Shown: one piece after another, positions 1-64,000 of the stretch
Position numbering within the stretch: position 1 is the stretch's first letter
Layout of the letters: each line of letters opens with the position of its first letter
Assembly: GCF_014196455.1 (NCBI RefSeq)
Contig: NZ_JACIDS010000002.1
Span: 620,001-684,000, forward strand
DNA from: Kaistia hirudinis
GTDB taxonomy: Bacteria > Pseudomonadota > Alphaproteobacteria > Rhizobiales > Kaistiaceae
DNA: 64,000 nucleotides
Reading direction: 5' to 3'
Notes under the pieces: model-generated
Told to the model about the DNA's origin: nothing
The model's database searches: none
What the model saw: only the letters and a program-made list of their open reading frames with translations
Translations under genes and position numbers: made by a program

Positions 1-235
1 GCCGGCTCGTGACGGCACCGAGATCCGCGATGCGTCGGGCACGCTGGTCGGCATCGTGACGTCGGGCGGCTTCGGCCCCAGCGTCGGCGGGCCGATCGCC
101 ATGGGCTATGTCGCCGCCGATTGCGCCGCACCCGGCACGCCGCTGCTTCTCTCCGTCCGCGGCAAGGATCTGCCGGCCAGCGTCGCGCCGCTGCCCTTCG
201 TGCCGCACCGCTACTACCGCAAGCCTTCCGCCTGA
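1..235 (+). CDS. gcvT: Aminomethyltransferase GcvT, C-terminal part (partial gene)
   Basis: The reading frame enters from the left edge (first full codon at base 2) and gives 77 residues ending with a TGA at 233-235. It reads ...RDASGTLVGIVTSGGFGPS...IAMGY and ends PFVPHRYYRKPSA. This is the C-terminal barrel of T-protein, which moves the aminomethyl carbon from lipoyl-H protein to tetrahydrofolate. The gene lies 36 bp before gcvH and on the same strand, so it is the first known member of the glycine cleavage operon here. Any upstream glycine riboswitch would lie outside the window. Identity rests on the G-x-V-T-S-G-G-F-x-P-S motif and on the operon context. Confidence 0.93.
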   Translation, partial: PARDGTEIRDASGTLVGIVTSGGFGPSVGGPIAMGYVAADCAAPGTPLLLSVRGKDLPASVAPLPFVPHRYYRKPSA

Positions 236-271
236 TCCGCCACCTGGAAAACCGCCAGCAGGGAAACCTTC

Positions 272-643
272 ATGACGACCTATTTCACCAAGGACCACGA
301 GTGGATCCGCATCGACGGCGACGTCGCCACCGTCGGCATCACCGATTATGCGCAGTCGCAGCTCGGCGACGTCGTCTATGTCGAGCTGCCGGAAATCGGC
401 AAGGCGCTCGCCAAGGGCGACGAGGCGGCCGTCGTCGAATCCGTCAAGGCGGCGAGCGAGGTGTTCGCGCCCGTCTCGGGAACGGTCGAGGCGGTGAACG
501 TCGCGCTGACCGACGAGCCCGGCAAGATCAATGAAAGCCCGGAGGCCGAGGGCTGGTTCGTGAAGCTGAAGCTCACCGCTTCGGACGAGTTGGCCGAACT
601 CCTGGACGAAGAAGCCTACAAGGCCTTCGTGGAGACGCTCTAA
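272..643 (+). CDS. gcvH: Glycine cleavage system H protein (lipoyl carrier)
   Basis: The protein has 123 residues, the usual length for H protein. It carries the methylamine intermediate between P, T and L proteins on a lipoyl arm. The lipoylation site is Lys59 in VVESVKAAS, and the N-terminus [23 protein letters not shown] is typical of the family. An AGGGAAA Shine-Dalgarno precedes the ATG. It sits between gcvT and gcvPA. The gap to gcvPA (163 bp) is filled by a palindromic repeat, so the transcript may be processed or weakened there. Confidence 0.98.
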
Positions 644-806
644 GGTCGACGGTTCCATCGCTTTCACCTCTCCCAAAGGGAGAGGTCGGACCGCAGGTCC
701 GGGTGAGGGGTTACGGCCTCATCCGGAGAATTCCCTAACCCCTCACCCGCCGGCTGCGCCGTCGACCTCTCCCCATGGGAGAGGTGAAGGAAGGAAAATC
801 CGAGCC
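644..806. repeat. Long palindromic intergenic repeat between gcvH and gcvPA
   Basis: Two nested inverted repeats fill the gap. The outer arms are CACCTCTCCC at 665-674 and GGGAGAGGTG at 777-786. The inner arms are GGGTGAGGGGTTA at 701-713 and its perfect 13-nt complement at 736-748. Each outer arm also forms its own small hairpin (CTCTCCC-AAA-GGGAGAG). The whole unit could fold into one branched RNA. Such CTCTCCC/GGGTGAGG palindromes are typical of dispersed, non-coding repeat families in Hyphomicrobiales. The gcvPA Shine-Dalgarno (AAGGAA) lies just after it. Confidence 0.85.
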
Positions 807-2150
807 ATGCGCTATCTTCCCCTTTCCGGCACCGATCGCAGCGCCATGCTCGCCAGGATCGGCGTCCCCTCGATCGATGATCTCTTCGCCGACATCCCGA
901 AGCGCCTGCGCGTCAAGGGGCTCGACCTGCCGAGGGCGGCGGGGGAAATGTCCGTCGAGCGCACGCTCGGCCGGCTGGCCGCGAAGAATGTTCCGGCCTC
1001 CACCGTGCCGTTCTTCGTCGGGGCAGGGGCCTACAAGCACCATGTGCCGGCGAGCGTCGACCATCTGATCCAGCGCTCGGAGTTCCTGACCTCCTATACG
1101 CCCTACCAGCCCGAGATCACGCAGGGCACGCTGCAGGTCCTGTTCGAGTTCCAGACCCAGGTCGCGAACCTGACCGGCATGGAGGTGGCGAACGCCTCGA
1201 TGTATGACGGCTCGACCGCGACCGCCGAGGCCGTGCTGATGGCGCACCGCGTCACCAAGCGGAAGAAGGCGGTGCTGGCCGGCGGGCTGCATCCGCATTA
1301 TCGCGCCGTCGTCGAGACGACCTCGGCCATGGCGGGCGATAGCGTCGTCGCGCTGGCGCCCGATCCAGCCGGCACCGAGGATATCCTGGCTGCGATCGAC
1401 GGCGAGACCTCCTGCGTCGTCGTGCAGTCGCCCTCCTTCTACGGCCATCTGATCGACCTAGCGCCGATCGCCGAGAAGGCGCATGCCAACGGCGCGCTGC
1501 TCGTCGCGGTGTTCACGGAAGTCATGTCGCTCGGCCTGATCGAGCCTCCGGGCGCCCAGGGCGCCGACATCGTCGTCGGCGAGGGCCAGTCGATCGGCAA
1601 TCCGCTGACCTTCGGCGGGCCCTATGTCGGCCTGTTCGCGACGCGGCAGAAATTCGTGCGCCAGATGCCCGGTCGCCTCTGCGGCGAGACGGTGGACGCC
1701 GAGGGCCGGCGCGGCTTCGTGCTGACGCTCTCGACCCGCGAGCAGCACATCCGCCGCGACAAGGCGACCTCGAACATCTGCACCAATTCGGGCCTGTGCG
1801 CGCTCGCCTTCACGATCCACATGACGCTGCTCGGCGAGAAGGGGCTCGGCCGCCTCGCGCGCATCAACCACGCCAATGCGGTGGAACTCGCTGAGATGCT
1901 GGTCGAGGCGCCGGGCGTAACCCTCCTGAACGACTCGTTCTTCAACGAATTCACGCTGCGCCTGCCGAAGGACGCTGCGGGGGTGGTCGAAGCGCTCGCC
2001 GCGCGCGGCATTCTCGCCGGCGTACCGGTCTCGCGCCTCGAACCGGGCCGGCCGGACCTCGGGAACCTTCTCGTGGTCGCGTCGACCGAAGTGAACACTG
2101 TCGAGGATCGCACGGCCTTCGCCGCCGCGCTGCAGGAGGTGCTGGCATGA
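807..2150 (+). CDS. gcvPA: Glycine dehydrogenase (decarboxylating) subunit 1
   Basis: The protein has 447 residues and is the N-terminal half of a split P protein. The P protein decarboxylates glycine with pyridoxal phosphate and loads the aminomethyl group onto GcvH. Family features include the start [31 protein letters not shown], and [17 protein letters not shown]. The PLP lysine is in subunit 2, so this chain supplies the non-catalytic half of an alpha2-beta2 enzyme. An AAGGAA sequence precedes the ATG. The end overlaps gcvPB by 4 bp (ATGA), which implies coupled translation and equal amounts of the two chains. Confidence 0.98.
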
Positions 2151-3718
2151 CCATGAACACGCAAGGCCGTCCGACCGCTCCCGGCGAGGCTGCTGTGACC
2201 GCGACTGATACGTTCACCGGCAATCGCGCCCTCCAGATTGAGGAGGCGCTGCTGTTCGAGATCGGCCGGTACGACGTGACCGGCGTCGATCTCGACGAGC
2301 CCGAAACGTTCACGCCCCGCCTCGGCAAGCTGGCGCGCAAGACGCCGATCGATCTGCCCGGTCTCTCCGAGCCCGAGGCGGTGCGCCATTATGTGCGGCT
2401 TTCCCAGAAGAACTATTCGATCGACAGCGGCCTCTATCCGCTCGGCTCCTGCACGATGAAGCACAACCCGCGCCTCAACGAGAAGATGGCGCGGCTGCCG
2501 GGCTTTGCCGATGTGCATCCGCTGCAACCGCTCTCGACGGTGGCGGGCGCGGTCGACCTGATGGCCGAGCTCGGCCGCTGGCTGCTCGAGATGACCGGCA
2601 TGACGTCAGTCGCGCTCTCGCCGAAGGCCGGCGCTCATGGCGAGCTCTGCGGCATGATGGCGATCAAGGCCGCGATCGAGGCCAAGGGCGAGCCGCGCAA
2701 TATCGTGCTGGTGCCGGAATCGGCGCATGGCACCAATCCGGCGACTGCCGCGCTGATCGGCTTCAAGGTCGTCACGGTGCCGGCGCGCGCCGACGGCACG
2801 GTCGATCCCGAGGCGGTGAAGGCGCTGCTGTCGCCGCAGGTCGCGGCGATCATGCTGACCAATCCGAACACATGCGGCCTGTTCGAGCGCGACGTGGTCG
2901 AGATCGCGGCGGCGGTGCACGAGGCCGGCGCCTATTTCTATTGCGACGGCGCCAATTTCAACGCGATCGTCGGCAAGGCCAAGGTCGGCGAGCTCGGCGT
3001 CGACGCCATGCACATCAACCTGCACAAGACCTTCTCGACGCCGCATGGCGGGGGCGGGCCGGGCGCCGGGCCGGTGGTGTTCTCCGAGCGCCTCGCCGCC
3101 TTCGCGCCGCTGCCCTTCGTGCGCGTTACGGCTGACGGCCCCGTTCTGGTCGAGAACGAGGTCGCGCTGGAAGGGGGCGAGACGCCGTTCGGCCGCATGG
3201 TCGCTTTCCACGGCCAGATGGGCATGTTCGTCCGCGCGCTCTCCTACATGCTCTCGCATGGCGGCGACGGACTGCGGCAGGCGTCCGAGGATGCCGTCCT
3301 CAACGCGAACTATGTCCGCGTCGGCCTGCGCGATCTCATGAGCCAGCCCTCGGGCGACCGCACCTGCATGCATGAGGTGCTGTTCGACGATCATTTCCTC
3401 GACGGGACGGGCATCACTACGCTCGATTTCGCCAAGGCGATGATCGACGAGGGCTATCATCCGATGACGATGTATTTCCCGCTCGTCGTGCACGGCGCCA
3501 TGCTGATCGAGCCGACGGAATCGGAATCGAAGGCCTCGCTCGACCTCTTCGTCGCGACGCTGCGCGATCTCGTCTTGAAGGCGAAGGCGGGCGATACGGC
3601 GCGGTTCCTCGAGGCGCCGCGCTTCGCACCCCGCCGCCGTCTCGACGAGACGCGCGCCGCGCGGCAGCCCAAGCTCAAATGGGAAAAGCCCGAGCCCTGG
3701 TCCGAGGCGGCCGAGTAG
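2147..3718 (+). CDS. gcvPB: Glycine dehydrogenase (decarboxylating) subunit 2
   Basis: The protein has 523 residues and is the catalytic C-terminal half of the split P protein. The PLP-binding lysine is about residue 294 in [31 protein letters not shown] and [13 protein letters not shown] are further family signatures. A GGAGG seven bases before the ATG lies inside the end of gcvPA, and the two genes overlap by ATGA. The first 25 residues are variable and may be partly disordered. Together with gcvT and gcvH it supplies one-carbon units; the lipoamide dehydrogenase (L protein) is not in this window. Confidence 0.98.
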
Positions 3719-3722
3719 GGGT

Positions 3723-4151
3723 TCAGACGCTGGCGGTGAGGCGGATGCCGGGATAGCCGGCATCCGCGATCCCGTCGCAGAGCGCCGACCATTCGCAATC
3801 CGCGCAGGCGGTGCGGATCGTTCGCGCCTGAAAGGCCGTGCGCAGCGCCGCCAGCCGCGCGGCGTCCAGGGTCAGCCGCGCGCCTTCGCTGGCGCGAATG
3901 CCGAGCAGATCAGCGACGGAAGCCGCGGCCTCCGCGTCGCGCGCGACGATGCTCGCCTCATGGCAATGATGGCCTTCGAGCGTTTCGACGGGGGCGCAGA
4001 CATCATCCGGCCCGGCGACGACGAGGATCTCCTCGCCGTCCCCGAGCCGGGACGTAATGGCATCGAAATTGGTGCAGAAGGCGTCCGTATAGCCCTTGCC
4101 CACATAGGTGAGCATGCAGAGCAGATGATGCGGACGCAGCCTGATCGTCAC
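3723..4151 (-). CDS. DUF1284 family cysteine-rich protein
   Basis: The protein has 142 residues. The N-terminal RPHHLLCMLTYVGKGY segment is the hallmark of DUF1284. Seven cysteines are present (12, 26, 52, 63, 116, 119, 125), three of them in a C-terminal CADC-x5-C cluster, which suggests a bound metal or iron-sulfur cluster; that is inference. The function of the family is not established. Its ATG overlaps the bioY stop codon (ATGA), so it is translated together with the biotin transporter subunit. It converges on gcvPB with only 4 bp between the stops. Confidence 0.85.
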   Translation of the reverse strand: MTIRLRPHHLLCMLTYVGKGYTDAFCTNFDAITSRLGDGEEILVVAGPDDVCAPVETLEGHHCHEASIVARDAEAAASVADLLGIRASEGARLTLDAARLAALRTAFQARTIRTACADCEWSALCDGIADAGYPGIRLTASV

Positions 4152-4729
4152 GCGGCGCGCTTGGTGATCGCGCGCTTCGCCACGACGAGCGTGCAGACGG
4201 CGAGCGCCGCCTTCAGCACCGCGCCGACGATGAACGGCGTCACGCCGAGCGCGATCGCCTTCTCAAGACCGGTGAAGGTCGCGAGCCACAGTGCGCCGGG
4301 CACGAAGCAGATCGCCTGCGCCAGCAGCAGGCCGAAGAAGGCCGGAACGATCTTCCGCGTCCAGCCCTGCTCGGCGAGCCAGCCTGCAAAGGCGGCGACC
4401 AGCGGGAAGCCAAACATGTAGCCCGCCGTCGGGCCGACGAAATGCACCGCGCCGCCGGCGCCGCCCGAAAGAACCGGGAAGCCGACAAAGGCCTCCGCCA
4501 GCCAGGCGATGACGGTGATCGCGCCGAGACGCCATCCGGCGAGCGCGCCGACGATGAGCACGGCGTAGGTCTGCATGTTCACGGGAACTGGCACCAGCGG
4601 CACCTCGATATAGGACGAGGCGGCGAGGAAGAGCGTACCGATGAAGACGAGAGCGGCCTTGTGCGCCAGCGGGCGGCCGTCGAGTCGGAGCGGCACGAAG
4701 GGGGCGGAGGTCGCGATGCGATCGGTCAT
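4148..4729 (-). CDS. bioY: BioY family biotin transporter
   Basis: The protein has 193 residues and is a polytopic inner-membrane protein with about six hydrophobic segments. BioY is the biotin-binding S-component of an ECF transporter; in many alphaproteobacteria it may work alone or with BioMN. Family signatures include ASSYIEVPLVPVPVNMQTYAVLIVGALAG and GGAGGAVHFVGPTAGYMFGFPLVA. No bioM or bioN lies next to it. The DUF1284 gene follows with an ATGA overlap. The Shine-Dalgarno is weak. The HAD gene upstream on the same strand ends 34 bp before its start and could share its transcript. I see no BioR palindrome (TTATCTATAA type) in that gap. Confidence 0.93.
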   Translation of the reverse strand: MTDRIATSAPFVPLRLDGRPLAHKAALVFIGTLFLAASSYIEVPLVPVPVNMQTYAVLIVGALAGWRLGAITVIAWLAEAFVGFPVLSGGAGGAVHFVGPTAGYMFGFPLVAAFAGWLAEQGWTRKIVPAFFGLLLAQAICFVPGALWLATFTGLEKAIALGVTPFIVGAVLKAALAVCTLVVAKRAITKRAA

Positions 4730-4763
4730 GAAATAGCCCGTTCTGGAGGGTCGAAGGAAAGGG

Positions 4764-5444
4764 TCAGACGTCGAGGCCGGCCCAGCTGGCGATCGCGTCG
4801 ATCGTCGCCGGCAGGTCGGCCATGCGCCGCACCACCGTCTCCGCGCCGGCAGCCGTCAGCGCATCGGCATGGCCCGGCCAGGAATGCGTGCCGCCGATGA
4901 AGCCGATGACGCGCATGCCGGCGGCCTTGGCGGCGTGGATGCCATGCGTCGAATCCTCGATCACGATCGCGTCGCGCGGCTCGACGCCGAACTCCGCCGC
5001 GCCGTGCAGGAAGACGTCGGGCGCCGGCTTCGGGCGCTTGTCGCGGACTGCGACGGCCGAGAAGATATAGGGCCGGAAGCGGTCATAGAGCTTGGTGCGG
5101 GTCAGCGAGATCTTGAGCCGCTCGGGGGAGGAGTTCGAGCAGATGCAGCGCTGATATTCGAGCCGGTCCAGCATCTCGTGGACGCCGGCAATCGGCTCCA
5201 GTTCGGTCGCCAGGCGGCGGTCGAGCTCGGCGTCGGTCTCGGAATGGAAATCCTCGGGCAGGGGGCGGCCGAGATCGGCTTCGATCAGCTTCGAGATGCG
5301 GTCCCAGGTCAGGCCGGCAAAGCGGTGCGACATCTCGTCGACCGAAATGTCGTAGCCGATGGTCTTGAGGCGTTCGCTGTCGACGCGGGAGGCCAGGATC
5401 TCTGAATCGACCAAAACGCCGTCGCAGTCGAAGATAACGAGCAT
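4764..5444 (-). CDS. HAD-superfamily phosphatase, subfamily IA
   Basis: The protein has 226 residues. Motif I is DCDGVLVDSE at residues 6-15, with the nucleophile Asp6 and the acid Asp8. Motif II is CSNSSPER (conserved Ser/Thr), motif III is the lysine in KRPKPAPDVFLHGA, and motif IV is IEDSTHGIHAAKAAGM. A helical cap lies between motifs I and II (about residues 15-85). This layout fits phosphoglycolate-type or beta-phosphoglucomutase-type phosphatases, but the substrate cannot be read from the sequence. It lies just upstream of bioY on the same strand. Confidence 0.9.
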   Translation of the reverse strand: MLVIFDCDGVLVDSEILASRVDSERLKTIGYDISVDEMSHRFAGLTWDRISKLIEADLGRPLPEDFHSETDAELDRRLATELEPIAGVHEMLDRLEYQRCICSNSSPERLKISLTRTKLYDRFRPYIFSAVAVRDKRPKPAPDVFLHGAAEFGVEPRDAIVIEDSTHGIHAAKAAGMRVIGFIGGTHSWPGHADALTAAGAETVVRRMADLPATIDAIASWAGLDV

Positions 5445-5534
5445 CGAATGTCCATTCGGGTGGGGTTTTGACGGCGCTGTCTACCAGATAGCGCCGGCCC
5501 TGTCTTGGAACGAGTTTGCGGGTCTGCCCGTCGC

Positions 5535-6974
5535 TCAGCGGATGGTCAACGGCGCGGTCGCGAAGACGGCGCGTCCATCGCCGGCCAGATAGCGCAGTTC
5601 ATAGCGCCCGGGCTCCGCCGGCGCCTTGATCCGAACCTCGGGATAATCCGGCCGCACGCGCGCCAGAGCGCGGTGGTCGCCGGGCGGCGATCCGGGCGTC
5701 GCGATGACGATGTCGTCGAAGCGCGCACCCGGTCCCGTCCAGGTGACGGTGATGCGGCTGCCGGCATCGGCCGTCTCCGGCGCCTTCAGCGTGGCGGCCG
5801 GCGGATCGACTATGAGCGTGGCGCTGGCTCCGGTGCCGTCCTCGGCCGCGATGTGGTAGCTGACCTCGTAGGTCCCGGCCGACAGCGGCGCGTCGAAGGC
5901 AACCGGGCGGCCGGTCTTGCTGACGCGCCCCGATGCGATCGCCGCACCGCCGCCCGCAGGCGTCAAGCGGATCTCGTCGAACTGGGCCGCGGGACCGGTC
6001 CATTTCACGACGAAGGGCGCGCCGGCGGCGACATGGTCCGGCGCCGAAATGGCGATCGGCTTGACCTTCACCTCGATCATCCGGCTCGCGAGAATGGCGT
6101 TCAGTTCGGGGTGGTAATAGCGAATCTCGTAGGTGCCGGCTTCTGCGGGCGCCTTCAGCATGCGGTCCTTGCCATCCTTGGCGACGAGCACGCTGCGGAT
6201 CTCGGATCCGGGCGGCAGGCCGGGCCAGGCGATCTGGATCCGGTCGTCCTTCGCGTTCGGGCCGCTATAGCCGACCTTGAACGCTTCCGACTGCTCCATG
6301 CTGGCCGGCGCGTCGAGGGACGCGGCGGGCAGGTCGGGCGGCGGCGCCTTGGCGCTCGCCAGCGCGGCGGCGAGACCGCCGCCGAGATCCGTTCCGTCCA
6401 TGGCGTTGAGGAATTTCCCGCCCGTCTTCTCGGCGATGCAGGAGGCGCGCGGAATATCGGCTTCCTCAAGGCCGAGCCCGATGACTTCGATCGTCAGGTC
6501 CTTGGCCTTGGCCTTCAGCGATTCGGCCAGCACGCAGGGATCGGCGTCGCAGGCCTCGATCTTGTCGACGAACACGACCAGCGTCGCGCGCTGGCGCTCA
6601 TAATTGAGCGCATGCGCCGCGCGATCGATCGCGACGGCGAGCGGCGCCTTGCCGCGCGGCTGCAGGCCGGCCGCCGCGGCTGCGACGAGGTCGTTGCCGT
6701 TCTCCTGCGGGCGCACCAGCACCTGCGCATCCGAGCAGCTGGTCTTCGTTTTACCGCCAAAGGCGAGCAGTCCGATCCGTGCCTCGGTCGGAAAATCGGC
6801 GACGGCGGTCAGGATCGAATCGGCGACGACGTCGATCTTGCGGTCACGTCCGAGCTTGCCGCCCATGGAGGCGGACGAATCCACGACGAGCATGACGTCG
6901 TCGGCGGAGGCGGGGAGGGCGAGCGCGGCGCTCGCGAACAGCACGCCGGCGAGGGCGAGAAGGCGAATGAACAT
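5535..6974 (-). CDS. Secreted VWA-domain protein with C-terminal beta-sandwich repeats
   Basis: The start at 6974 gives 479 residues with a clean signal peptide (MFIRLLALAGVLFASAALALPASA). A von Willebrand factor A domain follows (about residues 26-215) with the metal-ion site DSSASM, and cysteines that may pair. After it come about three similar units of roughly 90 residues, each with a KWTGP or TWTGPGA turn and a closing G-x-Y-E-x-R/S-Y strand, so a string of Ig-like beta sandwiches is likely. It is probably periplasmic or surface-bound and may bind other proteins. The frame stays open upstream through ccrM on the other strand; that extension is rejected because it lacks a signal and would run antisense through a real gene. 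Confidence 0.85.
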   Translation of the reverse strand: MFIRLLALAGVLFASAALALPASADDVMLVVDSSASMGGKLGRDRKIDVVADSILTAVADFPTEARIGLLAFGGKTKTSCSDAQVLVRPQENGNDLVAAAAAGLQPRGKAPLAVAIDRAAHALNYERQRATLVVFVDKIEACDADPCVLAESLKAKAKDLTIEVIGLGLEEADIPRASCIAEKTGGKFLNAMDGTDLGGGLAAALASAKAPPPDLPAASLDAPASMEQSEAFKVGYSGPNAKDDRIQIAWPGLPPGSEIRSVLVAKDGKDRMLKAPAEAGTYEIRYYHPELNAILASRMIEVKVKPIAISAPDHVAAGAPFVVKWTGPAAQFDEIRLTPAGGGAAIASGRVSKTGRPVAFDAPLSAGTYEVSYHIAAEDGTGASATLIVDPPAATLKAPETADAGSRITVTWTGPGARFDDIVIATPGSPPGDHRALARVRPDYPEVRIKAPAEPGRYELRYLAGDGRAVFATAPLTIR

Positions 6975-8282
<1,308 letters not shown>

Positions 8283-8292
8283 GAGGGGCTGT

Positions 8293-8823
8293 TCAGACGA
8301 AGCTGAAGCCGGGCGGATAGGCGTGGAAGCCGTCGAAATCCGCCTTGCCCAGCGGAACGCCGATCTGCCTCAGGATCGCGTAGGCGGTCACGAGGTGGAA
8401 GAAGAAGTTCGGCAGTGCATAGAGCGTGACGAAGGAGAGCGCGTCGGTCTCGACCATCGCCTCGCCGGCACGCTCGCGGGCCGGGCTTCCCGCCATGGCG
8501 TCGATCATCGCTGGATCGAGCGCGGCGAGCGCCGCGCTTCGCCGCGCGATCACGGCGCGGAGTTCCTCGAGCGTCACGGCCTTCTCGGCCAGGAGCGGCT
8601 CCAGAGACGGCGCGACCGGCAGGAGGGCACGGATGGCGAAACCGCTCGCGATCAGCACCTGATGTTTGAGATCGAACATGCCCCCGGTCAGCGACGCCGA
8701 CAGCAGCGCCTCTTCGCTCTGCTGCTCCGCCGCGGCAAAGGCGGCGAGGCGCACCAGCATGCGATCGAGCTGCCCGAGATAGCGCAGCAGCACGGGCACG
8801 GAGACGGCATGCAGGCCGGTCAT
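8293..8823 (-). CDS. DUF1993 family protein
   Basis: The start at 8823 gives 176 residues and has a strong Shine-Dalgarno, AAGGAGGGCAGCATG. The start MTGLHAVSVPVLLRYLGQLD and the end PLGKADFDGFHAYPPGFSFV are typical of DUF1993, a predicted helical-bundle family resembling DinB-like proteins. The function is unknown. It converges with ccrM with 10 bp between stops. It lies 10 bp downstream of a HAD gene on the same strand, so the two are probably one transcript. A longer frame upstream would overlap that gene and is not used. Confidence 0.85.
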   Translation of the reverse strand: MTGLHAVSVPVLLRYLGQLDRMLVRLAAFAAAEQQSEEALLSASLTGGMFDLKHQVLIASGFAIRALLPVAPSLEPLLAEKAVTLEELRAVIARRSAALAALDPAMIDAMAGSPARERAGEAMVETDALSFVTLYALPNFFFHLVTAYAILRQIGVPLGKADFDGFHAYPPGFSFV

Positions 8824-8833
8824 GCTGCCCTCC

Positions 8834-9448
8834 TTAGCCGAGCACGATGCCCCAGCGGGCGAGATCGGCGCGCATGGTCGCCGGATCGACGAAGCGCTCG
8901 GCATTCCACCCCGCCGCCCGTGCCGCCTCGATATTGGCCGGCATGTCGTCGAAGAAGAGCGTCGCGGCCGGATCGAGGCCGTGGCTCGCCACGTGATGCT
9001 CGTAGATCGCGATGTCCGGCTTGATCAGCTTGACCTCGGCGGACACCGTGATGCCGCGGAAACGCTGCAGATAGGGAAAGCGCGCCTGCGCCTCGGCAAA
9101 GGTATCGCCGGCAAAATTGGTCAGCGCCGTGACGTCGTGGCCCGTCTCGATCAGTTGCTCGAGGATCGTCACCGTCTCGTCGATCGGACCGGGCACCATC
9201 TCGTGCCAATGGCGGCGCCAGGCGCGGATATTGTCCTCGTAATGCGGAAATTCCGCGATCACGTGGGCTTCGGCATCTTCCCAGGACCGTCCGCGATCCT
9301 GCTCGAGGTTCCAGGCGTGGATGTCGACATCGTCGAAGAAGCGCTGGCGCGCCGCCGCGTCAGGAATGATGCGCCCATAGACGATCTCCGGATCCCAGCG
9401 GATCAGGACGTTGCCGATGTCGAAGACGATGTGGCGGATCTCGGTCAT
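8834..9448 (-). CDS. HAD-superfamily hydrolase (haloacid dehalogenase or phosphatase type)
   Basis: The protein has 204 residues from the ATG at 9448. Motif I is VFDIGNVLIRWDP, in which the second conserved Asp of the usual DxD is replaced (D-I-G-N-V), as in many YihX/FMN phosphatase-like members. Motif II is LTNF, the lysine of motif III is in KLIKPDIAIYEHH, and motif IV is FFDDMPANIEAARAAGWNAE. It probably acts on a small phosphorylated metabolite; the substrate is unknown. The gene is followed closely by DUF1993 and is divergent from the cysteine-rich secreted protein, with 288 bp between them. Confidence 0.9.
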   Translation of the reverse strand: MTEIRHIVFDIGNVLIRWDPEIVYGRIIPDAAARQRFFDDVDIHAWNLEQDRGRSWEDAEAHVIAEFPHYEDNIRAWRRHWHEMVPGPIDETVTILEQLIETGHDVTALTNFAGDTFAEAQARFPYLQRFRGITVSAEVKLIKPDIAIYEHHVASHGLDPAATLFFDDMPANIEAARAAGWNAERFVDPATMRADLARWGIVLG

Positions 9449-9736
9449 GGGAGGCCTTCCGGAGCGTTCGAGCAGAGGCATGGTTCTGGCGGCATTCGCG
9501 CCGGGGGACAAGCCTCCCGCGCTCGGTATCACCCGTGTCGGACGCATTTGTGAACCCAAGCTGAACATCGATGTGACCCGCATTACTGCGGGCCGCCGCC
9601 GCGAATCCGACACTCCGCTCCGATCGGGACAAGGGCCCGGTCCAGCAAGGCCGCTGTACGGCCTCGCGCTCGCCGAGACATGCGGCCCGGTGCTGGATGG
9701 GCTGAGACGACAGGCGCCGATGTGGAGGATTGAAGG
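9449..9736. other. Divergent intergenic region
   Basis: This 288-bp gap separates a leftward HAD gene from the rightward cysteine-rich protein gene and should hold both promoters. I see no clear sigma-70 pair, palindrome, riboswitch or tRNA in it. A GGAGG at about 9723-9727 serves the rightward gene. Confidence 0.4.
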
Positions 9737-12505
9737 ATGCCAAAGGCACTGAGGGCGGCCTGGCGGCCGCAAGAACCATCATCGGGGCCATGGGGGCGCT
9801 GGCGGAGCGCCCTGCTGGGGATCGCGCTGGGCGGGGCGGCGCTGCTGGTCACGCCCGCGCTAGCCCAGCAGGCGATCGTCGGTCCCGAGGATATCGTCGC
9901 GACCGGCCTCTCCGGCCTCGGCGACGGTCCGGCGCCGGCAGGCGCCGACCCGCTCGATTACAAATTCTTCCAGCCGAACGGCCCTTCGGCGAGGGTCATC
10001 GACGTTGCGTGGCTGGGTGCGCCGGGCACGCTCTCGCGCGTCTCGAAGCCGTTTACGGTCACGGCGGCCGAAGTCGGACAGGTGTTCGGCGTCGCACTCG
10101 ACGATGCCGAGGCGCCCAACATCTATCTGGCCGCGACGGCCGCCTATGGCCTCTCGATCGGCGTCGCCGATCCGGCCGGCGGCATCCAGCGCTTGCACCA
10201 GGGGGCGCCCGGCGCGAGCTTCCTGCCGGGCATGTTCGGTCCGCCGAGCGCGGGCGGTGGCCCGGGCTCGGTCTGGCGGGTCGACGGACGCACCGGCGCC
10301 GTCAACCTCTTCGCGACCATCGGCTCCGGCACGCCGGCGGCGCTCGGTGCGCTCGCCTTCGATCCGAAGAGCCGACAGCTCTTCGTCGCCGACCGGTCGA
10401 CCGGCCTCATCCACCGGCTCGGCCTCGACGGCCGCGATCTCGGCAATTTCGACCACGGCGTCGAGGCCCGGCCCGCGGCCGGACTTCCCGATGCGCCGCT
10501 GACGCCGGTTTCGATCGACATCGCGAGCCCCGATTTCGACACGGAACAGCCGGCGAGCTGGGGTTTTGCCGATCCCGAGCGGCTGGTCTTCGCGCTCGCG
10601 GTGCGGGACGACCGTCTCTTCTATTCCGTCGCGGCCGGACCGGAGATCTGGTCGGTCGGCATCGCACCGGATGGCGCCTTCGCCGCCGATGCGCGCTTCG
10701 AGGTCGCCGTTCCCGCGCTCGCGCCCGGCATGGAGGTCTCCCAGATCGCCTTTGACGGCGAGGGCCGGCTCTATGCGGCAGAACGCGCGCAGCCGAGCGG
10801 AGCCTATGACTTCCGCGCGGTTGCGGCCGGTGGTGACAGCCGTGTGCTGCGCTTCCAGCCGAAACCGGCACCGGACGAGGCGCCCGGCTTCTGGCTCCCC
10901 GATCCCGAGCAATATGCGATCGGTCTCGCGCCGGACTTCAAGAACGCGAATGGCGGCGTGGTGCTCGGGCGCGGCTATGACGCCGAAGGGCGTATCCGCA
11001 CCGATGCCTGCCGGGCCACGGTCTGGTCGACCGGCGAGAGGCTGCTGGGCGAGGAGCCTTCGATCGATCCTATCGACGGACTGCAGGGCAATGATCCCTC
11101 GCTCGTCATGCCCGCCAACGCGCCGCCATTGGCGAGTTTCTTCGTCGATTATGACGATCTGCCCGGCGACGGAGAGGCTTCCGGCCATATGGGCTCGCTC
11201 GCCGTTCCGTTCTGCTCCGGCGCCGTCCGCGCCGAAGTGATGCCGCCGCCTCCGCCGGTGATCGTGAACTGCCCGGTCGGCACCTTCCTCGTCGGAGGCA
11301 CCTGCCTGCTGCCGCCGCGCTGCCCGCCCGGAACACGCTTCCGCGACGGCTATTGCGTCGTCATCGGCTGCCCGCAGGGCACGGTCCGTGTCAACGGCGC
11401 CTGCGTACCCCCGCCGCAGCTCTGCGAGCGCTGGGAGACGTTCCTGAATGGACGCTGCGTGCCCTGGGTCTGCCCCGGCGATCTCGTGCGCATGCCGAGC
11501 GGCTATTGCGGCTGCCCGCCGAACGAGATCTATCTGCGCGGCAAATGCGTGCCGCCGCCCGTCTGCCCGCCTGGTCTGGTCCAGACCCGCGACGGCCGCT
11601 GCCTGCCGCCGCCCTGTCCGCAGGGATGGCTCCGCGACCGCGCCGGCCAGTGCCTGCCGCCGCAATGCAAGCGTCCCTTCGTGCAGGATCGGAACGGCCG
11701 CTGCGTGTGCCCGCCTGATCTCGTCCGCAAGGGAGGGCAGTGCGTTCCCCCGCCGCGGCCTTGTCCGGAAGGCAAGATGCCCGACCAGAACGGTCGCTGC
11801 GTCTGCCCGCCGAACATGCTCGAGCGCAAGGGTCGCTGCGTGCCGCCGCCGGTTGTCCAGCCTTGTCCGGAAGGCAAGGTTCGCGATCGGAACGGCCGCT
11901 GCGTCTGCCCGCCGAACATGCTGGAGCGCAAGGGCCGCTGCGTGCCGCCGCCGGTTGTCCAGCCTTGCCCGGAAGGCAAGGTTCGCGACCAGAACGGTCG
12001 TTGCGTCTGCCCGCCGGACACGATCCAGCGCAAGGGTCGCTGCGTGCCGCCCCCGGTCGTCCAGCCTTGCGCTGACGGCAAGGTGCGTGACCGCAAGGGC
12101 CGCTGCGTCTGCCCACAGGGCGAGGTCAACATCAAGGGCGTCTGCCGCCCGCCGATCATGATCGACTGTGCGCCGGGTTCGGTGCTGAAGGGCGGCCAGT
12201 GCGTGCCGGTCCGTCCGGTGCCGCCCAAGTGCCAGCCGGGCGAGCGGCTGATCAACGGCAACTGCATGCCGCTGATCAATCCCGGCATCCTCTGCAAGAA
12301 GGGCTCGGTGCTGAAGGACGGACGCTGCGTGCCGATCCGGATCGTGCCGGTGGAGCCGCCCAAGCAGGTGGAGCCCCGGCAGCCGGTGCCTCAGCCTGAC
12401 CCGCAGCCCGACGACAACCCGCCGCCGGTCCTGCGCCAGCCGACCATCAAGATGATCTCGCCGCAGATCATGAAGGTCCTGCCGCAGACGGAGGCGCCGC
12501 AATAG
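9737..12505 (+). CDS. Large secreted protein: propeller-like N-terminal half and cysteine-rich tandem-repeat C-terminal half
   Basis: The protein has 922 residues. A long N-region is followed by a signal peptide that ends ALA-QQ near residue 44. Residues about 45-500 contain repeated G-x-V-W-R-V-D, LFVADRSTGLIHRL and LYAAERA strands, which suggests a beta-propeller. Residues 512-864 hold about 42 cysteines in modules of the form CP-G-x4-6-NGRCVCPP-x6-7-GRCVPPP. Four of these modules form an exact 102-bp tandem repeat. The last 50 residues are proline-rich. An even number of closely spaced cysteines in an exported protein suggests disulfide-bonded surface modules; nearby dsbA-like capacity exists at 21.6 kb. 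I do not recognise a named family. A Shine-Dalgarno GGAGG precedes the ATG. Confidence 0.8.
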   Translation: MPKALRAAWRPQEPSSGPWGRWRSALLGIALGGAALLVTPALAQQAIVGPEDIVATGLSGLGDGPAPAGADPLDYKFFQPNGPSARVIDVAWLGAPGTLSRVSKPFTVTAAEVGQVFGVALDDAEAPNIYLAATAAYGLSIGVADPAGGIQRLHQGAPGASFLPGMFGPPSAGGGPGSVWRVDGRTGAVNLFATIGSGTPAALGALAFDPKSRQLFVADRSTGLIHRLGLDGRDLGNFDHGVEARPAAGLPDAPLTPVSIDIASPDFDTEQPASWGFADPERLVFALAVRDDRLFYSVAAGPEIWSVGIAPDGAFAADARFEVAVPALAPGMEVSQIAFDGEGRLYAAERAQPSGAYDFRAVAAGGDSRVLRFQPKPAPDEAPGFWLPDPEQYAIGLAPDFKNANGGVVLGRGYDAEGRIRTDACRATVWSTGERLLGEEPSIDPIDGLQGNDPSLVMPANAPPLASFFVDYDDLPGDGEASGHMGSLAVPFCSGAVRAEVMPPPPPVIVNCPVGTFLVGGTCLLPPRCPPGTRFRDGYCVVIGCPQGTVRVNGACVPPPQLCERWETFLNGRCVPWVCPGDLVRMPSGYCGCPPNEIYLRGKCVPPPVCPPGLVQTRDGRCLPPPCPQGWLRDRAGQCLPPQCKRPFVQDRNGRCVCPPDLVRKGGQCVPPPRPCPEGKMPDQNGRCVCPPNMLERKGRCVPPPVVQPCPEGKVRDRNGRCVCPPNMLERKGRCVPPPVVQPCPEGKVRDQNGRCVCPPDTIQRKGRCVPPPVVQPCADGKVRDRKGRCVCPQGEVNIKGVCRPPIMIDCAPGSVLKGGQCVPVRPVPPKCQPGERLINGNCMPLINPGILCKKGSVLKDGRCVPIRIVPVEPPKQVEPRQPVPQPDPQPDDNPPPVLRQPTIKMISPQIMKVLPQTEAPQ
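11759..12166 (+). repeat. Four tandem 102-bp coding repeats (34 residues each)
   Basis: Units begin at 11759, 11861, 11963 and 12065, an exact 102-bp period. Each encodes P-C-P-E-G-K-x4-NGRCVCPP-x4-RKGRCVPPPVVQ. Units 1-3 are nearly identical in DNA, and unit 4 has diverged at its end. The near identity indicates recent duplication or gene conversion, and the copy number may vary between strains. Confidence 0.92.
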
Positions 12506-12531
12506 CCGTCGGCTCGAACGACGCATGAGAG

Positions 12532-12567
12532 ATGACGGCCGGACCTCCGGCCGTCATTTTCTTTTGC
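12532..12567 (+). terminator. Intrinsic terminator after the cysteine-rich protein gene
   Basis: A 12-bp perfect stem, ATGACGGCCGGA with its complement, surrounds a CC loop at 12532-12557 and is followed by TTTCTTTT. It overlaps the last codons and stop of the convergent mutY. Confidence 0.88.
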
Positions 12568-13645
12568 GCGTCGCTCCGGGCAGTGCCGCTTCGATCGCCT
12601 TTTTCATCACGCTCGGCAACGCCTCGCCGGCAACCTCCGCCTGCGGCGACCACCAATGGCCTTCCGGCGCGGCGACGTTCCTGTCGAAGGTGGCGCGATA
12701 GATGCTGAGCGTCAGACGGAAATGCGTGAACACATGCACGACGTTCGCGTTCGCCGCCTGCCAGTCGGCCTTGAGCGGCGCATCGCCATGGCGCGGGTCC
12801 GCCCGAAAGCCATCGACCCATACGCTGCCCGGCACCTCGGTCATGCCGCCGAGAAGGCCCTTGTCAGGCCGGCGGCGCAGCAGCACCGCACCATCGGTCC
12901 GCACCGCGACATAGGCGGCGCCCTGTCGCTCCGGGCGATCCGCCTTCCCGGCCTTTCGCGGATAGCTTTCCGCGACGCCCGCCTTCGAGGCCGCGCACCA
13001 TTCCTGCCACGGACAAAGCACGCAGGCGGGTTTCTTCGGCGTGCAGATCGTCGCGCCGAGATCCATCATCGCCTGCGCATAATCGCCGGCGCGCGCCGTG
13101 GGCGTCAGCTTCGCCTGCAGGGCGCGGATTTCCTTCTTCGCGGCCGGAAGCGGCGTCTCGACGCGGAAGATCCGCGCCAGCACGCGCTCGACATTGCCAT
13201 CGACGACGGCCGCCGGCTCGTCATAGGCGATCGCCGCGATCGCCGCCGCCGTATAGTCGCCGATACCGGGCAGGGCGCGCAGCCCCGCCGCATCCGCCGG
13301 AAAGCGGCCGCCATGTGCGGAGACCACGGTCTCGGCGCAGGCCTTGAGGTTCCGCGCGCGGGAATAATAGCCGAGCCCGGCCCAGGCCTTCATGACCTCC
13401 TCGGCCGGCGCGGCGGCGAGGTCGGCGACCGAAGGCCAGCGCTCCAGAAAGCCCTCGTAATAGGGCTTCACCGCCGTCACGGTGGTCTGCTGCAGCATCA
13501 CCTCGGAGAGCCAGACGCGATAGGGGTCCGGCACCACGCCGGCCGCGCGCTCGCGCGGGCCGATCCGCCAGGGCAGGCGGCGGGCGTGGCGGTCATACCA
13601 TTCGAGGAGCGCGGCTGCCGGTGGGGTGGCCTCATGTGGAATCAT
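12554..13645 (-). CDS. mutY: A/G-specific adenine DNA glycosylase
   Basis: The start at 13645 gives 363 residues. MutY removes adenine mispaired with 8-oxoguanine. The catalytic glutamate is in LSEVMLQQTTV, the helix-hairpin-helix is LPGIGDYTAAAIAAIA, and the catalytic aspartate is in VVDGNVERV. The iron-sulfur ligands follow the C-x6-C-x2-C-x5-C pattern in ICTPKKPACVLCPWQEWC. A C-terminal Nudix-like 8-oxoG recognition domain follows (from AAYVAVRTDGAVLLRRRP). The frame is open further upstream into the pyruvate kinase gene, but the family N-terminus (ALLEWYDRHARRLPWR) begins at about residue 11 of this start. Confidence 0.96.
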   Translation of the reverse strand: MIPHEATPPAAALLEWYDRHARRLPWRIGPRERAAGVVPDPYRVWLSEVMLQQTTVTAVKPYYEGFLERWPSVADLAAAPAEEVMKAWAGLGYYSRARNLKACAETVVSAHGGRFPADAAGLRALPGIGDYTAAAIAAIAYDEPAAVVDGNVERVLARIFRVETPLPAAKKEIRALQAKLTPTARAGDYAQAMMDLGATICTPKKPACVLCPWQEWCAASKAGVAESYPRKAGKADRPERQGAAYVAVRTDGAVLLRRRPDKGLLGGMTEVPGSVWVDGFRADPRHGDAPLKADWQAANANVVHVFTHFRLTLSIYRATFDRNVAAPEGHWWSPQAEVAGEALPSVMKKAIEAALPGATRKRK

Positions 13646-13775
13646 GCCGCCATTCTTGCCCGGCCTTGGCCGCGCCGCCAGCACCCCGCTTGATCCGCGA
13701 CAATGCGCCGGCGCTGCGGTCATGCTCCTGAAATCGAACTGTCGGAGGTTCTCGCCGACAGAACAGGAGCCCGCC

Positions 13776-15251
13776 GTGCCGTCGCATTCGCTCAAGAAGC
13801 TCGAACAGGACGTTTCCACCCTCGCCGAGGCGGTGCGCGCGGAAGGCGCCGAACGCATGGCCGCCTGGTCGCCCTGGATCGAACGGGAGGCCTTCCGCGA
13901 CAGCGCGGCCAATCTGGCGGAATATCTGGCGCTGCGCAGGCGCGATGTCCGCCCGCTGCAGCGCCGGTTGATGGCGCACGGCCTTTCCTCACTCGGTCGG
14001 CTCGAAAGCCGCGTGCTGCCGACGCTGGAGGCCGTCGGTGCCGTGCTGGCGGCGCTCCGAGAGCACACCGATCTCGAACCCGCGCCGAACGAGGACGATT
14101 TCTTCGGCGGCGAGCGGCGGCTGGCGGAGCGGACGGAAGAAATCCTCGGCGTCTCCTCGCCCGATCGCGGCGTGCATCTCCTCGTCACCTGCCCGACGGA
14201 GGCCGGCGACGGGCCGGATTTCATGCTGAAGCTCGCCGGCCTCGGCGTCGAGGCGGTGCGCATCAACTGCGCCCATGACGATGCCGAAGTCTGGCAGCGC
14301 ATGATCGACCACGCCCATGCGGCGAGCGCGGCCACCGGCCGGCCAATGAAGATCCTGATGGACGTCGCCGGCCCGAAGATCCGCACCGGCGCGATCCGCC
14401 CGCTCGACGGCCACAAGCGCATCCTGCAGGAGGAGCGCCTCGCCATCGCGGCGCCCGGCCGGCTCGGCGATGCGCCGGCCGGCATCCTCGCCATCGAATG
14501 CACGTTGCCGCAGGCACTCGCAGCCGTGAAGCCGGGCGAGCGGGTCTTCGTCGACGACGGCAAGCTCGGCACCGTCGTCGAGGCGGTCGCCGATTGGGGC
14601 ATCACGGTCCATGTCACGGCCTCGCCGGACGAGGATGGCTACAAGCTGAAAGAGGAGAAGGGCGTCAATTTCCCCGACACGGATTTCTCCATCCCCGCCC
14701 TGACCGAGAAGGACATCGAGGACCTCGCCTTCATCGCCGCCAACGCCGACGGCATCGAATTCTCCTTCGTCCAGTCGGCCGACGATGTCGCGATGCTGCA
14801 GGATGAACTCGCGAAGCTCCGCCCCGACTGGCAGAAGCTTTCGCTGATCCTCAAGATCGAGACCACGCGCGCCGTCACCAACCTTCCTGAAATCCTCGCG
14901 CGCGCGGCGGGTCGGCAGCCGACGGCGATCATGATCGCGCGCGGCGATCTCGCGGTCGAGATCGGCTTCGCTCGGCTCGCCGAGATCCAGGAAGAGATCC
15001 TCTGGATCGGCGAGGCGGCACAGGTCCCCGTCATCTGGGCGACGCAGGTGCTCGAACACCTGATCAAGAAGGGCTATCCCTCCCGCGGCGAGATGACGGA
15101 CGCGGCGATGTCCGCCCGCGCCGAATGCGTCATGCTCAACAAGGGCCCGCACCTCTTCGCCGCGATCACCGAACTCAACACGCTGCTCTCCCGCATGGAG
15201 GAGAACCAGTACAAGAAGACCCCGATGCTGAGGAAGCTGATGAGCTGGTAG
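13776..15251 (+). CDS. Pyruvate kinase-like protein with helical N-terminal region and no C-terminal domain
   Basis: The GTG start at 13776 with AGGAG six bases upstream gives 491 residues. The first 120 or so residues are predicted to be helical and unrelated to classical pyruvate kinase. The barrel then begins: LLVTCPTEAGDGPDFMLKL, VRINCAHD, MDVAGPKIRTG (substrate and Mg site), KGVNFPDTDFSIPALTEKD, LKIETTRAV, IMIARGDLAVEIG, and WATQVLEHLIKKGYPSRGEMTDAAMS. The barrel plus B-domain are complete, but the usual C-terminal allosteric domain of about 120 residues is missing. It should transfer phosphate from phosphoenolpyruvate to ADP, or the reverse, without classical allosteric control. It is divergent from mutY. 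A longer frame into mutY is rejected. Confidence 0.85.
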   Translation: MPSHSLKKLEQDVSTLAEAVRAEGAERMAAWSPWIEREAFRDSAANLAEYLALRRRDVRPLQRRLMAHGLSSLGRLESRVLPTLEAVGAVLAALREHTDLEPAPNEDDFFGGERRLAERTEEILGVSSPDRGVHLLVTCPTEAGDGPDFMLKLAGLGVEAVRINCAHDDAEVWQRMIDHAHAASAATGRPMKILMDVAGPKIRTGAIRPLDGHKRILQEERLAIAAPGRLGDAPAGILAIECTLPQALAAVKPGERVFVDDGKLGTVVEAVADWGITVHVTASPDEDGYKLKEEKGVNFPDTDFSIPALTEKDIEDLAFIAANADGIEFSFVQSADDVAMLQDELAKLRPDWQKLSLILKIETTRAVTNLPEILARAAGRQPTAIMIARGDLAVEIGFARLAEIQEEILWIGEAAQVPVIWATQVLEHLIKKGYPSRGEMTDAAMSARAECVMLNKGPHLFAAITELNTLLSRMEENQYKKTPMLRKLMSW

Positions 15252-15683
15252 GGCTCTGGGAGGCGGGTGCTTGTCGATCTAGCCGGGCACTCCGGTGTCA
15301 GGGGCTCTGTCATTGCCGGGCTTGACCCGGCCATCCAGCCTTTGCTCCGCCCTATCTCCGCTGTCTGCCGCAAGTCTGGATTGCCGGGTCAAGCCCGGCA
15401 ATGACGCCGGCGCGGAGCCGTATGAACGAGGTGCTAAAGAAGGCTGTAGCGGGGGCCATGGCGACCGCCGCGTCCGCAGAGTCGTTCTTCTTTTGATTGG
15501 AGCACTGACCGCGCAACCCGCTCCGCCGTCATCCCGGACTTGATCCGGGATCCATGCAGCCGGAGCATTGGGAGTTTCGATGAGGAGCGGCACGGCTGAA
15601 TGGATCCCGGGTCAAGAGCCCGGGATGACGGAGCTTTGTCTGGCGGATTGACGCCCGATTCCGGCAAGACACGACCGCTTGGG
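15252..15683. repeat. Intergenic palindromic repeats between pyruvate kinase and ABC-F genes
   Basis: The 432-bp gap carries no supported gene. It holds two long inverted repeats. The first has 30-nt arms at 15309-15338 and 15376-15405 that match at 29 positions (core TTGCCGGGCTTGACCCGG). The second has arms at 15526-15554 and 15601-15631 built on CATCCCGG...CCGGGATCCA. Each arm is itself a small hairpin. This CCGGG(T/A)CAAGCCCGG type is widespread as a dispersed element in Hyphomicrobiales genomes. It may also act as a bidirectional transcription end for the convergent neighbours. Confidence 0.85.
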
Positions 15684-17306
15684 CTACACCGCTCCGCCCA
15701 TAGCTCTCCCGCCCAGTTCGATCCTTCGCGTCACCCCGATCGCGTCGAGGAAATCCACGTCGTGGCTGGTGACCAGCAGCGCGCCGTCGAATTCGGCCAG
15801 CGCCGCTTCGATCGCCGCGATGGAGGCGAGGTCGAGATGGTTGGTCGGCTCATCCAGAATGAGAAGCTGCGGCGGGGTTGTGCCGCCGAGCACGGCGGCG
15901 AGGCCGGCGCGGAGCCGCTCGCCGCCCGAGAGCGCCGTGAGCGGCTTCAGGGCGTCGTGGTTGCAGAAGAGGAAGCGCGCCAGCGCCGAATGCGCTTCGA
16001 ACGACGTCGATGCGGGATTGAGGCGCTGGAAGGCGGAGAGGATCGTGCCCTCCGTTCCGAGCAGCGCCACGCCTTGATCGAGCATGGCGAGCGGGACGGG
16101 GCGGCGGATCGCGCCGGATGTCGGTGCGAGCAGGCCGGCGGCGAGCTGCAGCAACGTCGATTTGCCGGCGCCGTTCGGCCCAGTGACAGCGACGCGCTCC
16201 GGCCCGGTGAGCGTGAGATCGAACGCGTCGAGGATCGGCCTGCCGTCCGGGTGAGCGAAGGCGACGCCCGTCATTTCGACCACGATCCGGCGTTGGGCGA
16301 GGCCTGTCGACGTCAGCCGAACGGCGAGCGATTCGAACCGTTCGACCTCGGCTTCGGCCTCAGCGAGCGCCTCGCGCGCCGTATCGCGCTGGCGCTCGGC
16401 GAGACGGTTGGCCGCGCCGCCGCTCTGCTCGGCGCGGTCGCGCTTTGCGCCGAGCAGGATCTTCGGTGCGTCGCCGCGCGCGCTGGCGCGTTCGCCGCGG
16501 GCATCGCGCCGCGCCTTGCGCTCCCGGGCGATCTGGATGCGCGCGTCCGTCGCCTTGAGCGCCCGTTCCGCCGTGTCGCGCGCGTGGGCCGCCAGATCCC
16601 GTTCCTCGGCGCGCTTCGCCTCATAGAAATCGAAGCCGCCGCCATAGATCCGCGCGCCGAGGCTCGAAAGCTCGACGATCCGGTCCATGCCGCGCAGCAG
16701 GTTGCGATCATGGCTGACGACGATCGCCCCGCCGCGCCAGCCGGAGAGCAGGTTGGCGACGGCATCGCGGCCTTCGGCATCGAGATTGTTCGTCGGCTCG
16801 TCCAGCAGGATCATGTCGGGCGCGGCGATGAGCAGCGCGGCGAGGGCGACGCGTGTGCGCTGACCGCCGGAAAGCGTGGCGGTCAGGCGGTCAGGGGCGA
16901 GGGGCGGTAGGCCGAGCGCGGCGAGCGCGTCCGCGACGCGCGCCTCCAGCGTCCAGTCGGCCTCGGCCGCGTCGTCCGTCGTGCCGAGACCGGCGGACAG
17001 GCGATCGATCCGCGCGAGATCCTGGGCGATGCCGAGAAGGTCCGCGACCGACTCGCCGGCCTCGGCGGCCACGGTCTGGCGGAGCATGCCGATCGTGCCG
17101 CCGCGGATGATGCGGCCCGCTGCGGGCGCGCCATCGCCGGCGATCAGCGCCAGCAGCGTCGATTTGCCGATGCCGTTGCGGCCGACGAGGCCGGTACGCT
17201 CTGGTCCGAAGGTGATGTCGAGATGGGAGAGGAGGGGGCGCCCGTCAGGCGTGGCGATGGAAACGTCGCGGCAGGCGACCAGAACGGGGGAATGCAAGGA
17301 TGACAT
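15684..17306 (-). CDS. ABC-F family ATP-binding protein
   Basis: The protein has 540 residues with two fused ATPase domains and no membrane segment. Walker A motifs are GRNGIGKST (residues 42-50) and GPNGAGKST (about 350). Signature motifs are LSGGQRTRVALAALL and LSGGERLRAGLAAVL, and Walker B motifs are ILLDEPTNNLD and LILDEPTNHLDLAS. The linker between them (about 230-310) is rich in Arg, Ala and Glu, as in ribosome-acting ABC-F proteins. It probably acts on translating ribosomes rather than in transport; whether it gives antibiotic resistance cannot be told. The ATG at 17306 lacks a Shine-Dalgarno and overlaps an upstream ORF. Confidence 0.92.
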   Translation of the reverse strand: MSSLHSPVLVACRDVSIATPDGRPLLSHLDITFGPERTGLVGRNGIGKSTLLALIAGDGAPAAGRIIRGGTIGMLRQTVAAEAGESVADLLGIAQDLARIDRLSAGLGTTDDAAEADWTLEARVADALAALGLPPLAPDRLTATLSGGQRTRVALAALLIAAPDMILLDEPTNNLDAEGRDAVANLLSGWRGGAIVVSHDRNLLRGMDRIVELSSLGARIYGGGFDFYEAKRAEERDLAAHARDTAERALKATDARIQIARERKARRDARGERASARGDAPKILLGAKRDRAEQSGGAANRLAERQRDTAREALAEAEAEVERFESLAVRLTSTGLAQRRIVVEMTGVAFAHPDGRPILDAFDLTLTGPERVAVTGPNGAGKSTLLQLAAGLLAPTSGAIRRPVPLAMLDQGVALLGTEGTILSAFQRLNPASTSFEAHSALARFLFCNHDALKPLTALSGGERLRAGLAAVLGGTTPPQLLILDEPTNHLDLASIAAIEAALAEFDGALLVTSHDVDFLDAIGVTRRIELGGRAMGGAV

Positions 17307-17367
17307 GAGGCGAGACCGAAGCGGAGGGCAGGGCGCGGGCGAAGAGCGTCGTCCCGTTCCGGTCCAT
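17245..17367 (-). other. Possible upstream ORF overlapping the ABC-F start
   Basis: A 40-codon frame starts at 17367 behind a good AGAGGAG Shine-Dalgarno (spacing 6) and ends at 17245. It overlaps the first 62 bases of the ABC-F gene in another frame. The ABC-F ATG itself has no Shine-Dalgarno. Such an arrangement could couple or restrain translation of the ABC-F gene, as leader peptides do for some antibiotic-responsive ABC-F genes. That role is inferred only. The encoded peptide (MDRNGTTLFARALPSASVS...) resembles nothing I know. Confidence 0.35.
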
Positions 17368-17435
17368 CTCGGTCTCCTCTGTCTTGCTCGGGTAGTTCTA
17401 CCTAGGCGCGCGGGGCGCGTGCCGCAAGGGCGGCG

Positions 17436-18035
17436 TCAATCTTCGGCGGTCGTTCGGTTGTAGCGCGTCGCGGTCAGGCGCTCGGAGACGGCGCAGGACT
17501 TGGTGTCTCGGAAACCCGCCCCGCGCAGCGCCGTGCGGATGGCGCTGTCGCCGAAGGCCACGTCGCGGCCCTTCGGATAGATCGCCCAGAGCGCCAGATC
17601 CCGATGGGCGCTCTGCAATGCCGTCGCCCGAGCCAGATCGTCCGGCCCGTCGATCGGCGCGATCAGCAGGGTCGCGCTGGCCGGATCATCGACGGTGGCG
17701 CCGTCGAGCGCCTCGGCGAGAACCGGGTCGTCGAAGCTGCCGATGACGAAAGCGCGCCCCTTGTCGAGGCCGAGCTTGGCGCCGAGCGACGGCGGCGGCG
17801 TGGCGATCGCCTTGGCCCAGCTTTCCGCGACGCGCGCACCGAGATGAAGGCGGACGGTCTCGGCGCCGCTCGTGAAGCGCAGGGCCTCGCCTTCGATAGT
17901 GACGTCGCGGAGTTCGCTCTTCGGGAAGCGGCGCTTGATGGCGCCGCGCAGGATCAGTTCGCTGCTTTCGAGCAGGGCGCGAACTTCGCCGGTCTCGCCG
18001 CCGATCTCCGCCCGGACCGAAGCCTCGCGTCCCAT
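17436..18035 (-). CDS. Uncharacterised protein downstream of smc
   Basis: The protein has 199 residues, with no signal peptide or membrane segment. It appears to have two parts: residues 1-75, with strands such as VRALLESSELILRGAIKRRFPKSELRDVTI, and residues 85-190, with GRAFVIGSFDDP, TLLIAPIDGPDDL and ALWAIYPKGRD, the last resembling DUF3052-like proteins. I do not recognise a firm family. A GGAG Shine-Dalgarno precedes the ATG, and the gene starts 13 bp after the smc stop, so the two are very likely co-transcribed. A link to chromosome work is suggested only by position. Confidence 0.75.
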   Translation of the reverse strand: MGREASVRAEIGGETGEVRALLESSELILRGAIKRRFPKSELRDVTIEGEALRFTSGAETVRLHLGARVAESWAKAIATPPPSLGAKLGLDKGRAFVIGSFDDPVLAEALDGATVDDPASATLLIAPIDGPDDLARATALQSAHRDLALWAIYPKGRDVAFGDSAIRTALRGAGFRDTKSCAVSERLTATRYNRTTAED

Positions 18036-18048
18036 GGCCTGCTCCCGC

Positions 18049-21000
18049 TCATCCTGCCTCGAGGAACCGCTCCGCCGCTTCCAGATCCACCGAGACCAGC
18101 TGGCTGACGCCGCGCTCGGCCATGGTCACGCCGAAGAGGCGGTTCATGCGCGCCATTGTGATCGGATTATGGGTGATCGTCACGAAGCGCGTGTCGGTCG
18201 AGCGGGCCATTTCGTCGAGAAGATTGCAGAAGCGCTCGACATTATGGTCGTCGAGCGGCGCGTCGACCTCGTCGAGCACGCAGATCGGCGCGGGATTGGT
18301 GAGGAAGACGGCGAAGATCAGCGCCATGGCGGTCAGCGCCTGCTCGCCGCCGGAGAGCAGCGTCATGGTCTGCGGCTTCTTGCCCGGCGGGCGCGCCATG
18401 ATCTCGAGGCCGGCTTCGAGCGGATCGTCGGATTCGGTGAGCTGCAGCTCGGCCGTGCCGCCGCCGAAGAGATGGGTGAAGAGGCGCTGGAACTGCGCAT
18501 TCACGACGTCGAAGGCGGCGAGCAGGCGCTCGCGGCCCTCGCGGTTGAGGCTGGCGATGCCGAGCCGCAGGCGGCGGATCGCCTCGATCAGATCGTCGCG
18601 GTCGGCGATCAGCGCCTCGCGCCGGGCCGAGGTCTCGGTCGCTTCCTCTTCGGCACGCAGATTGACGCCGCCGAGCTTCTCGCGCTCCTGCTTCAGCCTT
18701 TCGAGGCGGGCCTCGACCTGCGCGACATCGGGCAGCGGCGCGGCCGTGTCGATCTCGGCGATCTTCACCACCTCATGCGGCGCGCAGCCGAGTTCGTCGA
18801 CGATGCGCGCCTCGATCTCGGCCCGCCGCTCCTCGGACGCCTTCAGCCGCTCCTCCGTACGCCCGCGCTGCTCGCGCGCCTCGGAAAGCTGGTTGAGCGC
18901 CGCCTGGGCCGCCTTGTCGGCAGTTGCCGCCGCGGCCTCGGCATTGGCGCGCCGCGCCGCGGCCTCGCGCTTCTCGTTCTCGGCGGCGGTGATCGCGGCG
19001 AGCAGCGCGCGGCGGCGGCCGGCGATCTCCTCGGGCGAATCGGCATGGCCCACCCGTTCCGCCTCGATCGAGGCCAGCCGCGCCTGCAGCACGCCGAGCT
19101 GCGCCTCGGCATTCGCCGCGCGCTCCAGCCAGCCGCGCCGCTCATCGGCGATCGAGCCGAGACGGCGGCGACGATTGTCGCTTTCGCGCGCCAACTGGTC
19201 GGCCTCGCCGCGCGCCTCGGAGAGATTGGCGCGGGCTTCGGCGACGCCGGCGCGGGCGAGCGCCATCGCCTGTTCCGCGCGGGCTGTGTCGCCGGCTCCG
19301 GCAAAGGCCTCGTCCGCCGCCCTGGCCTGGCCCTCGGCCTCGGTGACGGAGGCGGCGAAGCGTTCGAGCGATTCGGTGAGCGCCGCATGGCGCGCGGTCA
19401 GGCGGCCCTGTTCCCGCTCGGCGGCGGCCAGGCGGCTCCGCACGCCGTCGAGCCGCGCCCTGGCCGCCCGCACGGCCTCGCGCGCCGCACGCTCTGCGTC
19501 CAGCGCCTTCTTCGCGGCGGCGACGGCGGTCTCGATCGCGCCGCGCCGCTCGGTGACGCGCGCGCGCGCCGTGGCGGCCTCGGCCTCCAGCTCGGCGAGG
19601 CGGTTGCGGTTGGCGAGGCGCTGCGCCGCGGCCGTCGGCGCCTCGGCGGTGGCGACGAAGCCGTCCCAGCGCCAGAGATCGCCTTCGCGCGAGACGAGCA
19701 TCTGTCCCGGCGCGAGCAGGGGCTGCAGCAGCGCGCCCTCGATCCGCTGCACGACGCCGATCTGCGCCAGTGCGCGGGCGAGGACGGCCGGCGCCTCGAC
19801 ATGCGCAGCCAGCGCGGTGGAGCCGGCGGGAAGCGGCGGATCGCCGGCCGAAGGCGCGACAGTCCGCCAATGCGCAGCGGCGGCCTGATCGTCGGAAGAA
19901 TCGAGTGCGTCGCCGAACGCGGCGGCCAGCGCCGCCTCGAAGCCGCGCGCCACGCGGATCTGGTCGAGCAGCGGCGGGCGGCGGCCGGATGGAGCGCCGG
20001 CGCCGAGGATCTTGGCGAGCGTCTTCGCCTCGGTCTCGATCGCGGCGAGCGTGCGCTCGGCCTCGGCGAGTGGACCGCGCAGCGCCGTCTCGGCGTCACG
20101 CGCCAGCGCCGAATCGCGTTCGGCCGTCGTGGCGGCGGCCTCGGTGGCGGCGACCTCGGCCTCGCTTTCGGCGGCGGTCGCCTGCAGCGCGGCCATGCCG
20201 GGCAGCGCGGCAATTTGCGCGTCAAGGCCGGCCTTCTCGCGCTCGACCTCCGCCTTCTGGGCGCGCGCCCGCGCCAGGCGACCCTCGGCCTCGCGTTTCG
20301 CCCGCTCAAGTTCGCTCCGCCGGGCAAGCAGCGCCGCATGCGCCGCGCTCGCCTCCGAAAGCGTCGCCTCGCGCGCCGAAAGCGCGGCCTCGGCGGCCTC
20401 GCGCGCCGTCCGTGCCGCAGCAAGCCGCGCGGCAAGCTCGGCCTCACCGGCCTCGATCGTGGCGCGCTCGGCGTCGAGCTTCTCGACGAGGCCGGCATTC
20501 TCGCGCGCCATCCGCGCCTCGCGCTCGATATCGGCGCGCGCCTGCGTCATCTGCCGTTCGAGCTCGGCGAGCCGCTCGCGCAGCCGCTTCTCGTCGGCAT
20601 CGAGCGAATCGCGCGCGATCACGAGGCGCTGCAGCGTCGCGGCCGCCGCTGCCTCGGCCTCGCGCAGCGCAGGCAGCGCCGAGCCGGCCACCGCCTGGTC
20701 GCGCACCGCCTTGCCCTGCGTCTCCGTACGCTCGGCCACCAGCTGTTCGGCCGCTTCCAGCGCGACGCGCGCCTCGCGCAGCTGCCCCGCCGCGGCATTG
20801 AGCTTCAGATAGAGCGAGGCCGCCTCGGCGCGGCGGATGTCGCCGGAAAGGTTGCGATAGCGATTGGCCTGCCGCGCCTGCCGTTTCAGCGTTTCGAGCT
20901 GGCCCTCGATCTCGGTGACGACGTCTTCCAGTCGTTCGAGATTCTGTTCCGCCGCCTTCAGCCGCTGCTCGGCCTCGTTCCGGCGGGAATAGAGGCCGGA

Positions 21001-21510
21001 GATGCCGGCGGCCTCTTCGAGCACGGCGCGGCGCGCCTGCGGCTTGGCGGCGATCAGCTCGCCGATGCGGCCCTGGCCGACCATGGCCGGCGAGCGCGAA
21101 CCGGTCGAGGCATCGGCGAAGAGCAATTGCACGTCGCGCGCGCGCACCTCGCGGCCATTGATCTTGTAGACCGAGCCGGCCTCGCGCTCGATCCGCCGCG
21201 TCACTTCGAGCCCGTCGGCATTGTTGAACGCCGCCGGCGCCTTGCGCGCGGAATTATCGACGAAGAGCGTCACCTCGGCCGTATTGCGTGCGGGGCGATT
21301 GCCGCTGCCGGAGAAGATGACGTCGTCCATGCCGGACGCGCGCATGTTCTTGTAGGAGCTCTCGCCCATCACCCAGCGCAGCGCTTCGACGAGGTTCGAC
21401 TTGCCGCAGCCATTGGGTCCGACAATGCCGGTCAGGCCCGGCTCGATCAGGAAGTCGGACGGTTCGACGAAGGATTTGAAGCCGGTGAGGCGGAGCCGCG
21501 TAAACTTCAT
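18049..21510 (-). CDS. smc: Chromosome segregation protein SMC
   Basis: The protein has 1153 residues, normal for SMC. Residues 31-38 (GPNGCGKS) are Walker A of the N-terminal head. Long coiled coils rich in Ala, Arg and Glu run from about 170 to 490 and 650 to 1000, separated by a hinge near 500-640 (GAPSGRRPPLLDQIRVARG). The C-terminal head has the signature LSGGEQALTAMALIF and Walker B PICVLDEVDAPLDD. SMC organises and separates replicated chromosomes, usually with ScpA and ScpB, which are not in this window. The gene lies downstream of a dsbA-like gene but a terminator intervenes. Confidence 0.97.
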   Translation of the reverse strand: MKFTRLRLTGFKSFVEPSDFLIEPGLTGIVGPNGCGKSNLVEALRWVMGESSYKNMRASGMDDVIFSGSGNRPARNTAEVTLFVDNSARKAPAAFNNADGLEVTRRIEREAGSVYKINGREVRARDVQLLFADASTGSRSPAMVGQGRIGELIAAKPQARRAVLEEAAGISGLYSRRNEAEQRLKAAEQNLERLEDVVTEIEGQLETLKRQARQANRYRNLSGDIRRAEAASLYLKLNAAAGQLREARVALEAAEQLVAERTETQGKAVRDQAVAGSALPALREAEAAAAATLQRLVIARDSLDADEKRLRERLAELERQMTQARADIEREARMARENAGLVEKLDAERATIEAGEAELAARLAAARTAREAAEAALSAREATLSEASAAHAALLARRSELERAKREAEGRLARARAQKAEVEREKAGLDAQIAALPGMAALQATAAESEAEVAATEAAATTAERDSALARDAETALRGPLAEAERTLAAIETEAKTLAKILGAGAPSGRRPPLLDQIRVARGFEAALAAAFGDALDSSDDQAAAAHWRTVAPSAGDPPLPAGSTALAAHVEAPAVLARALAQIGVVQRIEGALLQPLLAPGQMLVSREGDLWRWDGFVATAEAPTAAAQRLANRNRLAELEAEAATARARVTERRGAIETAVAAAKKALDAERAAREAVRAARARLDGVRSRLAAAEREQGRLTARHAALTESLERFAASVTEAEGQARAADEAFAGAGDTARAEQAMALARAGVAEARANLSEARGEADQLARESDNRRRRLGSIADERRGWLERAANAEAQLGVLQARLASIEAERVGHADSPEEIAGRRRALLAAITAAENEKREAAARRANAEAAAATADKAAQAALNQLSEAREQRGRTEERLKASEERRAEIEARIVDELGCAPHEVVKIAEIDTAAPLPDVAQVEARLERLKQEREKLGGVNLRAEEEATETSARREALIADRDDLIEAIRRLRLGIASLNREGRERLLAAFDVVNAQFQRLFTHLFGGGTAELQLTESDDPLEAGLEIMARPPGKKPQTMTLLSGGEQALTAMALIFAVFLTNPAPICVLDEVDAPLDDHNVERFCNLLDEMARSTDTRFVTITHNPITMARMNRLFGVTMAERGVSQLVSVDLEAAERFLEAG

Positions 21511-21540
21511 GGCGCGGTTCCAGACGAGGGCTCAGCCCTG

Positions 21541-21577
21541 AAAAAGGCAAAGCCGGCCAACCCCGCGGGCGGCCGGC
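21541..21577 (-). terminator. Terminator after the DsbA-like gene
   Basis: On the minus strand GCCGGCC and GGCCGGC arms (21552-21577) enclose a GC-rich loop and are followed by TTTGCCTTTTT. It lies between the dsbA-like stop and the smc start, so smc probably has its own promoter or is reached by read-through. Confidence 0.75.
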
Positions 21578-21597
21578 CTGCAGGTCGTTGGGCTGCC

Positions 21598-22233
21598 TCA
21601 GACGAGCAGCTTCTCGATTTCCTCGAGCGTAAGCGCACCCGGCTGCTTCACTCCGTTGATAAAGAAGGTCGGCGTGGCATCCACGCCGAAATCCTTCGCA
21701 CCGCGATCCTTGATCGCGTTCACTGCATCGAGGAGGGCCTGGTTTTTCAAGGCCAGCTCGAAAGTCTCCTGTGTAAAACCGACCTGCTTGGCGATGTTGA
21801 AGAGGGCAGGGACCGGATTATCCACAAAAGCCCAGTTCTGCTGCTGGTCGAACAGCAGGTCGACCATGGGATAGAATTTGTCGTTCGGCGCGGCGTGCGC
21901 GAGCATGAAGCCGGCGCTGGCGAGCGGATCGAGCGGGAAGTCGCGCAGGATGAAGCGCACCTTGCCCGTGTCGATATATTTCTGCTTCAGCTCAGGCCAG
22001 GTCGTGTCGTGGAAATGCTTGCAGTGGGTGCAGGTGAGCGAAGCGTATTCAACGATGGTGTTCGGCGCATTCTCCGGGCCGAGCACCTGATCGCCGAGCG
22101 GGCCCGGCTTCAGGAGTTCCGCCATATCGACCTTGGTCTGCGCAAAGGCGGCGGCCGGCAGGAGCGACAATGCGCTGGCGCCGAAGGCAGCGGCACCCAT
22201 GCCGACAATGAACTCTCTACGATTGAACGGCAC
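21598..22233 (-). CDS. DsbA family thiol:disulfide oxidoreductase with Tat-like signal
   Basis: The GTG start at 22233 has AGGAG upstream and gives 211 residues. The N-terminus NRREFIVGMGAAAFG... ends at AFA and has a twin arginine followed by a Phe-Ile pair, so Tat export is possible. The thioredoxin-fold active site is CTHC in YASLTCTHCKHFHD. The cis-Pro loop is in VDATPTFFINGVKQ. It belongs to the DsbA/Com1-like group that forms disulfides in periplasmic proteins. The DUF721-dsbA-smc order is common in Hyphomicrobiales. A longer ATG frame from 22287 is possible but would bury the signal. Confidence 0.9.
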   Translation of the reverse strand: MPFNRREFIVGMGAAAFGASALSLLPAAAFAQTKVDMAELLKPGPLGDQVLGPENAPNTIVEYASLTCTHCKHFHDTTWPELKQKYIDTGKVRFILRDFPLDPLASAGFMLAHAAPNDKFYPMVDLLFDQQQNWAFVDNPVPALFNIAKQVGFTQETFELALKNQALLDAVNAIKDRGAKDFGVDATPTFFINGVKQPGALTLEEIEKLLV

Positions 22234-22365
22234 GGACGCGATCTCCTGAGGCTCGTCGAGGCACGCCCGGTTGGCGGCGCGCCCCAAAAGGTTCGGTAGA
22301 AACGCTTGCCACGGCTCGGAGGGCCATTTCCAGCAAAATTGCGGAGAGCTTCGCCTCTGCCGTCT

Positions 22366-22890
22366 TCACGATCTCTCGACCGTTCGGGCATAGACGGCCC
22401 GTCCGAGCTTTTCGAGCGCACTGCGCAGGCCCTCGCTTTCGACCGGACCGACACGATCGCGAATCGCCGCCTCGGCACTCTCCGGGAGTCTCGGTTCGGC
22501 GCGCGGCGCCTCTGCGACCCGGCGCTCGACCGGCCCCTGGACGATGCGAATCGATCCGATCGCGCGAAAGCCGAGAAAGGCGTTCACCCGGTCGAGCACC
22601 AGCGTGAGCTCATGCTGTAGATATATGGCCATGCCGGCATCGACCCGCACCACCAGCGTGGCGCCGCGGGCGCTCTCGCCTTCGCGGCGCGGCCAGATGA
22701 TCTTCTCGGGCTGCGTGGAGCCCGCATAGCGCTTTCCGACAATATCGTCCCAGGCGCCGATCAGATCGGCCGAAGCGAAGCCGCGCTTGGCGCAGATGGG
22801 ATCGATCACCGCGCCGATGAGGGCGCCGATCGGCCTTGCGTCCCGTCCGCCGCCGCCGCGCCGTGAACCGTCTCGCCTTGCGTCACTCAT
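22366..22890 (-). CDS. DUF721 / DciA-family protein
   Basis: From the ATG at 22890 the protein has 174 residues; an ATG three codons upstream (22899) is equally possible. The N-terminal part (residues about 15-105) matches DUF721, including FASADLIGAWDDIVGKRYAGSTQPEKIIWPR and ATLVVRVDAGMAIYLQHELTLVLDRVNAFLG. DciA-like proteins help load the replicative helicase in bacteria that lack DnaC. The remaining 70 residues are Glu/Arg/Pro-rich and variable. It lies upstream of the dsbA-like gene on the same strand with a gap of 132 bp. Confidence 0.88.
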   Translation of the reverse strand: MSDARRDGSRRGGGGRDARPIGALIGAVIDPICAKRGFASADLIGAWDDIVGKRYAGSTQPEKIIWPRREGESARGATLVVRVDAGMAIYLQHELTLVLDRVNAFLGFRAIGSIRIVQGPVERRVAEAPRAEPRLPESAEAAIRDRVGPVESEGLRSALEKLGRAVYARTVERS

Positions 22891-23110
22891 GACAGACATC
22901 TCGCACGGGGGCGCGCGAAGGAAAAGCCGCGCTGCCGCGAAAACGCCCGCTTGGTTTGTCGTAGGGTAATGTCGGAGGCCAAAAATATCTTTTCGAATCA
23001 ATAGTTTGGTGTCGGTCCGACTCGCCTTGACACGCCATGATGCCGTCACTATTGTGCGCGCGGTTTCGGGGGATGGCAGGAGCGCACCCGCATTCCATGG
23101 CCCGGCGAGG

Positions 23111-23512
23111 ATGACGCTATTGAGCGATTCGGGATCGCAGGGCAGTGGAGACGGAAAGAAGCGCTCAGCCGGAGACGAAGCCGCGCTGTCCGAAAGGCTG
23201 CGCTCGCTCGGAAGCCGGCTGGATAAGGTCGCCGAAGAGCAGAAGCGTGAGGCTGCGGCGGCTCCCGCGTCCGGCGGAATGCAGGGCATGGGACTCGCCT
23301 TTCGGGTTGCGGCCGAGTTCGCCTCGGGCGTGCTGGTCGGTGCCGGTCTGGGCTGGATTGTCGACCATTTTCTCGGTACGTCCCCCTGGGGGCTTATCGT
23401 GCTGCTTCTGCTGGGCTTCTGCGCAGGCGTCCTGAACGTGCTGCGGGCGGTCGGCAGGATATCTCAGCCCGAAGAACGGCTCCGTGGCCGTTCCAAGGGC
23501 GACGGGACTTGA
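23111..23512 (+). CDS. atpI: ATP synthase accessory protein AtpI
   Basis: The start at 23111 gives 133 residues. The first 60 are charged and Ser/Gly-rich, and two membrane helices follow (about 65-87 and 91-113). The motif [36 protein letters not shown] is typical of alphaproteobacterial AtpI. AtpI aids assembly of the c-ring and possibly Mg2+ supply. The gene leads the FO operon. It ends 55 bp before the GTG of atpB. The frame is open upstream, but the residues there do not resemble AtpI. Confidence 0.93.
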
Positions 23513-23567
23513 ATTCAAGGCTTCGATCAGTGATCGAGGCATCATTAGAGGCAAAGAGGCGGGCTCG

Positions 23568-24320
23568 GTGGCGAACGATCCGATTCACCAGTTTCAGATC
23601 CACGAGTATTTCCCGCTCGGCCATTTCGGCGGCATGGAGTTCCATTTCACGAACTCTGCCGTGTCGATGATCGCCAATGTGGTGGTCGTCACGGGCTTTC
23701 TCTATCTCGCGACCGCGAAGCGCAGCCTGGTTCCGGGCCGGACGCAGTCGGTTGCGGAACTCGCCTATGAATTCGTCGCCAACACGCTGAAATCGAGCGC
23801 GGGCAAGGAGGGGATGCGTTTCTTCCCCTTCGTCTTCTCGCTCTTCAGCTTCATCCTGATGGCGAATCTCTTCGGCATGTTCCCGTATTTCCTGACGGCG
23901 ACGAGCCAGATCATCATCACCTTCGCGCTCGCCATGACGGTGATGCTCGTGGTGGTCGGCTACGGCTTCTACCGTCACGGCTTCCATTTCCTCGGCCTCT
24001 TCGTGCCGCATGGGGTGCCGGGCGCAGTCATTCCGCTGGTCTCGGCGATCGAGGTGATCTCGTTCCTCTCGCGGCCGATCAGCCTCTCCGTTCGTCTTTT
24101 CGCCAACATGCTCGCCGGTCACATCACGCTGAAGGTATTCGCCGGCTTCGTGGTGACGCTGGCCGGCCTCGGTGTCGCCGGCATTGGCGGGGCGATCGTC
24201 CCGCTCGTGATGACCGTCGCGCTGACGGCGCTCGAGTTCCTCGTCGCTTTCCTGCAGGCCTATGTCTTCACGATCCTGACCTGCATGTATCTGAACGACG
24301 CCCTGCATCCCGGCCACTGA
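23568..24320 (+). CDS. atpB: F0F1 ATP synthase subunit a
   Basis: The GTG start at 23568 gives 250 residues and the family N-terminus [17 protein letters not shown]. It is a membrane protein with five or six helices that forms the proton half-channels next to the c-ring. The essential arginine is in [14 protein letters not shown], and [16 protein letters not shown] carries the conserved Glu/Gln pair of the last helices. It is encoded between atpI and atpE. The frame is open 28 codons upstream but those residues do not match the family. Confidence 0.97.
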
Positions 24321-24380
24321 GCCGGGGCAACGGCACTCCCCTCAACTGCAATTCCCGATTACCCCTGAAGGAGAATGGAA

Positions 24381-24608
24381 ATGGAAGCGGAAGCCGCGAA
24401 GTTCATCGGTGCTGGTCTCGCCTGCTTTGGCATGGCGGGCGCCGCTCTCGGCCTCGGCAACATCTTCGGCAACTTCCTGTCGGGCGCCCTGCGCAACCCG
24501 TCGGCTGCCGATGGCCAGTTCGGCCGCCTCATCCTCGGCTTCGCCGTGACGGAAGCGCTGGGCATCTTCTCGCTGCTCGTCGCCCTGCTGCTCCTGTTCG
24601 TGGTCTGA
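24381..24608 (+). CDS. atpE: F0F1 ATP synthase subunit c
   Basis: The protein has 75 residues from the second of two close ATGs. The start at 24381 has AAGGAG at the best spacing and gives the family N-terminus [14 protein letters not shown]; the ATG at 24375 would add two residues. It is a two-helix hairpin. The proton-binding carboxylate is Glu58 in [14 protein letters not shown], and the polar loop is RNPSAADGQ. It forms the rotor ring. A GC-rich hairpin follows the stop codon. Confidence 0.98.
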
Positions 24609-24615
24609 TCCGGCT

Positions 24616-24634
24616 GGCCGGCCCGGCGCCGGCC
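24616..24634 (+). promoter_or_regulatory. Hairpin between atpE and the b' gene
   Basis: GGCCGGC at 24616-24622 pairs with GCCGGCC at 24628-24634 around a 5-nt loop. No T-tract follows. It may stabilise the 3' end of the atpE message or partly stop transcription, which would help raise subunit c over the other subunits. That role is inferred. Confidence 0.4.
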
Positions 24635-24701
24635 TCCCGTCACGGTGTGCGGCGGGCTCTCCCGCCGCATGACGTTTTCAGCTCGATCCGGGGTCACCAT
24701 T

Positions 24702-25460
24702 ATGACTTGGCTCGTCAGCGCCGCCATGGCGCAAGAATCGGCACCCGCACCGGCCGCGGCTGAACCCGCTGCCGCTCCGGCGGCGCCTGCGGCTGCGCCG
24801 GCTCCTGCTGCCCAGCCGGCGCCTGCTGCCGCCCCTGCTGCGCAGGATGCGGCTCCCGCCCCGAACCCGGCTCCGGCCGGCCATGAGGCGGCTCCCGCAG
24901 GTCACGACGCGGCGCCCGCCGCGAACGCGACCCATAGCGAGGTCGGCGCGCCCGGCGGCGAGCACAAGGGCGCGTTCCCGCCCTTCGACACGCACACATT
25001 CCCCTCGCAGATCTTCTGGTTTGTGATCTGCTTCGGTGTGCTCTACATCCTCATGAAGCGGGTCATCACGCCGCGCATCGGCGCGATCGTCGAGGGCCGT
25101 GCCGCGCGGATCGAGGGCGATATCGCGGAGGCCCAGCGCCTGCGCAAGTCGTCGGACGATGCGCTGACCGGCTATGAAAAGGCGCTCGCAGACGCCCGCG
25201 CCTCGGCCCACAAGATCGCCCAGTCGGCGACCGACGAGGCCAAGGGCAAGGCCGACACGCGCCGTGGCGAGATCGAGGCGGAGCTTTCCGCCAAGCTCGC
25301 CGATGCGGAAGCGCGGATCGGCGCGATCAAGTCCAAGGCGCTCGCCGAGGTCGGTTCGATCGCCGAGGAAACGGCTGCCGCCGTCGTCGAGGCGCTGATC
25401 GGACACCAGCCGGCCGCCGACGAGGTCAAGTCGGCCGTCGCGTCGGTTTCGAGCAAGTAG
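24702..25460 (+). CDS. F0F1 ATP synthase subunit b' with long Ala/Pro-rich N-terminus
   Basis: From the ATG at 24702 the protein has 252 residues. The single membrane helix is at about 103-118 (SQIFWFVICFGVLYILM), followed by KRVITPRIGAIVEGRAARIEGDIAEAQRL and a long charged coiled coil, the b/b' stator stalk. Residues 11-95 are almost only Ala, Pro, Gln, Gly and His, so the segment before the helix is about 70 residues longer than in typical b' subunits. The Shine-Dalgarno is weak, and an ATG at 24669 in the same frame would make the N-terminus look like a signal peptide. The gene precedes atpF with a 13-bp gap. Confidence 0.92.
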   Translation: MTWLVSAAMAQESAPAPAAAEPAAAPAAPAAAPAPAAQPAPAAAPAAQDAAPAPNPAPAGHEAAPAGHDAAPAANATHSEVGAPGGEHKGAFPPFDTHTFPSQIFWFVICFGVLYILMKRVITPRIGAIVEGRAARIEGDIAEAQRLRKSSDDALTGYEKALADARASAHKIAQSATDEAKGKADTRRGEIEAELSAKLADAEARIGAIKSKALAEVGSIAEETAAAVVEALIGHQPAADEVKSAVASVSSK

Positions 25461-25473
25461 GGAGCGCTGAGCG

Positions 25474-25959
25474 ATGGAATTCGACGCCACATTCTACGCG
25501 CTCGTCGCGCTGGCTCTCTTCGTCGTGCTGCTCGGCTGGCTCGGCGTCCACAAGAAGGTGGGCGCGGCGCTCGACAGCCGCGCTTCGCTGATCGCCAAGG
25601 AACTGGACGAGGCGAAGCGCCTGCGCGAGGAAGCGGCGGCTCTGCTCGCCGACTACCAGAAGCGCGCCAAGGATGCCGAACTCGAGGCCCGCTCGATCAT
25701 CGACCAGGCGACCCGCGAGGCGGCTGCCCTGGCCGAGGAGACGAAGTCGCAGCTCGAGGATTATGTCACGCGCCGCACCAAGATGGCCGAGGACAAGATC
25801 TCGCAGGCCGAGCACCAGGCCCTCGCCGAAGTGCGCTCGCTGTCGGCTGACGTCGCCGTCGCGGCGGCTGAGAAGCTGATTGCGGCCAAGATGAAGGCCG
25901 GCGCTGCGGCGGATTTCGTCGCGTCGTCGATCGACGAGGTCAAGAAGCGCCTCAACTGA
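25474..25959 (+). CDS. atpF: F0F1 ATP synthase subunit b
   Basis: The protein has 161 residues. One N-terminal membrane helix (residues about 5-25, FYALVALALFVVLLGWLGV) is followed by the motif KKVGAALDSRASLIAKELDEAKRLREEA and a long coiled coil ending in VAAAEKLIAAKM. With b' it forms the peripheral stalk linking FO to F1. It is the last gene of the FO operon here; the F1 genes are elsewhere. A likely terminator follows inside convergent rnhB. Confidence 0.97.
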   Translation: MEFDATFYALVALALFVVLLGWLGVHKKVGAALDSRASLIAKELDEAKRLREEAAALLADYQKRAKDAELEARSIIDQATREAAALAEETKSQLEDYVTRRTKMAEDKISQAEHQALAEVRSLSADVAVAAAEKLIAAKMKAGAAADFVASSIDEVKKRLN

Positions 25960-25965
25960 GGCGGC

Positions 25966-26679
25966 TCAGCCCTCGACGAGCTCGTCTGCGAACATCGCGC
26001 CGCCGGCTTGCCCGGCGGCGTTTTCGTTTGAGAGGACGGCCCGCACCGGCGCAAAAGTCGTGCGGTGCAGCGGGCAGGCGCCATGCGCGCGCAGCGCCTC
26101 CAGATGCAGCGCGGTGCCGTAGCCCATATGCCGCTCGAAGCCGTAATGCGGATAATGGCGGCCGGCGCGGATCATCATCCGGTCGCGGGTGACCTTGGCG
26201 ACGATCGAGGCCGCGGCGATCGAGACCGACCGCGCATCCCCCTTCACCACCGCCTCGCCGGCGCAGGGCAGGCCCGGCGGCACGTCGATGCCGTCGATGA
26301 TCGCGTGGTCGGGCAGCAGCGGCAGCCCGGCGACGGCCCGCGCCATGGCCCAGAGCGTCGCCTTGCGGATGTCCGTGGCGCCGATCCGCGCGACGGAGGC
26401 TGCGACGACCGACACCGCGGCGTTCGCCATGATCGCGCCGTAGAGCGCCTCGCGCGCCGCCCGGTCGAGCTTCTTCGAATCGTCGAGCCCGTCCGGAACG
26501 CGTCGCGGATCGAGCACCACGGCGGCGGCCACGACCGGGCCGGCGAGCGGCCCGCGGCCGGCTTCGTCTATGCCGACGACCAGCTTCGCGCCGCCCCGCC
26601 GCAGCCGGCGCTCGATCGCGTCGGTGGGGGCGGGCGGTAGCTCGAAGAGCAGCGGCGATTCGGTCGGTCGGCGGGCCAT
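25966..26679 (-). CDS. rnhB: Ribonuclease HII
   Basis: The ATG at 26679 gives 237 residues. RNase HII cuts RNA in DNA-RNA hybrids and single ribonucleotides in DNA. Active-site acids are in [19 protein letters not shown] (DEAGRG), in [10 protein letters not shown], and near [34 protein letters not shown] is the conserved substrate loop. The last 40 residues ([17 protein letters not shown]...) are variable, and the coding DNA there forms the atp terminator on the other strand. It converges on atpF with 6 bp between stops. Confidence 0.96.
25998..26029 (+). terminator. Terminator of the FO operon inside the rnhB 3' end
   Basis: CGCCGCCGG at 25998-26006 pairs perfectly with CCGGCGGCG at 26012-26020 around a 5-base loop, and TTTTCGTTT follows at 26021-26029. 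It lies 38 bp past the atpF stop, within the antisense of the last codons of rnhB. Confidence 0.85.
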
Positions 26680-26729
26680 GGCGGGACCTTCGCCAATGGC
26701 AGCGGCGCGCGCAAGGCGGCGCGGCGCCG

Positions 26730-27575
26730 CTATTTCTCGGCGGCGGGTTTCGGCGCGGTCTTCGGAGCGGGTTTGGCGGCGGCGCGCGGCGCGGCGGCCT
26801 TGGCCGCGGGCTTGGCGACGCTCGGCGCCTTTGGCTGGTGGCGAATCAGCACGGCCTTGCCGCCGGCATCCATGTCGACACGGCGAATCTCGACGCCCGG
26901 CACCGTCTCCATCAGGTCGACGAGCTTGCGATAGCCGAAATTGCGCGAATCGAAATCGGGCATGCGCTTGAACAGGATAGTGCCGACGGCGCCGAGATGC
27001 GCCCAGCCATCGTCGCCCGATACGTCCTCGATCGCCGAATCGATCTCGTCCTTGGGCAGCTTCGGCCCGCTCTTGGCCGGCGCGACGGCTGCCTTCCGCT
27101 CCGGCGCCTTCTGCGCCTTCTCCTCGGCCAGCAGCAGATCGCAATAGAAGAAGCGGTCGCAGGCGGCGACATAGGGCTTGGTCGATTTCTGCTCGCCAAA
27201 GCCATAGACGACGAGGCCGTCCTCGCGGATGCGGCTCGCGAGCGTCGTGAAATCGCTGTCGCTCGACGCGATGCAGAAGCCGTCGAGGCCCTTCTCGTGC
27301 AGCATGTCCATCGCTTCGATGGCGAGCTTCATGTCGGTCGCATTCTTGCCGACCGCCGCGGGCGGCACATGGACCGGCGTCAGCGCGTGGCTGTGCAACA
27401 GCGGCTGCCAGGCGTTCATCGCGCTCGAGGCGAAATGGCCATAGACGCGGCGGATCACGATCCGGCCGAGCGTCGAGGCCTCGCGAATGATGATCGGCAG
27501 AAAATCGGCGCGCACATTGTCGGCGTCGATGAGAAGCGCCAGCTTGGCGGTGGCATTGGCGGCGATATCGGCCAT
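26730..27575 (-). CDS. NYN-domain RNase-like protein (LabA/DUF88 group) with OST-HTH region
   Basis: The protein has 281 residues from the ATG at 27575, which begins the family sequence ([21 protein letters not shown]). The NYN (PIN-like) domain runs from about 12 to 150: DADN near 17, [17 protein letters not shown], and [20 protein letters not shown] carry the acidic residues that would bind metal. A second domain (about 185-240, [19 protein letters not shown]...) looks like an OST-HTH/LOTUS fold. The last 35 residues are Lys/Ala/Pro-rich. RNA binding or RNA cleavage is likely; its targets are unknown. It lies upstream of rnhB on the same strand (50 bp gap). Confidence 0.88.
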
Positions 27576-27664
27576 TTCGAACTCCAAACGCCGCGCGAGC
27601 GGAACGTTCGGGCGACACACATCAGGACGCCATTGTCGCACAATGGGCGCGACGCCGCACGCGC

Positions 27665-28801
27665 TCAGAACAGGCTGAGCTGCTTCACGCTGTCGGCCGG
27701 CGGCGAGAACAGGTCCGTGCGGAGCTTCAAATGGCGGCGGTTGAGGCCGAGCCGCTTGGTCGCGATCTCGAAGCGGCGGCCGATCTGCCAGGCATAGGGC
27801 CCGTCACCACGCTGGCGCTTGCCGAACTCGGAATCGTAATCCTTGCCGCCGCGCATGGAGCGCAGCACCGAGAGCACATGGCGATAGCGATCGGGATAAT
27901 GGCGCAGCAGCCATTCCTTGAAGATGTCGTTCACTTCCAGGGGAAGGCGCAGCAGAACGTAGCCGGCCTCGTTCGCACCCGCGGCGACGGCGCTGTCCAG
28001 GATGCGCTCGATCTCCGCGTCGTTGAGCGCGGGAATGATCGGCGCGACCAGAACGCCGACGGGGACGCCGACATCGGCGAGGCCGCGGATGGCATCGAGC
28101 CGCCGGTCCGGCGTCGCGGCGCGGGGCTCCATGGCGCGGGCGAGCTTGCGATCGAGAGTCGTCACGGAGAGCGCGACCTTGGCGAGCCCGCGCTCCGCCA
28201 TACGCCCGAGAATGTCGGCATCGCGCAGCACCAGCGCTGATTTCGTGACGATGCCGACCGGATGGTTGAACCGCTCCAGCACTTCCAGGATCTCGCGCAT
28301 CAGCCGATGCTGCCGCTCGATCGGCTGATAGGGATCGGTGTTCGTGCCGATGGCGATCGTCCGCGGCTTGTAGCCGGGGGCGGAGAGTTCCTTCTCCAGC
28401 ATGCGCGCGGCATCGGGCTTGTAGAAAAGCTTCGATTCGAAATCGAGCCCGGCGGAGAGCCCCATATAGCTGTGGGTCGGGCGGGCGAAGCAGTAGCTGC
28501 AGCCATGCTCGCAGCCGCGATAGGGATTGATGGAGCGGTCGAAGCCGATATCGGGCGAATCGTTGCGCGTGATGATGACGCGCGCCTTCTCGGCCTGAAC
28601 CTCGGTCTTGAACGGCGGCAGTTCGTCGAGGCTCTCCCAGCCATCGTCGAACGTCTCGGCCTGCAGCCGCTCGAACCGGCCGGACTTGTTCGACTGCGCG
28701 CCGCGCCCGCGCCGGCGGTCGGGATCGATCGCCGCTGCCGCCGCGTCGGGCTTCATCAGCAGCGGGTCGAGATGCGGATCGAGGGGGCGAGCCAAGGACA
28801 T
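27665..28801 (-). CDS. PA0069 family radical SAM protein
   Basis: The protein has 378 residues. The radical SAM motif C-x3-C-x2-C is in YRGCEHGCSYCFARPTHSYMGL, followed by TNTDPYQPIERQHRLMREILEVL, as in the PA0069 / Rv2578c group related to spore photoproduct lyase. The long N-terminal region before the cluster (about 1-95) is Arg-rich and includes RGRGAQSNKSGRFE, a PA0069 hallmark. The reaction is not known; DNA lesion chemistry has been proposed for relatives. It lies upstream of the NYN gene on the same strand and is divergent from the small GT2 gene. Confidence 0.9.
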   Translation of the reverse strand: MSLARPLDPHLDPLLMKPDAAAAAIDPDRRRGRGAQSNKSGRFERLQAETFDDGWESLDELPPFKTEVQAEKARVIITRNDSPDIGFDRSINPYRGCEHGCSYCFARPTHSYMGLSAGLDFESKLFYKPDAARMLEKELSAPGYKPRTIAIGTNTDPYQPIERQHRLMREILEVLERFNHPVGIVTKSALVLRDADILGRMAERGLAKVALSVTTLDRKLARAMEPRAATPDRRLDAIRGLADVGVPVGVLVAPIIPALNDAEIERILDSAVAAGANEAGYVLLRLPLEVNDIFKEWLLRHYPDRYRHVLSVLRSMRGGKDYDSEFGKRQRGDGPYAWQIGRRFEIATKRLGLNRRHLKLRTDLFSPPADSVKQLSLF

Positions 28802-28911
28802 AGGTCGATGCTAGGCGCGCGAGGAGAACAAATCAAGAACATTAACCCCGAGACTCCACAAATTGGCCCGATCGCCTCGCGATTGATGAAAATTGGCGCT
28901 ATGCAATAGAA

Positions 28912-29553
28912 ATGATCAGTGTGGTCCTTCCCATCCGGAATGATGAGGTTGCGCTGGCCCACGCGCTCGCCGCGCTGGTGCCGGCGGCTGCGGACGGCTC
29001 CATCCGCGAGGTGATCGTCGTCGATCGGGGCGCGGACGATGGTTCGATTGCCGTGGCGGATGCAGCCGGCTGCCGTATCCTGCGGGGCGGCGGGCTGCTC
29101 GGCGCGGACCTGGCGCAGGCGGCGCGCGACGCGCGGTCCGATTGGCTGCTCTTTCTTTCGCCGCGCAGCATGCTGGAGCCGGGATGGCAACGCGAGGCCC
29201 ATGATTTCATGGAGCGCGTCGCGATGTCGGGGGCAGGCGGGGAACGGGCGGCCGCCTTCCGGCACGCCCGGCCCGAGTTCGGCTTCGCCGCGCGCCTCGC
29301 CGAGTTTGGCGCGGCGCTCCGCTCGCGTCTCCTGGCCTCGCCCGGTCTCGAAGAGGGGCTGCTGCTGCCGGCGCGCCTCTATGGCGCCGTCGGCGGGCAT
29401 CGGGCAATTCCGGGCCCGACGGATGTCGATCTGGCCCGCCGCATCGGCCGGAGCCGTCTCGTCTTCCTGCGCGCCCGCGCCGTCGTGCGCCGCGCCGAGC
29501 CCGAACCAGCTGCTGCCGGCGCGCCCTTCGGCAACCACGCCGTCGAATCCTGA
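28912..29553 (+). CDS. Small glycosyltransferase family 2-like protein (degenerate)
   Basis: The protein has 213 residues, shorter than typical GT2 enzymes. The start ISVVLPIRNDEVALAHALAALV and the strand EVIVVDRGADDG resemble the GT-A fold, but the usual DDGS motif has become DRGADDGS and no clear second metal-binding D-x-D is seen in SDWLLFLSPRSMLEPG. It could be an inactive or regulatory relative. No Shine-Dalgarno precedes the ATG, so it may be a leaderless transcript or be translated poorly. It converges on moaB (28 bp between stops). Confidence 0.75.
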   Translation: MISVVLPIRNDEVALAHALAALVPAAADGSIREVIVVDRGADDGSIAVADAAGCRILRGGGLLGADLAQAARDARSDWLLFLSPRSMLEPGWQREAHDFMERVAMSGAGGERAAAFRHARPEFGFAARLAEFGAALRSRLLASPGLEEGLLLPARLYGAVGGHRAIPGPTDVDLARRIGRSRLVFLRARAVVRRAEPEPAAAGAPFGNHAVES

Positions 29554-29580
29554 GGCCGGGAGCCTGCCGCCTTCCTTCTG

Positions 29581-30144
29581 TTATCCGCGCAGCTTGCCGC
29601 GCTTCAGATGCTCGTCAAGCCGCGGCATGATCTCGACGAAATTGCAGGGCTGGCTGCGATAGTCGAACTGCGGTCCGATGATGCCGTCCCACGCATCCTT
29701 GCAGGCGCCCGTCGAGCCGGGGATCACGAAGATGAAGGTCGTCCCGGCAAGGCCGGCGACGGCGCGCGACTGCACCGTCGACGTCCCGATCTTCTCGAAG
29801 CTCAGCCGATGGAAGACGACCGAGAAGCCGTCCATGCGCTTGTCGAACAGCGGCTCGATCGCCTCGGGCGTGACGTCGCGGCCGGTGAAGCCCGTGCCGC
29901 CTGTCGTGATGACGACATCGATCTCCGGATCGGCGATCCATTCTTCGACGGCTCCGCGGATCGCGGCGATGTCGTCGGTGGCGATGCGGCGGTCGACCAG
30001 GATATGTCCGGCCGCTGAAATCCGCGCGGCGAGCGTCGCGCCGGAGGCGTCGGTCTCCAGCGTGCGCGTGTCGGAGACGGCGAGAACCGCGAAGCGGACA
30101 GGGATGAAGGGCAGGGTCTCGTCGAGGCGTGTCACGATTCGCAT
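29581..30144 (-). CDS. moaB: Molybdenum cofactor biosynthesis protein MoaB
   Basis: The ATG at 30144 gives 187 residues, the family length. MoaB/MogA proteins act in adenylation of molybdopterin. Typical segments are FAVLAVSDTRTLETDASGATLA, VVITTGGTGFTGRDVTPEAIEPL and IFVIPGSTGACKDAWDGI. An AAGGGA lies just before the start. An upstream frame exists but its residues do not match the family. The gene is downstream of ispE on the same strand with an 80-bp gap. Confidence 0.95.
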   Translation of the reverse strand: MRIVTRLDETLPFIPVRFAVLAVSDTRTLETDASGATLAARISAAGHILVDRRIATDDIAAIRGAVEEWIADPEIDVVITTGGTGFTGRDVTPEAIEPLFDKRMDGFSVVFHRLSFEKIGTSTVQSRAVAGLAGTTFIFVIPGSTGACKDAWDGIIGPQFDYRSQPCNFVEIMPRLDEHLKRGKLRG

Positions 30145-30224
30145 CTCCCTTGGCGTGAAGACATGATGTCCGGACGCCGTCCTGCCGGCAAATCCGATCG
30201 GCCTCAATCCGGCGGCGCGGCCCA

Positions 30225-31112
30225 CTACCCGCCGCCGGCTTGCGTCGCGACCACCCACCAATCCGGTCGCTCAGTAGCGATCCGCTGCGCCGCGCGGTCG
30301 GCGGCGTCGCTGTCGGCGAAGATGCCGAACACCGTGGCGCCGGAGCCCGACATGCGCGCGAGGCGGCATCCTTCGGCCGCGCCGACGCGCTCAAGAGCCT
30401 CGGCGATCACGGGCGCTTCCTCGATCGCGGGGGCTTCGAGATCATTGCGCGTTTCGGCGCGCAGGAAGGCGGCGAGCCTGTCCGCATTCGGCCGCGGCGG
30501 CAAAGTCGGTAGCGGCGTCCCGTCGCGGCGCGCGAGGCGACGGAAGACGGCCGGCGTCGCGACGCCGACGCCGGGATTGGCGAGGACCATGGCGAGCCGT
30601 GGCGCTTCCGGCCAGGGCACGATGCGCTCGCCAATGCCGCTGGCGTGCAACGAACGGGAGAGAAGGCACATCGGGACATCGGCCCCCAGGCGCTGCGCCG
30701 CCGCCGTCAGGCGCGGATCGTCGAGCGGAATGGCGAGCCGTCCGGCCAGCAGGCGAAGCGCTGCCGCCGCATCGGCGGAGCCGCCGCCGATGCCCGAGGC
30801 GACCGGCAGGCGCTTGGTCAGGCGAAAGCCGAGCGGGGGCAGGGGGCCGGCGAAGGCCGCAACGGCATCGCGCGCCCGCAGCACCAGATTGTCGGGACCA
30901 TCGTCGAGGCCGGAGCCGAAGGGACCGTCGATCGCGAGCGCGGCAGGGGCCTCGTCCACCAGGGCGAGGCTGTCGCCGATCTCGGCGAAGACGACGAGTG
31001 AATCGAGCTCGTGATAGCCGTCGGCCCTGCGGCCGGTCACATGCAGCGCAAGATTGATCTTGGCCGCCGCGAAGCCCGCGCCGGCCGCCGGGGCGGATCC
31101 GCCGTCCGTCAC
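30225..31112 (-). CDS. ispE: 4-diphosphocytidyl-2-C-methyl-D-erythritol kinase
   Basis: The GTG start at 31112 gives 295 residues. IspE phosphorylates the MEP-pathway intermediate CDP-ME for isoprenoid synthesis. It is a GHMP kinase: the N-terminal AAKINLALHVTGRRADGYHEL, the ATP loop LPVASGIGGGSADAAAALRLL, and RMSGSGATVFGIFAD are diagnostic. Its GTG overlaps the stop codon of the upstream TPR gene (GTGA), so translation is coupled. The polyprenyl diphosphate synthase gene upstream uses products of the same pathway. Confidence 0.96.
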   Translation of the reverse strand: MTDGGSAPAAGAGFAAAKINLALHVTGRRADGYHELDSLVVFAEIGDSLALVDEAPAALAIDGPFGSGLDDGPDNLVLRARDAVAAFAGPLPPLGFRLTKRLPVASGIGGGSADAAAALRLLAGRLAIPLDDPRLTAAAQRLGADVPMCLLSRSLHASGIGERIVPWPEAPRLAMVLANPGVGVATPAVFRRLARRDGTPLPTLPPRPNADRLAAFLRAETRNDLEAPAIEEAPVIAEALERVGAAEGCRLARMSGSGATVFGIFADSDAADRAAQRIATERPDWWVVATQAGGG

Positions 31113-33073
31113 TTCTCGCCGTCGGCCGCGGGAAGCTCGATCACGAGGCCGGGGAAGATGCGGTTGGGATTGGCGAGCTTCGTCCGGTTCGCCTCGATGA
31201 GGCGGGTGTAGAAGTCGCCATCGCCATAATGCTCGACCGCGATCTTCCACAGGCTGTCGCCGGCCTCGATCGTCAGCGTCTTCGGCATGGGCTTGGCCGC
31301 GTCGGCCGTGGTCGCGTCTGTGACCGTATTGCCCGTGGCGGACGCGACGCGGCTCTCCTCGACCTTGTCCAGGCCCTTGGCGAGCTTGGCCAGGATGCGC
31401 GCCTTGTCCTCGGGCTTCTCCGGGTTGAGGTCGCGGGCATGGGCCCACTGGAAGGTCGCTTCCAGCTGGCGTCCGGCCTTCCAATAGGCGTCGCCGAGAT
31501 GGTCGTTGATCGTCGGATCATCGGGCAGGAGCGAGACGGCGCGCTCGAGCTGCGCCACGGCCTCGGGATAGCGGTCGGTCTTGTAATAAGCCCAGCCGAG
31601 GCTGTCGACGATGTACCCGTCGTCCGGCTTCAGTTCGACGGCCTTCTTGATGAGATCCGTGCCCTCGTCGATGTTGATGCCCTGGTCGATCCAGCTATAG
31701 CCGAGATAATTCATGACCTGCGGCTGGTTCGGCGAAAGCTCCAGCGACTTGCGCAGATCCGCCTCGGCCTTCGGCCATTCATTGGCAAGCTGGTAGGCGA
31801 TGCCGCGATAGTAATAGAGCAGCCAGTCGCGCGGATCGCCGGGCTCGATGACCGAGATCGCCTTGGTGTAATAATCCGCGGCGTCGAGATAGTGCTTATC
31901 GCCGCGATAGAGCGTGCCGAGGCTGGTGAGCGCCTCCGGGTCCTTCGGATCAGCCTGCGCGAGCTTCTTCAGCTGACGGATCGCGTCGGGCCGCTTGCCC
32001 ATCGCGTCGTAGTTGAAGGCGATCTGCATGTCGGCGGTGCGGCGCAGCGGCGAGGTCTTCGAGACCTTGTCGAACGCCTTGGACGAGCGGTCGTAGTCCT
32101 GCATGCCCTGCAGCACTTCGGCCAGCGCCATGCGGGCAATGTCGGATTTCGGATCGAGGTAGAGCGCGAGGCGGAGATAGACCAGCCCGGCCTCGTCGCC
32201 GCCCTTCTGCGTCGAAAGCGCCGATCCGATACCGTAGAGCACCTCGCCGCCGCCATCGGCGACATTGGCGACCATCGGCGCCGGCTTCTTGCCGGCCGCG
32301 ATCTCGTCGGAAAGCGCCTTGATGATCGGCAGGGCGACGCCGCTCTTCGCGAACTTGTCGAGCGCCTCGCGAGCCTCGGTCGTCTTGCCGGCGCGCGCCA
32401 TCATGCGCGCATAGGCTTCGACGACGCGCATCGCCGTCGGATCGGCCTTGTACGCGGCCTGGATGGCGGCGAGCGCCTCATCCTGCCGCCCGGCCACGTC
32501 CAGGATCAGCGCTGTATTGAAGCGCTTGAACACGTCGAACCACGGCGGGCCCTGCGTCGTGTCGATGATCTTCAGGGCCGCGTCGGTCTCGCCGCTGCCC
32601 TGCGCCGCCCAGGCGGCGAGCAGCGACGAGGTAATGCTGGACAGCTCGTTCCGGTCGCCCTTGTTCAGGCTTTCGGCGCTGTCCTGGTATTTCTTGGCCT
32701 TGAGCGCCTGAATGCCGAGCGCAATCTGCGCCATGCGGCTCGCATCGGTTACCTGGACCAGTCGCTCGGCGACCGGGAAGGACTGCTCGACATTGCCGCT
32801 GGCGATGAGGAGCGTGAAGGTCCGGTCGAGCAGGAACGGGTTCTTCGGGTCGCGGCTCAGCGCCTCTTCGAAGAACACCGTCGCGGCATCGAGATCGCGA
32901 TTCTTCGCTGCGTTCATCGCGGCGAGGAAGCTGCCGGAGAGGGTGGTTTCCAGATCATCCGGCAGGAGGTCTGAAATCGTCGTGTCGGCGAAGGCCGCCT
33001 GTCCGGCGAAGAAGGAGGCAATGGCCAGACAGGCCGCCGCATAGCGGAGCCGGCGGGCGCGCGATTTCAACAT
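31109..33073 (-). CDS. Secreted TPR-repeat protein with C-terminal LysM domain
   Basis: The ATG at 33073 gives 654 residues. A signal peptide (AAACLAIASFFAGQAAFA) ends near residue 30. About ten TPR units follow, for example VFFEEALSRDPKNPFLLDRTF, YYTKAISVIEPGDPRDWLLYYYRGIAYQ and AVAQLERAVSLLPDDPTINDHLGDAYWKAGR. Residues about 599-650 form a LysM motif (TLTIEAGDSLWKIAVEHYGDGDFYTRL...), which binds peptidoglycan. So it is likely a periplasmic scaffold tethered to the wall. It is co-transcribed with ispE (4-bp overlap). Many TPR proteins upstream of ispE lack the LysM part, which is notable. Confidence 0.9.
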   Translation of the reverse strand: MLKSRARRLRYAAACLAIASFFAGQAAFADTTISDLLPDDLETTLSGSFLAAMNAAKNRDLDAATVFFEEALSRDPKNPFLLDRTFTLLIASGNVEQSFPVAERLVQVTDASRMAQIALGIQALKAKKYQDSAESLNKGDRNELSSITSSLLAAWAAQGSGETDAALKIIDTTQGPPWFDVFKRFNTALILDVAGRQDEALAAIQAAYKADPTAMRVVEAYARMMARAGKTTEAREALDKFAKSGVALPIIKALSDEIAAGKKPAPMVANVADGGGEVLYGIGSALSTQKGGDEAGLVYLRLALYLDPKSDIARMALAEVLQGMQDYDRSSKAFDKVSKTSPLRRTADMQIAFNYDAMGKRPDAIRQLKKLAQADPKDPEALTSLGTLYRGDKHYLDAADYYTKAISVIEPGDPRDWLLYYYRGIAYQLANEWPKAEADLRKSLELSPNQPQVMNYLGYSWIDQGINIDEGTDLIKKAVELKPDDGYIVDSLGWAYYKTDRYPEAVAQLERAVSLLPDDPTINDHLGDAYWKAGRQLEATFQWAHARDLNPEKPEDKARILAKLAKGLDKVEESRVASATGNTVTDATTADAAKPMPKTLTIEAGDSLWKIAVEHYGDGDFYTRLIEANRTKLANPNRIFPGLVIELPAADGEK

Positions 33074-33170
33074 GCGATGCACCGAATATGCTGTCCGAAA
33101 CCTTCCGGCCCAGCTTCTGGCGGAAGCATGGCTGTTTTGCGGCTGTGCCGCAAGAAGATGGGCCGTGGGG

Positions 33171-34211
33171 TCAATAGGCGCGCTCGATGCAGAAGTCGAC
33201 GACTTCGAGCAGCGCGTCCTTGTGGGGAGACTCGGGCAGCGGCGCGAGCGCATCGCGCGAGACCGAGCCGAAATGCCGCGCCCGTTCGACCGTATCCTCG
33301 ATCGCATGGTGCGAGCGCAGAAGGCCGATCGCCTTTTCGAGGTCGCCCTCGCCGATCTCGCCGCGCTCCAGCGCGCGCTGCCAGAAGGCGCGCTCGCTCT
33401 CCGAGCCGCGCCGATAGGCGAGCACGACCGGCAGCGTGATCTTGCCCTCGCGGAAATCGTCGCCGACCTTCTTGCCGAGCTCGGCCGAGGAGCCGCCATA
33501 ATCGAGCGCGTCGTCGATGAGCTGGAAGGCGAGGCCGAGATTGGTGCCATAGGAGCGGAACGCCGCGCGCTCGGCTCTACCGAGGCCGGCGATAATCGGC
33601 CCGACCTCGGCCGCGGCCGAGAACAGTGCGGCCGTCTTGGCGCGGATCACGGCGAGATATTCGTCCTCGGTCGTCGACATGTGCTTGGCGGCCGAGAGCT
33701 GCATGACCTCGCCCTCGGCGATGACCGCAGCCGCCGTCGACAGCACGTCGAGCGCATCGAGCGAGCCGACCTCGACCATCATGCGGAAGGCCTGGCCGAG
33801 CAGGAAATCGCCGACCAGCACGCTCGCCTGGTTGCCCCAGAGCATGCGGGCCGCCAATTTGCCGCGGCGCAATTCGCTCTCGTCGACGACGTCGTCATGC
33901 AGCAGCGTCGCCGTGTGCATGAACTCGACGCTCGCCGCGAGCTTCACATGTCCATCGCCGCGATAGCCGCACAGCCGCGCCGCCGAAAGGGTCAGCATCG
34001 GCCGCAGCCGCTTCCCGCCCGACGAGATCAGGTGGTTGGCGACTTCGGGAATCATCGCAACATCCGAGCCGGCCTTGGACAGGATCAGCTCGTTGACGCG
34101 GTTCATATCCGCCGAGACGAGCTCGACCAGAGGCTCGATCTTGGCCGAGCCCTTCTTCTTGCCCTCGTCCAGCGAAACTACCAATCCCACGGGGACGCTC
34201 CCGGTTGCCAT
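33171..34211 (-). CDS. Polyprenyl (octaprenyl/decaprenyl) diphosphate synthase
   Basis: The protein has 346 residues from the ATG at 34211. It builds long isoprenoid chains, in this group usually the side chain of ubiquinone. The first aspartate-rich motif is LLHDDVVDESELRRG, and the second is LIDDALDYGG. The segment SSGGKRLRPMLTLSAARL is the family entry motif. Chain length cannot be read with certainty. The frame is open 15 codons upstream, but the family sequence begins only later. It is divergent from the DUF2007 gene. Confidence 0.95.
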   Translation of the reverse strand: MATGSVPVGLVVSLDEGKKKGSAKIEPLVELVSADMNRVNELILSKAGSDVAMIPEVANHLISSGGKRLRPMLTLSAARLCGYRGDGHVKLAASVEFMHTATLLHDDVVDESELRRGKLAARMLWGNQASVLVGDFLLGQAFRMMVEVGSLDALDVLSTAAAVIAEGEVMQLSAAKHMSTTEDEYLAVIRAKTAALFSAAAEVGPIIAGLGRAERAAFRSYGTNLGLAFQLIDDALDYGGSSAELGKKVGDDFREGKITLPVVLAYRRGSESERAFWQRALERGEIGEGDLEKAIGLLRSHHAIEDTVERARHFGSVSRDALAPLPESPHKDALLEVVDFCIERAY

Positions 34212-34406
34212 TTTGAGGCGACAATAGGGGGGTAGGTGACGCGGAACAAGGGACACGATCGTTCAACATCCCGCAGGGGACCCGTGAACGCCGGCCAATC
34301 GGACAGTGCGGAAGCTCTGTCACGGTGCCCGTCATTGCCCGCAGCCTCCGGGCCACCTACCTTCGAAGAGCCGGCGCAACCGCGCCATGGAGGGCGAAAG
34401 ACGCTT

Positions 34407-34640
34407 ATGGACGAGCTCATCCGCACCAACGACATGGTCCTGATCTCCTTTGTCGAGGCGCTGCTCAAGGAAGCGGGCATCGGATATTACCTCGCCGACC
34501 AGAACATGAGCGTCATGGAAGGATCGCTCGGCGTGCTGCCGCGGCGCGTGCTGGTGCCGAGCAACGAGATCGCCGCCGCGCGGGCGCTGATGACGGAGGC
34601 CGGCATCGCGGACGAACTCCGTCCCGCCGGCAAGCGCTAG
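34407..34640 (+). CDS. DUF2007 domain protein
   Basis: The ATG at 34407 gives 77 residues. MDELIRTNDMVLISFVEALLKEAGI and RVLVPSNEIAAARALMTEAGI are typical of DUF2007 (putative signal-transducing, nitrogen-regulatory-like fold). It has no export signal. It lies 3 bp before the methyltransferase gene on the same strand, a conserved order in Hyphomicrobiales. The function is unknown. Confidence 0.88.
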   Translation: MDELIRTNDMVLISFVEALLKEAGIGYYLADQNMSVMEGSLGVLPRRVLVPSNEIAAARALMTEAGIADELRPAGKR

Positions 34641-34643
34641 GCG

Positions 34644-35447
34644 ATGACGGAGGCGCTCGCCGAACCCGAGGCTTTCAGCGTCGATGCCTTTCTCGGCGGA
34701 CGGGTCGAGGCGGTGCAGCCGCGCGCCGGACACCACCGCTCCGGCCTCGACGCGGTGCTGATCGCCGCCGCCTTCGCCGATGGTGCGGAAGGGCGTGCGG
34801 TCGATCTCGGCGCGGGCGCGGGCGTCGCCGGCTTCTGCCTCGCGGCGCGCGCGGCGGCCGTCGACGTGGTTCTCGCCGAGCGCGAGGCCGAACTCGTCGA
34901 TGCCGCGCGGCGCGCGCTGGAGCGGCCGGCGAATGCGGCCTACCGGGATCGCGCGCATCCCGTCGCCGCCGATATCCTCACGGCGGCCGGACGGCGGCAG
35001 GCGGGTTTGCTGCCCGCCAGTTTCGAACTCGCGCTGATGAACCCGCCCTTCTATGAGGCCGGCGCGGTGCGGTCTTCGCCGCGCGCCCAGCGCGCCGCCG
35101 CCCATGTCCTCACGGAGGCCGGTCTCGACGGCTGGTTCCGCGCCGCCGCGGCGGTGCTGGCGCCCGGCGGCATCCTCGCCGCGATCCTGCCCACGGCGCG
35201 GCTCGGCGATCTCCTGCCGGCGCTGGACGGCCGTTTCGGCGGCGTCCATCTCCTGCCCATCCATCCGCGCGCGCGCCAGCCGGCGCTGCGCGTCATCGCC
35301 CGTGCCACCAAGGGCAGCCGAGCCCCGCTCGCGATCCTGCCGGGGCTGATCCTGCACGACACCGATGGCAACGGCTTCTCGGCGCCGCTCAGCGCGATCT
35401 TGCGTGAGGGGGCCGCGCTGTGCGACGTCCATCCATGGCCGGCGTGA
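34644..35447 (+). CDS. tRNA1(Val) A37-type N6-adenine methyltransferase (TrmN6/YfiC-like)
   Basis: The protein has 267 residues with a Rossmann methyltransferase fold. The SAM motif is VDLGAGAGVAGFCLAARA (about 51-68), and the N6-adenine catalytic motif is NPPF in ELALMNPPFYEAG. The N-terminal SVDAFLGGRVEAVQPRAGHHRSGLDAVLIAA is the YfiC/TrmN6 signature. It probably methylates an adenine in tRNA, but the exact target is inferred from the family. It begins 3 bp after DUF2007 and is followed by the S49 peptidase. Confidence 0.88.
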   Translation: MTEALAEPEAFSVDAFLGGRVEAVQPRAGHHRSGLDAVLIAAAFADGAEGRAVDLGAGAGVAGFCLAARAAAVDVVLAEREAELVDAARRALERPANAAYRDRAHPVAADILTAAGRRQAGLLPASFELALMNPPFYEAGAVRSSPRAQRAAAHVLTEAGLDGWFRAAAAVLAPGGILAAILPTARLGDLLPALDGRFGGVHLLPIHPRARQPALRVIARATKGSRAPLAILPGLILHDTDGNGFSAPLSAILREGAALCDVHPWPA

Positions 35448-35472
35448 CGATGCGCCGTTGGCGGAGGTTGAC

Positions 35473-36336
35473 GTGACCGATACCTGGTTGGATTCCCTGC
35501 GAAAGGTGCTGCCGGCGCGGTTTCGCGGCGACCGCGTCACCATCCCCGTCGTGCGCCTCAACGGCGTCATCGGCCAGGTCTCGCCGATCCGTCCCGGTCT
35601 TTCGCTCGCCGGGCTTTCCGCCACGCTGAAGCGGGCCTTCGCGATCAAGAAGGCGCCGCTCGTCGCGGTCGTGATCAATTCGCCTGGCGGCTCGCCCGTC
35701 CAGTCCAACCTGATCTTCAAGCGGATCCGCGCGCTCGCCGACGAGAAGAACAAGGATGTTCTGGTCTTCGTCGAGGACGTCGCGGCCTCCGGCGGCTATC
35801 TGATCGCGCTGGCCGGCGACGAGATCATCGTCGACGAGAGTTCGATCGTCGGCTCGATCGGCGTCGTCTCCGCCGGCTTCGGCTTCGTCGGCCTCATCGA
35901 GAAGCTCGGCATCGAGCGGCGCGTGCACACCGCCGGCGAGAACAAGGCGATGCTCGATCCTTTCCAGCCGGAGCGGCCGGACGACATCCAGCACCTCAAA
36001 TCACTGCAGCGCGACGTGCACGACATGTTCATCGACCTCGTCCGCGCCCGCCGCGGCACACGGCTCGGCGACGAGCCGACGCTGTTCACCGGCGCCTTCT
36101 GGTCGGGCCGGCGCGCCGTCGAGATCGGCCTCGCCGACCGGATCGGCGATCTGCATGGCGTGCTGCGCGCGCGCTTCGGCGACAAGGTCGATCTGCTGCC
36201 GATCCAGCCGAGGCGCGGCTTCTTCTCGCGCTTCGGCATGTCGCCGGCCTCGCGCGCCGGAGCCGGCGCCGATCTCGTCGAGGCCGGTCTTGCCGCGATC
36301 GAGGAGCGCAGCCTCTGGAGCCGCTTCGGCCTTTGA
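35473..36336 (+). CDS. S49 family serine peptidase (SppA/SohB-like)
   Basis: The GTG start at 35473 with GGAGG five bases upstream gives 287 residues. The Ser-Lys protease fold is shown by VVINSPGGSPVQSNLIFKRI, DVAASGGYLIALAGDEIIVD (nucleophilic Ser) and SSIVGSIGVVSAGFGF. It lacks a clear N-terminal transmembrane segment, so it is probably a cytoplasmic or peripheral membrane member that degrades signal peptides or small membrane proteins. It follows the methyltransferase gene. Confidence 0.92.
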   Translation: MTDTWLDSLRKVLPARFRGDRVTIPVVRLNGVIGQVSPIRPGLSLAGLSATLKRAFAIKKAPLVAVVINSPGGSPVQSNLIFKRIRALADEKNKDVLVFVEDVAASGGYLIALAGDEIIVDESSIVGSIGVVSAGFGFVGLIEKLGIERRVHTAGENKAMLDPFQPERPDDIQHLKSLQRDVHDMFIDLVRARRGTRLGDEPTLFTGAFWSGRRAVEIGLADRIGDLHGVLRARFGDKVDLLPIQPRRGFFSRFGMSPASRAGAGADLVEAGLAAIEERSLWSRFGL

Positions 36337-36431
36337 TGGCGCGTCGCCATGCCGCATGAGGCACACCTATTGCAGTGCGGCCCGCGCGGAGTCATGCTTG
36401 TGGTTTAAGGCTGATGCCGAAGGAACATCAC

Positions 36432-36620
36432 ATGCCGCAGCTTGTCATGGTTGCTCTGCTCGGAACGCTCGGCGTCGTCGCCGCGCGAACCTTCGCCAAG
36501 GCACGCGAGCATGCGGCGATCCGCCTGCGCGAAGCCGAACGCGCCATGGCCGACCGGCCGATGGCGACGCTGGTGCAGGACCCGGTCACGGGCGTCTACC
36601 GCCCCATCCGCCGGGATTGA
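36432..36620 (+). CDS. Small membrane-anchored protein of unknown function
   Basis: The ATG at 36432 has AAGGA seven bases upstream and gives 62 residues. An N-terminal hydrophobic stretch (LVMVALLGTLGVVAARTF) is followed by a charged helix AREHAAIRLREAERAMAD and the tail LVQDPVTGVYRPIRR. A D-P-V-T-G-V-Y-R-P tail is common in small proteins at this place in Hyphomicrobiales. It lies downstream of the S49 gene and may act with it. ATGs at 36375 and 36414 are less good. Confidence 0.8.
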   Translation: MPQLVMVALLGTLGVVAARTFAKAREHAAIRLREAERAMADRPMATLVQDPVTGVYRPIRRD

Positions 36621-36991
36621 GCCGCTCCCTCGCAAGGTGGCACGCTTCCTTCAGCCCTCCCTTGAGGGAGGGCCGAAAGCGCGGAGCACTTTCGGGGAGG
36701 GGTAAGCTTCGACGCAGTCGAAGCGTTCTGGCGGCAGGGAACGATCGTCCGATCATCGAGTCGTGAGGTCGCCGTCAGCGGCAGCGTTGGCGGTCGCCGG
36801 CTTGCCCCCAAAGCAAATCCAGATCTCCGTCATTCCGGCGAAAGCCGGAATCCATTCAGCCTGAGACGCATCCTCGTCCAGCGCCTCGGCTGCATGGATC
36901 CCGGGTCGAGCCCGGGATGACGCCGGTCTATGGGACGGCCTGTGCGTCGCGGGTCGCAACGAGGCTGGCAAGCGCCAACCCCGGAAGAACC
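36621..36991. repeat. Palindromic repeats between the small membrane gene and glyS
   Basis: No gene is supported in this 371-bp gap. It holds hairpin GCCCTCCC-TTGA-GGGAGGGC at 36654-36673, a CCGAAAG...CTTTCGG stem just after it, a GAAA-capped ATTCCGGC hairpin at 36832-36851, and an ATCCCGGG hairpin at about 36898-36919 of the same CCGGG family as at 15.5 kb. These are dispersed repeat units and may also end transcription from both sides. Confidence 0.8.
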
Positions 36992-39211
36992 TCACCCCCC
37001 GACCTTGGAGAAATCCGCCACCGCCAGCGTGGCGTCGCGGATGGCGGTGAGGAGCTTCAGCCGGTTCACGCGGACGGCGGCGTCCTCAGCATTGACGAGC
37101 ACCTTGTCGAAGAAGGCGTCGACCGGGGCGCGCAGCCGCGCGAGCGCGGCCATGGCGGCAGCGAAATCCTCGCGTGCGACGGCGGCCTTGGCCTCGGCCA
37201 GTGCGAAGCGCGCCGCAACATGCAGCGACTTCTCCTCGGCGGCGCCGAGCAGCGCCGGATCGACCTCGCCCTCGAAGCTCTCGCCCTTCTTCTCCTCGGC
37301 CTTCAGGATATTGGCTGCGCGGCGATAGCCGGCGAGAAGGTTCGCGCCGTCATCGGTCTCGAGGAACTTGCCCAGCGCCTCGACGCGGCGAACGATGAGA
37401 AGAAGGTCGTCGCTTGCGGTCTCGCCACCCGCCGACAGAACCGCATCGACGAGATCGTGCCGCGCGCCGGAATCGCGGAGCTGCACCTTGAGGCGTTCGA
37501 CGAAGAAGGCGAGGAGATCGGCGAGGGCGCCGGCGCCGCTCTCGTCGAGGCGGCTTCGGAATTCTCGGCCGAAGGCCTCGAGCGAGATGTCGAGATCCTG
37601 CTCGCCATCGACATCCTGCTGCGTGACGCCGAGCTGCCGGCGCTCGTAGCGTTCCAGCGCCGTGGCCTCGAGCTGATCGTCGAGGCCGTTCAGCGCCGCC
37701 GCAAGGTTGCCGCGGAGCGCCAGACGCAGCCCGTTCTCCAGCACGATCCGGATCACGCCGAGCGCGGCGCGGCGGAGCGCGTAGGGGTCCTTGCTGCCCG
37801 TCGGCTTTTCGTCGATCGCCCAGAAGCCGGTGAGCGTATCGAGCTTGTCGGCCAGCGCGACGGCGATCGCGACCGGGTCGGTCGGTACGCGGTCGCTCGG
37901 GCCCTGCGGCTTGTAGTGATCCTCGATCGCCGCGGCGACGGAGGGGTTCTCGCCCTGCGCCGTCGCGTAATAGCGGCCCATCAGGCCCTGAAGCTCGGGG
38001 AACTCGCCGACCATTTCGGTAACGAGGTCGAGCTTGGCGAGCCTCGCCGCGCGCTTGGCGAGTTCGACATCGGCGCCGACCAGCGGCGCAAGCGCGGCGG
38101 CGAGCGCCTCGATCCGCGCGATGCGCTCGGCCTGCGTGCCCAGCTTCTCGTGAAAGACGATCTCGTCGAATTTCGGCAGCCGGCTGTCCAGCGGCGCCTT
38201 CAGATCCTGCTCGTAGAAGAACTTGGCGTCGGAGAGGCGCGCGCGGATGACGCGGCCATTGCCCTCCGTGATTGCCTCGCCGCCATCGATCGCCTCGATG
38301 TTGGAGACGAGCACGAAACGGTTGGCGAGCGCGTCCGAACCGCCCTCCCGCACAACGAAGCACTTCTGGTTGGCGCGGATCGTGGCGCGGATCACCTCCG
38401 GCGGGATCGCGAGGAATTCCTCCTCGAACGTCCCGACCAGCACGACCGGCCATTCGACCAGCCCCGCCACCTCGTCGAGCAGCCCCTCATCCTCGACCAG
38501 TTCGAGGCCGAGCGCCGAGGCGCCCGTCTTCGCGTCGGCCAGGATGATGTCCTTGCGCCGGTCGGCATCGAGCACGACCTTCGCCTTTTCCAGCTTCTCG
38601 ACATAGTCGTCGAAGCGCCGCACGACGATCTCGCCGGGCGCCAGGAAGCGGTGGCCCTGCGTGACATTGCCCGAGCGGATGCCGTCGACCTCGAAATCGA
38701 CGATCTCCGGCTCCTCGGTCTCCGGCCCGAAGGTGCACAGGATCGATTGCAGCGGGCGCACCCAATGCAGCGTGCCCGAGCCCCAATGCATGGATTTGGG
38801 CCAGGGGAACGAGCGGATGATCTGCGGGATAGCCTCGGCGAGGACATCGGTCGCGTGGCGGCCGTGCTTCTCGATGATGGCGACGTAGAAATCGCCCTTT
38901 TTCGGATCCGACTGGATCGTCGCCTGATCGATCGAGGCGAGACCGGCGCTGCGGAGGAACCCCTGGATGGCCGCGTCGGGCGCGCCGACCTTCGGGCCCT
39001 TGCGCTCCTCGCGGGTCGCCGCCGAATGCGCGGGCACGCCATGCACGACGAGCGCGAGCCGCCGTGGCGTCGCGAAGGCCTTGGCGCCTTCATAGGGCAG
39101 GCCGGCATCGACCAGCGCATTGGTGACGAGCTTCTTCAGATCATCCGCAGCCTTGCGCTGCATGCGCGCCGGGATTTCCTCGGAGAAGAGTTCAAGCAGG
39201 AGATCGGGCAT
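36992..39211 (-). CDS. glyS: Glycyl-tRNA synthetase beta subunit
   Basis: The ATG at 39211 gives 739 residues. It is the large subunit of bacterial alpha2-beta2 GlyRS and holds the tRNA-binding parts. The N-terminus [25 protein letters not shown] is typical, as are GATRKEGPR-like segments and the closing anticodon-binding region ([28 protein letters not shown]). The start codon overlaps the glyQ stop (TGATG). Confidence 0.97.
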
Positions 39212-40152
39212 CAGTTCTTCCCTCCGGCTTCCGTCTCGAGCCAGGCGGCGCCGCAGGCCTTGGCAAGTTCGCGTACGCGCAGGATGTAGCTTTGCCGCTC
39301 GGTCACCGAGATGACGCCGCGCGCATCGAGCAGGTTGAAGCGGTGGCTCGCCTTGATGCACTGGTCATAGGCGGGCAGCACCATCTTGTGGCGCTGGTCG
39401 CTGGCGTCCGGCGCCGGCGTGCCGGCTTCGAGCAGCAGGCGGCATTCCCTCTCCGCGTCCTCGAAATGCCGCTTCAGCATCTCCGTGTCGGCGAATTCGA
39501 AATTGTGCCGGGAGTATTCCTCCTCGGCCTGCTTGAACACGTCGCCATAGGTCACCTTCTCGGCGCCCTCGCGGCCGTTGAAATTGAGCTCATAGCCATT
39601 GTCGACGCCCTGCAGATACATGGCGAGGCGTTCGAGGCCATAGGTCAGCTCGCCCGAGACGGGGCGGCACTCGATGCCGGCGACATACTGAAAGTAAGTG
39701 AACTGCGAGACTTCCATGCCGTCGCACCAGCACTCCCAGCCGAGGCCGGAGGCGCCGAGCGTCGGGCTCTCCCAATCGTCCTCGACGAAGCGGATATCGT
39801 GCAGCTTCGTATCGATGCCGATCGCCTTCAGGCTCTCCAGATAGAGTTCCTGCAAATTCGGCGGGTTCGGCTTCAGGATGACCTGAAACTGGTAATAATG
39901 CTGGAAGCGGTTGGGGTTCTCGCCATAGCGCCCGTCCTTCGGCCGCCGCGAGGGCTGCACATAGGCGGCGCGCCAGGGCTTGGAACCCAGCGCGCGCAGC
40001 GTGGTCGCCGGATGGAACGTACCGGCGCCGACCTCCATGTCGTAGGGCTGCAGGATGACGCAGCCATAATCGGCCCAGAAGCGCTGCAGCACCAGAATCA
40101 GGCCCTGGAAGGACCGGTCGGGCCGCATATGGGGAGGGAGAGTCTCGGACAC
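39211..40152 (-). CDS. glyQ: Glycyl-tRNA synthetase alpha subunit
   Basis: The protein has 313 residues and is the class II catalytic subunit. Typical segments are [61 protein letters not shown] and [15 protein letters not shown]. It joins glycine to tRNA-Gly with GlyS. The stop codon overlaps the glyS start by one base, so expression is coupled. Confidence 0.98.
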
Positions 40153-40296
40153 CGGATCGATCTCGAAGAGGAAGCGGCAAGGCCGCTGGAAAGGCGGCGC
40201 ACCCTAATCGCGCGACGCGCGCAAGGTCAAGAAAGGCCGGGCGTCGCGCCCGCCTCCGCAACGCGCTATGCTGCGCGCTGACGTCGGGAGAAGCGC

Positions 40297-41709
40297 ATGG
40301 CGGACGATCCAGACGACGTGTTCAGCCGCGCGCATCACCATGCGCTGGCCTTTCGTCGCGGGCTCGACGACGGTCCGCAGCGGCCGACGGCCGATTATCG
40401 CGTGATGCTCGACCGGTTCGCGCAGGCGCTGCCGGACGCCGGCCAGCCGGGCCCGGCCGTCATCGACGACCTCATGGCTCGGATCCGACCGGGCCTTGCC
40501 GCGATGGTCGGCCGGCGCTTCTTCGGCTGGGTGATGGGGGCTTCGCATCCCGTCGGCGTCGCCGCCGACTGGATGGTGAGCGCGTTCGGCCAGAACGCCG
40601 GCAACCATGTTGCCTCGCCGGCCAGCGCCGCGGCGGAGGCCGTCACCGCGGGATGGCTGCTCGACCTGCTCTCCTTGCCGCGCGAAGCGTCCGTCGGATT
40701 CGTGACCGGCGCCACGGTCGCCAATTTCGTCTGCCTCGCGGCCGCCCGCAAAGCGGTTCTTCGGACGGCGGACTGGGATGTGGAGGCGGATGGTCTGTTC
40801 GGCGCGCCGCCGATCACGGTCCTGATCGGCGCGGATGCACATGCGACGGTCTTCTCGGCGCTGCAATTCCTCGGCCTCGGCTCGAACCGCGTCCTGCGCC
40901 TGCCGACCGATGCGCAGGGTCGGATCCGGCCGGCCGACTTCGCGGAGCGGGCGAAGGCCATATCGGGCCCGTCGATCGTCATTCTCCAGGCCGGCCAGAT
41001 CAGTACGGGCGCGTTCGATCCCTTCGCGGAACTGATCCCGGCCGCGAAGGCGGCGGGGGCATGGGTCCATGTCGACGGCGCCTTTGGCCTGTGGGCGCGT
41101 GCCGCGCCGAATTACGCGGCGTTGACGCATGGCATCGAGGGCGCCGATTCATGGGCGACCGACGGCCACAAATGGTTGCAGACGCCCTATGACCTCGGCT
41201 TCGCCATCGTCCGCGACGCGGAGGCGCATCGGCGCGCCATGACCATCGCGGCGAGCTATCTGCCGGCGGTCGCCGAGAGTGAGCGCGATCCGTCGCATTA
41301 TGTTCCGGAGCTGTCCCGGCGCGCCCGCGGCCTTCCGGCCTATGCGATGATCCGCCATCTCGGACGCAAGGGCATCGCCGATATGGTCGAGCGCCATTGC
41401 CGCCTCGCGGCGCGCCTTGCCGATCGGCTGCGGCAGGAGGAGGGCATCGCGATCGTCAATGACGTCGTGCTTAACCAGGTCGCCGTCCGCTTCGGCGCGG
41501 GGCTGGCCGACGAAACCGCCGACGAACTGACCCGGCGCACGATCGCGGCGCTCCAGGCCGGCGGCGTTGCCTTCGCCGGCGGCGCGCAGTGGCGCGGCCG
41601 CTGGATCATGCGCCTCTCCGTCATTTCCTTCCCGACCACGGAAGCCGATATCGATCGGGCGGCCGATGCGATCATCGCCGCGTGGAGACCCATCCGCGAC
41701 GCCGCTTGA
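40297..41709 (+). CDS. PLP-dependent group II decarboxylase-like protein
   Basis: The protein has 470 residues of the pyridoxal-dependent decarboxylase family (fold type I). The PLP lysine is about residue 292 in ATDGHKWLQTPYD, and the cofactor aspartate is in WVHVDGAFGLWARAA. GWVMGASHPVGVAADW and ASPASAAAEAVTAGWLLDL lie at the substrate side. Such proteins are often labelled aspartate or glutamate decarboxylase, aminotransferase or sphingosine-phosphate lyase relatives; the amino acid used here is not known. It lies downstream of the glyQ-divergent gap and just before an acuI-type gene (77 bp). Confidence 0.88.
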   Translation: MADDPDDVFSRAHHHALAFRRGLDDGPQRPTADYRVMLDRFAQALPDAGQPGPAVIDDLMARIRPGLAAMVGRRFFGWVMGASHPVGVAADWMVSAFGQNAGNHVASPASAAAEAVTAGWLLDLLSLPREASVGFVTGATVANFVCLAAARKAVLRTADWDVEADGLFGAPPITVLIGADAHATVFSALQFLGLGSNRVLRLPTDAQGRIRPADFAERAKAISGPSIVILQAGQISTGAFDPFAELIPAAKAAGAWVHVDGAFGLWARAAPNYAALTHGIEGADSWATDGHKWLQTPYDLGFAIVRDAEAHRRAMTIAASYLPAVAESERDPSHYVPELSRRARGLPAYAMIRHLGRKGIADMVERHCRLAARLADRLRQEEGIAIVNDVVLNQVAVRFGAGLADETADELTRRTIAALQAGGVAFAGGAQWRGRWIMRLSVISFPTTEADIDRAADAIIAAWRPIRDAA

Positions 41710-41786
41710 CGCAGCGCAAGGGGTTCGCAGGCCGTCACGGTCCACTATGCTGGTGTCGACGCAGGTCCATGCCGGGAGAAGGGCGC

Positions 41787-42776
41787 ATGTCGCAGTTCAA
41801 GGCCGTGACGATCCGCAAGGACGAAGCCGGTGTGCAATCGGTGGGATTCGCAACGCTGGCGGATGAGGATCTGATGCCGGGCGACGTGACGGTCCGGGTC
41901 GAGCGCTCCACCGTGAATTACAAGGACGGGCTGGCGGTGACCGGACGCGCGCCGGTCGTGCGCCGCTTCCCGATGGTGCCGGGCGTCGACGGCGTTGGCG
42001 TGGTGGAAGAAAGCGCCAGCGACCTCTATGCCGTCGGCGACCGCGTGTTGATCAATGGCTGGGGCATCGGCGAGACGCATTGCGGCGCCTGGGCGGAGCG
42101 GGCGCGCTGGAAGAGCGAATGGCTGCTTCCCATGCCGGCGGGCTTCACGAGCGACGAGGCGATGGCGATCGGCACGGCGGGCTATACCGCGATGCTGGCG
42201 GTGCTCGCGCTGGAGCGGCACGACATCCGTCCATCCTCCGGTCCCGTGCTGGTCACCGGCGCGAGCGGTGGGCTCGGCTCGATCGCCGTCACCTTGCTCG
42301 CCGATCTCGGCTATCACGTCGTCGCCTCAACCGGGCGGCCGGAGCAGGCGGATTATCTGAAAGAACTCGGCGCGGCGGAGATCATCGACCGCGCGGAGCT
42401 TGCCGCGCCGGGCAAGGCGCTGTCGCGCGAGCGTTGGATCGGCGCCATCGATGCGGTCGGCGGCCAGACGCTCGCCAATGTCCTTTCCATGATCCGCTAT
42501 GACGGCGCGGTGGCGGCCTGCGGCAATGCCGGCGGGCTCGATCTGCCGGCGACGGTGGCCCCGTTCATTCTGCGCCGCATCACGCTCTATGGCATCGATT
42601 CGGTCTATGTGCCGAAAGCCATCCGCCTCGTCGCCTGGGACCGGCTCGATCGCGATCTCGACCGCGCGAAGCTCGCCCGCGCCACGACGCGCATCCCCTT
42701 CGCCTCGGTCATCGACGCCGCGCGGGAGATCGTCGAGGGCAAGGTGCGCGGACGGCTGGTGGTCGAGATCGGCTGA
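41787..42776 (+). CDS. acuI: Acryloyl-CoA reductase / YhdH-type quinone oxidoreductase (MDR family)
   Basis: The ATG at 41787 gives 329 residues. Zinc-free medium-chain reductase: the N-terminal STVNYKDGLAVTGRAPVVRRFPMVPGVDGVG and the NADPH loop VTGASGGLGSIAV are typical of the YhdH/AcuI group, which reduces acryloyl-CoA in propionate and DMSP routes. AcuI is inferred from the family; the substrate is not proved here. It follows the PLP decarboxylase gene and is convergent with the autotransporter gene. Confidence 0.88.
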   Translation: MSQFKAVTIRKDEAGVQSVGFATLADEDLMPGDVTVRVERSTVNYKDGLAVTGRAPVVRRFPMVPGVDGVGVVEESASDLYAVGDRVLINGWGIGETHCGAWAERARWKSEWLLPMPAGFTSDEAMAIGTAGYTAMLAVLALERHDIRPSSGPVLVTGASGGLGSIAVTLLADLGYHVVASTGRPEQADYLKELGAAEIIDRAELAAPGKALSRERWIGAIDAVGGQTLANVLSMIRYDGAVAACGNAGGLDLPATVAPFILRRITLYGIDSVYVPKAIRLVAWDRLDRDLDRAKLARATTRIPFASVIDAAREIVEGKVRGRLVVEIG

Positions 42777-42780
42777 TGGT

Positions 42781-42803
42781 TGGGCGGCGAACCGCGCCGC
42801 CCA
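42781..42803. terminator. Hairpin between convergent acuI and autotransporter genes
   Basis: TGGGCGGC at 42781-42788 pairs with GCCGCCCA at 42796-42803 around a 7-base loop. There is no T-tract on either strand, so it is only a candidate bidirectional end. Confidence 0.45.
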
Positions 42804-42827
42804 GCAAAGCCATCCGGGCCGTCGGTT

Positions 42828-45800
42828 CTAGAATTCGATTTTGAGGTTCGCGTTGAAGCCGTTCTGGGTCACCCCGTCGCCGAACTGGCCGGCATAGGCG
42901 ACGCCGAGCGTGGCGCTGGTGCCGAGCTTGACGTCGAGCCCCGCCTGGAGCACGGCGGCATTCTGGGCGATCGGGACACCCGCCACGGTGAAGGCATCCG
43001 AACCGGCGAATGTCTGCGTCGCGAGCGGCGTGATGTCGCCGAAGGCGTAGCGCCAGCCGATCTCGCCGCGCAGCGTCGCGTCGAGGGCGGCGAATGCCAC
43101 TTGTTGCGACAGGCGCAGGCCGAGCGTGGTGAAGCTCGTGCCCATGCTGGAGCTTGGGGCCGACAGCGCCGCCAACCCGCCATCCTCGGTGTAGCCGTCG
43201 TCATGCAGATGCACATAGGCGAGGTTGGCGAAGGGCTCGATCGCCGCGTAGGCCGTGTCGACCCGCCAGCCGAGTTCGCCGAAGGCCTGCATCGTGCCGG
43301 CGTCATAATGGGCCGCAAGCTGGTCGGCATAGCCGCTGAAGGCAATCGCGCGGTTCGTCTCGATGGCCTGCCACGTATAGGCGAGCCCGGTGCGGAGCGC
43401 GATCTCGCCCGCCGGAAGTCCGCCCCATGTGTTGCCGCCATAGACGCCGAGATGCCAGTTCTCGCTGTCCCCCGAGGCATTGCGATCGGTCAGGCTGAAA
43501 TTCGTATAGCTGTAGCCGCCGGCGAGGCCGACGCGCCAGCTGTCGCCGAGCGTGGTATCGGCGCCGATGAGCATCCCGCCGGTCGATCCCGAAATCTCGG
43601 CTGCATTGCCATCGCCGGCCATCTCGCCCCACGAGCCGAAGCCCGCGGTCCACACGGCGAGGCCGTCCGTAGCGGTCGGGGTCCCAAGGGTCGCGCCGCC
43701 GCTCGAGCCGTAGCTGGCGACCTGATCGGTCGATGCCGCGACGCCGCCTTGCGCGGCGCGGAGGCGTCCATCGAGCGCATTGCGGATCAGGCCGCTCTGC
43801 TCGACGAGCAGGCCTTTGGCCGAAGCGTTCACTTCGCCGGGAAGCTGCTCGAAGGCCCAGCGCGCATTCGCGGCATCGAGAACTACCAGTTGCCCGTTGA
43901 GACCGACCGCGGCCGAATCGAGCGCGTTCGCCGCCGCCGCCTGGTTGGCGGTCTCGGCCACCGAGGCGAAAGTCACGCCGCTCCGCACGATATCGAGCTG
44001 CAGGCCGCCGCTATCCGCTGTCGTGGCCACGTCGAGGAAGGGATACGGCGCATCGACCGAACCGAAGCTCGGCGCGATCACGTCGAAATTGCCGACGACG
44101 CCTCCTCCCGCGCTGATGAGCTGATAGCTGGCAAATCCCGGCGTCCATTCCGCCATCGGTGCGACATAGAGCGACGCGTTGTCGACGAAGACCTGGCCGC
44201 TCGCCGCGACGAGATCGCTGGTGCCGCCGGCGCCGAGCTCGGCGACATAATAGGATCCCGGCTGAAAGAAGACATTGCCCTGCACGGACGCCGTTCCGAT
44301 CGAATGGCCGGGCGAGACAGCGCCTCCGGTGGTCAGGTCTCCGGTGATCGTGCCGTTGCCGTTGAGTACACCCGAATTGGCGAAATTGCCGTCGACGGTC
44401 CCGTCATTGGAGAAGGTCCCCGCATTCGTCACATTACCGACGATCGTGCCGAGATTGGCGACGCTGGCGCCGGAAGCGACGGCGACCGGCGCCGTCACCG
44501 TCGCCTGGAACGTCGCCGAGCCGGCCGATATGGTGATCCCGGCGGGGAGCGTCATGTTGGCCTGGAAAGTGATTCCGCCGGGACCATCCAGGGTGAGCCC
44601 GCCTATGCCGGTAAACGCGCCGGCGAATGTCGCGTTGTCGGGCGTCGAAAACACCGAATCGCCGGCAAGATAGACCGGCAGGTTGGTGGCGAAGCTCGAC
44701 GGCATATCGAAATCGCCCACGGCCGAAAGATAGGGCGAGAATGAGATGCCGGCGCCCTGCGGATCGGTCGCGGAATAGCCGACAAACCCGCCGACGGCAT
44801 CGAAGACATAGGTGAAGGAGGCAAGGACATAGATGCCCGCATTCACGCCGCCGCCAGCAAGCCGGGCGAACTCCGGTGTCGCGGGCGGGTTGTCCGTCCC
44901 GCCCACGACGAAGCTGTAGCCGACGGCCTCGGTCCCGCCGAAATAGACGGACACCTGCGTCCCGTCGGGGGCGCAATTGAAAGACGCATTGCTGGGGCAT
45001 GGGACGGATTGCGCCGCGATGGAGCTGCCGAGGTCCGCCCACATATATTGCAGCCCGGTATCGACCAGAATCGACGAGGACGACGACGTTCCATTGACGA
45101 CCACCGAGCCCTGCGGCGTCTGCCAGTTGGGCGCCGTCGCGCCCGTGGTCGGCTGGAGCTGCACATAGGCATAGCCGGTTCCGGCATTCGCGCTCGTCAG
45201 GCCGGCCTGTATGCCGTCGGGCGTAATGACATAGCCCGAACGCACCGTGCCTTCGTCCATCCCGGTGATGTGGAGCAAGGGGTTGTTGTTCAGCGAGGGC
45301 AGATAGTCGGGTCCCCAGCCCGTGTCCGGGCGGCCGAACCCGATGCCAATCATATGGGCGCAGCCGGCGTCGGCCGAGGCGCAGGAAACGCCGCCAGGAT
45401 TTGCGGTATCGTAATATTCGGCCGCGACAAACACCGCAACCTGCGCCGTGGCCAGGTTGCCATGGCCATCATCGCTGTCGGGAAAGGTGACGGTCTGCGT
45501 CGTCCATGTACCGAGCGCGTAATTGCCACTGCTGCCATATTCGATCTTCTGCAGATTGGACGACTGCTGGAAGTCCGGCATCAGATATTGCGGCAGGACC
45601 ATCCCCTGCGAGCCCGTATCGAGCTGGTATTCGACCGCAGGCCCGCCGGCGACAGAAGCCATCACATAGAGCGCGGCCCCGGAGCTATCGAGGTTCGAAC
45701 TCTTGGAATAATTGATCGTGTAGGATGTCGTGTAGCTGTCGTAGAGGTTCCAGCTCGGCGTCTGCTGGGCCCATGCGTGCCCAACGTCGACCCCGGCAAA

Positions 45801-45848
45801 CAGGACCATAGCCAAGACTATCCGCGGAATAGTCATCGGTGCCCCCAT
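42828..45848 (-). CDS. Autotransporter with pepsin-like aspartic protease passenger
   Basis: The ATG at 45848 has AGGA upstream and gives 1006 residues; starts at 45836 or 45878 are possible. A signal peptide ends AWA-QQ near 27. Passenger residues 65-360 show the features of a two-lobed pepsin fold: DTGS at 77-80 in VEYQLDTGSQ, a flap-like IEYGSSGNYALGTW with Tyr104, a hydrophobic-hydrophobic-Gly MIGIGFG near 166-172, a second DTG at 263-265 in SILVDTGLQYMW, and a lobe-end YVFDAVGGFVGYSA near 347-360. Cysteines 156/163 and 284/292 could pair. Residues about 380-650 are a beta-helical stalk (NAGTFSNDGTVDGNFANSG, PGHSIGTASV). The C-terminal 280 residues form the outer-membrane barrel ending in Phe. 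It probably displays or releases a protease at the surface; activity is not proved. Confidence 0.88.
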   Translation of the reverse strand: MGAPMTIPRIVLAMVLFAGVDVGHAWAQQTPSWNLYDSYTTSYTINYSKSSNLDSSGAALYVMASVAGGPAVEYQLDTGSQGMVLPQYLMPDFQQSSNLQKIEYGSSGNYALGTWTTQTVTFPDSDDGHGNLATAQVAVFVAAEYYDTANPGGVSCASADAGCAHMIGIGFGRPDTGWGPDYLPSLNNNPLLHITGMDEGTVRSGYVITPDGIQAGLTSANAGTGYAYVQLQPTTGATAPNWQTPQGSVVVNGTSSSSSILVDTGLQYMWADLGSSIAAQSVPCPSNASFNCAPDGTQVSVYFGGTEAVGYSFVVGGTDNPPATPEFARLAGGGVNAGIYVLASFTYVFDAVGGFVGYSATDPQGAGISFSPYLSAVGDFDMPSSFATNLPVYLAGDSVFSTPDNATFAGAFTGIGGLTLDGPGGITFQANMTLPAGITISAGSATFQATVTAPVAVASGASVANLGTIVGNVTNAGTFSNDGTVDGNFANSGVLNGNGTITGDLTTGGAVSPGHSIGTASVQGNVFFQPGSYYVAELGAGGTSDLVAASGQVFVDNASLYVAPMAEWTPGFASYQLISAGGGVVGNFDVIAPSFGSVDAPYPFLDVATTADSGGLQLDIVRSGVTFASVAETANQAAAANALDSAAVGLNGQLVVLDAANARWAFEQLPGEVNASAKGLLVEQSGLIRNALDGRLRAAQGGVAASTDQVASYGSSGGATLGTPTATDGLAVWTAGFGSWGEMAGDGNAAEISGSTGGMLIGADTTLGDSWRVGLAGGYSYTNFSLTDRNASGDSENWHLGVYGGNTWGGLPAGEIALRTGLAYTWQAIETNRAIAFSGYADQLAAHYDAGTMQAFGELGWRVDTAYAAIEPFANLAYVHLHDDGYTEDGGLAALSAPSSSMGTSFTTLGLRLSQQVAFAALDATLRGEIGWRYAFGDITPLATQTFAGSDAFTVAGVPIAQNAAVLQAGLDVKLGTSATLGVAYAGQFGDGVTQNGFNANLKIEF

Positions 45849-46114
45849 CGCGCCATTCCTGCAGCCATCCTGCATCATCGGGACAGCGAAGCAAAGCCGG
45901 GCTGATGATGAGGCTGCAATAAATTCAGCCGATCGACCGGGAGAAGTCCGAAAAGTGCGATGAGATGCTTTGTCTTGTGGGGCGCGGGGCGCATAGGCCG
46001 TCGACGGACACAGCGCTTGGCGGGCCCGTCGGGGATGGAGTTGAGCGGCGACGGCTCAGGAAGCCTCCCTCGGGAGGGAATTCAGGGAAGACGGATCGCC
46101 GCGGCCGGCTCCGC

Positions 46115-47356
46115 TCAGCTCCAGCCGCCGCCATAGGTCTTGTAGAAGATGTGGTGGCCGATCTTCTGCATCTTCTTCATCGTGCGGGCCCAGCGCGGGC
46201 GCACATAGTTGGCGTGGTAGTGCGTCGACGAGCCGACCTTGGCGTTCCACCAATTGTCTTCATAGAGCACGCGATGCGCGAGCTCCTGCGCCTGGCGCCA
46301 TGACCCCATGTCGGTGATGCGGTCCTTGATCCCGTCGCAGGCGAAGGAAAACTGGCAGGCGTTACGCATGTCCTTGTTCTGGTAGACGACGCCGCAGATC
46401 GTGTTCGGATAGGCGGGGTTCTTCAGACGGTTGATCACGACCTGGGCGACGGCCAGCTGGCCCTGCGCCGGCTCGCCGCGCGCCTCGAAATAGATCGCCG
46501 TCGCCAGGCACTTCTGCTCGGTCTTCGAGCGTGCATTCGGCGGGATCGGGTTCATCACCCACCAATGATCCGGCTTGCCATCGGCGCCGATGCGGGACGG
46601 CCCGTTCATCAGCGCGCGGAACGGTGCTTCGAGCGTCGTCGTGTCGTCGGCATTGGCATAGGCCGAGACGGCATCGGCGGCATCGCCGCGCCCGCGCCGG
46701 CCCTTGCGCTCGACCGGCGCGATCGAGGCGAGCGTCACGGTCGGGTTGGCGATCTTCTTCTTCGGCAGCGGCGCGGCCTCGGCAACGGCCGTGTCCTTGC
46801 TCCCCTCGCGTGGCGCGAGCATTGCGGCGTTCGCCGCGTCGCCGGCGGCGAAGGCGATGTTCTCGCGCTTCTCGCCCAGCGTCCCGGCGGAGAATTTCAC
46901 ATAGGTCACCTTGGCCGGCTTGAGCGGCACGGTGATGTCGGCCTTGGCGATGCGGTTGACCTCAGGGGCGGTGAAGGGCGGCGCCGAGACCAGCCCCTCG
47001 CGCAATATGTCGAGCCGCGGCTCGATCAGGACGCCCTCGCTCCGCGCGAGCTTGGCGTCCTTCGCGTCGGAATCGCCGATATCGGCGACATAGGCTTCGC
47101 CCGCCGGCGCCGGAACGATCCGCGCCAGCCAACGTTCCTTGATTGGAAGCTCCTCGCCGAAGAGATCGGCGACGTCCTGGAACGCGACCTCGCGGGCGTC
47201 GAGCGGCAGCAGCAGGATCGTCAGGAAGAGGGAGAGGAGCACGGCGCGCGCCGGCGAGGGGCGCGGCTTGCGAGGGCGAAGGGCCAGGCGCGGATCCCGG
47301 CCTGCCGGTACGCCTGAGCGCGATGCGTAATAGGTTCGCTGCTCGCTCGGTAGCAT
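46115..47356 (-). CDS. Cell wall hydrolase of the SleB family
   Basis: The protein has 413 residues. A membrane anchor or signal segment is at about 37-55 (ARAVLLSLFLTILLLPLDA). A long low-complexity middle part follows. The catalytic SleB (Hydrolase_2) domain is about 270-413: SKTEQKCLATAIYFEARGEPAQGQLAVAQVVINRLKNPAYP with its glutamate, then CQFSFACDG and STHYHANYVRPRWA. It probably acts as a lytic transglycosylase on peptidoglycan in the periplasm. The gene is downstream of no clear operon partner. A short CCTCC-CTCG-GGAGG hairpin lies just past its stop near 46066-46079. Confidence 0.92.
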   Translation of the reverse strand: MLPSEQRTYYASRSGVPAGRDPRLALRPRKPRPSPARAVLLSLFLTILLLPLDAREVAFQDVADLFGEELPIKERWLARIVPAPAGEAYVADIGDSDAKDAKLARSEGVLIEPRLDILREGLVSAPPFTAPEVNRIAKADITVPLKPAKVTYVKFSAGTLGEKRENIAFAAGDAANAAMLAPREGSKDTAVAEAAPLPKKKIANPTVTLASIAPVERKGRRGRGDAADAVSAYANADDTTTLEAPFRALMNGPSRIGADGKPDHWWVMNPIPPNARSKTEQKCLATAIYFEARGEPAQGQLAVAQVVINRLKNPAYPNTICGVVYQNKDMRNACQFSFACDGIKDRITDMGSWRQAQELAHRVLYEDNWWNAKVGSSTHYHANYVRPRWARTMKKMQKIGHHIFYKTYGGGWS

Positions 47357-47497
47357 CAGGCACGCAACTCCACGCGCACGGGGCCGGCAATGCCGGCGTG
47401 TCTTGCCGGTGTGTCGCTCCGGCCACTTCCATAAAAGTTGATGGATTATCCTAAAAACGAGGTTAACGACCTGTGCCGTCCTGGGACTGGCGCCGCG

Positions 47498-50182
47498 TCA
47501 GGCCGCGCTTTCGCCCCGGCGCTGGGCCTCGATCTCCGCCTGCGCGGCGGCAAGGCGGGCGACGGGCACGCGGAAGGGCGAGCAGGAGACGTAGTCGAAC
47601 CCGGACTCCGCGAAGAAATGGATCGAGGCGGGATCGCCGCCATGCTCGCCGCAGACGCCGAGCTGGAGATCCGGCCGCGTCGCCCGTCCCCGCTCGACGG
47701 CGATGCGGATCAGCGCCCCGACGCCGTCGCGATCGAGCGTCGCGAAGGGGTCGCTCGGCAGGAGACCCATCTGGAGATAGGTGTTGAGGAAGGTCGCGGC
47801 GTCGTCGCGCGAGATGCCGAAGGTCGTCTGTGTGAGGTCGTTGGTGCCGAAGGAGAAGAACGCCGCGCTGCGGGCGAGCTCTCCTGCGGCGAGCGCGGCG
47901 CGCGGCAGCTCAATCATCGTCCCGAGCATGAAGTGCGGCGCACGCCCGTGCAGCTTCTTCACCTGCGCCTCCGATTCGCGGATGCGCGCATAGATGAGGT
48001 CCAACTCCGCCTTGGTCGCGACCAGCGGCACCATGATCTCGAGCTCGACGGCCTGGCCGAGCCGGTCGCCGACTTCGAGCGCCGCCTCCAGCATGGCGCG
48101 CACCTGCATCTCGACGATCTCCGGGAAGGAGATGGCGAGACGCACGCCGCGATGGCCGAGCATCGGATTGGCCTCGGCCAAAGCCTGCGTGCGCGCGCGG
48201 ATGCGGGCCGGCGAGATCTTCATGATCGTCGCCAGCTCTTCGATCTCGGCGTCGCCGCGTGGCAGGAATTCGTGCAGCGGCGGATCGAGCAGGCGGATCG
48301 TGACCGGCAGGCCGTTCATGATCTCGAACAGCGCCTCGAAATCGGCCTTTTGCATCGGCAGAAGCCGCGTCAGCGCGTCGGCGCGCTCGGCCGGCGTCTC
48401 GGCGAGGATCATCTCGCGCACGACCGCGATGCGGCGCGCGTCGAAGAACATGTGCTCCGTACGGCAAAGGCCGATGCCCTCGGCGCCGAAGCTGCGGGCG
48501 GCGCGTGCATCGGCGGGCGTGTCGACATTCGTGCGGATCTTGAGCCGCCGGATCTCGTCGGCCCATTGCATGATCTCGGCGAAATCGCCGGAGAGCTTGG
48601 GTTCGCGCAGCGGCACGGCGCCGACGAGCACCTGGCCGGTGCCGCCGTCGATGGTGATCATGTCGCCGCGGCGCACCGTGCGCCCGCCGGCCGTCATGGT
48701 GCCGGCCTGCAGGTCGACCCGGATCGTGCCGGCGCCGGACACGCAGGGCTTGCCCATGCCGCGCGCGACCACGGCCGCATGGCTCGTCATGCCGCCGCGC
48801 GTCGTCAAGATGCCGCGGGCGGCGTGCATGCCGTGCACATCCTCGGGGCTCGTCTCGACGCGCACCAGAATGACCTTGCGGCCCTGCGCGCGGGCAAGCT
48901 CCGCCTCGTCGGACGAGAACACGACGGAGCCCGACGCGGCTCCCGGCGAGGCGGGAAGGCCGCGGGCGAAGAGATCGCCTGCGGCGTCCGGATCTATTGT
49001 CGGGTGCAGAAGCTGGTCGAGCGAGCGCGGCTCGATCCGCATCACCGCCTCGGCCTTCGGGATCAGCCCCTCATGCACCATGTCGACGGCGGTCTTCAGC
49101 GCCGCATGTGCCGTGCGCTTGGCCGGCCGCGCCTGCAGCATCCAGAGGCGGCCGCGCTCGACGGTGAATTCGAGGTCGAGCACGTCGCGATGATGCCGCT
49201 CGAGCCGCTCGCAGACCTCGCGAAACTCGGCGAAGGTCTCGGGCATCGCCGCTTCGAGCGAGGGGAGATCGGAGCCGGTCTCGCGCCGCGCCGCTTCGGT
49301 CAGGTCCTGCGGCGTGCGCGTGCCGGCGACCACGTCCTCGCCCTGCGCATTGGGCAGGAACTCGCCCCAGAGCACCTTCTCGCCCGTCGAGGGATGGCGC
49401 GTGAAGGCGACGCCGGTTGCGGAGGTGGCGCCGAGATTGCCGAACACCATCGCCTGCACCGTGACCGCCGTGCCGGCGTCGGGCGAAATGCCGTTGATGC
49501 GGCGATAGACAGCCGCGCGCGGATTGTTCCACGACGCGATGACGCCGCGGATCGCGCCCCAGAGCTGCTCCTCGGGCGATTGCGGGAAGGCGATCTCCAG
49601 CTCTTCGAGCACCAGCCCCTTGAAGAGGTCGCAGATCGCCTGCCAGTCGTCGGCACTAAGCTCCTCGTCGAAACCGACGCCCTTGGCGAGCTTGAAATCC
49701 TCGAGCCGCTCCTCGAACACGCTCTGGTCGACGCCGAGCACGACGTCGCCATACATCTGCATGAAGCGGCGATAGCTGTCGAAGGCGAAGCGGCGATCGC
49801 CCGAGGCGCGCGCGAGGCCCTCGACCGTCTGGTCGTTGAGGCCGAGATTGAGCACCGTATCCATCATGCCGGGCATGGAGACGGCGGCGCCGGAACGGAC
49901 GGATACCAGCAGCGGATCGTTCGCGTCGCCGAACCGGCGGCCGGTGATGCGGCCGATACCCTCGACGGCCGCCTGCACTTCGGCGGCGAGTTCGGCGGGG
50001 AAGTCGCGGCCATTGGCGAGATAGCGCTGGCCGATCGCGGTGGAGATCGTAAAGCCCGGTGGAACGGGGAGGCCGAGTGCGCTCATCTCGGCGAGGCCGG
50101 CGCCCTTGGAGCCGAGCAGTTCCTTCAGCGCGATCCCACCTTCGGCCGTGCCTCCGCCGAACGTGTAGACCCATTTGACCAT
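47498..50182 (-). CDS. ppdK: Pyruvate, phosphate dikinase
   Basis: The ATG at 50182 (GTG just before it is less likely) gives 894 residues and the family start MVKWVYTFGGG. It interconverts pyruvate, ATP and phosphate with PEP, AMP and pyrophosphate. Order: ATP-grasp domain (1-350), a swivelling phosphohistidine domain with GGMTSHAAVVARGMGKPCVSGAG (His about 468), and a C-terminal PEP barrel (AEGIGLCRTEHMFFD, GVCGEHGGDPASI). GGGGAG lies upstream at normal spacing. With the single-domain pyruvate kinase at 14 kb it would control flux at the PEP node. Confidence 0.98.
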   Translation of the reverse strand: MVKWVYTFGGGTAEGGIALKELLGSKGAGLAEMSALGLPVPPGFTISTAIGQRYLANGRDFPAELAAEVQAAVEGIGRITGRRFGDANDPLLVSVRSGAAVSMPGMMDTVLNLGLNDQTVEGLARASGDRRFAFDSYRRFMQMYGDVVLGVDQSVFEERLEDFKLAKGVGFDEELSADDWQAICDLFKGLVLEELEIAFPQSPEEQLWGAIRGVIASWNNPRAAVYRRINGISPDAGTAVTVQAMVFGNLGATSATGVAFTRHPSTGEKVLWGEFLPNAQGEDVVAGTRTPQDLTEAARRETGSDLPSLEAAMPETFAEFREVCERLERHHRDVLDLEFTVERGRLWMLQARPAKRTAHAALKTAVDMVHEGLIPKAEAVMRIEPRSLDQLLHPTIDPDAAGDLFARGLPASPGAASGSVVFSSDEAELARAQGRKVILVRVETSPEDVHGMHAARGILTTRGGMTSHAAVVARGMGKPCVSGAGTIRVDLQAGTMTAGGRTVRRGDMITIDGGTGQVLVGAVPLREPKLSGDFAEIMQWADEIRRLKIRTNVDTPADARAARSFGAEGIGLCRTEHMFFDARRIAVVREMILAETPAERADALTRLLPMQKADFEALFEIMNGLPVTIRLLDPPLHEFLPRGDAEIEELATIMKISPARIRARTQALAEANPMLGHRGVRLAISFPEIVEMQVRAMLEAALEVGDRLGQAVELEIMVPLVATKAELDLIYARIRESEAQVKKLHGRAPHFMLGTMIELPRAALAAGELARSAAFFSFGTNDLTQTTFGISRDDAATFLNTYLQMGLLPSDPFATLDRDGVGALIRIAVERGRATRPDLQLGVCGEHGGDPASIHFFAESGFDYVSCSPFRVPVARLAAAQAEIEAQRRGESAA

Positions 50183-50305
50183 CACCAGAGCTCCCCGGCG
50201 GCGCGATCCGCGCCCGTGATCTAGCTAATTCAGCCGCTTGCCGCGCTGCAACACGAATTAATTCGCGCCGAACGCGATGGCTGCGTCAAGCGGACGCGCG
50301 TCGGT

Positions 50306-50674
50306 TCATGCGGAGGGCCGCGTCAGAACGAAGGCGGCGGAGAGGAGAAGCACAACCGCCACGATCGCGGCGAGCGTGGGCGAGGGCGTGACGACATACC
50401 AGAACACCGCATAGCCGCCGGCCATCGAGACGACGGCGAACATCTTGGCGCGCTTGCCGATCGCGCCATTCTCCCGCCAGCGCATCACCGGCGGGCCGAA
50501 GACCGGATGGTTCAGCAGCCAGGCCTCGAAGCGCGGCGAGGAGCGCGTGAAGAACCAGGCTGCCGCGATCATGAACACCGTCGTCGGCATGACCGGCAGG
50601 AAGATGCCGATCACGCCGAGCGCGACCATCACCCAGCCGGCTGCGAACAGCAGGTGACGCTTCAGCGGCGTCAC
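50306..50674 (-). CDS. DUF454 (YbaN-like) inner-membrane protein
   Basis: The protein has 122 residues. Two or three hydrophobic helices include LLFAAGWVMVALGVIGIFLPVMPTTVFMIAAAWFF, the DUF454 signature, and RSSPRFEAWLLNHPVFGPPVMRWRENGAI. The function is unknown. Its start lies 3 bp after the stop of the tyrosine phosphatase gene, so the two are likely co-transcribed. Confidence 0.9.
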   Translation of the reverse strand: MTPLKRHLLFAAGWVMVALGVIGIFLPVMPTTVFMIAAAWFFTRSSPRFEAWLLNHPVFGPPVMRWRENGAIGKRAKMFAVVSMAGGYAVFWYVVTPSPTLAAIVAVVLLLSAAFVLTRPSA

Positions 50675-50676
50675 GA

Positions 50677-51210
50677 TCAGGGCGCGGCGGGCGACCGCTC
50701 GTCCAGATCGAGCGCGAAGGGATGGCCCTCGAACGCATCGCGGCCGCGCCCGATCGCCTCCACGGCGCGCACCATGCGGCCGCGCCGGCCGAGGATCTCG
50801 TCGGCAAAACCGATGAGGCGAAGGTTCGGCGTGGCGGAGGGCGAAGAGGCGCGGATCCGGGCGGCGATGTCCGCTTCGTCGCGCTCGGGCCGGAGCGCGC
50901 AGACCGTGATGAAGGCCGCGGCCGTCGAGCGGCTGATGCCGGCAAAACAGTGCACGACGATCGGCTTGTCCGCCTTCCAGCGCTCGACGAAATCGAGCAG
51001 GGCGAGGACATGCTCCTCGGCGGGCGCGATCATGCCCTCCGTCGGCTCCAGAATGTCGTTGAAGCCGAGGAAGAGGTGACGGTCCTCGGGGATGGAGCCG
51101 GGTCGTTCGACCGGCGTGCCGACATTGATCAGCGTGACGAGATGGCTGGCACCGGTCTGGGCGACGGTGGGGCCGATTCGCTGCAGCGAGCAGACATGGA
51201 CACGAGGCAT
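50677..51210 (-). CDS. Tyrosine/dual-specificity phosphatase-like protein
   Basis: The protein has 177 residues. The cysteine phosphatase loop C-x5-R is in VVHCFAGISRSTAAAF, with an acid loop earlier at GFNDILEPTEG. There is no export signal, so it acts in the cytoplasm, perhaps on phosphotyrosine or a small phospho-compound. AGGAGA precedes the ATG. It is followed at once by the DUF454 gene. Confidence 0.9.
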   Translation of the reverse strand: MPRVHVCSLQRIGPTVAQTGASHLVTLINVGTPVERPGSIPEDRHLFLGFNDILEPTEGMIAPAEEHVLALLDFVERWKADKPIVVHCFAGISRSTAAAFITVCALRPERDEADIAARIRASSPSATPNLRLIGFADEILGRRGRMVRAVEAIGRGRDAFEGHPFALDLDERSPAAP

Positions 51211-51284
51211 GGCAGGTTCTCCTTGGGTCCTATCTAGTGCCGCCGGCGGCCGCGGTCATCCCAAAAGCGCGCGGCGCGATCCGA

Positions 51285-51887
51285 TCAGGTCCCGGGATAG
51301 AGCGCGCCGAAGCGGGTGAGGAAACGGCGCTCCGCCTCCGCTGTCGGCCAGGGCTCGATCGGCAGCGTGGCGATGTCGATGCCGCGCGGGCGGCCGAAGA
51401 ACTGCGCCGCCTCGCTCTCCGCGAAGCCGGCGAGACGGGTCGCCTCGAAAAAAGCGGCGACGCGATCGGCCGCCTTGATTGCCTTGACCAGGGCCGCAGG
51501 CTGCACGGCGGAAAGGCCGAAGCGGATATGGATCGCCGCCAGAAGCCGCGCCTCGATCGCCTTGTATTCGCCGCCGACCATCGCCTTGAACGGCGAGATC
51601 ATGTCGCCGATCACATATTCCGGCGCGTCATGCAGCAGCACCGCCAGCCGGTCGGCTTCGGTGAGGGCCGGATTGGCATGCGCGGCGATCGCCTCGACGA
51701 GGACGGAGTGCTGCGCGACCGAAAAGGCGTTCGCGCCATGGGTCTGGCCGTTCCAGCGGGCGACGCGGGCGAGGCCGTGCGCGATGTCGGCAATCTCGAC
51801 ATCGAGCGGGGAGGGGTCGGCGAGATCGAGCCGCCGGCCGGAGAGCATGCGCTGCCAGACCCGCGGACGGGCCGCGGTCCCGCTCAT
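51285..51887 (-). CDS. HD-domain hydrolase (YfbR-like)
   Basis: The protein has 200 residues. The metal site residues are His in FSVAQHSVLVE, HD in LLHDAPEYVIGDMISP, and a later aspartate in KAADRVAAFF. This matches the HD group around YfbR, a 5'-deoxynucleotidase; the substrate here is inferred. The gene starts 4 bp inside the end of ygfZ (ATGA overlap), so the two are coupled. Confidence 0.88.
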   Translation of the reverse strand: MSGTAARPRVWQRMLSGRRLDLADPSPLDVEIADIAHGLARVARWNGQTHGANAFSVAQHSVLVEAIAAHANPALTEADRLAVLLHDAPEYVIGDMISPFKAMVGGEYKAIEARLLAAIHIRFGLSAVQPAALVKAIKAADRVAAFFEATRLAGFAESEAAQFFGRPRGIDIATLPIEPWPTAEAERRFLTRFGALYPGT

Positions 51888-52786
51888 GCCGCACCCTCGT
51901 CACCTGCGCCCGGCTGGGGCCAGGTGAAATGCGCGAAGGCTGGCAGCGCCAGGGTGAGCGTCACGCCATCCGCGACGAGCGGCACGCCGTCGTCCATGGC
52001 GCTGCGCGCCCGGTCGAGGCGGACCAGCGCGATGCCCGCGCTTCCGTCGACGCTGCCGAGCGCCCCGACAGCGCGCCCGCCGGCTTCGATCGCTGTGCCT
52101 GCCGGCGGCAGCGGCGCCGCGCCGCGTGCAAGGACCGCCCGCCGCCGCGCCGTTCCGCGATGCTGCATGCGCGAGACGATTTCCTGGCCGACATAGCAGC
52201 CCTTGCGGAAATCGAGCCCGCCGAGATCGTCCATGTCGGCGTCATGCGGGAAGGCGTCGCCAAAGGCGAAGTCGCGCCCGGCCTCGGGGACACCCAGACG
52301 GATGCGGTGGGCGTGATAGGCCGCCTCGTCCACTTCATCCGAGCCCGCACCGGCGAGCGCGGCTTCCTTGGGGAGGATCGCGCGCCAGCCGAGCGCGGCG
52401 AGGCGCGGGTCGGCGAAGACGACGCCATCGACCGCCGGCTTGTCTCCGCCCCAGAACGCCACGACCTCGCGCGCCGCGCTCTCATCGGCGATCGTCACCT
52501 TGGCGCGCAGCCGATAGAGCGTCATGCGCTTCACGAAATCGGGGACGCGCTCGAGCGGCAGGTCGAGCAGGAAACCATCGCCGTCGGGCGCGACGAGGAA
52601 GTCGGTCTGGATCTTTCCCTGCGGCGAGAGCAGCGCACCAAAGCCGGGCTCGCCTTGCGCCAGGCGCGCCATATCGTTCGTCACGATGTTCTGCAGGAAG
52701 CCCTCGCTGTCGGGGCCGGCGATCCGCACCACGCCGCGATCGCGGAGCCTTGCATGCGACCCATTACGCATCGGCATGGTTCCCAT
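51884..52786 (-). CDS. ygfZ: Folate-binding protein YgfZ (CAF17/GcvT-like)
   Basis: The protein has 300 residues. The signature KGCYVGQE (about 198-205, in GLDFRKGCYVGQEIVSRMQH) identifies YgfZ, which helps assemble or repair some iron-sulfur clusters with folate. The N-terminus RGVVRIAGPDSEGFLQNIVTNDM is typical. It may start at 52786 or at the nearby ATG at 52774. It is divergent from the dihydroorotase gene and overlaps the HD gene. Confidence 0.94.
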   Translation of the reverse strand: MGTMPMRNGSHARLRDRGVVRIAGPDSEGFLQNIVTNDMARLAQGEPGFGALLSPQGKIQTDFLVAPDGDGFLLDLPLERVPDFVKRMTLYRLRAKVTIADESAAREVVAFWGGDKPAVDGVVFADPRLAALGWRAILPKEAALAGAGSDEVDEAAYHAHRIRLGVPEAGRDFAFGDAFPHDADMDDLGGLDFRKGCYVGQEIVSRMQHRGTARRRAVLARGAAPLPPAGTAIEAGGRAVGALGSVDGSAGIALVRLDRARSAMDDGVPLVADGVTLTLALPAFAHFTWPQPGAGDEGAA

Positions 52787-52887
52787 GCGCGGCGCGGGGT
52801 TGTGCGACCTCGCGCCCTTCCTTAAGCCGGTTCAACGGTTCGGCTCGGCGAGGAAAGCTGTAGGGCAGGGACCTGGGGAGGGCAGCC

Positions 52888-54222
52888 ATGAGCGACACTT
52901 ACGAACTCCTGTTCCGCAATGGAACCGTCGTCAACCAGGACGGCATCGGCACCCGCGACATTGCGGTGGCGGGTGGGCGCATCGTCGCCATCGGCGACAT
53001 CGATCCGCGCCGGGCCGGCCGCGTGGTCGATTGCACCGGCCTCCATATATTGCCGGGTGTGATCGACAGCCAGGTGCATTTTCGCGAGCCCGGCGCCGAG
53101 CACAAGGAGGATCTCGAAACGGGCTCGCGCGCTGCCGTGCTCGGCGGCGTGACGACGGTCTTCGAGATGCCCAATACGAAGCCCACGACCACCAACGCCG
53201 CGGCGCTGGCCGACAAGATCCTGCGCGGACGCCATCGCATGCATTGCGATTTCGCCTTCTGGGTCGGCGGCACGCGGGAGAATGTCGCCGATATCCCCGA
53301 CCTCGAAAGGCTGCCCGGCGCCGCCGGCATCAAGGTGTTCATCGGCTCGTCGACGGGCGATCTTCTCGTCGAGGACGATGCCTCGATCACCGAGATCCTG
53401 AAGCGCACCCGCCGCCGTGCCGCCTTCCACGCCGAGGACGAGATGCGGCTGGAGGAGCGCAAGCCGCTGCGCGTCGAGGGCGATCCCGCCTCGCATCCCG
53501 TCTGGCGCGACGAGACGGCCGCGCTGATGGCGACGCAGCGCCTCGTCTCGATCGCCCGCCGCTTCGGCGCCCGCATCCACATCCTCCACATTTCGACCGC
53601 CGAGGAGATCGACTTCCTCGCCGGCCACAAGGATCTCGTCACCTGCGAGGCGACGCCGCATCACCTCACGCTGTCCGCGGACGACTATGCGCGGCTCGGC
53701 ACGCTGATCCAGATGAACCCGCCCGTGCGGGCGCCGCGCCACCGGGCCGGCATCTGGAAGGGCCTTTCGGGCGGCGTCATCGACGTGCTCGGCTCCGATC
53801 ATGCCCCGCATACCCTTGAGGAAAAGGCGAAGCCCTATCCGGCGTCGCCCTCGGGCATGACCGGCGTGCAGACGCTCGTCCCGATCATGCTCGACCATGT
53901 GAATGCCGGCCGCCTGACGCTCGAGCATTTCGTCGACCTGACCTCGGCCGGTCCCGCGCGGGTGTTCGGCATGGCCCGCAAGGGCCGCATCGCCGTCGGC
54001 TATGATGCGGATCTCACGGTGGTCGACATGAAGCGCCGCCAGACCATCACCAATCGCTGGATCGCCTCCCGCGCCGCCTGGACGCCCTATGACGGGCGTC
54101 ATGTTTATGGCTGGCCGGTCGGCACCGTCGTGCGCGGCAATATGGTGGTCTGGGACGGCGCGCTCGTCGGCCCCTCGCGCGGCGAACCCGTCCTGTTCCA
54201 GGAAGCGATGCCGCGCAGCTGA
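52888..54222 (+). CDS. Dihydroorotase, class I type
   Basis: The protein has 444 residues and is an amidohydrolase of pyrimidine synthesis. Metal ligands include DSQVHFREPG (the HxR pair near 62), the lysine in AGIKVFIGSSTG (carboxylated), the histidine in ATPHHLTL, and the aspartate in GSDHAPHT. An allantoinase or other dihydropyrimidinase-like role is possible but less likely. It is divergent from ygfZ. The end VLFQEAMPRS is followed by a VOC gene on the other strand after 7 bp. Confidence 0.92.
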   Translation: MSDTYELLFRNGTVVNQDGIGTRDIAVAGGRIVAIGDIDPRRAGRVVDCTGLHILPGVIDSQVHFREPGAEHKEDLETGSRAAVLGGVTTVFEMPNTKPTTTNAAALADKILRGRHRMHCDFAFWVGGTRENVADIPDLERLPGAAGIKVFIGSSTGDLLVEDDASITEILKRTRRRAAFHAEDEMRLEERKPLRVEGDPASHPVWRDETAALMATQRLVSIARRFGARIHILHISTAEEIDFLAGHKDLVTCEATPHHLTLSADDYARLGTLIQMNPPVRAPRHRAGIWKGLSGGVIDVLGSDHAPHTLEEKAKPYPASPSGMTGVQTLVPIMLDHVNAGRLTLEHFVDLTSAGPARVFGMARKGRIAVGYDADLTVVDMKRRQTITNRWIASRAAWTPYDGRHVYGWPVGTVVRGNMVVWDGALVGPSRGEPVLFQEAMPRS

Positions 54223-54229
54223 GGCGGGA

Positions 54230-54634
54230 TCAATCCGGGAATTCGATCACGACCGAGGCGGCGGAATAATCGGCCGGGCCGTGATAGACGGCCTCGATAT
54301 TGTTGCCGTCCGGATCGAGCAGGAACGCGGCGTAATAGTCCGGATGATAGGGCCGCAGCCCGGGGGCGCCATTGTCGGTGCCGCCGGCCGCAAGCCCGGC
54401 CGCGTAGAAGGCGTCCACCGTCGCGGTATCGCGCGCCTGGAAGGCGAGGTGGCAGCGTCCGGTCCGCGGCTCGCCCTCGGAGACGAAGAGCTCGTCGGCG
54501 TAGAAGAATTCAGGCCCGGGAACGACCGGCACGCCGATCACCTTGAGCACGGCCTCATAGAAGGCCTGGCTCTTCTTGATGTCGGCGACGACGAGCTGGA
54601 TATGGTCGACCAAGCGCCCGCGATGCAGCTGCAT
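54230..54634 (-). CDS. VOC-family (glyoxalase/dioxygenase-like) protein
   Basis: The protein has 134 residues of one VOC fold: MQLHRGRLVDHIQLVVADIKKSQAFYEAVLKVIG at the start, then HLAFQARDTATVDAFYAAGLAAG and YAAFLLDPDGNNIEAVYHG. Metal ligands probably come from His12, His in CHLAFQ, and Glu in NIEAVYHG. The substrate is unknown. It converges on dihydroorotase with 7 bp between stops. Confidence 0.9.
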   Translation of the reverse strand: MQLHRGRLVDHIQLVVADIKKSQAFYEAVLKVIGVPVVPGPEFFYADELFVSEGEPRTGRCHLAFQARDTATVDAFYAAGLAAGGTDNGAPGLRPYHPDYYAAFLLDPDGNNIEAVYHGPADYSAASVVIEFPD

Positions 54635-54691
54635 GACTGTTTCTCCTGTTCGATCAGGAACAAAACATGAACGATCGCGAGCGTCAAGGCG

Positions 54692-55378
54692 TCAGTCGCC
54701 CGCCTGGAATTCGCTCCACTGGCCGTCCGGCGTGATGCCGACGCGGTAGAAGAGATAGGCGCCGTAGGTCTTCATCTCGTCATAGTCGGACGAGGTCAGC
54801 AGGCGGAACAGCTCGACCAGTTGCGGCGGCGTCAGCTTGTCGAGCGGATAGCGCGCGAAATAGGGCCAGACATAGAGCTCCTGCGGCGTGCCGACGTCGA
54901 CATGGACATAGCCGGCCTCGAGCACCTCGCTGAGAATGGCGAGAATTTCGCGTCCGTCAGGATCGCCGGAAATGCCCTTGAGAAAGGCGATCGGGTCCTT
55001 GGTGTCGCCCTCGTCGGCGCCGAGATTGGGCGGATGGGACCCGCCTTGCATGATCGGGCGGAGTTGCTCCATGTCGCCGGTCTTCGCTGCGGCGAGGATC
55101 CTGTCGCGCAGCGCCTTCACCGGGGCAGGCAGCTTGGAAAGGTCGTACTCGACCGTCGGGACGGGTTCGTCGGCGGATGCCGGCTGAGCCGGCGCATCCG
55201 GCACGGGACCGGACGGCGTGCTTTCGTCCGCCCCGTCATTAGGGTCGGGCGCGATCGGGATGGTGAGGGTCGGGACCTGCTTGCCATCGGTGATCGGCGC
55301 GGCGGCAAAAGCCGCCGGAACGCCGGCCATGGCCAGGCTCATGCCGATGGCAATCAACAACCCGCAACGTGCGATCAT
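54692..55378 (-). CDS. Secreted protein of unknown function
   Basis: The protein has 228 residues. A signal peptide ends at AAFA-AP near 27. Residues 28-75 are Pro/Asp/Ser-rich, and the rest (78-228) is a globular part with PAPVKALRDRILAAAKTGDMEQLRPIMQ, GYVHVDVGTPQELYVWPYFARYPLDKLTP and TYGAYLFYRVGITPDGQW. I do not recognise a named family, though similar proteins are common in Hyphomicrobiales. It probably acts in the periplasm. Confidence 0.82.
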   Translation of the reverse strand: MIARCGLLIAIGMSLAMAGVPAAFAAAPITDGKQVPTLTIPIAPDPNDGADESTPSGPVPDAPAQPASADEPVPTVEYDLSKLPAPVKALRDRILAAAKTGDMEQLRPIMQGGSHPPNLGADEGDTKDPIAFLKGISGDPDGREILAILSEVLEAGYVHVDVGTPQELYVWPYFARYPLDKLTPPQLVELFRLLTSSDYDEMKTYGAYLFYRVGITPDGQWSEFQAGD

Positions 55379-55493
55379 CTTGGTCTCCTCGCTCGTCCGC
55401 TTCCTATCTACAGGACCCGTAGGCGCGGCGAAAGCAAGGCGGGGTCATTGTTGCGGGCAGGGGGACGCTCCCGGCAAGCCGGGAGCGCGGGTA

Positions 55494-55742
55494 TCACTGG
55501 ACCGTGCGCAGCAGCGTGAACTCGCCGCGGCGGACGCGATCCGGCAGGGAGACGGTGAGGTCTGCGACCGCGTCCTCGCCATAAGTATCGATCAGGTCGG
55601 CGAGCGCCGTGAACAGGGCGGCATGCGCCAGAATGTCGGGCTCGATACCCTCCGCGATGGCCTCATCCCAGGCTTCCGTCAGATAGGCGAGCGCGGCTCG
55701 CTTCTGCTCGGCAATTTCGATGGCTTCGCGGTCTGCATCCAT
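55494..55742 (-). CDS. Small conserved cytoplasmic protein of unknown function
   Basis: The ATG at 55742 gives 82 residues: MDADREAIEIAEQKRAALAYLTEAWDEAIAEGIEPDILAHAALFTALADLIDTYGEDAV and a short end. It is acidic and helical. A longer frame to 55832 exists but lacks a good start. The upstream region has CtrA-like and GANTC sites, so it may be cell-cycle regulated. The function is unknown. Confidence 0.75.
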   Translation of the reverse strand: MDADREAIEIAEQKRAALAYLTEAWDEAIAEGIEPDILAHAALFTALADLIDTYGEDAVADLTVSLPDRVRRGEFTLLRTVQ

Positions 55743-55816
55743 GGCGTCGGTTGGCCTCCGTTCGTGACCGTTGGACGGAAAACGAATCGCCCACCCGGCA
55801 AAGCTAGCACGCACCG

Positions 55817-55885
55817 ACTCGCGCAGGAGCATTATCCTGAAGGGGAGGTTAACGCGGACCTAAGATTCTGGTAAATTTGGTTAAC
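55817..55885 (-). promoter_or_regulatory. CtrA-like box and GANTC sites upstream of the small gene
   Basis: TTAA-N7-CTAA lies at 55850-55864 (7 of 8 consensus bases), a TTAAC half-site at 55882-55886, GATTC at 55865-55869 directly after the box, and GACTC at 55817-55821. The gene start is 75-110 bp away. This suggests control by CtrA and by CcrM methylation, but no promoter is proved. Confidence 0.45.
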
Positions 55886-55899
55886 GCTGTTATGCCCGC

Positions 55900-56298
55900 T
55901 TAGCGGCCATACCGGGTGGTGATGTCGCGGGTGAGTCGCTCGCCTTCGCTCATATAGCGTTCGACGGCCGTCGCCGCGGCGGCGGTGCAGGTGCGGTAAA
56001 GCGCAGCGAAGCTCGAATAGCCGTGGTTGAAGGCGTTGACGATGCGTCCGCGCCGCTCGGGCGGCGGCTCCTCGGCAGCGAGCAGGGCCTCCATCTGGTC
56101 GCGCCAGAGCGTCGGCTCCTCGGCCCCGCAGAGCGGCCGCAGATAGTGCAGCGCGCCGAGAATTTCCGAGAGACGGACCAGCGATTCTTCATAAGGCGGG
56201 TCGCCCTCGGCGGCGGTCGCCGGGAGGGGCGCGAGCAGAAGCAGCGCGAACGCCGCGGCGCGGAGCCTTCCTGTCCTCGGGTCACGAAGGCGCATCAT
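55900..56298 (-). CDS. TIGR02301 family secreted protein
   Basis: The start at 56298 or 56295 (ATGATG) gives 132 or 131 residues. The N-terminus MMRLRDPRTGRLRAAAFALLLLAPLPATAAEG is a signal peptide. The mature part (YEESLVRLSEILGALHYLRPLCG...LWRDQMEALLAAEEP...IVNAFNHGYSSFAALYRTCTAAA) matches TIGR02301, a Hyphomicrobiales family of unknown function with two conserved cysteines. It is likely periplasmic. The frame continues upstream through the Nudix gene region without support. Confidence 0.88.
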   Translation of the reverse strand: MMRLRDPRTGRLRAAAFALLLLAPLPATAAEGDPPYEESLVRLSEILGALHYLRPLCGAEEPTLWRDQMEALLAAEEPPPERRGRIVNAFNHGYSSFAALYRTCTAAAATAVERYMSEGERLTRDITTRYGR

Positions 56299-56474
56299 CC
56301 GCCGTCCATTGCTGTCGCCTGTCGCGCATCGCTCGCCGGCCGGCCCGCGAGGGGGCCGCGAACCGATCGTCCGGCGATATCGCGACGCGGCCGGAAGATA
56401 GAGCATAGCGGCGATCCAAGGGAACACGGAACTCGCTGTCGCGATTCGGGATTCGGACCGAGCCCGGCCATAGC

Positions 56475-56882
56475 TCAGCGGCGGCGGGACAGCAGCACGA
56501 TCCGTTCGAGGTCCGGCGTCGTCGTCAGCGCGGAGAGCTCGGTCGGTTCGAACCAGCCGGCCTCGGCGGCGTCGGATGCGGCGAGGGGCTCGCCATCGGC
56601 CTCGGCCGTGAAGACGATGATCACGAAATGGCTCGACGGCGGCTCGCCGGGCGCGATCGCGTCGAGCGTCTCGACAAGCCGCGGCGCGCCGATCGCGAGG
56701 CCCGTCTCCTCCATAACCTCGCGTCGGGCGGCGGCGGCGAGCGGCTCGCCCCATTCCACCCGCCCGCCCGGCAACGACCAGGCGCCGAGGAATGGCTCAT
56801 GGCCGCGGCGCACGAGCAGGACCCGCTCCTCGCGCCAGATCGCGACGCTGACGCCGAGTTGCGGGCGGCGGGTTTCTGGCAT
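56475..56882 (-). CDS. Nudix hydrolase
   Basis: The protein has 135 residues. The Nudix box [24 protein letters not shown]-type (G-x5-E-x7-R-E-x2-E-E-x-G) is complete at about 39-61. The N-terminus [32 protein letters not shown] is typical of NADH pyrophosphatase or ADP-ribose type groups, but the substrate is unknown. It lies upstream of TIGR02301 on the same strand with a gap of 176 bp that has no gene. Confidence 0.93.
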
Positions 56883-57003
56883 GCGGTATGGTTCTCCCGG
56901 TCGGCGCGCGGCCCGGCCATCTCGGCTCAGGCGCTGGCGCGCGGCGGCGGAGCCTATATGAATCGCTGGGGACGCGGGAGAGGCTCCAAGGGAGCGGAAC
57001 GAG

Positions 57004-57741
57004 ATGTGTGGTCGCTATGCGCTGGCGGTGAAGCCGGAGGATGTCGAGGCGGAATTCTCGATGATCCGCATCGAGTGGTTCCCGCCGCGCTACAACATCG
57101 CCCCGACTCAGCCGATCCTCGTCATCCGCGCGGGCAGGGAAGGGCGCGAGGCCGCGCTGGTGCGCTGGGGGCTGGTCCCGTCCTGGACCAAGGACATGGC
57201 GGCGCTGCCGCTGTTCTTCAACGCGCGCTCCGAAACGGCGGCGACCAAGCCGGCCTTTCGCGGCGCCTTCCGCCATCGCCGTTGCCTGATCCCGGCCTCC
57301 GGCTTCTATGAATGGCTGAAGGCGCCGGCGGTCGGCCGGAGCGGCAAGGCGACCGTCATCCGCAAGCCCTATTATCTGGCGCCGAAGCGCAAGCTCGTCG
57401 CCTTCGCAGGCTTGTGGGACGAATGGGCCGATGCAAACGGCAACCTTCTCGACAGCGCGACGATCCTGACGACCGCCGCCAATGACGACGTCGCCGCGCT
57501 GCATGACCGCATGCCCGTCGTCGTCGAGCCGCAGGATTATGACCGCTGGCTGGGGCTCGGCGGCGCCGACGAGGCGGGCCTTGGCGACATCCTTCGCCCG
57601 GCGCCGCCCGGCACCTTCAGCGCCGTCCCCGTGGATCCGCGCGTCAACACGGCGCGATTCGACGATCCCGCCCTGATCGTGCCAACCGGGCCGGCAGAGC
57701 CCGCCGCGCCGACGTCGGAGACGCAGCTGAAGCTGCTCTGA
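57004..57741 (+). CDS. SOS response-associated peptidase (SRAP/HMCES/YedK family)
   Basis: The protein has 245 residues. SRAP proteins cross-link abasic sites in single-stranded DNA through Cys2. The start MCGRYALAV exposes Cys2 after Met removal. [50 protein letters not shown] (Asn, Glu) and [12 protein letters not shown] (His) hold the other catalytic residues. An SOS box was not seen upstream. It follows no operon partner clearly and lies 78 bp before the lysE-type gene. Confidence 0.95.
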
Positions 57742-57819
57742 GCGGCAACAGGAACCGCCCATTGCCATGGCCGCGCGCCGCGGCTATGGGAGGCGCCCTT
57801 TCGAAGACTGATCGGACAG

Positions 57820-58434
57820 ATGGATATGCTCGCCGCCGCGACCGAAGGCTTCCTGCTCGGCGCGAGCCTCATCGTCGCGATCGGCGCGCAGAACGCCTTC
57901 GTGCTGCGGCAGGGGCTGGCGCGGCGGCAGGTCTTCGTCGTCACGACGTTCTGCTTTCTCGCCGATGCGCTGCTCATTTCGTTCGGCGTCGCCGGGGTCG
58001 GTTCGCTCGTGCGCTCCTCGCCGGGGCTCCTGTGGGTGGTGACGCTCGCGGGCGCGGCGTTCCTGCTGACCTATGGCGCCATGGCGCTGCGCCGGGCGCT
58101 GCATCCGGGCAATCTGTCGGCTGCCTCGGCGGCGCAGTCGCGCCTCGGCACGGCTCTGGCGACCGCTGCCGCGCTCACCTTCCTCAACCCGCATGTCTAT
58201 CTGGATACGGTCGTGCTGCTCGGCTCGCTGTCGGCGCGCCATGCGGGCGCGGCCCGCGTGGCGTTCGGTGCCGGCGCCGCGATGGCCTCGGCCGTGTGGT
58301 TCTATGGGCTCGGCTTCGGCGCCCGCTTTGCGGCGCCGCTCTTCGCGCGGCCGGCCGCCTGGCGCATCCTGGATGGGGCGATCGCGATCATCATGGCCTC
58401 GATCGCCCTATCCTTGCTCGCGCAGGTGTTCTGA
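57820..58434 (+). CDS. LysE/ArgO family amino acid exporter
   Basis: The protein has 204 residues with about six membrane helices. MLAAATEGFLLGASLIVAIGAQNAFVLRQGLARR is the LysE/ArgO N-terminal signature, and ALTFLNPHVYLDTVVLLGSLSA is another. It should export a basic amino acid such as lysine or arginine. It is convergent with the SMR exporter gene (7 bp between stops). Confidence 0.93.
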   Translation: MDMLAAATEGFLLGASLIVAIGAQNAFVLRQGLARRQVFVVTTFCFLADALLISFGVAGVGSLVRSSPGLLWVVTLAGAAFLLTYGAMALRRALHPGNLSAASAAQSRLGTALATAAALTFLNPHVYLDTVVLLGSLSARHAGAARVAFGAGAAMASAVWFYGLGFGARFAAPLFARPAAWRILDGAIAIIMASIALSLLAQVF

Positions 58435-58440
58435 CCGCGA

Positions 58441-58761
58441 TCAGGCGTCGGCGGTCAGCTTGAGCGCGGCGATGCCGATGATGATCAGCGCGATCGCGCC
58501 AAGCCGCGCCGGGCTCGCCGATTCGCCCCAGTAGAGGATGCCGAAGGCGACGGTTCCGACCGTGCCGATGCCCGTCCAGACGGCATAGGCGGTGCCGAGT
58601 GGAAGCGAGCGCAGGGCAAGCCCCAGTGCCGCGACGCTCGCGATCATTGCAAGAACGGTGAGGATCGTCGGAATGGGCCGCGTAAAACCTTCGGTGGTCC
58701 GCAGGCCGACAGCCCAGCCGATCTCGAACAGACCGGCGACGACAAGGAGGAGCCATGCCAT
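58441..58761 (-). CDS. SMR-family guanidinium exporter (Gdx/SugE type)
   Basis: The ATG at 58761 gives 106 residues and four membrane helices. Glu13 in AGLFEIGWAVGLR is the proton and substrate-binding residue, and TTEGFTRPIPT is the loop typical of SugE/Gdx rather than EmrE. It works as a dual-topology dimer. The leader has two ACGA-loop hairpins of a guanidine-II riboswitch, which supports guanidinium as the substrate. It converges on the lysE-type gene. Confidence 0.92.
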   Translation of the reverse strand: MAWLLLVVAGLFEIGWAVGLRTTEGFTRPIPTILTVLAMIASVAALGLALRSLPLGTAYAVWTGIGTVGTVAFGILYWGESASPARLGAIALIIIGIAALKLTADA

Positions 58762-58778
58762 GGCGAATATCTCCGCTG

Positions 58779-58824
58779 GCAGGGTCGTCCCCGCGTCAAA
58801 CATGCCGAACGGGGTCGTCCCCGT
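58779..58824 (-). promoter_or_regulatory. Guanidine-II (mini-ykkC) riboswitch
   Basis: On the minus strand two hairpins stand in tandem. The first (58809-58824) has six perfect pairs ACGGGG/CCCCGT with loop ACGA. The second (58779-58794) has GCGGGG/CCCTGC with one G-U pair and the same ACGA loop. The 14-base linker and the ACGA loops match the mini-ykkC pattern, in which each hairpin binds guanidine and the loops kiss. The Shine-Dalgarno GGAG of the SMR gene follows directly, so translation control is likely. Confidence 0.9.
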
Positions 58825-58881
58825 CCGCTGGATTTCATATGGAGGCTGGGAGCGGCCGGTCAAGGCCGCACAAGCGGGCGC

Positions 58882-59058
58882 TCAGTCGCGGTCCGGCGTC
58901 TCGGCCTGCATCTGCGGCTGGTGCTGCTCCTTGCGCTTCTGGTGCTTCAGCGCCTCGACGAGTTCGGGATTGCCGAGTTCGCCATACTTGGCGCGAAGAT
59001 CCTGCTCTTGCTCTCGTTGAGCGCGGCTCTTGAACTGCGGGTGTTCTTGCTTGGCCAT
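58882..59058 (-). CDS. Small charged protein of unknown function
   Basis: From the ATG at 59058 the protein has 58 residues, beginning MAKQEHPQFKSRAQREQEQDLRAKYGELGNPELVEALKHQKRKEQ. It is Gln/Glu/Lys-rich and helical. A frame to 59109 exists. No family is recognised. It lies upstream of the guanidine-II leader on the same strand and could share its promoter region. Confidence 0.6.
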   Translation of the reverse strand: MAKQEHPQFKSRAQREQEQDLRAKYGELGNPELVEALKHQKRKEQHQPQMQAETPDRD

Positions 59059-59245
59059 GATGCGTCGATAGTCCTGAACGTTTCCGATCCGCTGTCCGAC
59101 CATTTTCATGCCGGCCGGCTCGCGGGTCGGCGCCTATGCCGCCCCAATATGGCAGATTCATGTTTTGTTATCCGGTTAACGAACCTCATCCATCTTCAAA
59201 ACATGCGTAGAACTATTGCATTACGTGAGAAGGGTGCAGCAAGAA

Positions 59246-59310
59246 CGCAACAGCGCCGAACCGTCGTGTTGCGGCTATGCGCATGCGGCAGCGCCGTGTT
59301 ACGACGGTTC
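59246..59310. repeat. Overlapping inverted repeats upstream of the DUF1499 gene
   Basis: GAACCGTCGT at 59258-59267 and its exact complement ACGACGGTTC at 59301-59310 form one stem. CGCAACA at 59246-59252 and TGTTGCG at 59267-59273 form another that shares bases with it. CAGCGCCG occurs twice as a direct repeat near 59251 and 59289. The two stems exclude each other, as in attenuators. A function is not proved. Confidence 0.5.
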
Positions 59311-59342
59311 GACCTCGCGTGGAGTGGTTCCGGACCGGCACG

Positions 59343-60206
59343 ATGACTGCTCGCCCATCGCAAAGGCTGGCCCGTTCGGCGCCCTGGGCGCTCCGCTTCG
59401 CGGCGCTGCCCGTTCCGCTGCTTTTGCTCGCGGCGTTGCTGCATCATTATCGCTTCATCGACATCGCGCCGCTGTTCGCGACGATCGGCATCGCCTGGGC
59501 GCTCGCCGCCGCGGCGCTCGTGCTCGCCGTGCTCGCCTTCCGGGCGATCTGGATCGACGGCGCCGCCGGTTTCCGTGCCGCCATGTGGGCGGCGGTACTG
59601 GCAGGCCTGGTCCTCCTGCTGCCCGCCGCCGTCGTCACCGAGATGATCCATCTCCCGCGCCTGGCGGATGTCTCGACCGACGGCACCGATCCGCCGCTGT
59701 TCACCGTTGCGCCCGATTCCGTCACCATGCGCCCGTTGCCGGGCCCCCGGCTCCGTGCGGAGCAGGCCGTGGCCTATCCGGATATCGTCGCGCGCCATTA
59801 TCCCCTGTCGCCTGAACGCGTGTTTCAGTCGGTGGATGCGCTCGTCGCTGCGCAGGGCTGGAACGTGACGGACCGCCGCGCGCCGGACACCGACAACGAG
59901 GTCGGCTGGATCGAGGCGGAGGGCTCGACGATGGTCCTCGCGCTGCCGGTGGATATCGTCATCCGCGTGATCGGCGACGAGGACGGCGCGCTGGTCGACA
60001 TGCGCTCGGCCTCGCGCGTCGGCGCGCATGATCTCGGCGACAATGCGCGCCGCATCCGCGATTTCCTCACCGCGCTCGACACGGCGCTGCAGGGCGTTTC
60101 CGAGCCCGAGGGCGGGATGGACGATGCAGACAGCGACGGTCAGGCGGGAGGCGACGCGCAGGATCTGCCGCCGCTGCCGGTTCCCTCGCCGATCAACGGT
60201 CGCTGA
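59343..60206 (+). CDS. DUF1499 domain membrane protein
   Basis: The ATG at 59343 gives 287 residues. Three hydrophobic helices (about 20-105) are followed by a DUF1499 region: VFQSVDALVAAQGWNVTDRRAPDTDNEVGWIEAEGSTMVLALPVDIVIRV and DMRSASRVGAHDLGDNARRIRDFL. The function is unknown. Its 3' end overlaps the convergent MBL gene by 14 bp. The start at 59277 is possible but has no Shine-Dalgarno either. Confidence 0.85.
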   Translation: MTARPSQRLARSAPWALRFAALPVPLLLLAALLHHYRFIDIAPLFATIGIAWALAAAALVLAVLAFRAIWIDGAAGFRAAMWAAVLAGLVLLLPAAVVTEMIHLPRLADVSTDGTDPPLFTVAPDSVTMRPLPGPRLRAEQAVAYPDIVARHYPLSPERVFQSVDALVAAQGWNVTDRRAPDTDNEVGWIEAEGSTMVLALPVDIVIRVIGDEDGALVDMRSASRVGAHDLGDNARRIRDFLTALDTALQGVSEPEGGMDDADSDGQAGGDAQDLPPLPVPSPINGR

Positions 60207-61149
60207 CGGGCTCGTAGATCCCGTCGAGGCCGATGCCCGAGACGAGGCGAATGCGGCCCCGCGCGACCAAATCCTCGATATGCGCCAGCACCGACAGTGC
60301 CGCGGCGCCGTGCAGCGCCGCCGGCGTCTCGCGATAGATGACGGCCACGATCTCGCGGATGGTCCGGTCGCCGCGGGCGATGCGCTCCGCGATAGCGGCC
60401 TCGCGCAGCCGGCGATGCGCCTTCAGCGCGCGGACGAAGGCCGGCGCGTTGCGCAGCGGCGCGCCGTGCCCCGGCAGGTAGATCGACTCGCCCCGCGCCG
60501 CGAGCACGTCGAGCGAGGCCATGTAATCGGCCATCGAGCCGTCCGGCGGGGCGACCACGGTGGTCGACCAGCCCATGACATGATCGCCGGAAAAGAGGTG
60601 GTCGGTCCCGTCCAGCGCGAACGCCATATGATTGGCGGCATGGCCGGGCGTCGCAAGCGCCGTCAGGCTGTAGCCGGATCCCGCGATCACCGCGCCGTCG
60701 ACGATCCTGCGGTCCGGCATGAAATCCGGGTCGCCGCCGGCGTCCAGCACGCCGCTCTCGCCGTCGCGTCCGGGCCGCGACAGGCGATGCGGTCCCTCGC
60801 CGAGTGTCTCCGCGCCGGTCGCTGCCTTGAGGCGGGCGACGCCCATGCTGTGGTCGCGGTGGGTATGCGTGACGATGATGTGCCGCACGCGCTCGCCGCG
60901 CGTCGCAGCGACCAGGGCGTCGATATGGCCGGGATCGTCGGGACCCGGGTCGATGATCGCGACCTCGCCCGTCCCGACGATATAGCTATTGGTGCCGTGA
61001 AAGGTGAACGGGCTCGCATTCGGCGCCGTGATGCGGCGCACGCCCGGCAGGATCTCGACGGCGACGCCGTAGCGCGGATCGAAGTCGCGCTCGAAGGCGA
61101 TGTCGTCGCTCCTGGATGATTCGGCACGGGATGATGTCGGGTCGGTCAT
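60193..61149 (-). CDS. MBL-fold metallo-hydrolase (LACTB2-like)
   Basis: The protein has 318 residues. The zinc motif H-x-H-x-D-H is in VTHTHRDHSMGVARL, and further ligands are in TPGHAANHMAFAL and FSGDHVMGW. The C-terminal 60 residues (RLREAAIAERIARGDRTIREIVAVIYRETPAALHGAAALSVLAHIEDLVARG) look like the winged helix of LACTB2-type nucleases. Its substrate may be RNA or a thioester. It overlaps the DUF1499 gene by 14 bp at the 3' end. Confidence 0.9.
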   Translation of the reverse strand: MTDPTSSRAESSRSDDIAFERDFDPRYGVAVEILPGVRRITAPNASPFTFHGTNSYIVGTGEVAIIDPGPDDPGHIDALVAATRGERVRHIIVTHTHRDHSMGVARLKAATGAETLGEGPHRLSRPGRDGESGVLDAGGDPDFMPDRRIVDGAVIAGSGYSLTALATPGHAANHMAFALDGTDHLFSGDHVMGWSTTVVAPPDGSMADYMASLDVLAARGESIYLPGHGAPLRNAPAFVRALKAHRRLREAAIAERIARGDRTIREIVAVIYRETPAALHGAAALSVLAHIEDLVARGRIRLVSGIGLDGIYEPVSDR

Positions 61150-61190
61150 GGCGGCAAGTTGGGTCGGGCTGCCGGCCAGATCAACCCGCC

Positions 61191-61226
61191 CTCAAAAAGA
61201 AACGCCCCGGCCAGTGGCCGGGGCGT
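61191..61226 (-). terminator. Intrinsic terminator of wrbA
   Basis: On the minus strand ACGCCCCGGCC and GGCCGGGGCGT pair perfectly around a 3-base loop (61202-61226) and are followed by TTCTTTTTG. It lies 50 bp past the wrbA stop. Confidence 0.92.
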
Positions 61227-61276
61227 CTGACGCGCGCCGCGTCTGAAGGAGGGGCGCGGCGTCGCGATCCCTGTGA

Positions 61277-61894
61277 TCAGGCGTTCGCCGCAGCCGGAGC
61301 CGAGACCTTCGCCGCGATCTTGGCGACGTGGGCGCCCTGGTAGCGGGCGGCCTCGAGCTCGATCTCGGAAGGCTGGCGGCTGCCGTCGCCATCGGTGATC
61401 GTCGAGGCGCCGTAGGGCGAGCCGCCCTTCACCTGCTCGACGCCCATCTGACCCTGGAACGCGTAGGGCAGGCCGACATAGATCAGGCCGTGATGCAGGA
61501 AGGTCGGGATGAAGCCGAGGATGGTCGACTCCTGGCCGCCATGCTGCGTGGCCGAGCTCGTGAACATCGAACCGACCTTGCCGACCAGCTTGCCCTGCGC
61601 CCAGAGGCCGCCGGTCTGGTCCCAGAAATTGCGCATCTGCGAGGCGACCGTGCCGTAGCGCGTGCCGGCGCCGACGATGATGGCGTCATAGCCCTCGAGA
61701 TCGGCCGGGGTGGCGACCGGGGCAGCCTGGTCCATCTTGTAGTAGGACGCCTTGGCCACGTCGTCCGGAACCAGCTCCGGCACGCGCTTGATATCGACGG
61801 TCGCGCCGGCAGAACGGGCGCCCTCGGCGACGGCCTCGGCCATCTTCTCGATATGGCCATAGGCCGAATAGTAAAGGACCAGAACCTTGGTCAT
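61277..61894 (-). CDS. wrbA: NAD(P)H:quinone oxidoreductase WrbA
   Basis: The protein has 205 residues of the WrbA flavodoxin-like family. It binds FMN and reduces quinones by two electrons, avoiding semiquinone radicals. Typical segments are [23 protein letters not shown] (phosphate loop), [24 protein letters not shown], and [24 protein letters not shown] precedes the ATG. It is monocistronic: the upstream 194 bp to the SMP-30 gene are divergent, and a terminator follows. Confidence 0.97.
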
Positions 61895-62088
61895 GACGTT
61901 CTCCTTCAGTTCGTCGTGTGATGCGGTGCACCGTAGATCGTCTTATGCGCGCGATTTGCAAAGCCGTGCTTCGGTGAACAGTCTGTTTGCGGGATTGTCT
62001 GGCTCTCAATCGATCGCGCCCGCCCTTGCGGCCCTGCCGCTTTGTCCTATGCTCCCGGCGGTTCGAGACAAGACGTTCGGGAGGAAAC

Positions 62089-63012
62089 ATGCTCGACAAG
62101 GACTTCCTGGTGCTCGATGACCGTTTCCGGCGTTACGCCATGGGCAACGTGCACATCGAAAAACTGTGGACCGGCTCGCGCTGGGCCGAGGGCCCGGCCT
62201 ATTTCGCGGCCGGCAAATATCTGATCTGGTCGGACATACCGAACGATCGGCTGCTGCGTTACGACGAGACCGACGGCTCGGTCTCCGTCTTCCAGACCCC
62301 GTGCTACAACCAGAACGGCCATACAGTCGATCTCGAGGGCCGGCTCATCGCCTGCGAGCATCGCGGCCGCGCGGTCACCCGCATCGAGCATGACGGCTCG
62401 CGCAAGATCCTCGCCGACCGCTTCGAGGGCAAGAAGCTCAATTCGCCGAACGACGTCGTCGTCAAGTCGGACGGGTCGATCTGGTTCACGGACCCGACCT
62501 ACGGCATCGACGGCGAATATGAGGGCGATTACGCCGTCTCCGAAATCGGCGCCTGCAACGTCTACCGCATCGATCCGTCCAACGGCGGCGTCACGGCGGT
62601 GATCACCGACATGGTGCGCCCGAACGGCCTCGCCTTCTCCCCGGACGAGAAGATCCTTTACGTCGCCGACACGGGTCTGACGCACAAGCCCGACTGCTCG
62701 CCCGACATCCGCGCCTATCCGGTCAATTCGGATGGCAAGGGCGTCGGCGTCGGCCGTCGTTTCGTGACCTGCGACCAGGGCCTGTTCGACGGCTTCCGCG
62801 TCGATGTGCACGGCAATATCTGGAGCTCGGCCGCCGACGGCGTCCATTGCTTCACGCCGGACGGCAAGCTGATCGGCAAGATCCTCATTCCCGAGGTCGT
62901 CGCGAACGTCACCTTCGGCGGCCGCAAGCGCAACCGCATGTATATCTGCGGCACGACGAGCCTCTATTCGGTCTATCTGAATACCCAGGGCGCATTGCGG
63001 CCCAAGGTCTGA
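62089..63012 (+). CDS. SMP-30/gluconolactonase family protein
   Basis: The ATG at 62089 with GGGAGG upstream gives 307 residues. It is a six-bladed propeller lactonase. Conserved parts are WAEGPAYFAAGKYLIWSDIPNDRLLRYD, KLNSPNDVVVKSDGSIWFTDPTYGI (metal-binding Asn and Asp), and RPNGLAFSPDEKILYVADTG. It probably opens a sugar lactone, but the substrate is unknown. It is divergent from wrbA. A GC-rich hairpin follows. Confidence 0.93.
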   Translation: MLDKDFLVLDDRFRRYAMGNVHIEKLWTGSRWAEGPAYFAAGKYLIWSDIPNDRLLRYDETDGSVSVFQTPCYNQNGHTVDLEGRLIACEHRGRAVTRIEHDGSRKILADRFEGKKLNSPNDVVVKSDGSIWFTDPTYGIDGEYEGDYAVSEIGACNVYRIDPSNGGVTAVITDMVRPNGLAFSPDEKILYVADTGLTHKPDCSPDIRAYPVNSDGKGVGVGRRFVTCDQGLFDGFRVDVHGNIWSSAADGVHCFTPDGKLIGKILIPEVVANVTFGGRKRNRMYICGTTSLYSVYLNTQGALRPKV

Positions 63013-63022
63013 ACCGCGTGGC

Positions 63023-63045
63023 GGGCGCCCGGTCGACGGGCGCCC
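63023..63045. terminator. Hairpin between convergent SMP-30 and merR genes
   Basis: GGGCGCCCG at 63023-63031 pairs perfectly with CGGGCGCCC at 63037-63045 around a GTCGA loop. It ends at the stop codon of the leftward merR gene. No T-tract follows on either strand. Confidence 0.55.
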
Positions 63046-63468
63046 TCAGTGCCGTTCATGCAGGCAGCCGGCGTGGTCGCCGAGCACTTCGATCACGCGG
63101 CACTGCGCGACGCGCCCGTGCTCGCCTTCCTCGACCATCCGCTTGACCTCGCTGCGGAGCGCCGTGAGGCGCGCGATCTTGTCGTCGATCTCCGACAGAT
63201 GCGCCCGCGCGATCACATCGACCTCGGCGCAGGAGCGGTCGGGTTGGTCGGAGAGATCGAGCAATTGCCGGATCGCCTCGACTTCAAAGCCGAGATCGCG
63301 CGCATGGCGGATGAAGCGGAGCCGCTGGATGCTCTGGGCGTCATAAGTTCGGCGGTTGCTTTCCGTCCGGTCGGGAGCGGGCAGCAGCCCGATATCCTCA
63401 TAATAGCGGATGGTCGGAACCTTGATGCCGGTCTCGCGTGAGACCGCGCCGATCGAGATCGCATGCAT
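63046..63468 (-). CDS. MerR-family regulator, probable divalent-metal sensor
   Basis: The ATG at 63468 gives 140 residues. The winged HTH (about 4-70) reads ISIGAVSRETGIKVPTIRYYEDIGLLPAPDRTESNRRTYD. The dimer helix follows. A cysteine at SCAEVDVI, at the position of Cys79 of ZntR, and a C-terminal AQCRVIEVLGDHAGC-HERH segment point to Zn/Cd/Pb-type sensing rather than Cu(I). It is divergent from the metal ATPase gene, with a 77-bp shared control region. The longer upstream frame is rejected because it would cover the operator. Confidence 0.9.
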   Translation of the reverse strand: MHAISIGAVSRETGIKVPTIRYYEDIGLLPAPDRTESNRRTYDAQSIQRLRFIRHARDLGFEVEAIRQLLDLSDQPDRSCAEVDVIARAHLSEIDDKIARLTALRSEVKRMVEEGEHGRVAQCRVIEVLGDHAGCLHERH

Positions 63469-63482
63469 GGTCGATTTTGTCC

Positions 63483-63513
63483 TTGATCCTCTAGTCACTG
63501 GAGGATGTAGCGT
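63483..63513 (+). promoter_or_regulatory. MerR-type operator and long-spacer promoter
   Basis: A 21-bp dyad ATCCTC...GAGGAT lies at 63486-63506 with one mismatch between the 10-bp arms. A -35-like TTGATC at 63483-63488 and a -10-like TAGCGT at 63508-63513 are 19 bp apart, the long spacer that MerR proteins correct by bending DNA. It reads rightward into the metal ATPase gene. Confidence 0.8.
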
Positions 63514-63545
63514 CATCGTCAGGATTTGCAAGAATCGGGAACCGG

Positions 63546-64000
63546 ATGATGGGTGCCGCACAGAAGATCGAGGAACGCTACCGTGTCACGGGCATGGATT
63601 GCGCGGGTTGCGCCGCCAAGATCGACCGGGCGGTGCGGCGCATCGAGGGTGTCGAGGATGTCTCGGTCTCCGTCACGGCAGGCACGCTGGTCGTCCAGCG
63701 GCGGCCGGATGCCGCGATCGAGGGGCCGGTGTCCTCCAGCGTGCGGGCGCTCGGCTATGGCATAACCGCGGCCCCGCGCTCCGGTGCGGCGGTGCCTGCC
63801 GCGCCGGTCGAGGATCACGATCATGCGCATGATCATGAGGACTACGGCCATGCGGCCCACGATCATTCGGGCCACGACCACGCAAGCCACGACCACGCAG
63901 GTCATGACCATGCTGGCCATGATGACGGCAGGGGCGAGTCGGCCCTCGCCGGGATGCACGGCCATGACGACGCCGAGGATGGCGAGCTCGCCTGGTGGCA
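63546..64000 (+). CDS. Heavy-metal P-type ATPase, N-terminal part (partial gene)
   Basis: The frame from the ATG at 63546 (or 63549) stays open to the right edge, giving the first 151 codons. An HMA domain with GMDCAGCAAKID (residues about 17-28) is followed by a His/Asp-rich linker with about eight HDH-type groups at about 95-127. The domain is typical of ZntA/CadA-type exporters for Zn, Cd, Pb or Co. The divergent MerR and the operator support metal-induced expression. The membrane and catalytic domains are outside the window. Confidence 0.9.
   Translation, partial: MMGAAQKIEERYRVTGMDCAGCAAKIDRAVRRIEGVEDVSVSVTAGTLVVQRRPDAAIEGPVSSSVRALGYGITAAPRSGAAVPAAPVEDHDHAHDHEDYGHAAHDHSGHDHASHDHAGHDHAGHDDGRGESALAGMHGHDDAEDGELAWW

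Follow-up and report, generated by a model that had tools for sequence, protein, structure and literature searches.

Architecture of the autotransporter gene

The gene described here lies on the minus strand of a 64,000-nucleotide stretch of Kaistia hirudinis DNA (hereafter the window), within a genome of 5,259,388 bases. Its longest open reading frame, at 42828-45878, encodes 1016 amino acids and is used for residue numbering throughout. The start conserved with the orthologue from genome G015 is Met11 (45848) or Met15 (45836), and the frame of the orthologue begins at the equivalent of Met11. A preliminary description of the gene counted from Met11 (45848), so its residue numbers are ten lower, and its D77, Y104 and D263 correspond to D87, Y114 and D273 here. 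No promoter-like sites were found across 42700-46200. The features of the gene are as follows.

42828..45878, minus strand: whole gene, 1016 aa
45768..45836, minus strand: signal-peptide-like stretch, aa 15-37 (MTIPRIVLAMVLFAGVDVGHAWA), read by eye
44763..45767, minus strand: putative passenger protease domain, aa 38-372 (PF20729 34.1-35.0 bits, cut-off 33; profiles to PDB 4EHC)
45609..45620, minus strand: first predicted catalytic motif, D87-T-G-S90 (30-row alignment: D 30/30, T or S 30/30, G 30/30, S 30/30)
45525..45542, minus strand: flap-like segment, E113-Y114-G-S-S-G118 (Y114 in 29/30 rows and 17/17 autotransporters)
45333..45353, minus strand: first psi-loop-like motif, M176-I-G-I-G-F-G182 (G178 30/30; M, I, V or L before G178 in 30/30)
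45051..45062, minus strand: second predicted catalytic motif, D273-T-G-L276 (D 30/30, G 30/30, T or S 29/30)
44769..44849, minus strand: second-lobe end, aa 344-370 (GVNAGIYVLASFTYVFDAVGGFVGYSA) (N346, D360 and G364 each 30/30)
43659..44762, minus strand: repeat stalk or passenger-associated region, aa 373-740 (TIGR01414 covers 524-1016)
42831..43655, minus strand: outer-membrane beta-barrel, aa 742-1016, final residue Phe (PF03797 8.7e-62 over 742-995)

The sequence supports a layout of a signal-peptide-like start, a protease domain that carries a pair of D-T-G motifs and a flap tyrosine, a repeat stalk and a PF03797 barrel. The N-terminus has a hydrophobic start and, by eye, an AWA/Q-like site. 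The C-terminal outer-membrane barrel of the preliminary description was borne out by the Pfam scan, which placed the barrel typical of type Va autotransporters at aa 742-995. The stalk is probably a beta-helix; the passenger-associated repeat PATR (PF12951) was detected in 6 of 17 full-length relatives and was not found in the stalk of the window protein. Among the NCBIfam models, TIGR01414 matched aa 524-1016, and the EprS model matched 484-1014 below its cut-off (243.7 bits versus 1700).

Relatives and distribution

The gene is not a one-off. A first scan of the genome contigs with the single protein found no relative, and later searches identified 17 autotransporters of the same layout (group I) from 14 genomes with five family codes, all in long frames without internal stops and all with a PF03797 match (17/17). 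A further frame, L087, has the group-I layout with one in-frame stop. The family tally, own genome included, gave relatives in 8 of 28 genomes at E<=0.001. With a seven-row profile at E<=1e-5, own genome again included, matches were obtained in 19/397 genomes for the order, 8/385 for the class and 6/398 for the phylum, the three sets overlapping. The order search hit 28 places, 11 in frames of >1000 aa and 17 in frames of <600 aa. PF20729, the Pfam family discussed below, was found across the order in 16 of 297 genomes at 0.001, with four above the cut-off, and its control was positive in 1 of 14 genomes. Three of 72,556 plasmid records matched, and these are annotated as hypothetical or carry no annotation. 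Within the same genus, the G022 autotransporter has exactly the sequence of the Kaistia soli DSM 19436 autotransporter, and the G024 autotransporter is identical to one from a Bosea-labelled MAG. The genome of the window itself contains two solo relatives, C5 and C1, with signal-peptide-like starts by eye. In G758, two autotransporters lie in tandem approximately 280 bases apart (L082:5070-8399 and 8676-11993, plus strand), with passengers 32% identical.

Conservation was assessed on a sample of 30 sequences, comprising the window protein and 29 relatives: one protein from each of 11 of the 13 regions of the first set, 17 proteins from 15 regions, and L034. The solo proteins L024 and L029 are omitted, L030-L033 were excluded as duplicates, with the same proteins as L018, L021, L020 and L019, and L087 is represented only by the part before its stop. 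In the tree of this alignment, the 17 group-I autotransporters fell inside a 19-row set (99/99) together with L087 and L088. A single clade of the 17 appeared in 0% of 200 bootstrap trees and was not rejected by the AU test (p = 0.073), both with L087 labelled solo. The L088 protein (L088:5836-7005, plus strand, G1015) is solo and, by eye, begins like a lipoprotein, which may be a further means of anchoring the same domain.

Profile evidence for an aspartic protease domain

The preliminary description had proposed a two-lobed pepsin-type passenger and a Pfam profile search as a check. A Pfam scan of the domain alone gave PF20729, which describes an aspartyl peptidase-like domain in the PE_PGRS proteins of mycobacteria, above its cut-off of 33 (34.1 bits for the slice aa 1-372 and 35.0 bits for the mature-domain slice), in a partial match that spans profile positions 10-116 of 265. 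At E<=10, the Pfam scan of the window protein did not include the pepsin profile PF00026; a search of the genome with this profile gave no match, and its 14 controls likewise gave none. PF20729 was also not listed for the whole 1016-aa protein even at E<=10, so the match is visible only when the domain is scanned alone; whole-sequence scans recovered it at 0.001 in only 2 of the 17 autotransporters. The NCBIfam PecA equivalog (NF038019) gave a partial slice match of 30.3 bits, below its cut-off of 150. When the rows of the 30-row alignment were scanned singly at E<=1, PF20729 was found in 16 and Asp_protease_2 in 13.

A phmmer search of the PDB gave no match with the window protein alone, or with the passenger of group II (see below) alone. 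The profile of the 30-row alignment placed the PE_PGRS16 structure 4EHC at the top (3.9e-10), followed by tandem dimers of HIV protease, aspergillopepsin and BACE-1 at 0.003-0.09 (best 60 of 86 matches). On 4EHC, it gave one match around each D-[TS]-G, with 33.4 and 13.4 bits, that of the second lobe being weak (i-Evalue 0.27). A profile built from seven autotransporters only had 4EHC as its sole PDB match (4.7e-4), with a second-lobe match that was not significant (i-Evalue 31) and off the catalytic motif. Alignment of the two lobes of the 30-row profile with each other paired DTG with DTG at p 0.012-0.022, with an hhalign probability of only 2-4%. By these comparisons, the nearest characterised kin of the passenger are PecA and PE_PGRS16 rather than pepsin A1 proper. 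The proposed pepsin-type passenger with its two D-T-G halves is supported by the profile matches and by the conservation of the catalytic residues, and is revised as to its nearest characterised family.

Predicted catalytic residues and conservation

All motifs named in the preliminary description are present (DTGS 87-90, EYGSSG 113-118, MIGIGFG 176-182, DTG 273-275 and YVFD...VGYSA 357-370), and the alignments indicate that they are not there by chance. D87, G89, S90, D273, G275, N346, D360 and G364 are invariant in the 30 rows, and Y114 and W252 are each found in 29. In the 17 autotransporters, D87, D273 and Y114 are each kept in 17/17; D273 is followed by T in 13, by S in three and by I in one, the L080 autotransporter, in which the second motif reads D-I-G.

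Compared with the motifs of peptidase family A1, the window protein has the two D-[TS]-G motifs (D87-T-G and D273-T-G), the flap tyrosine (Y114, 29/30 rows, the flap being placed by sequence only) and the first-lobe hydrophobic-hydrophobic-Gly (M176-I-G). Two A1 motifs failed. A Ser or Thr follows the first D-x-G (Ser90), but the second is followed by Leu276; in the second lobe, aligned by distance to Phe-Asp, the place of hydrophobic-hydrophobic-Gly is taken by N346-A-G, and the rows read Asn-x-Gly (24) or Asn-x-Ser (6), with N in 30/30. We therefore rejected filing the passenger in A1. The position after the second D-x-G, equated with Thr218 of pepsin by motif alignment, is I, V, L or A in 30/30 rows. 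Since the abstract of PMC2761423 associates activity at neutral pH with the replacement of Thr218 by Asp, the "acid-type" activity of the preliminary description is doubtful and finds no support here.

The G015 orthologue is 86% identical over 1006 codons and 90% identical in the protease part. The dN/dS ratios between the window gene and this orthologue were 0.099 for the protease, 0.139 for the stalk and 0.146 for the barrel; of the three parts, the protease is thus the one under the strongest purifying selection. At the level of sequence, the earlier observation is confirmed and its interpretation is partly supported.

A second lineage of putative protease autotransporters

In genome G110, three putative aspartic protease genes lie in a row on one strand (L076:939-8566, minus strand).

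L076:7478-8566, minus strand: solo secreted-looking enzyme
L076:3989-7411, minus strand: group-I autotransporter
L076:939-3917, minus strand: group-II autotransporter

The two barrels are 91% identical, and blastp between the two passengers gave no match at E 0.01. The passenger of L076:939-3917 is 39-40% identical to the solo enzyme beside it and to the C1 paralogue in the genome of the window. It fitted best to DUF3443 (PF11925; 31.7 bits versus a cut-off of 25) and also passed PF00026 (22.4 bits versus 19.9; 20.9 in the whole protein), with PF20729 below the cut-off at 21.5 bits; the protein also matches PF03797. Two group-II autotransporters were seen, the other being L111 from G163, with 34.0 bits for PF20729 and a barrel match that ends at position 234 of 255.

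The nine-row alignment of group II includes L076:939-3917, which is absent from the 30-row alignment, and has two rows in common with the latter. PF20729 was detected at E<=0.1 in all nine members, and the profiles of groups I and II aligned over 277 columns covering both halves (hhalign 99.3%, 8.5e-21). Over the distinct rows of the two alignments, the first Asp is kept in 37/37 and the second in 36/37. The exception is a group-II solo protein of G071 (L107:1450-2367, plus strand; one of the nine rows), where G-T-G replaces the second D-T-G and the second catalytic Asp is gone. DUF3443, a family of unknown function, matches seven of the nine members at E<=0.1 (for example, L076:2832-3827), which, with the best match at 31.7 bits, suggests that it is a pepsin-type aspartic protease family. 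As judged by these profiles, different branches of one protease family precede near-identical barrels in G110. Domain exchange is the simplest reading of this arrangement.

Comparison with known systems

SPATEs (S6), the subtilisin-type NalP and SphB1 have serine proteases as passengers. The window protein shares with these and with EprS a PF03797 barrel, a stalk and, as predicted, an N-terminal protease; where they have a signal peptide, it has a signal-peptide-like start. EprS, whose NCBIfam model matches the stalk and barrel as noted above, differs in being named a serine protease in NCBIfam. APRc of Rickettsia is an aspartic protease but retropepsin-like, unlike the window passenger, and excerpts of the literature record that a role for it in autotransporter processing was once proposed and then disputed (PMC10414592, PMC4140852).

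With PecA (PE_PGRS35) and PE_PGRS16, the window protein has in common the PF20729 match of its domain slice and the D-T-G and D-[TS]-G motifs; the mycobacterial proteins, by contrast, have a PE domain and depend on type VII secretion. In excerpts of PMC6819658, PecA is a surface aspartic protease that requires D293 and cleaves itself and PE_PGRS proteins, and its location is contrasted with the generally cytoplasmic aspartic proteases of bacteria. The window protein would likewise be exposed at the surface. Bacterial pepsin homologues of family A1, from Shewanella and others, are described in PMC2761423 as intracellular and without signal peptides.

The preliminary description knew of no autotransporter that displays such an enzyme, and searches of open-licence literature agree: among the matches listed, no title or abstract start describes an autotransporter whose passenger is aspartic or pepsin-like, and these searches found no description of a pepsin-like enzyme paired with its own outer-membrane export pore. 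Proteins of this kind may already carry annotations in protein databases. If true, a pepsin-type passenger extends the protease autotransporters by a catalytic class and shows a route for displaying pepsin-type enzymes on Gram-negative bacteria. It becomes testable whether passage through an autotransporter pore leaves an aspartic protease able to fold and function, and the solo paralogues in the same genomes are a natural set for tracing the move of the enzyme family to the surface.

Proposed function and alternative explanations

The gene product is very probably a type Va autotransporter whose passenger is an aspartic endopeptidase domain of pepsin-type fold, belonging to the PecA/PE_PGRS16 group. 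To this explanation as a whole we assign a confidence of 0.75. With the passenger fold, activity, substrate and surface exposure presumed in it, the protein would be exported by Sec, its barrel inserted by the BAM machinery and its passenger secreted through the barrel to the outside. The two lobes would then fold into one cleft, in which D87 and D273 would activate water, and peptide bonds of extracellular or surface proteins would be cleaved.

An ordinary adhesin-type autotransporter with coincidental DTG motifs would fit the Pfam matches of the full-length protein, which comprise the barrel and two chance-level domains only. This explanation is barely conceivable and was rejected, as it is already contradicted by PF20729 above the cut-off, the 4EHC match at 3.9e-10 and the Asp pair in 30/30 rows. 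It is improbable, to a far lesser degree, that the passenger keeps the aspartic protease fold as a catalytically inactive surface binding module, as in some pepsin homologues, among which excerpts of PMC2761423 name a xylanase inhibitor. Such a module would be in line with the N-x-G or N-x-S in place of the second hydrophobic-hydrophobic-Gly, with L276 after the second DTG, with the D-I-G of L080 and with PE_PGRS16, for which no activity was seen according to excerpts of PMC6819658; on the other hand, both Asp residues and the flap Tyr are kept in 17/17 autotransporters, the protease dN/dS is 0.10, and the same excerpts record activity for PecA, to which PE_PGRS16 is homologous.

The task of an active enzyme is a matter of lower confidence. 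By analogy with PecA, a surface-located enzyme whose substrates are PecA itself and further surface proteins, the passenger may process or shed surface proteins, possibly including itself and other autotransporters; we hold this role tentatively. About as likely is nutrient proteolysis, in which the exported passenger would degrade environmental proteins and the barrel would serve as exporter only. The patchy distribution, the presence in this genome of two solo paralogues that look secreted, and the neighbourhoods speak for it: across the window and 16 further loci, no neighbour recurs at more than three of the 17; among the neighbour genes of these 17 loci, none indicates a substrate. However, fusion to a barrel means one enzyme per pore, which would suit a task at the surface better than bulk digestion. 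More speculatively, and rather unlikely in its full extent, the surface-processing role would extend to a Gram-negative type V counterpart of PecA, namely a family of aspartic proteases tethered to the outer membrane, where they mature or shed surface proteins. This family would have been assembled on two or more occasions, when different branches of a single family of solo secreted proteases were placed before autotransporter barrels, and would include the solo-autotransporter-autotransporter trio in one relative.

Genomic context

The window gene and its G015 orthologue have surroundings in common. Matches across genera also occur, from which we infer no function. Around the Bauldia copy L019 there are relatives of two genes from the neighbourhood of the G015 copy; they are 79% and 47% identical and differently arranged. 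In the window, the autotransporter has a pyridoxal-dependent decarboxylase gene nearby (40297-41709, plus strand), and a gene 40% identical to it lies beside an autotransporter in another family (L078:2183-3610, minus strand); this proximity may be due to chance.
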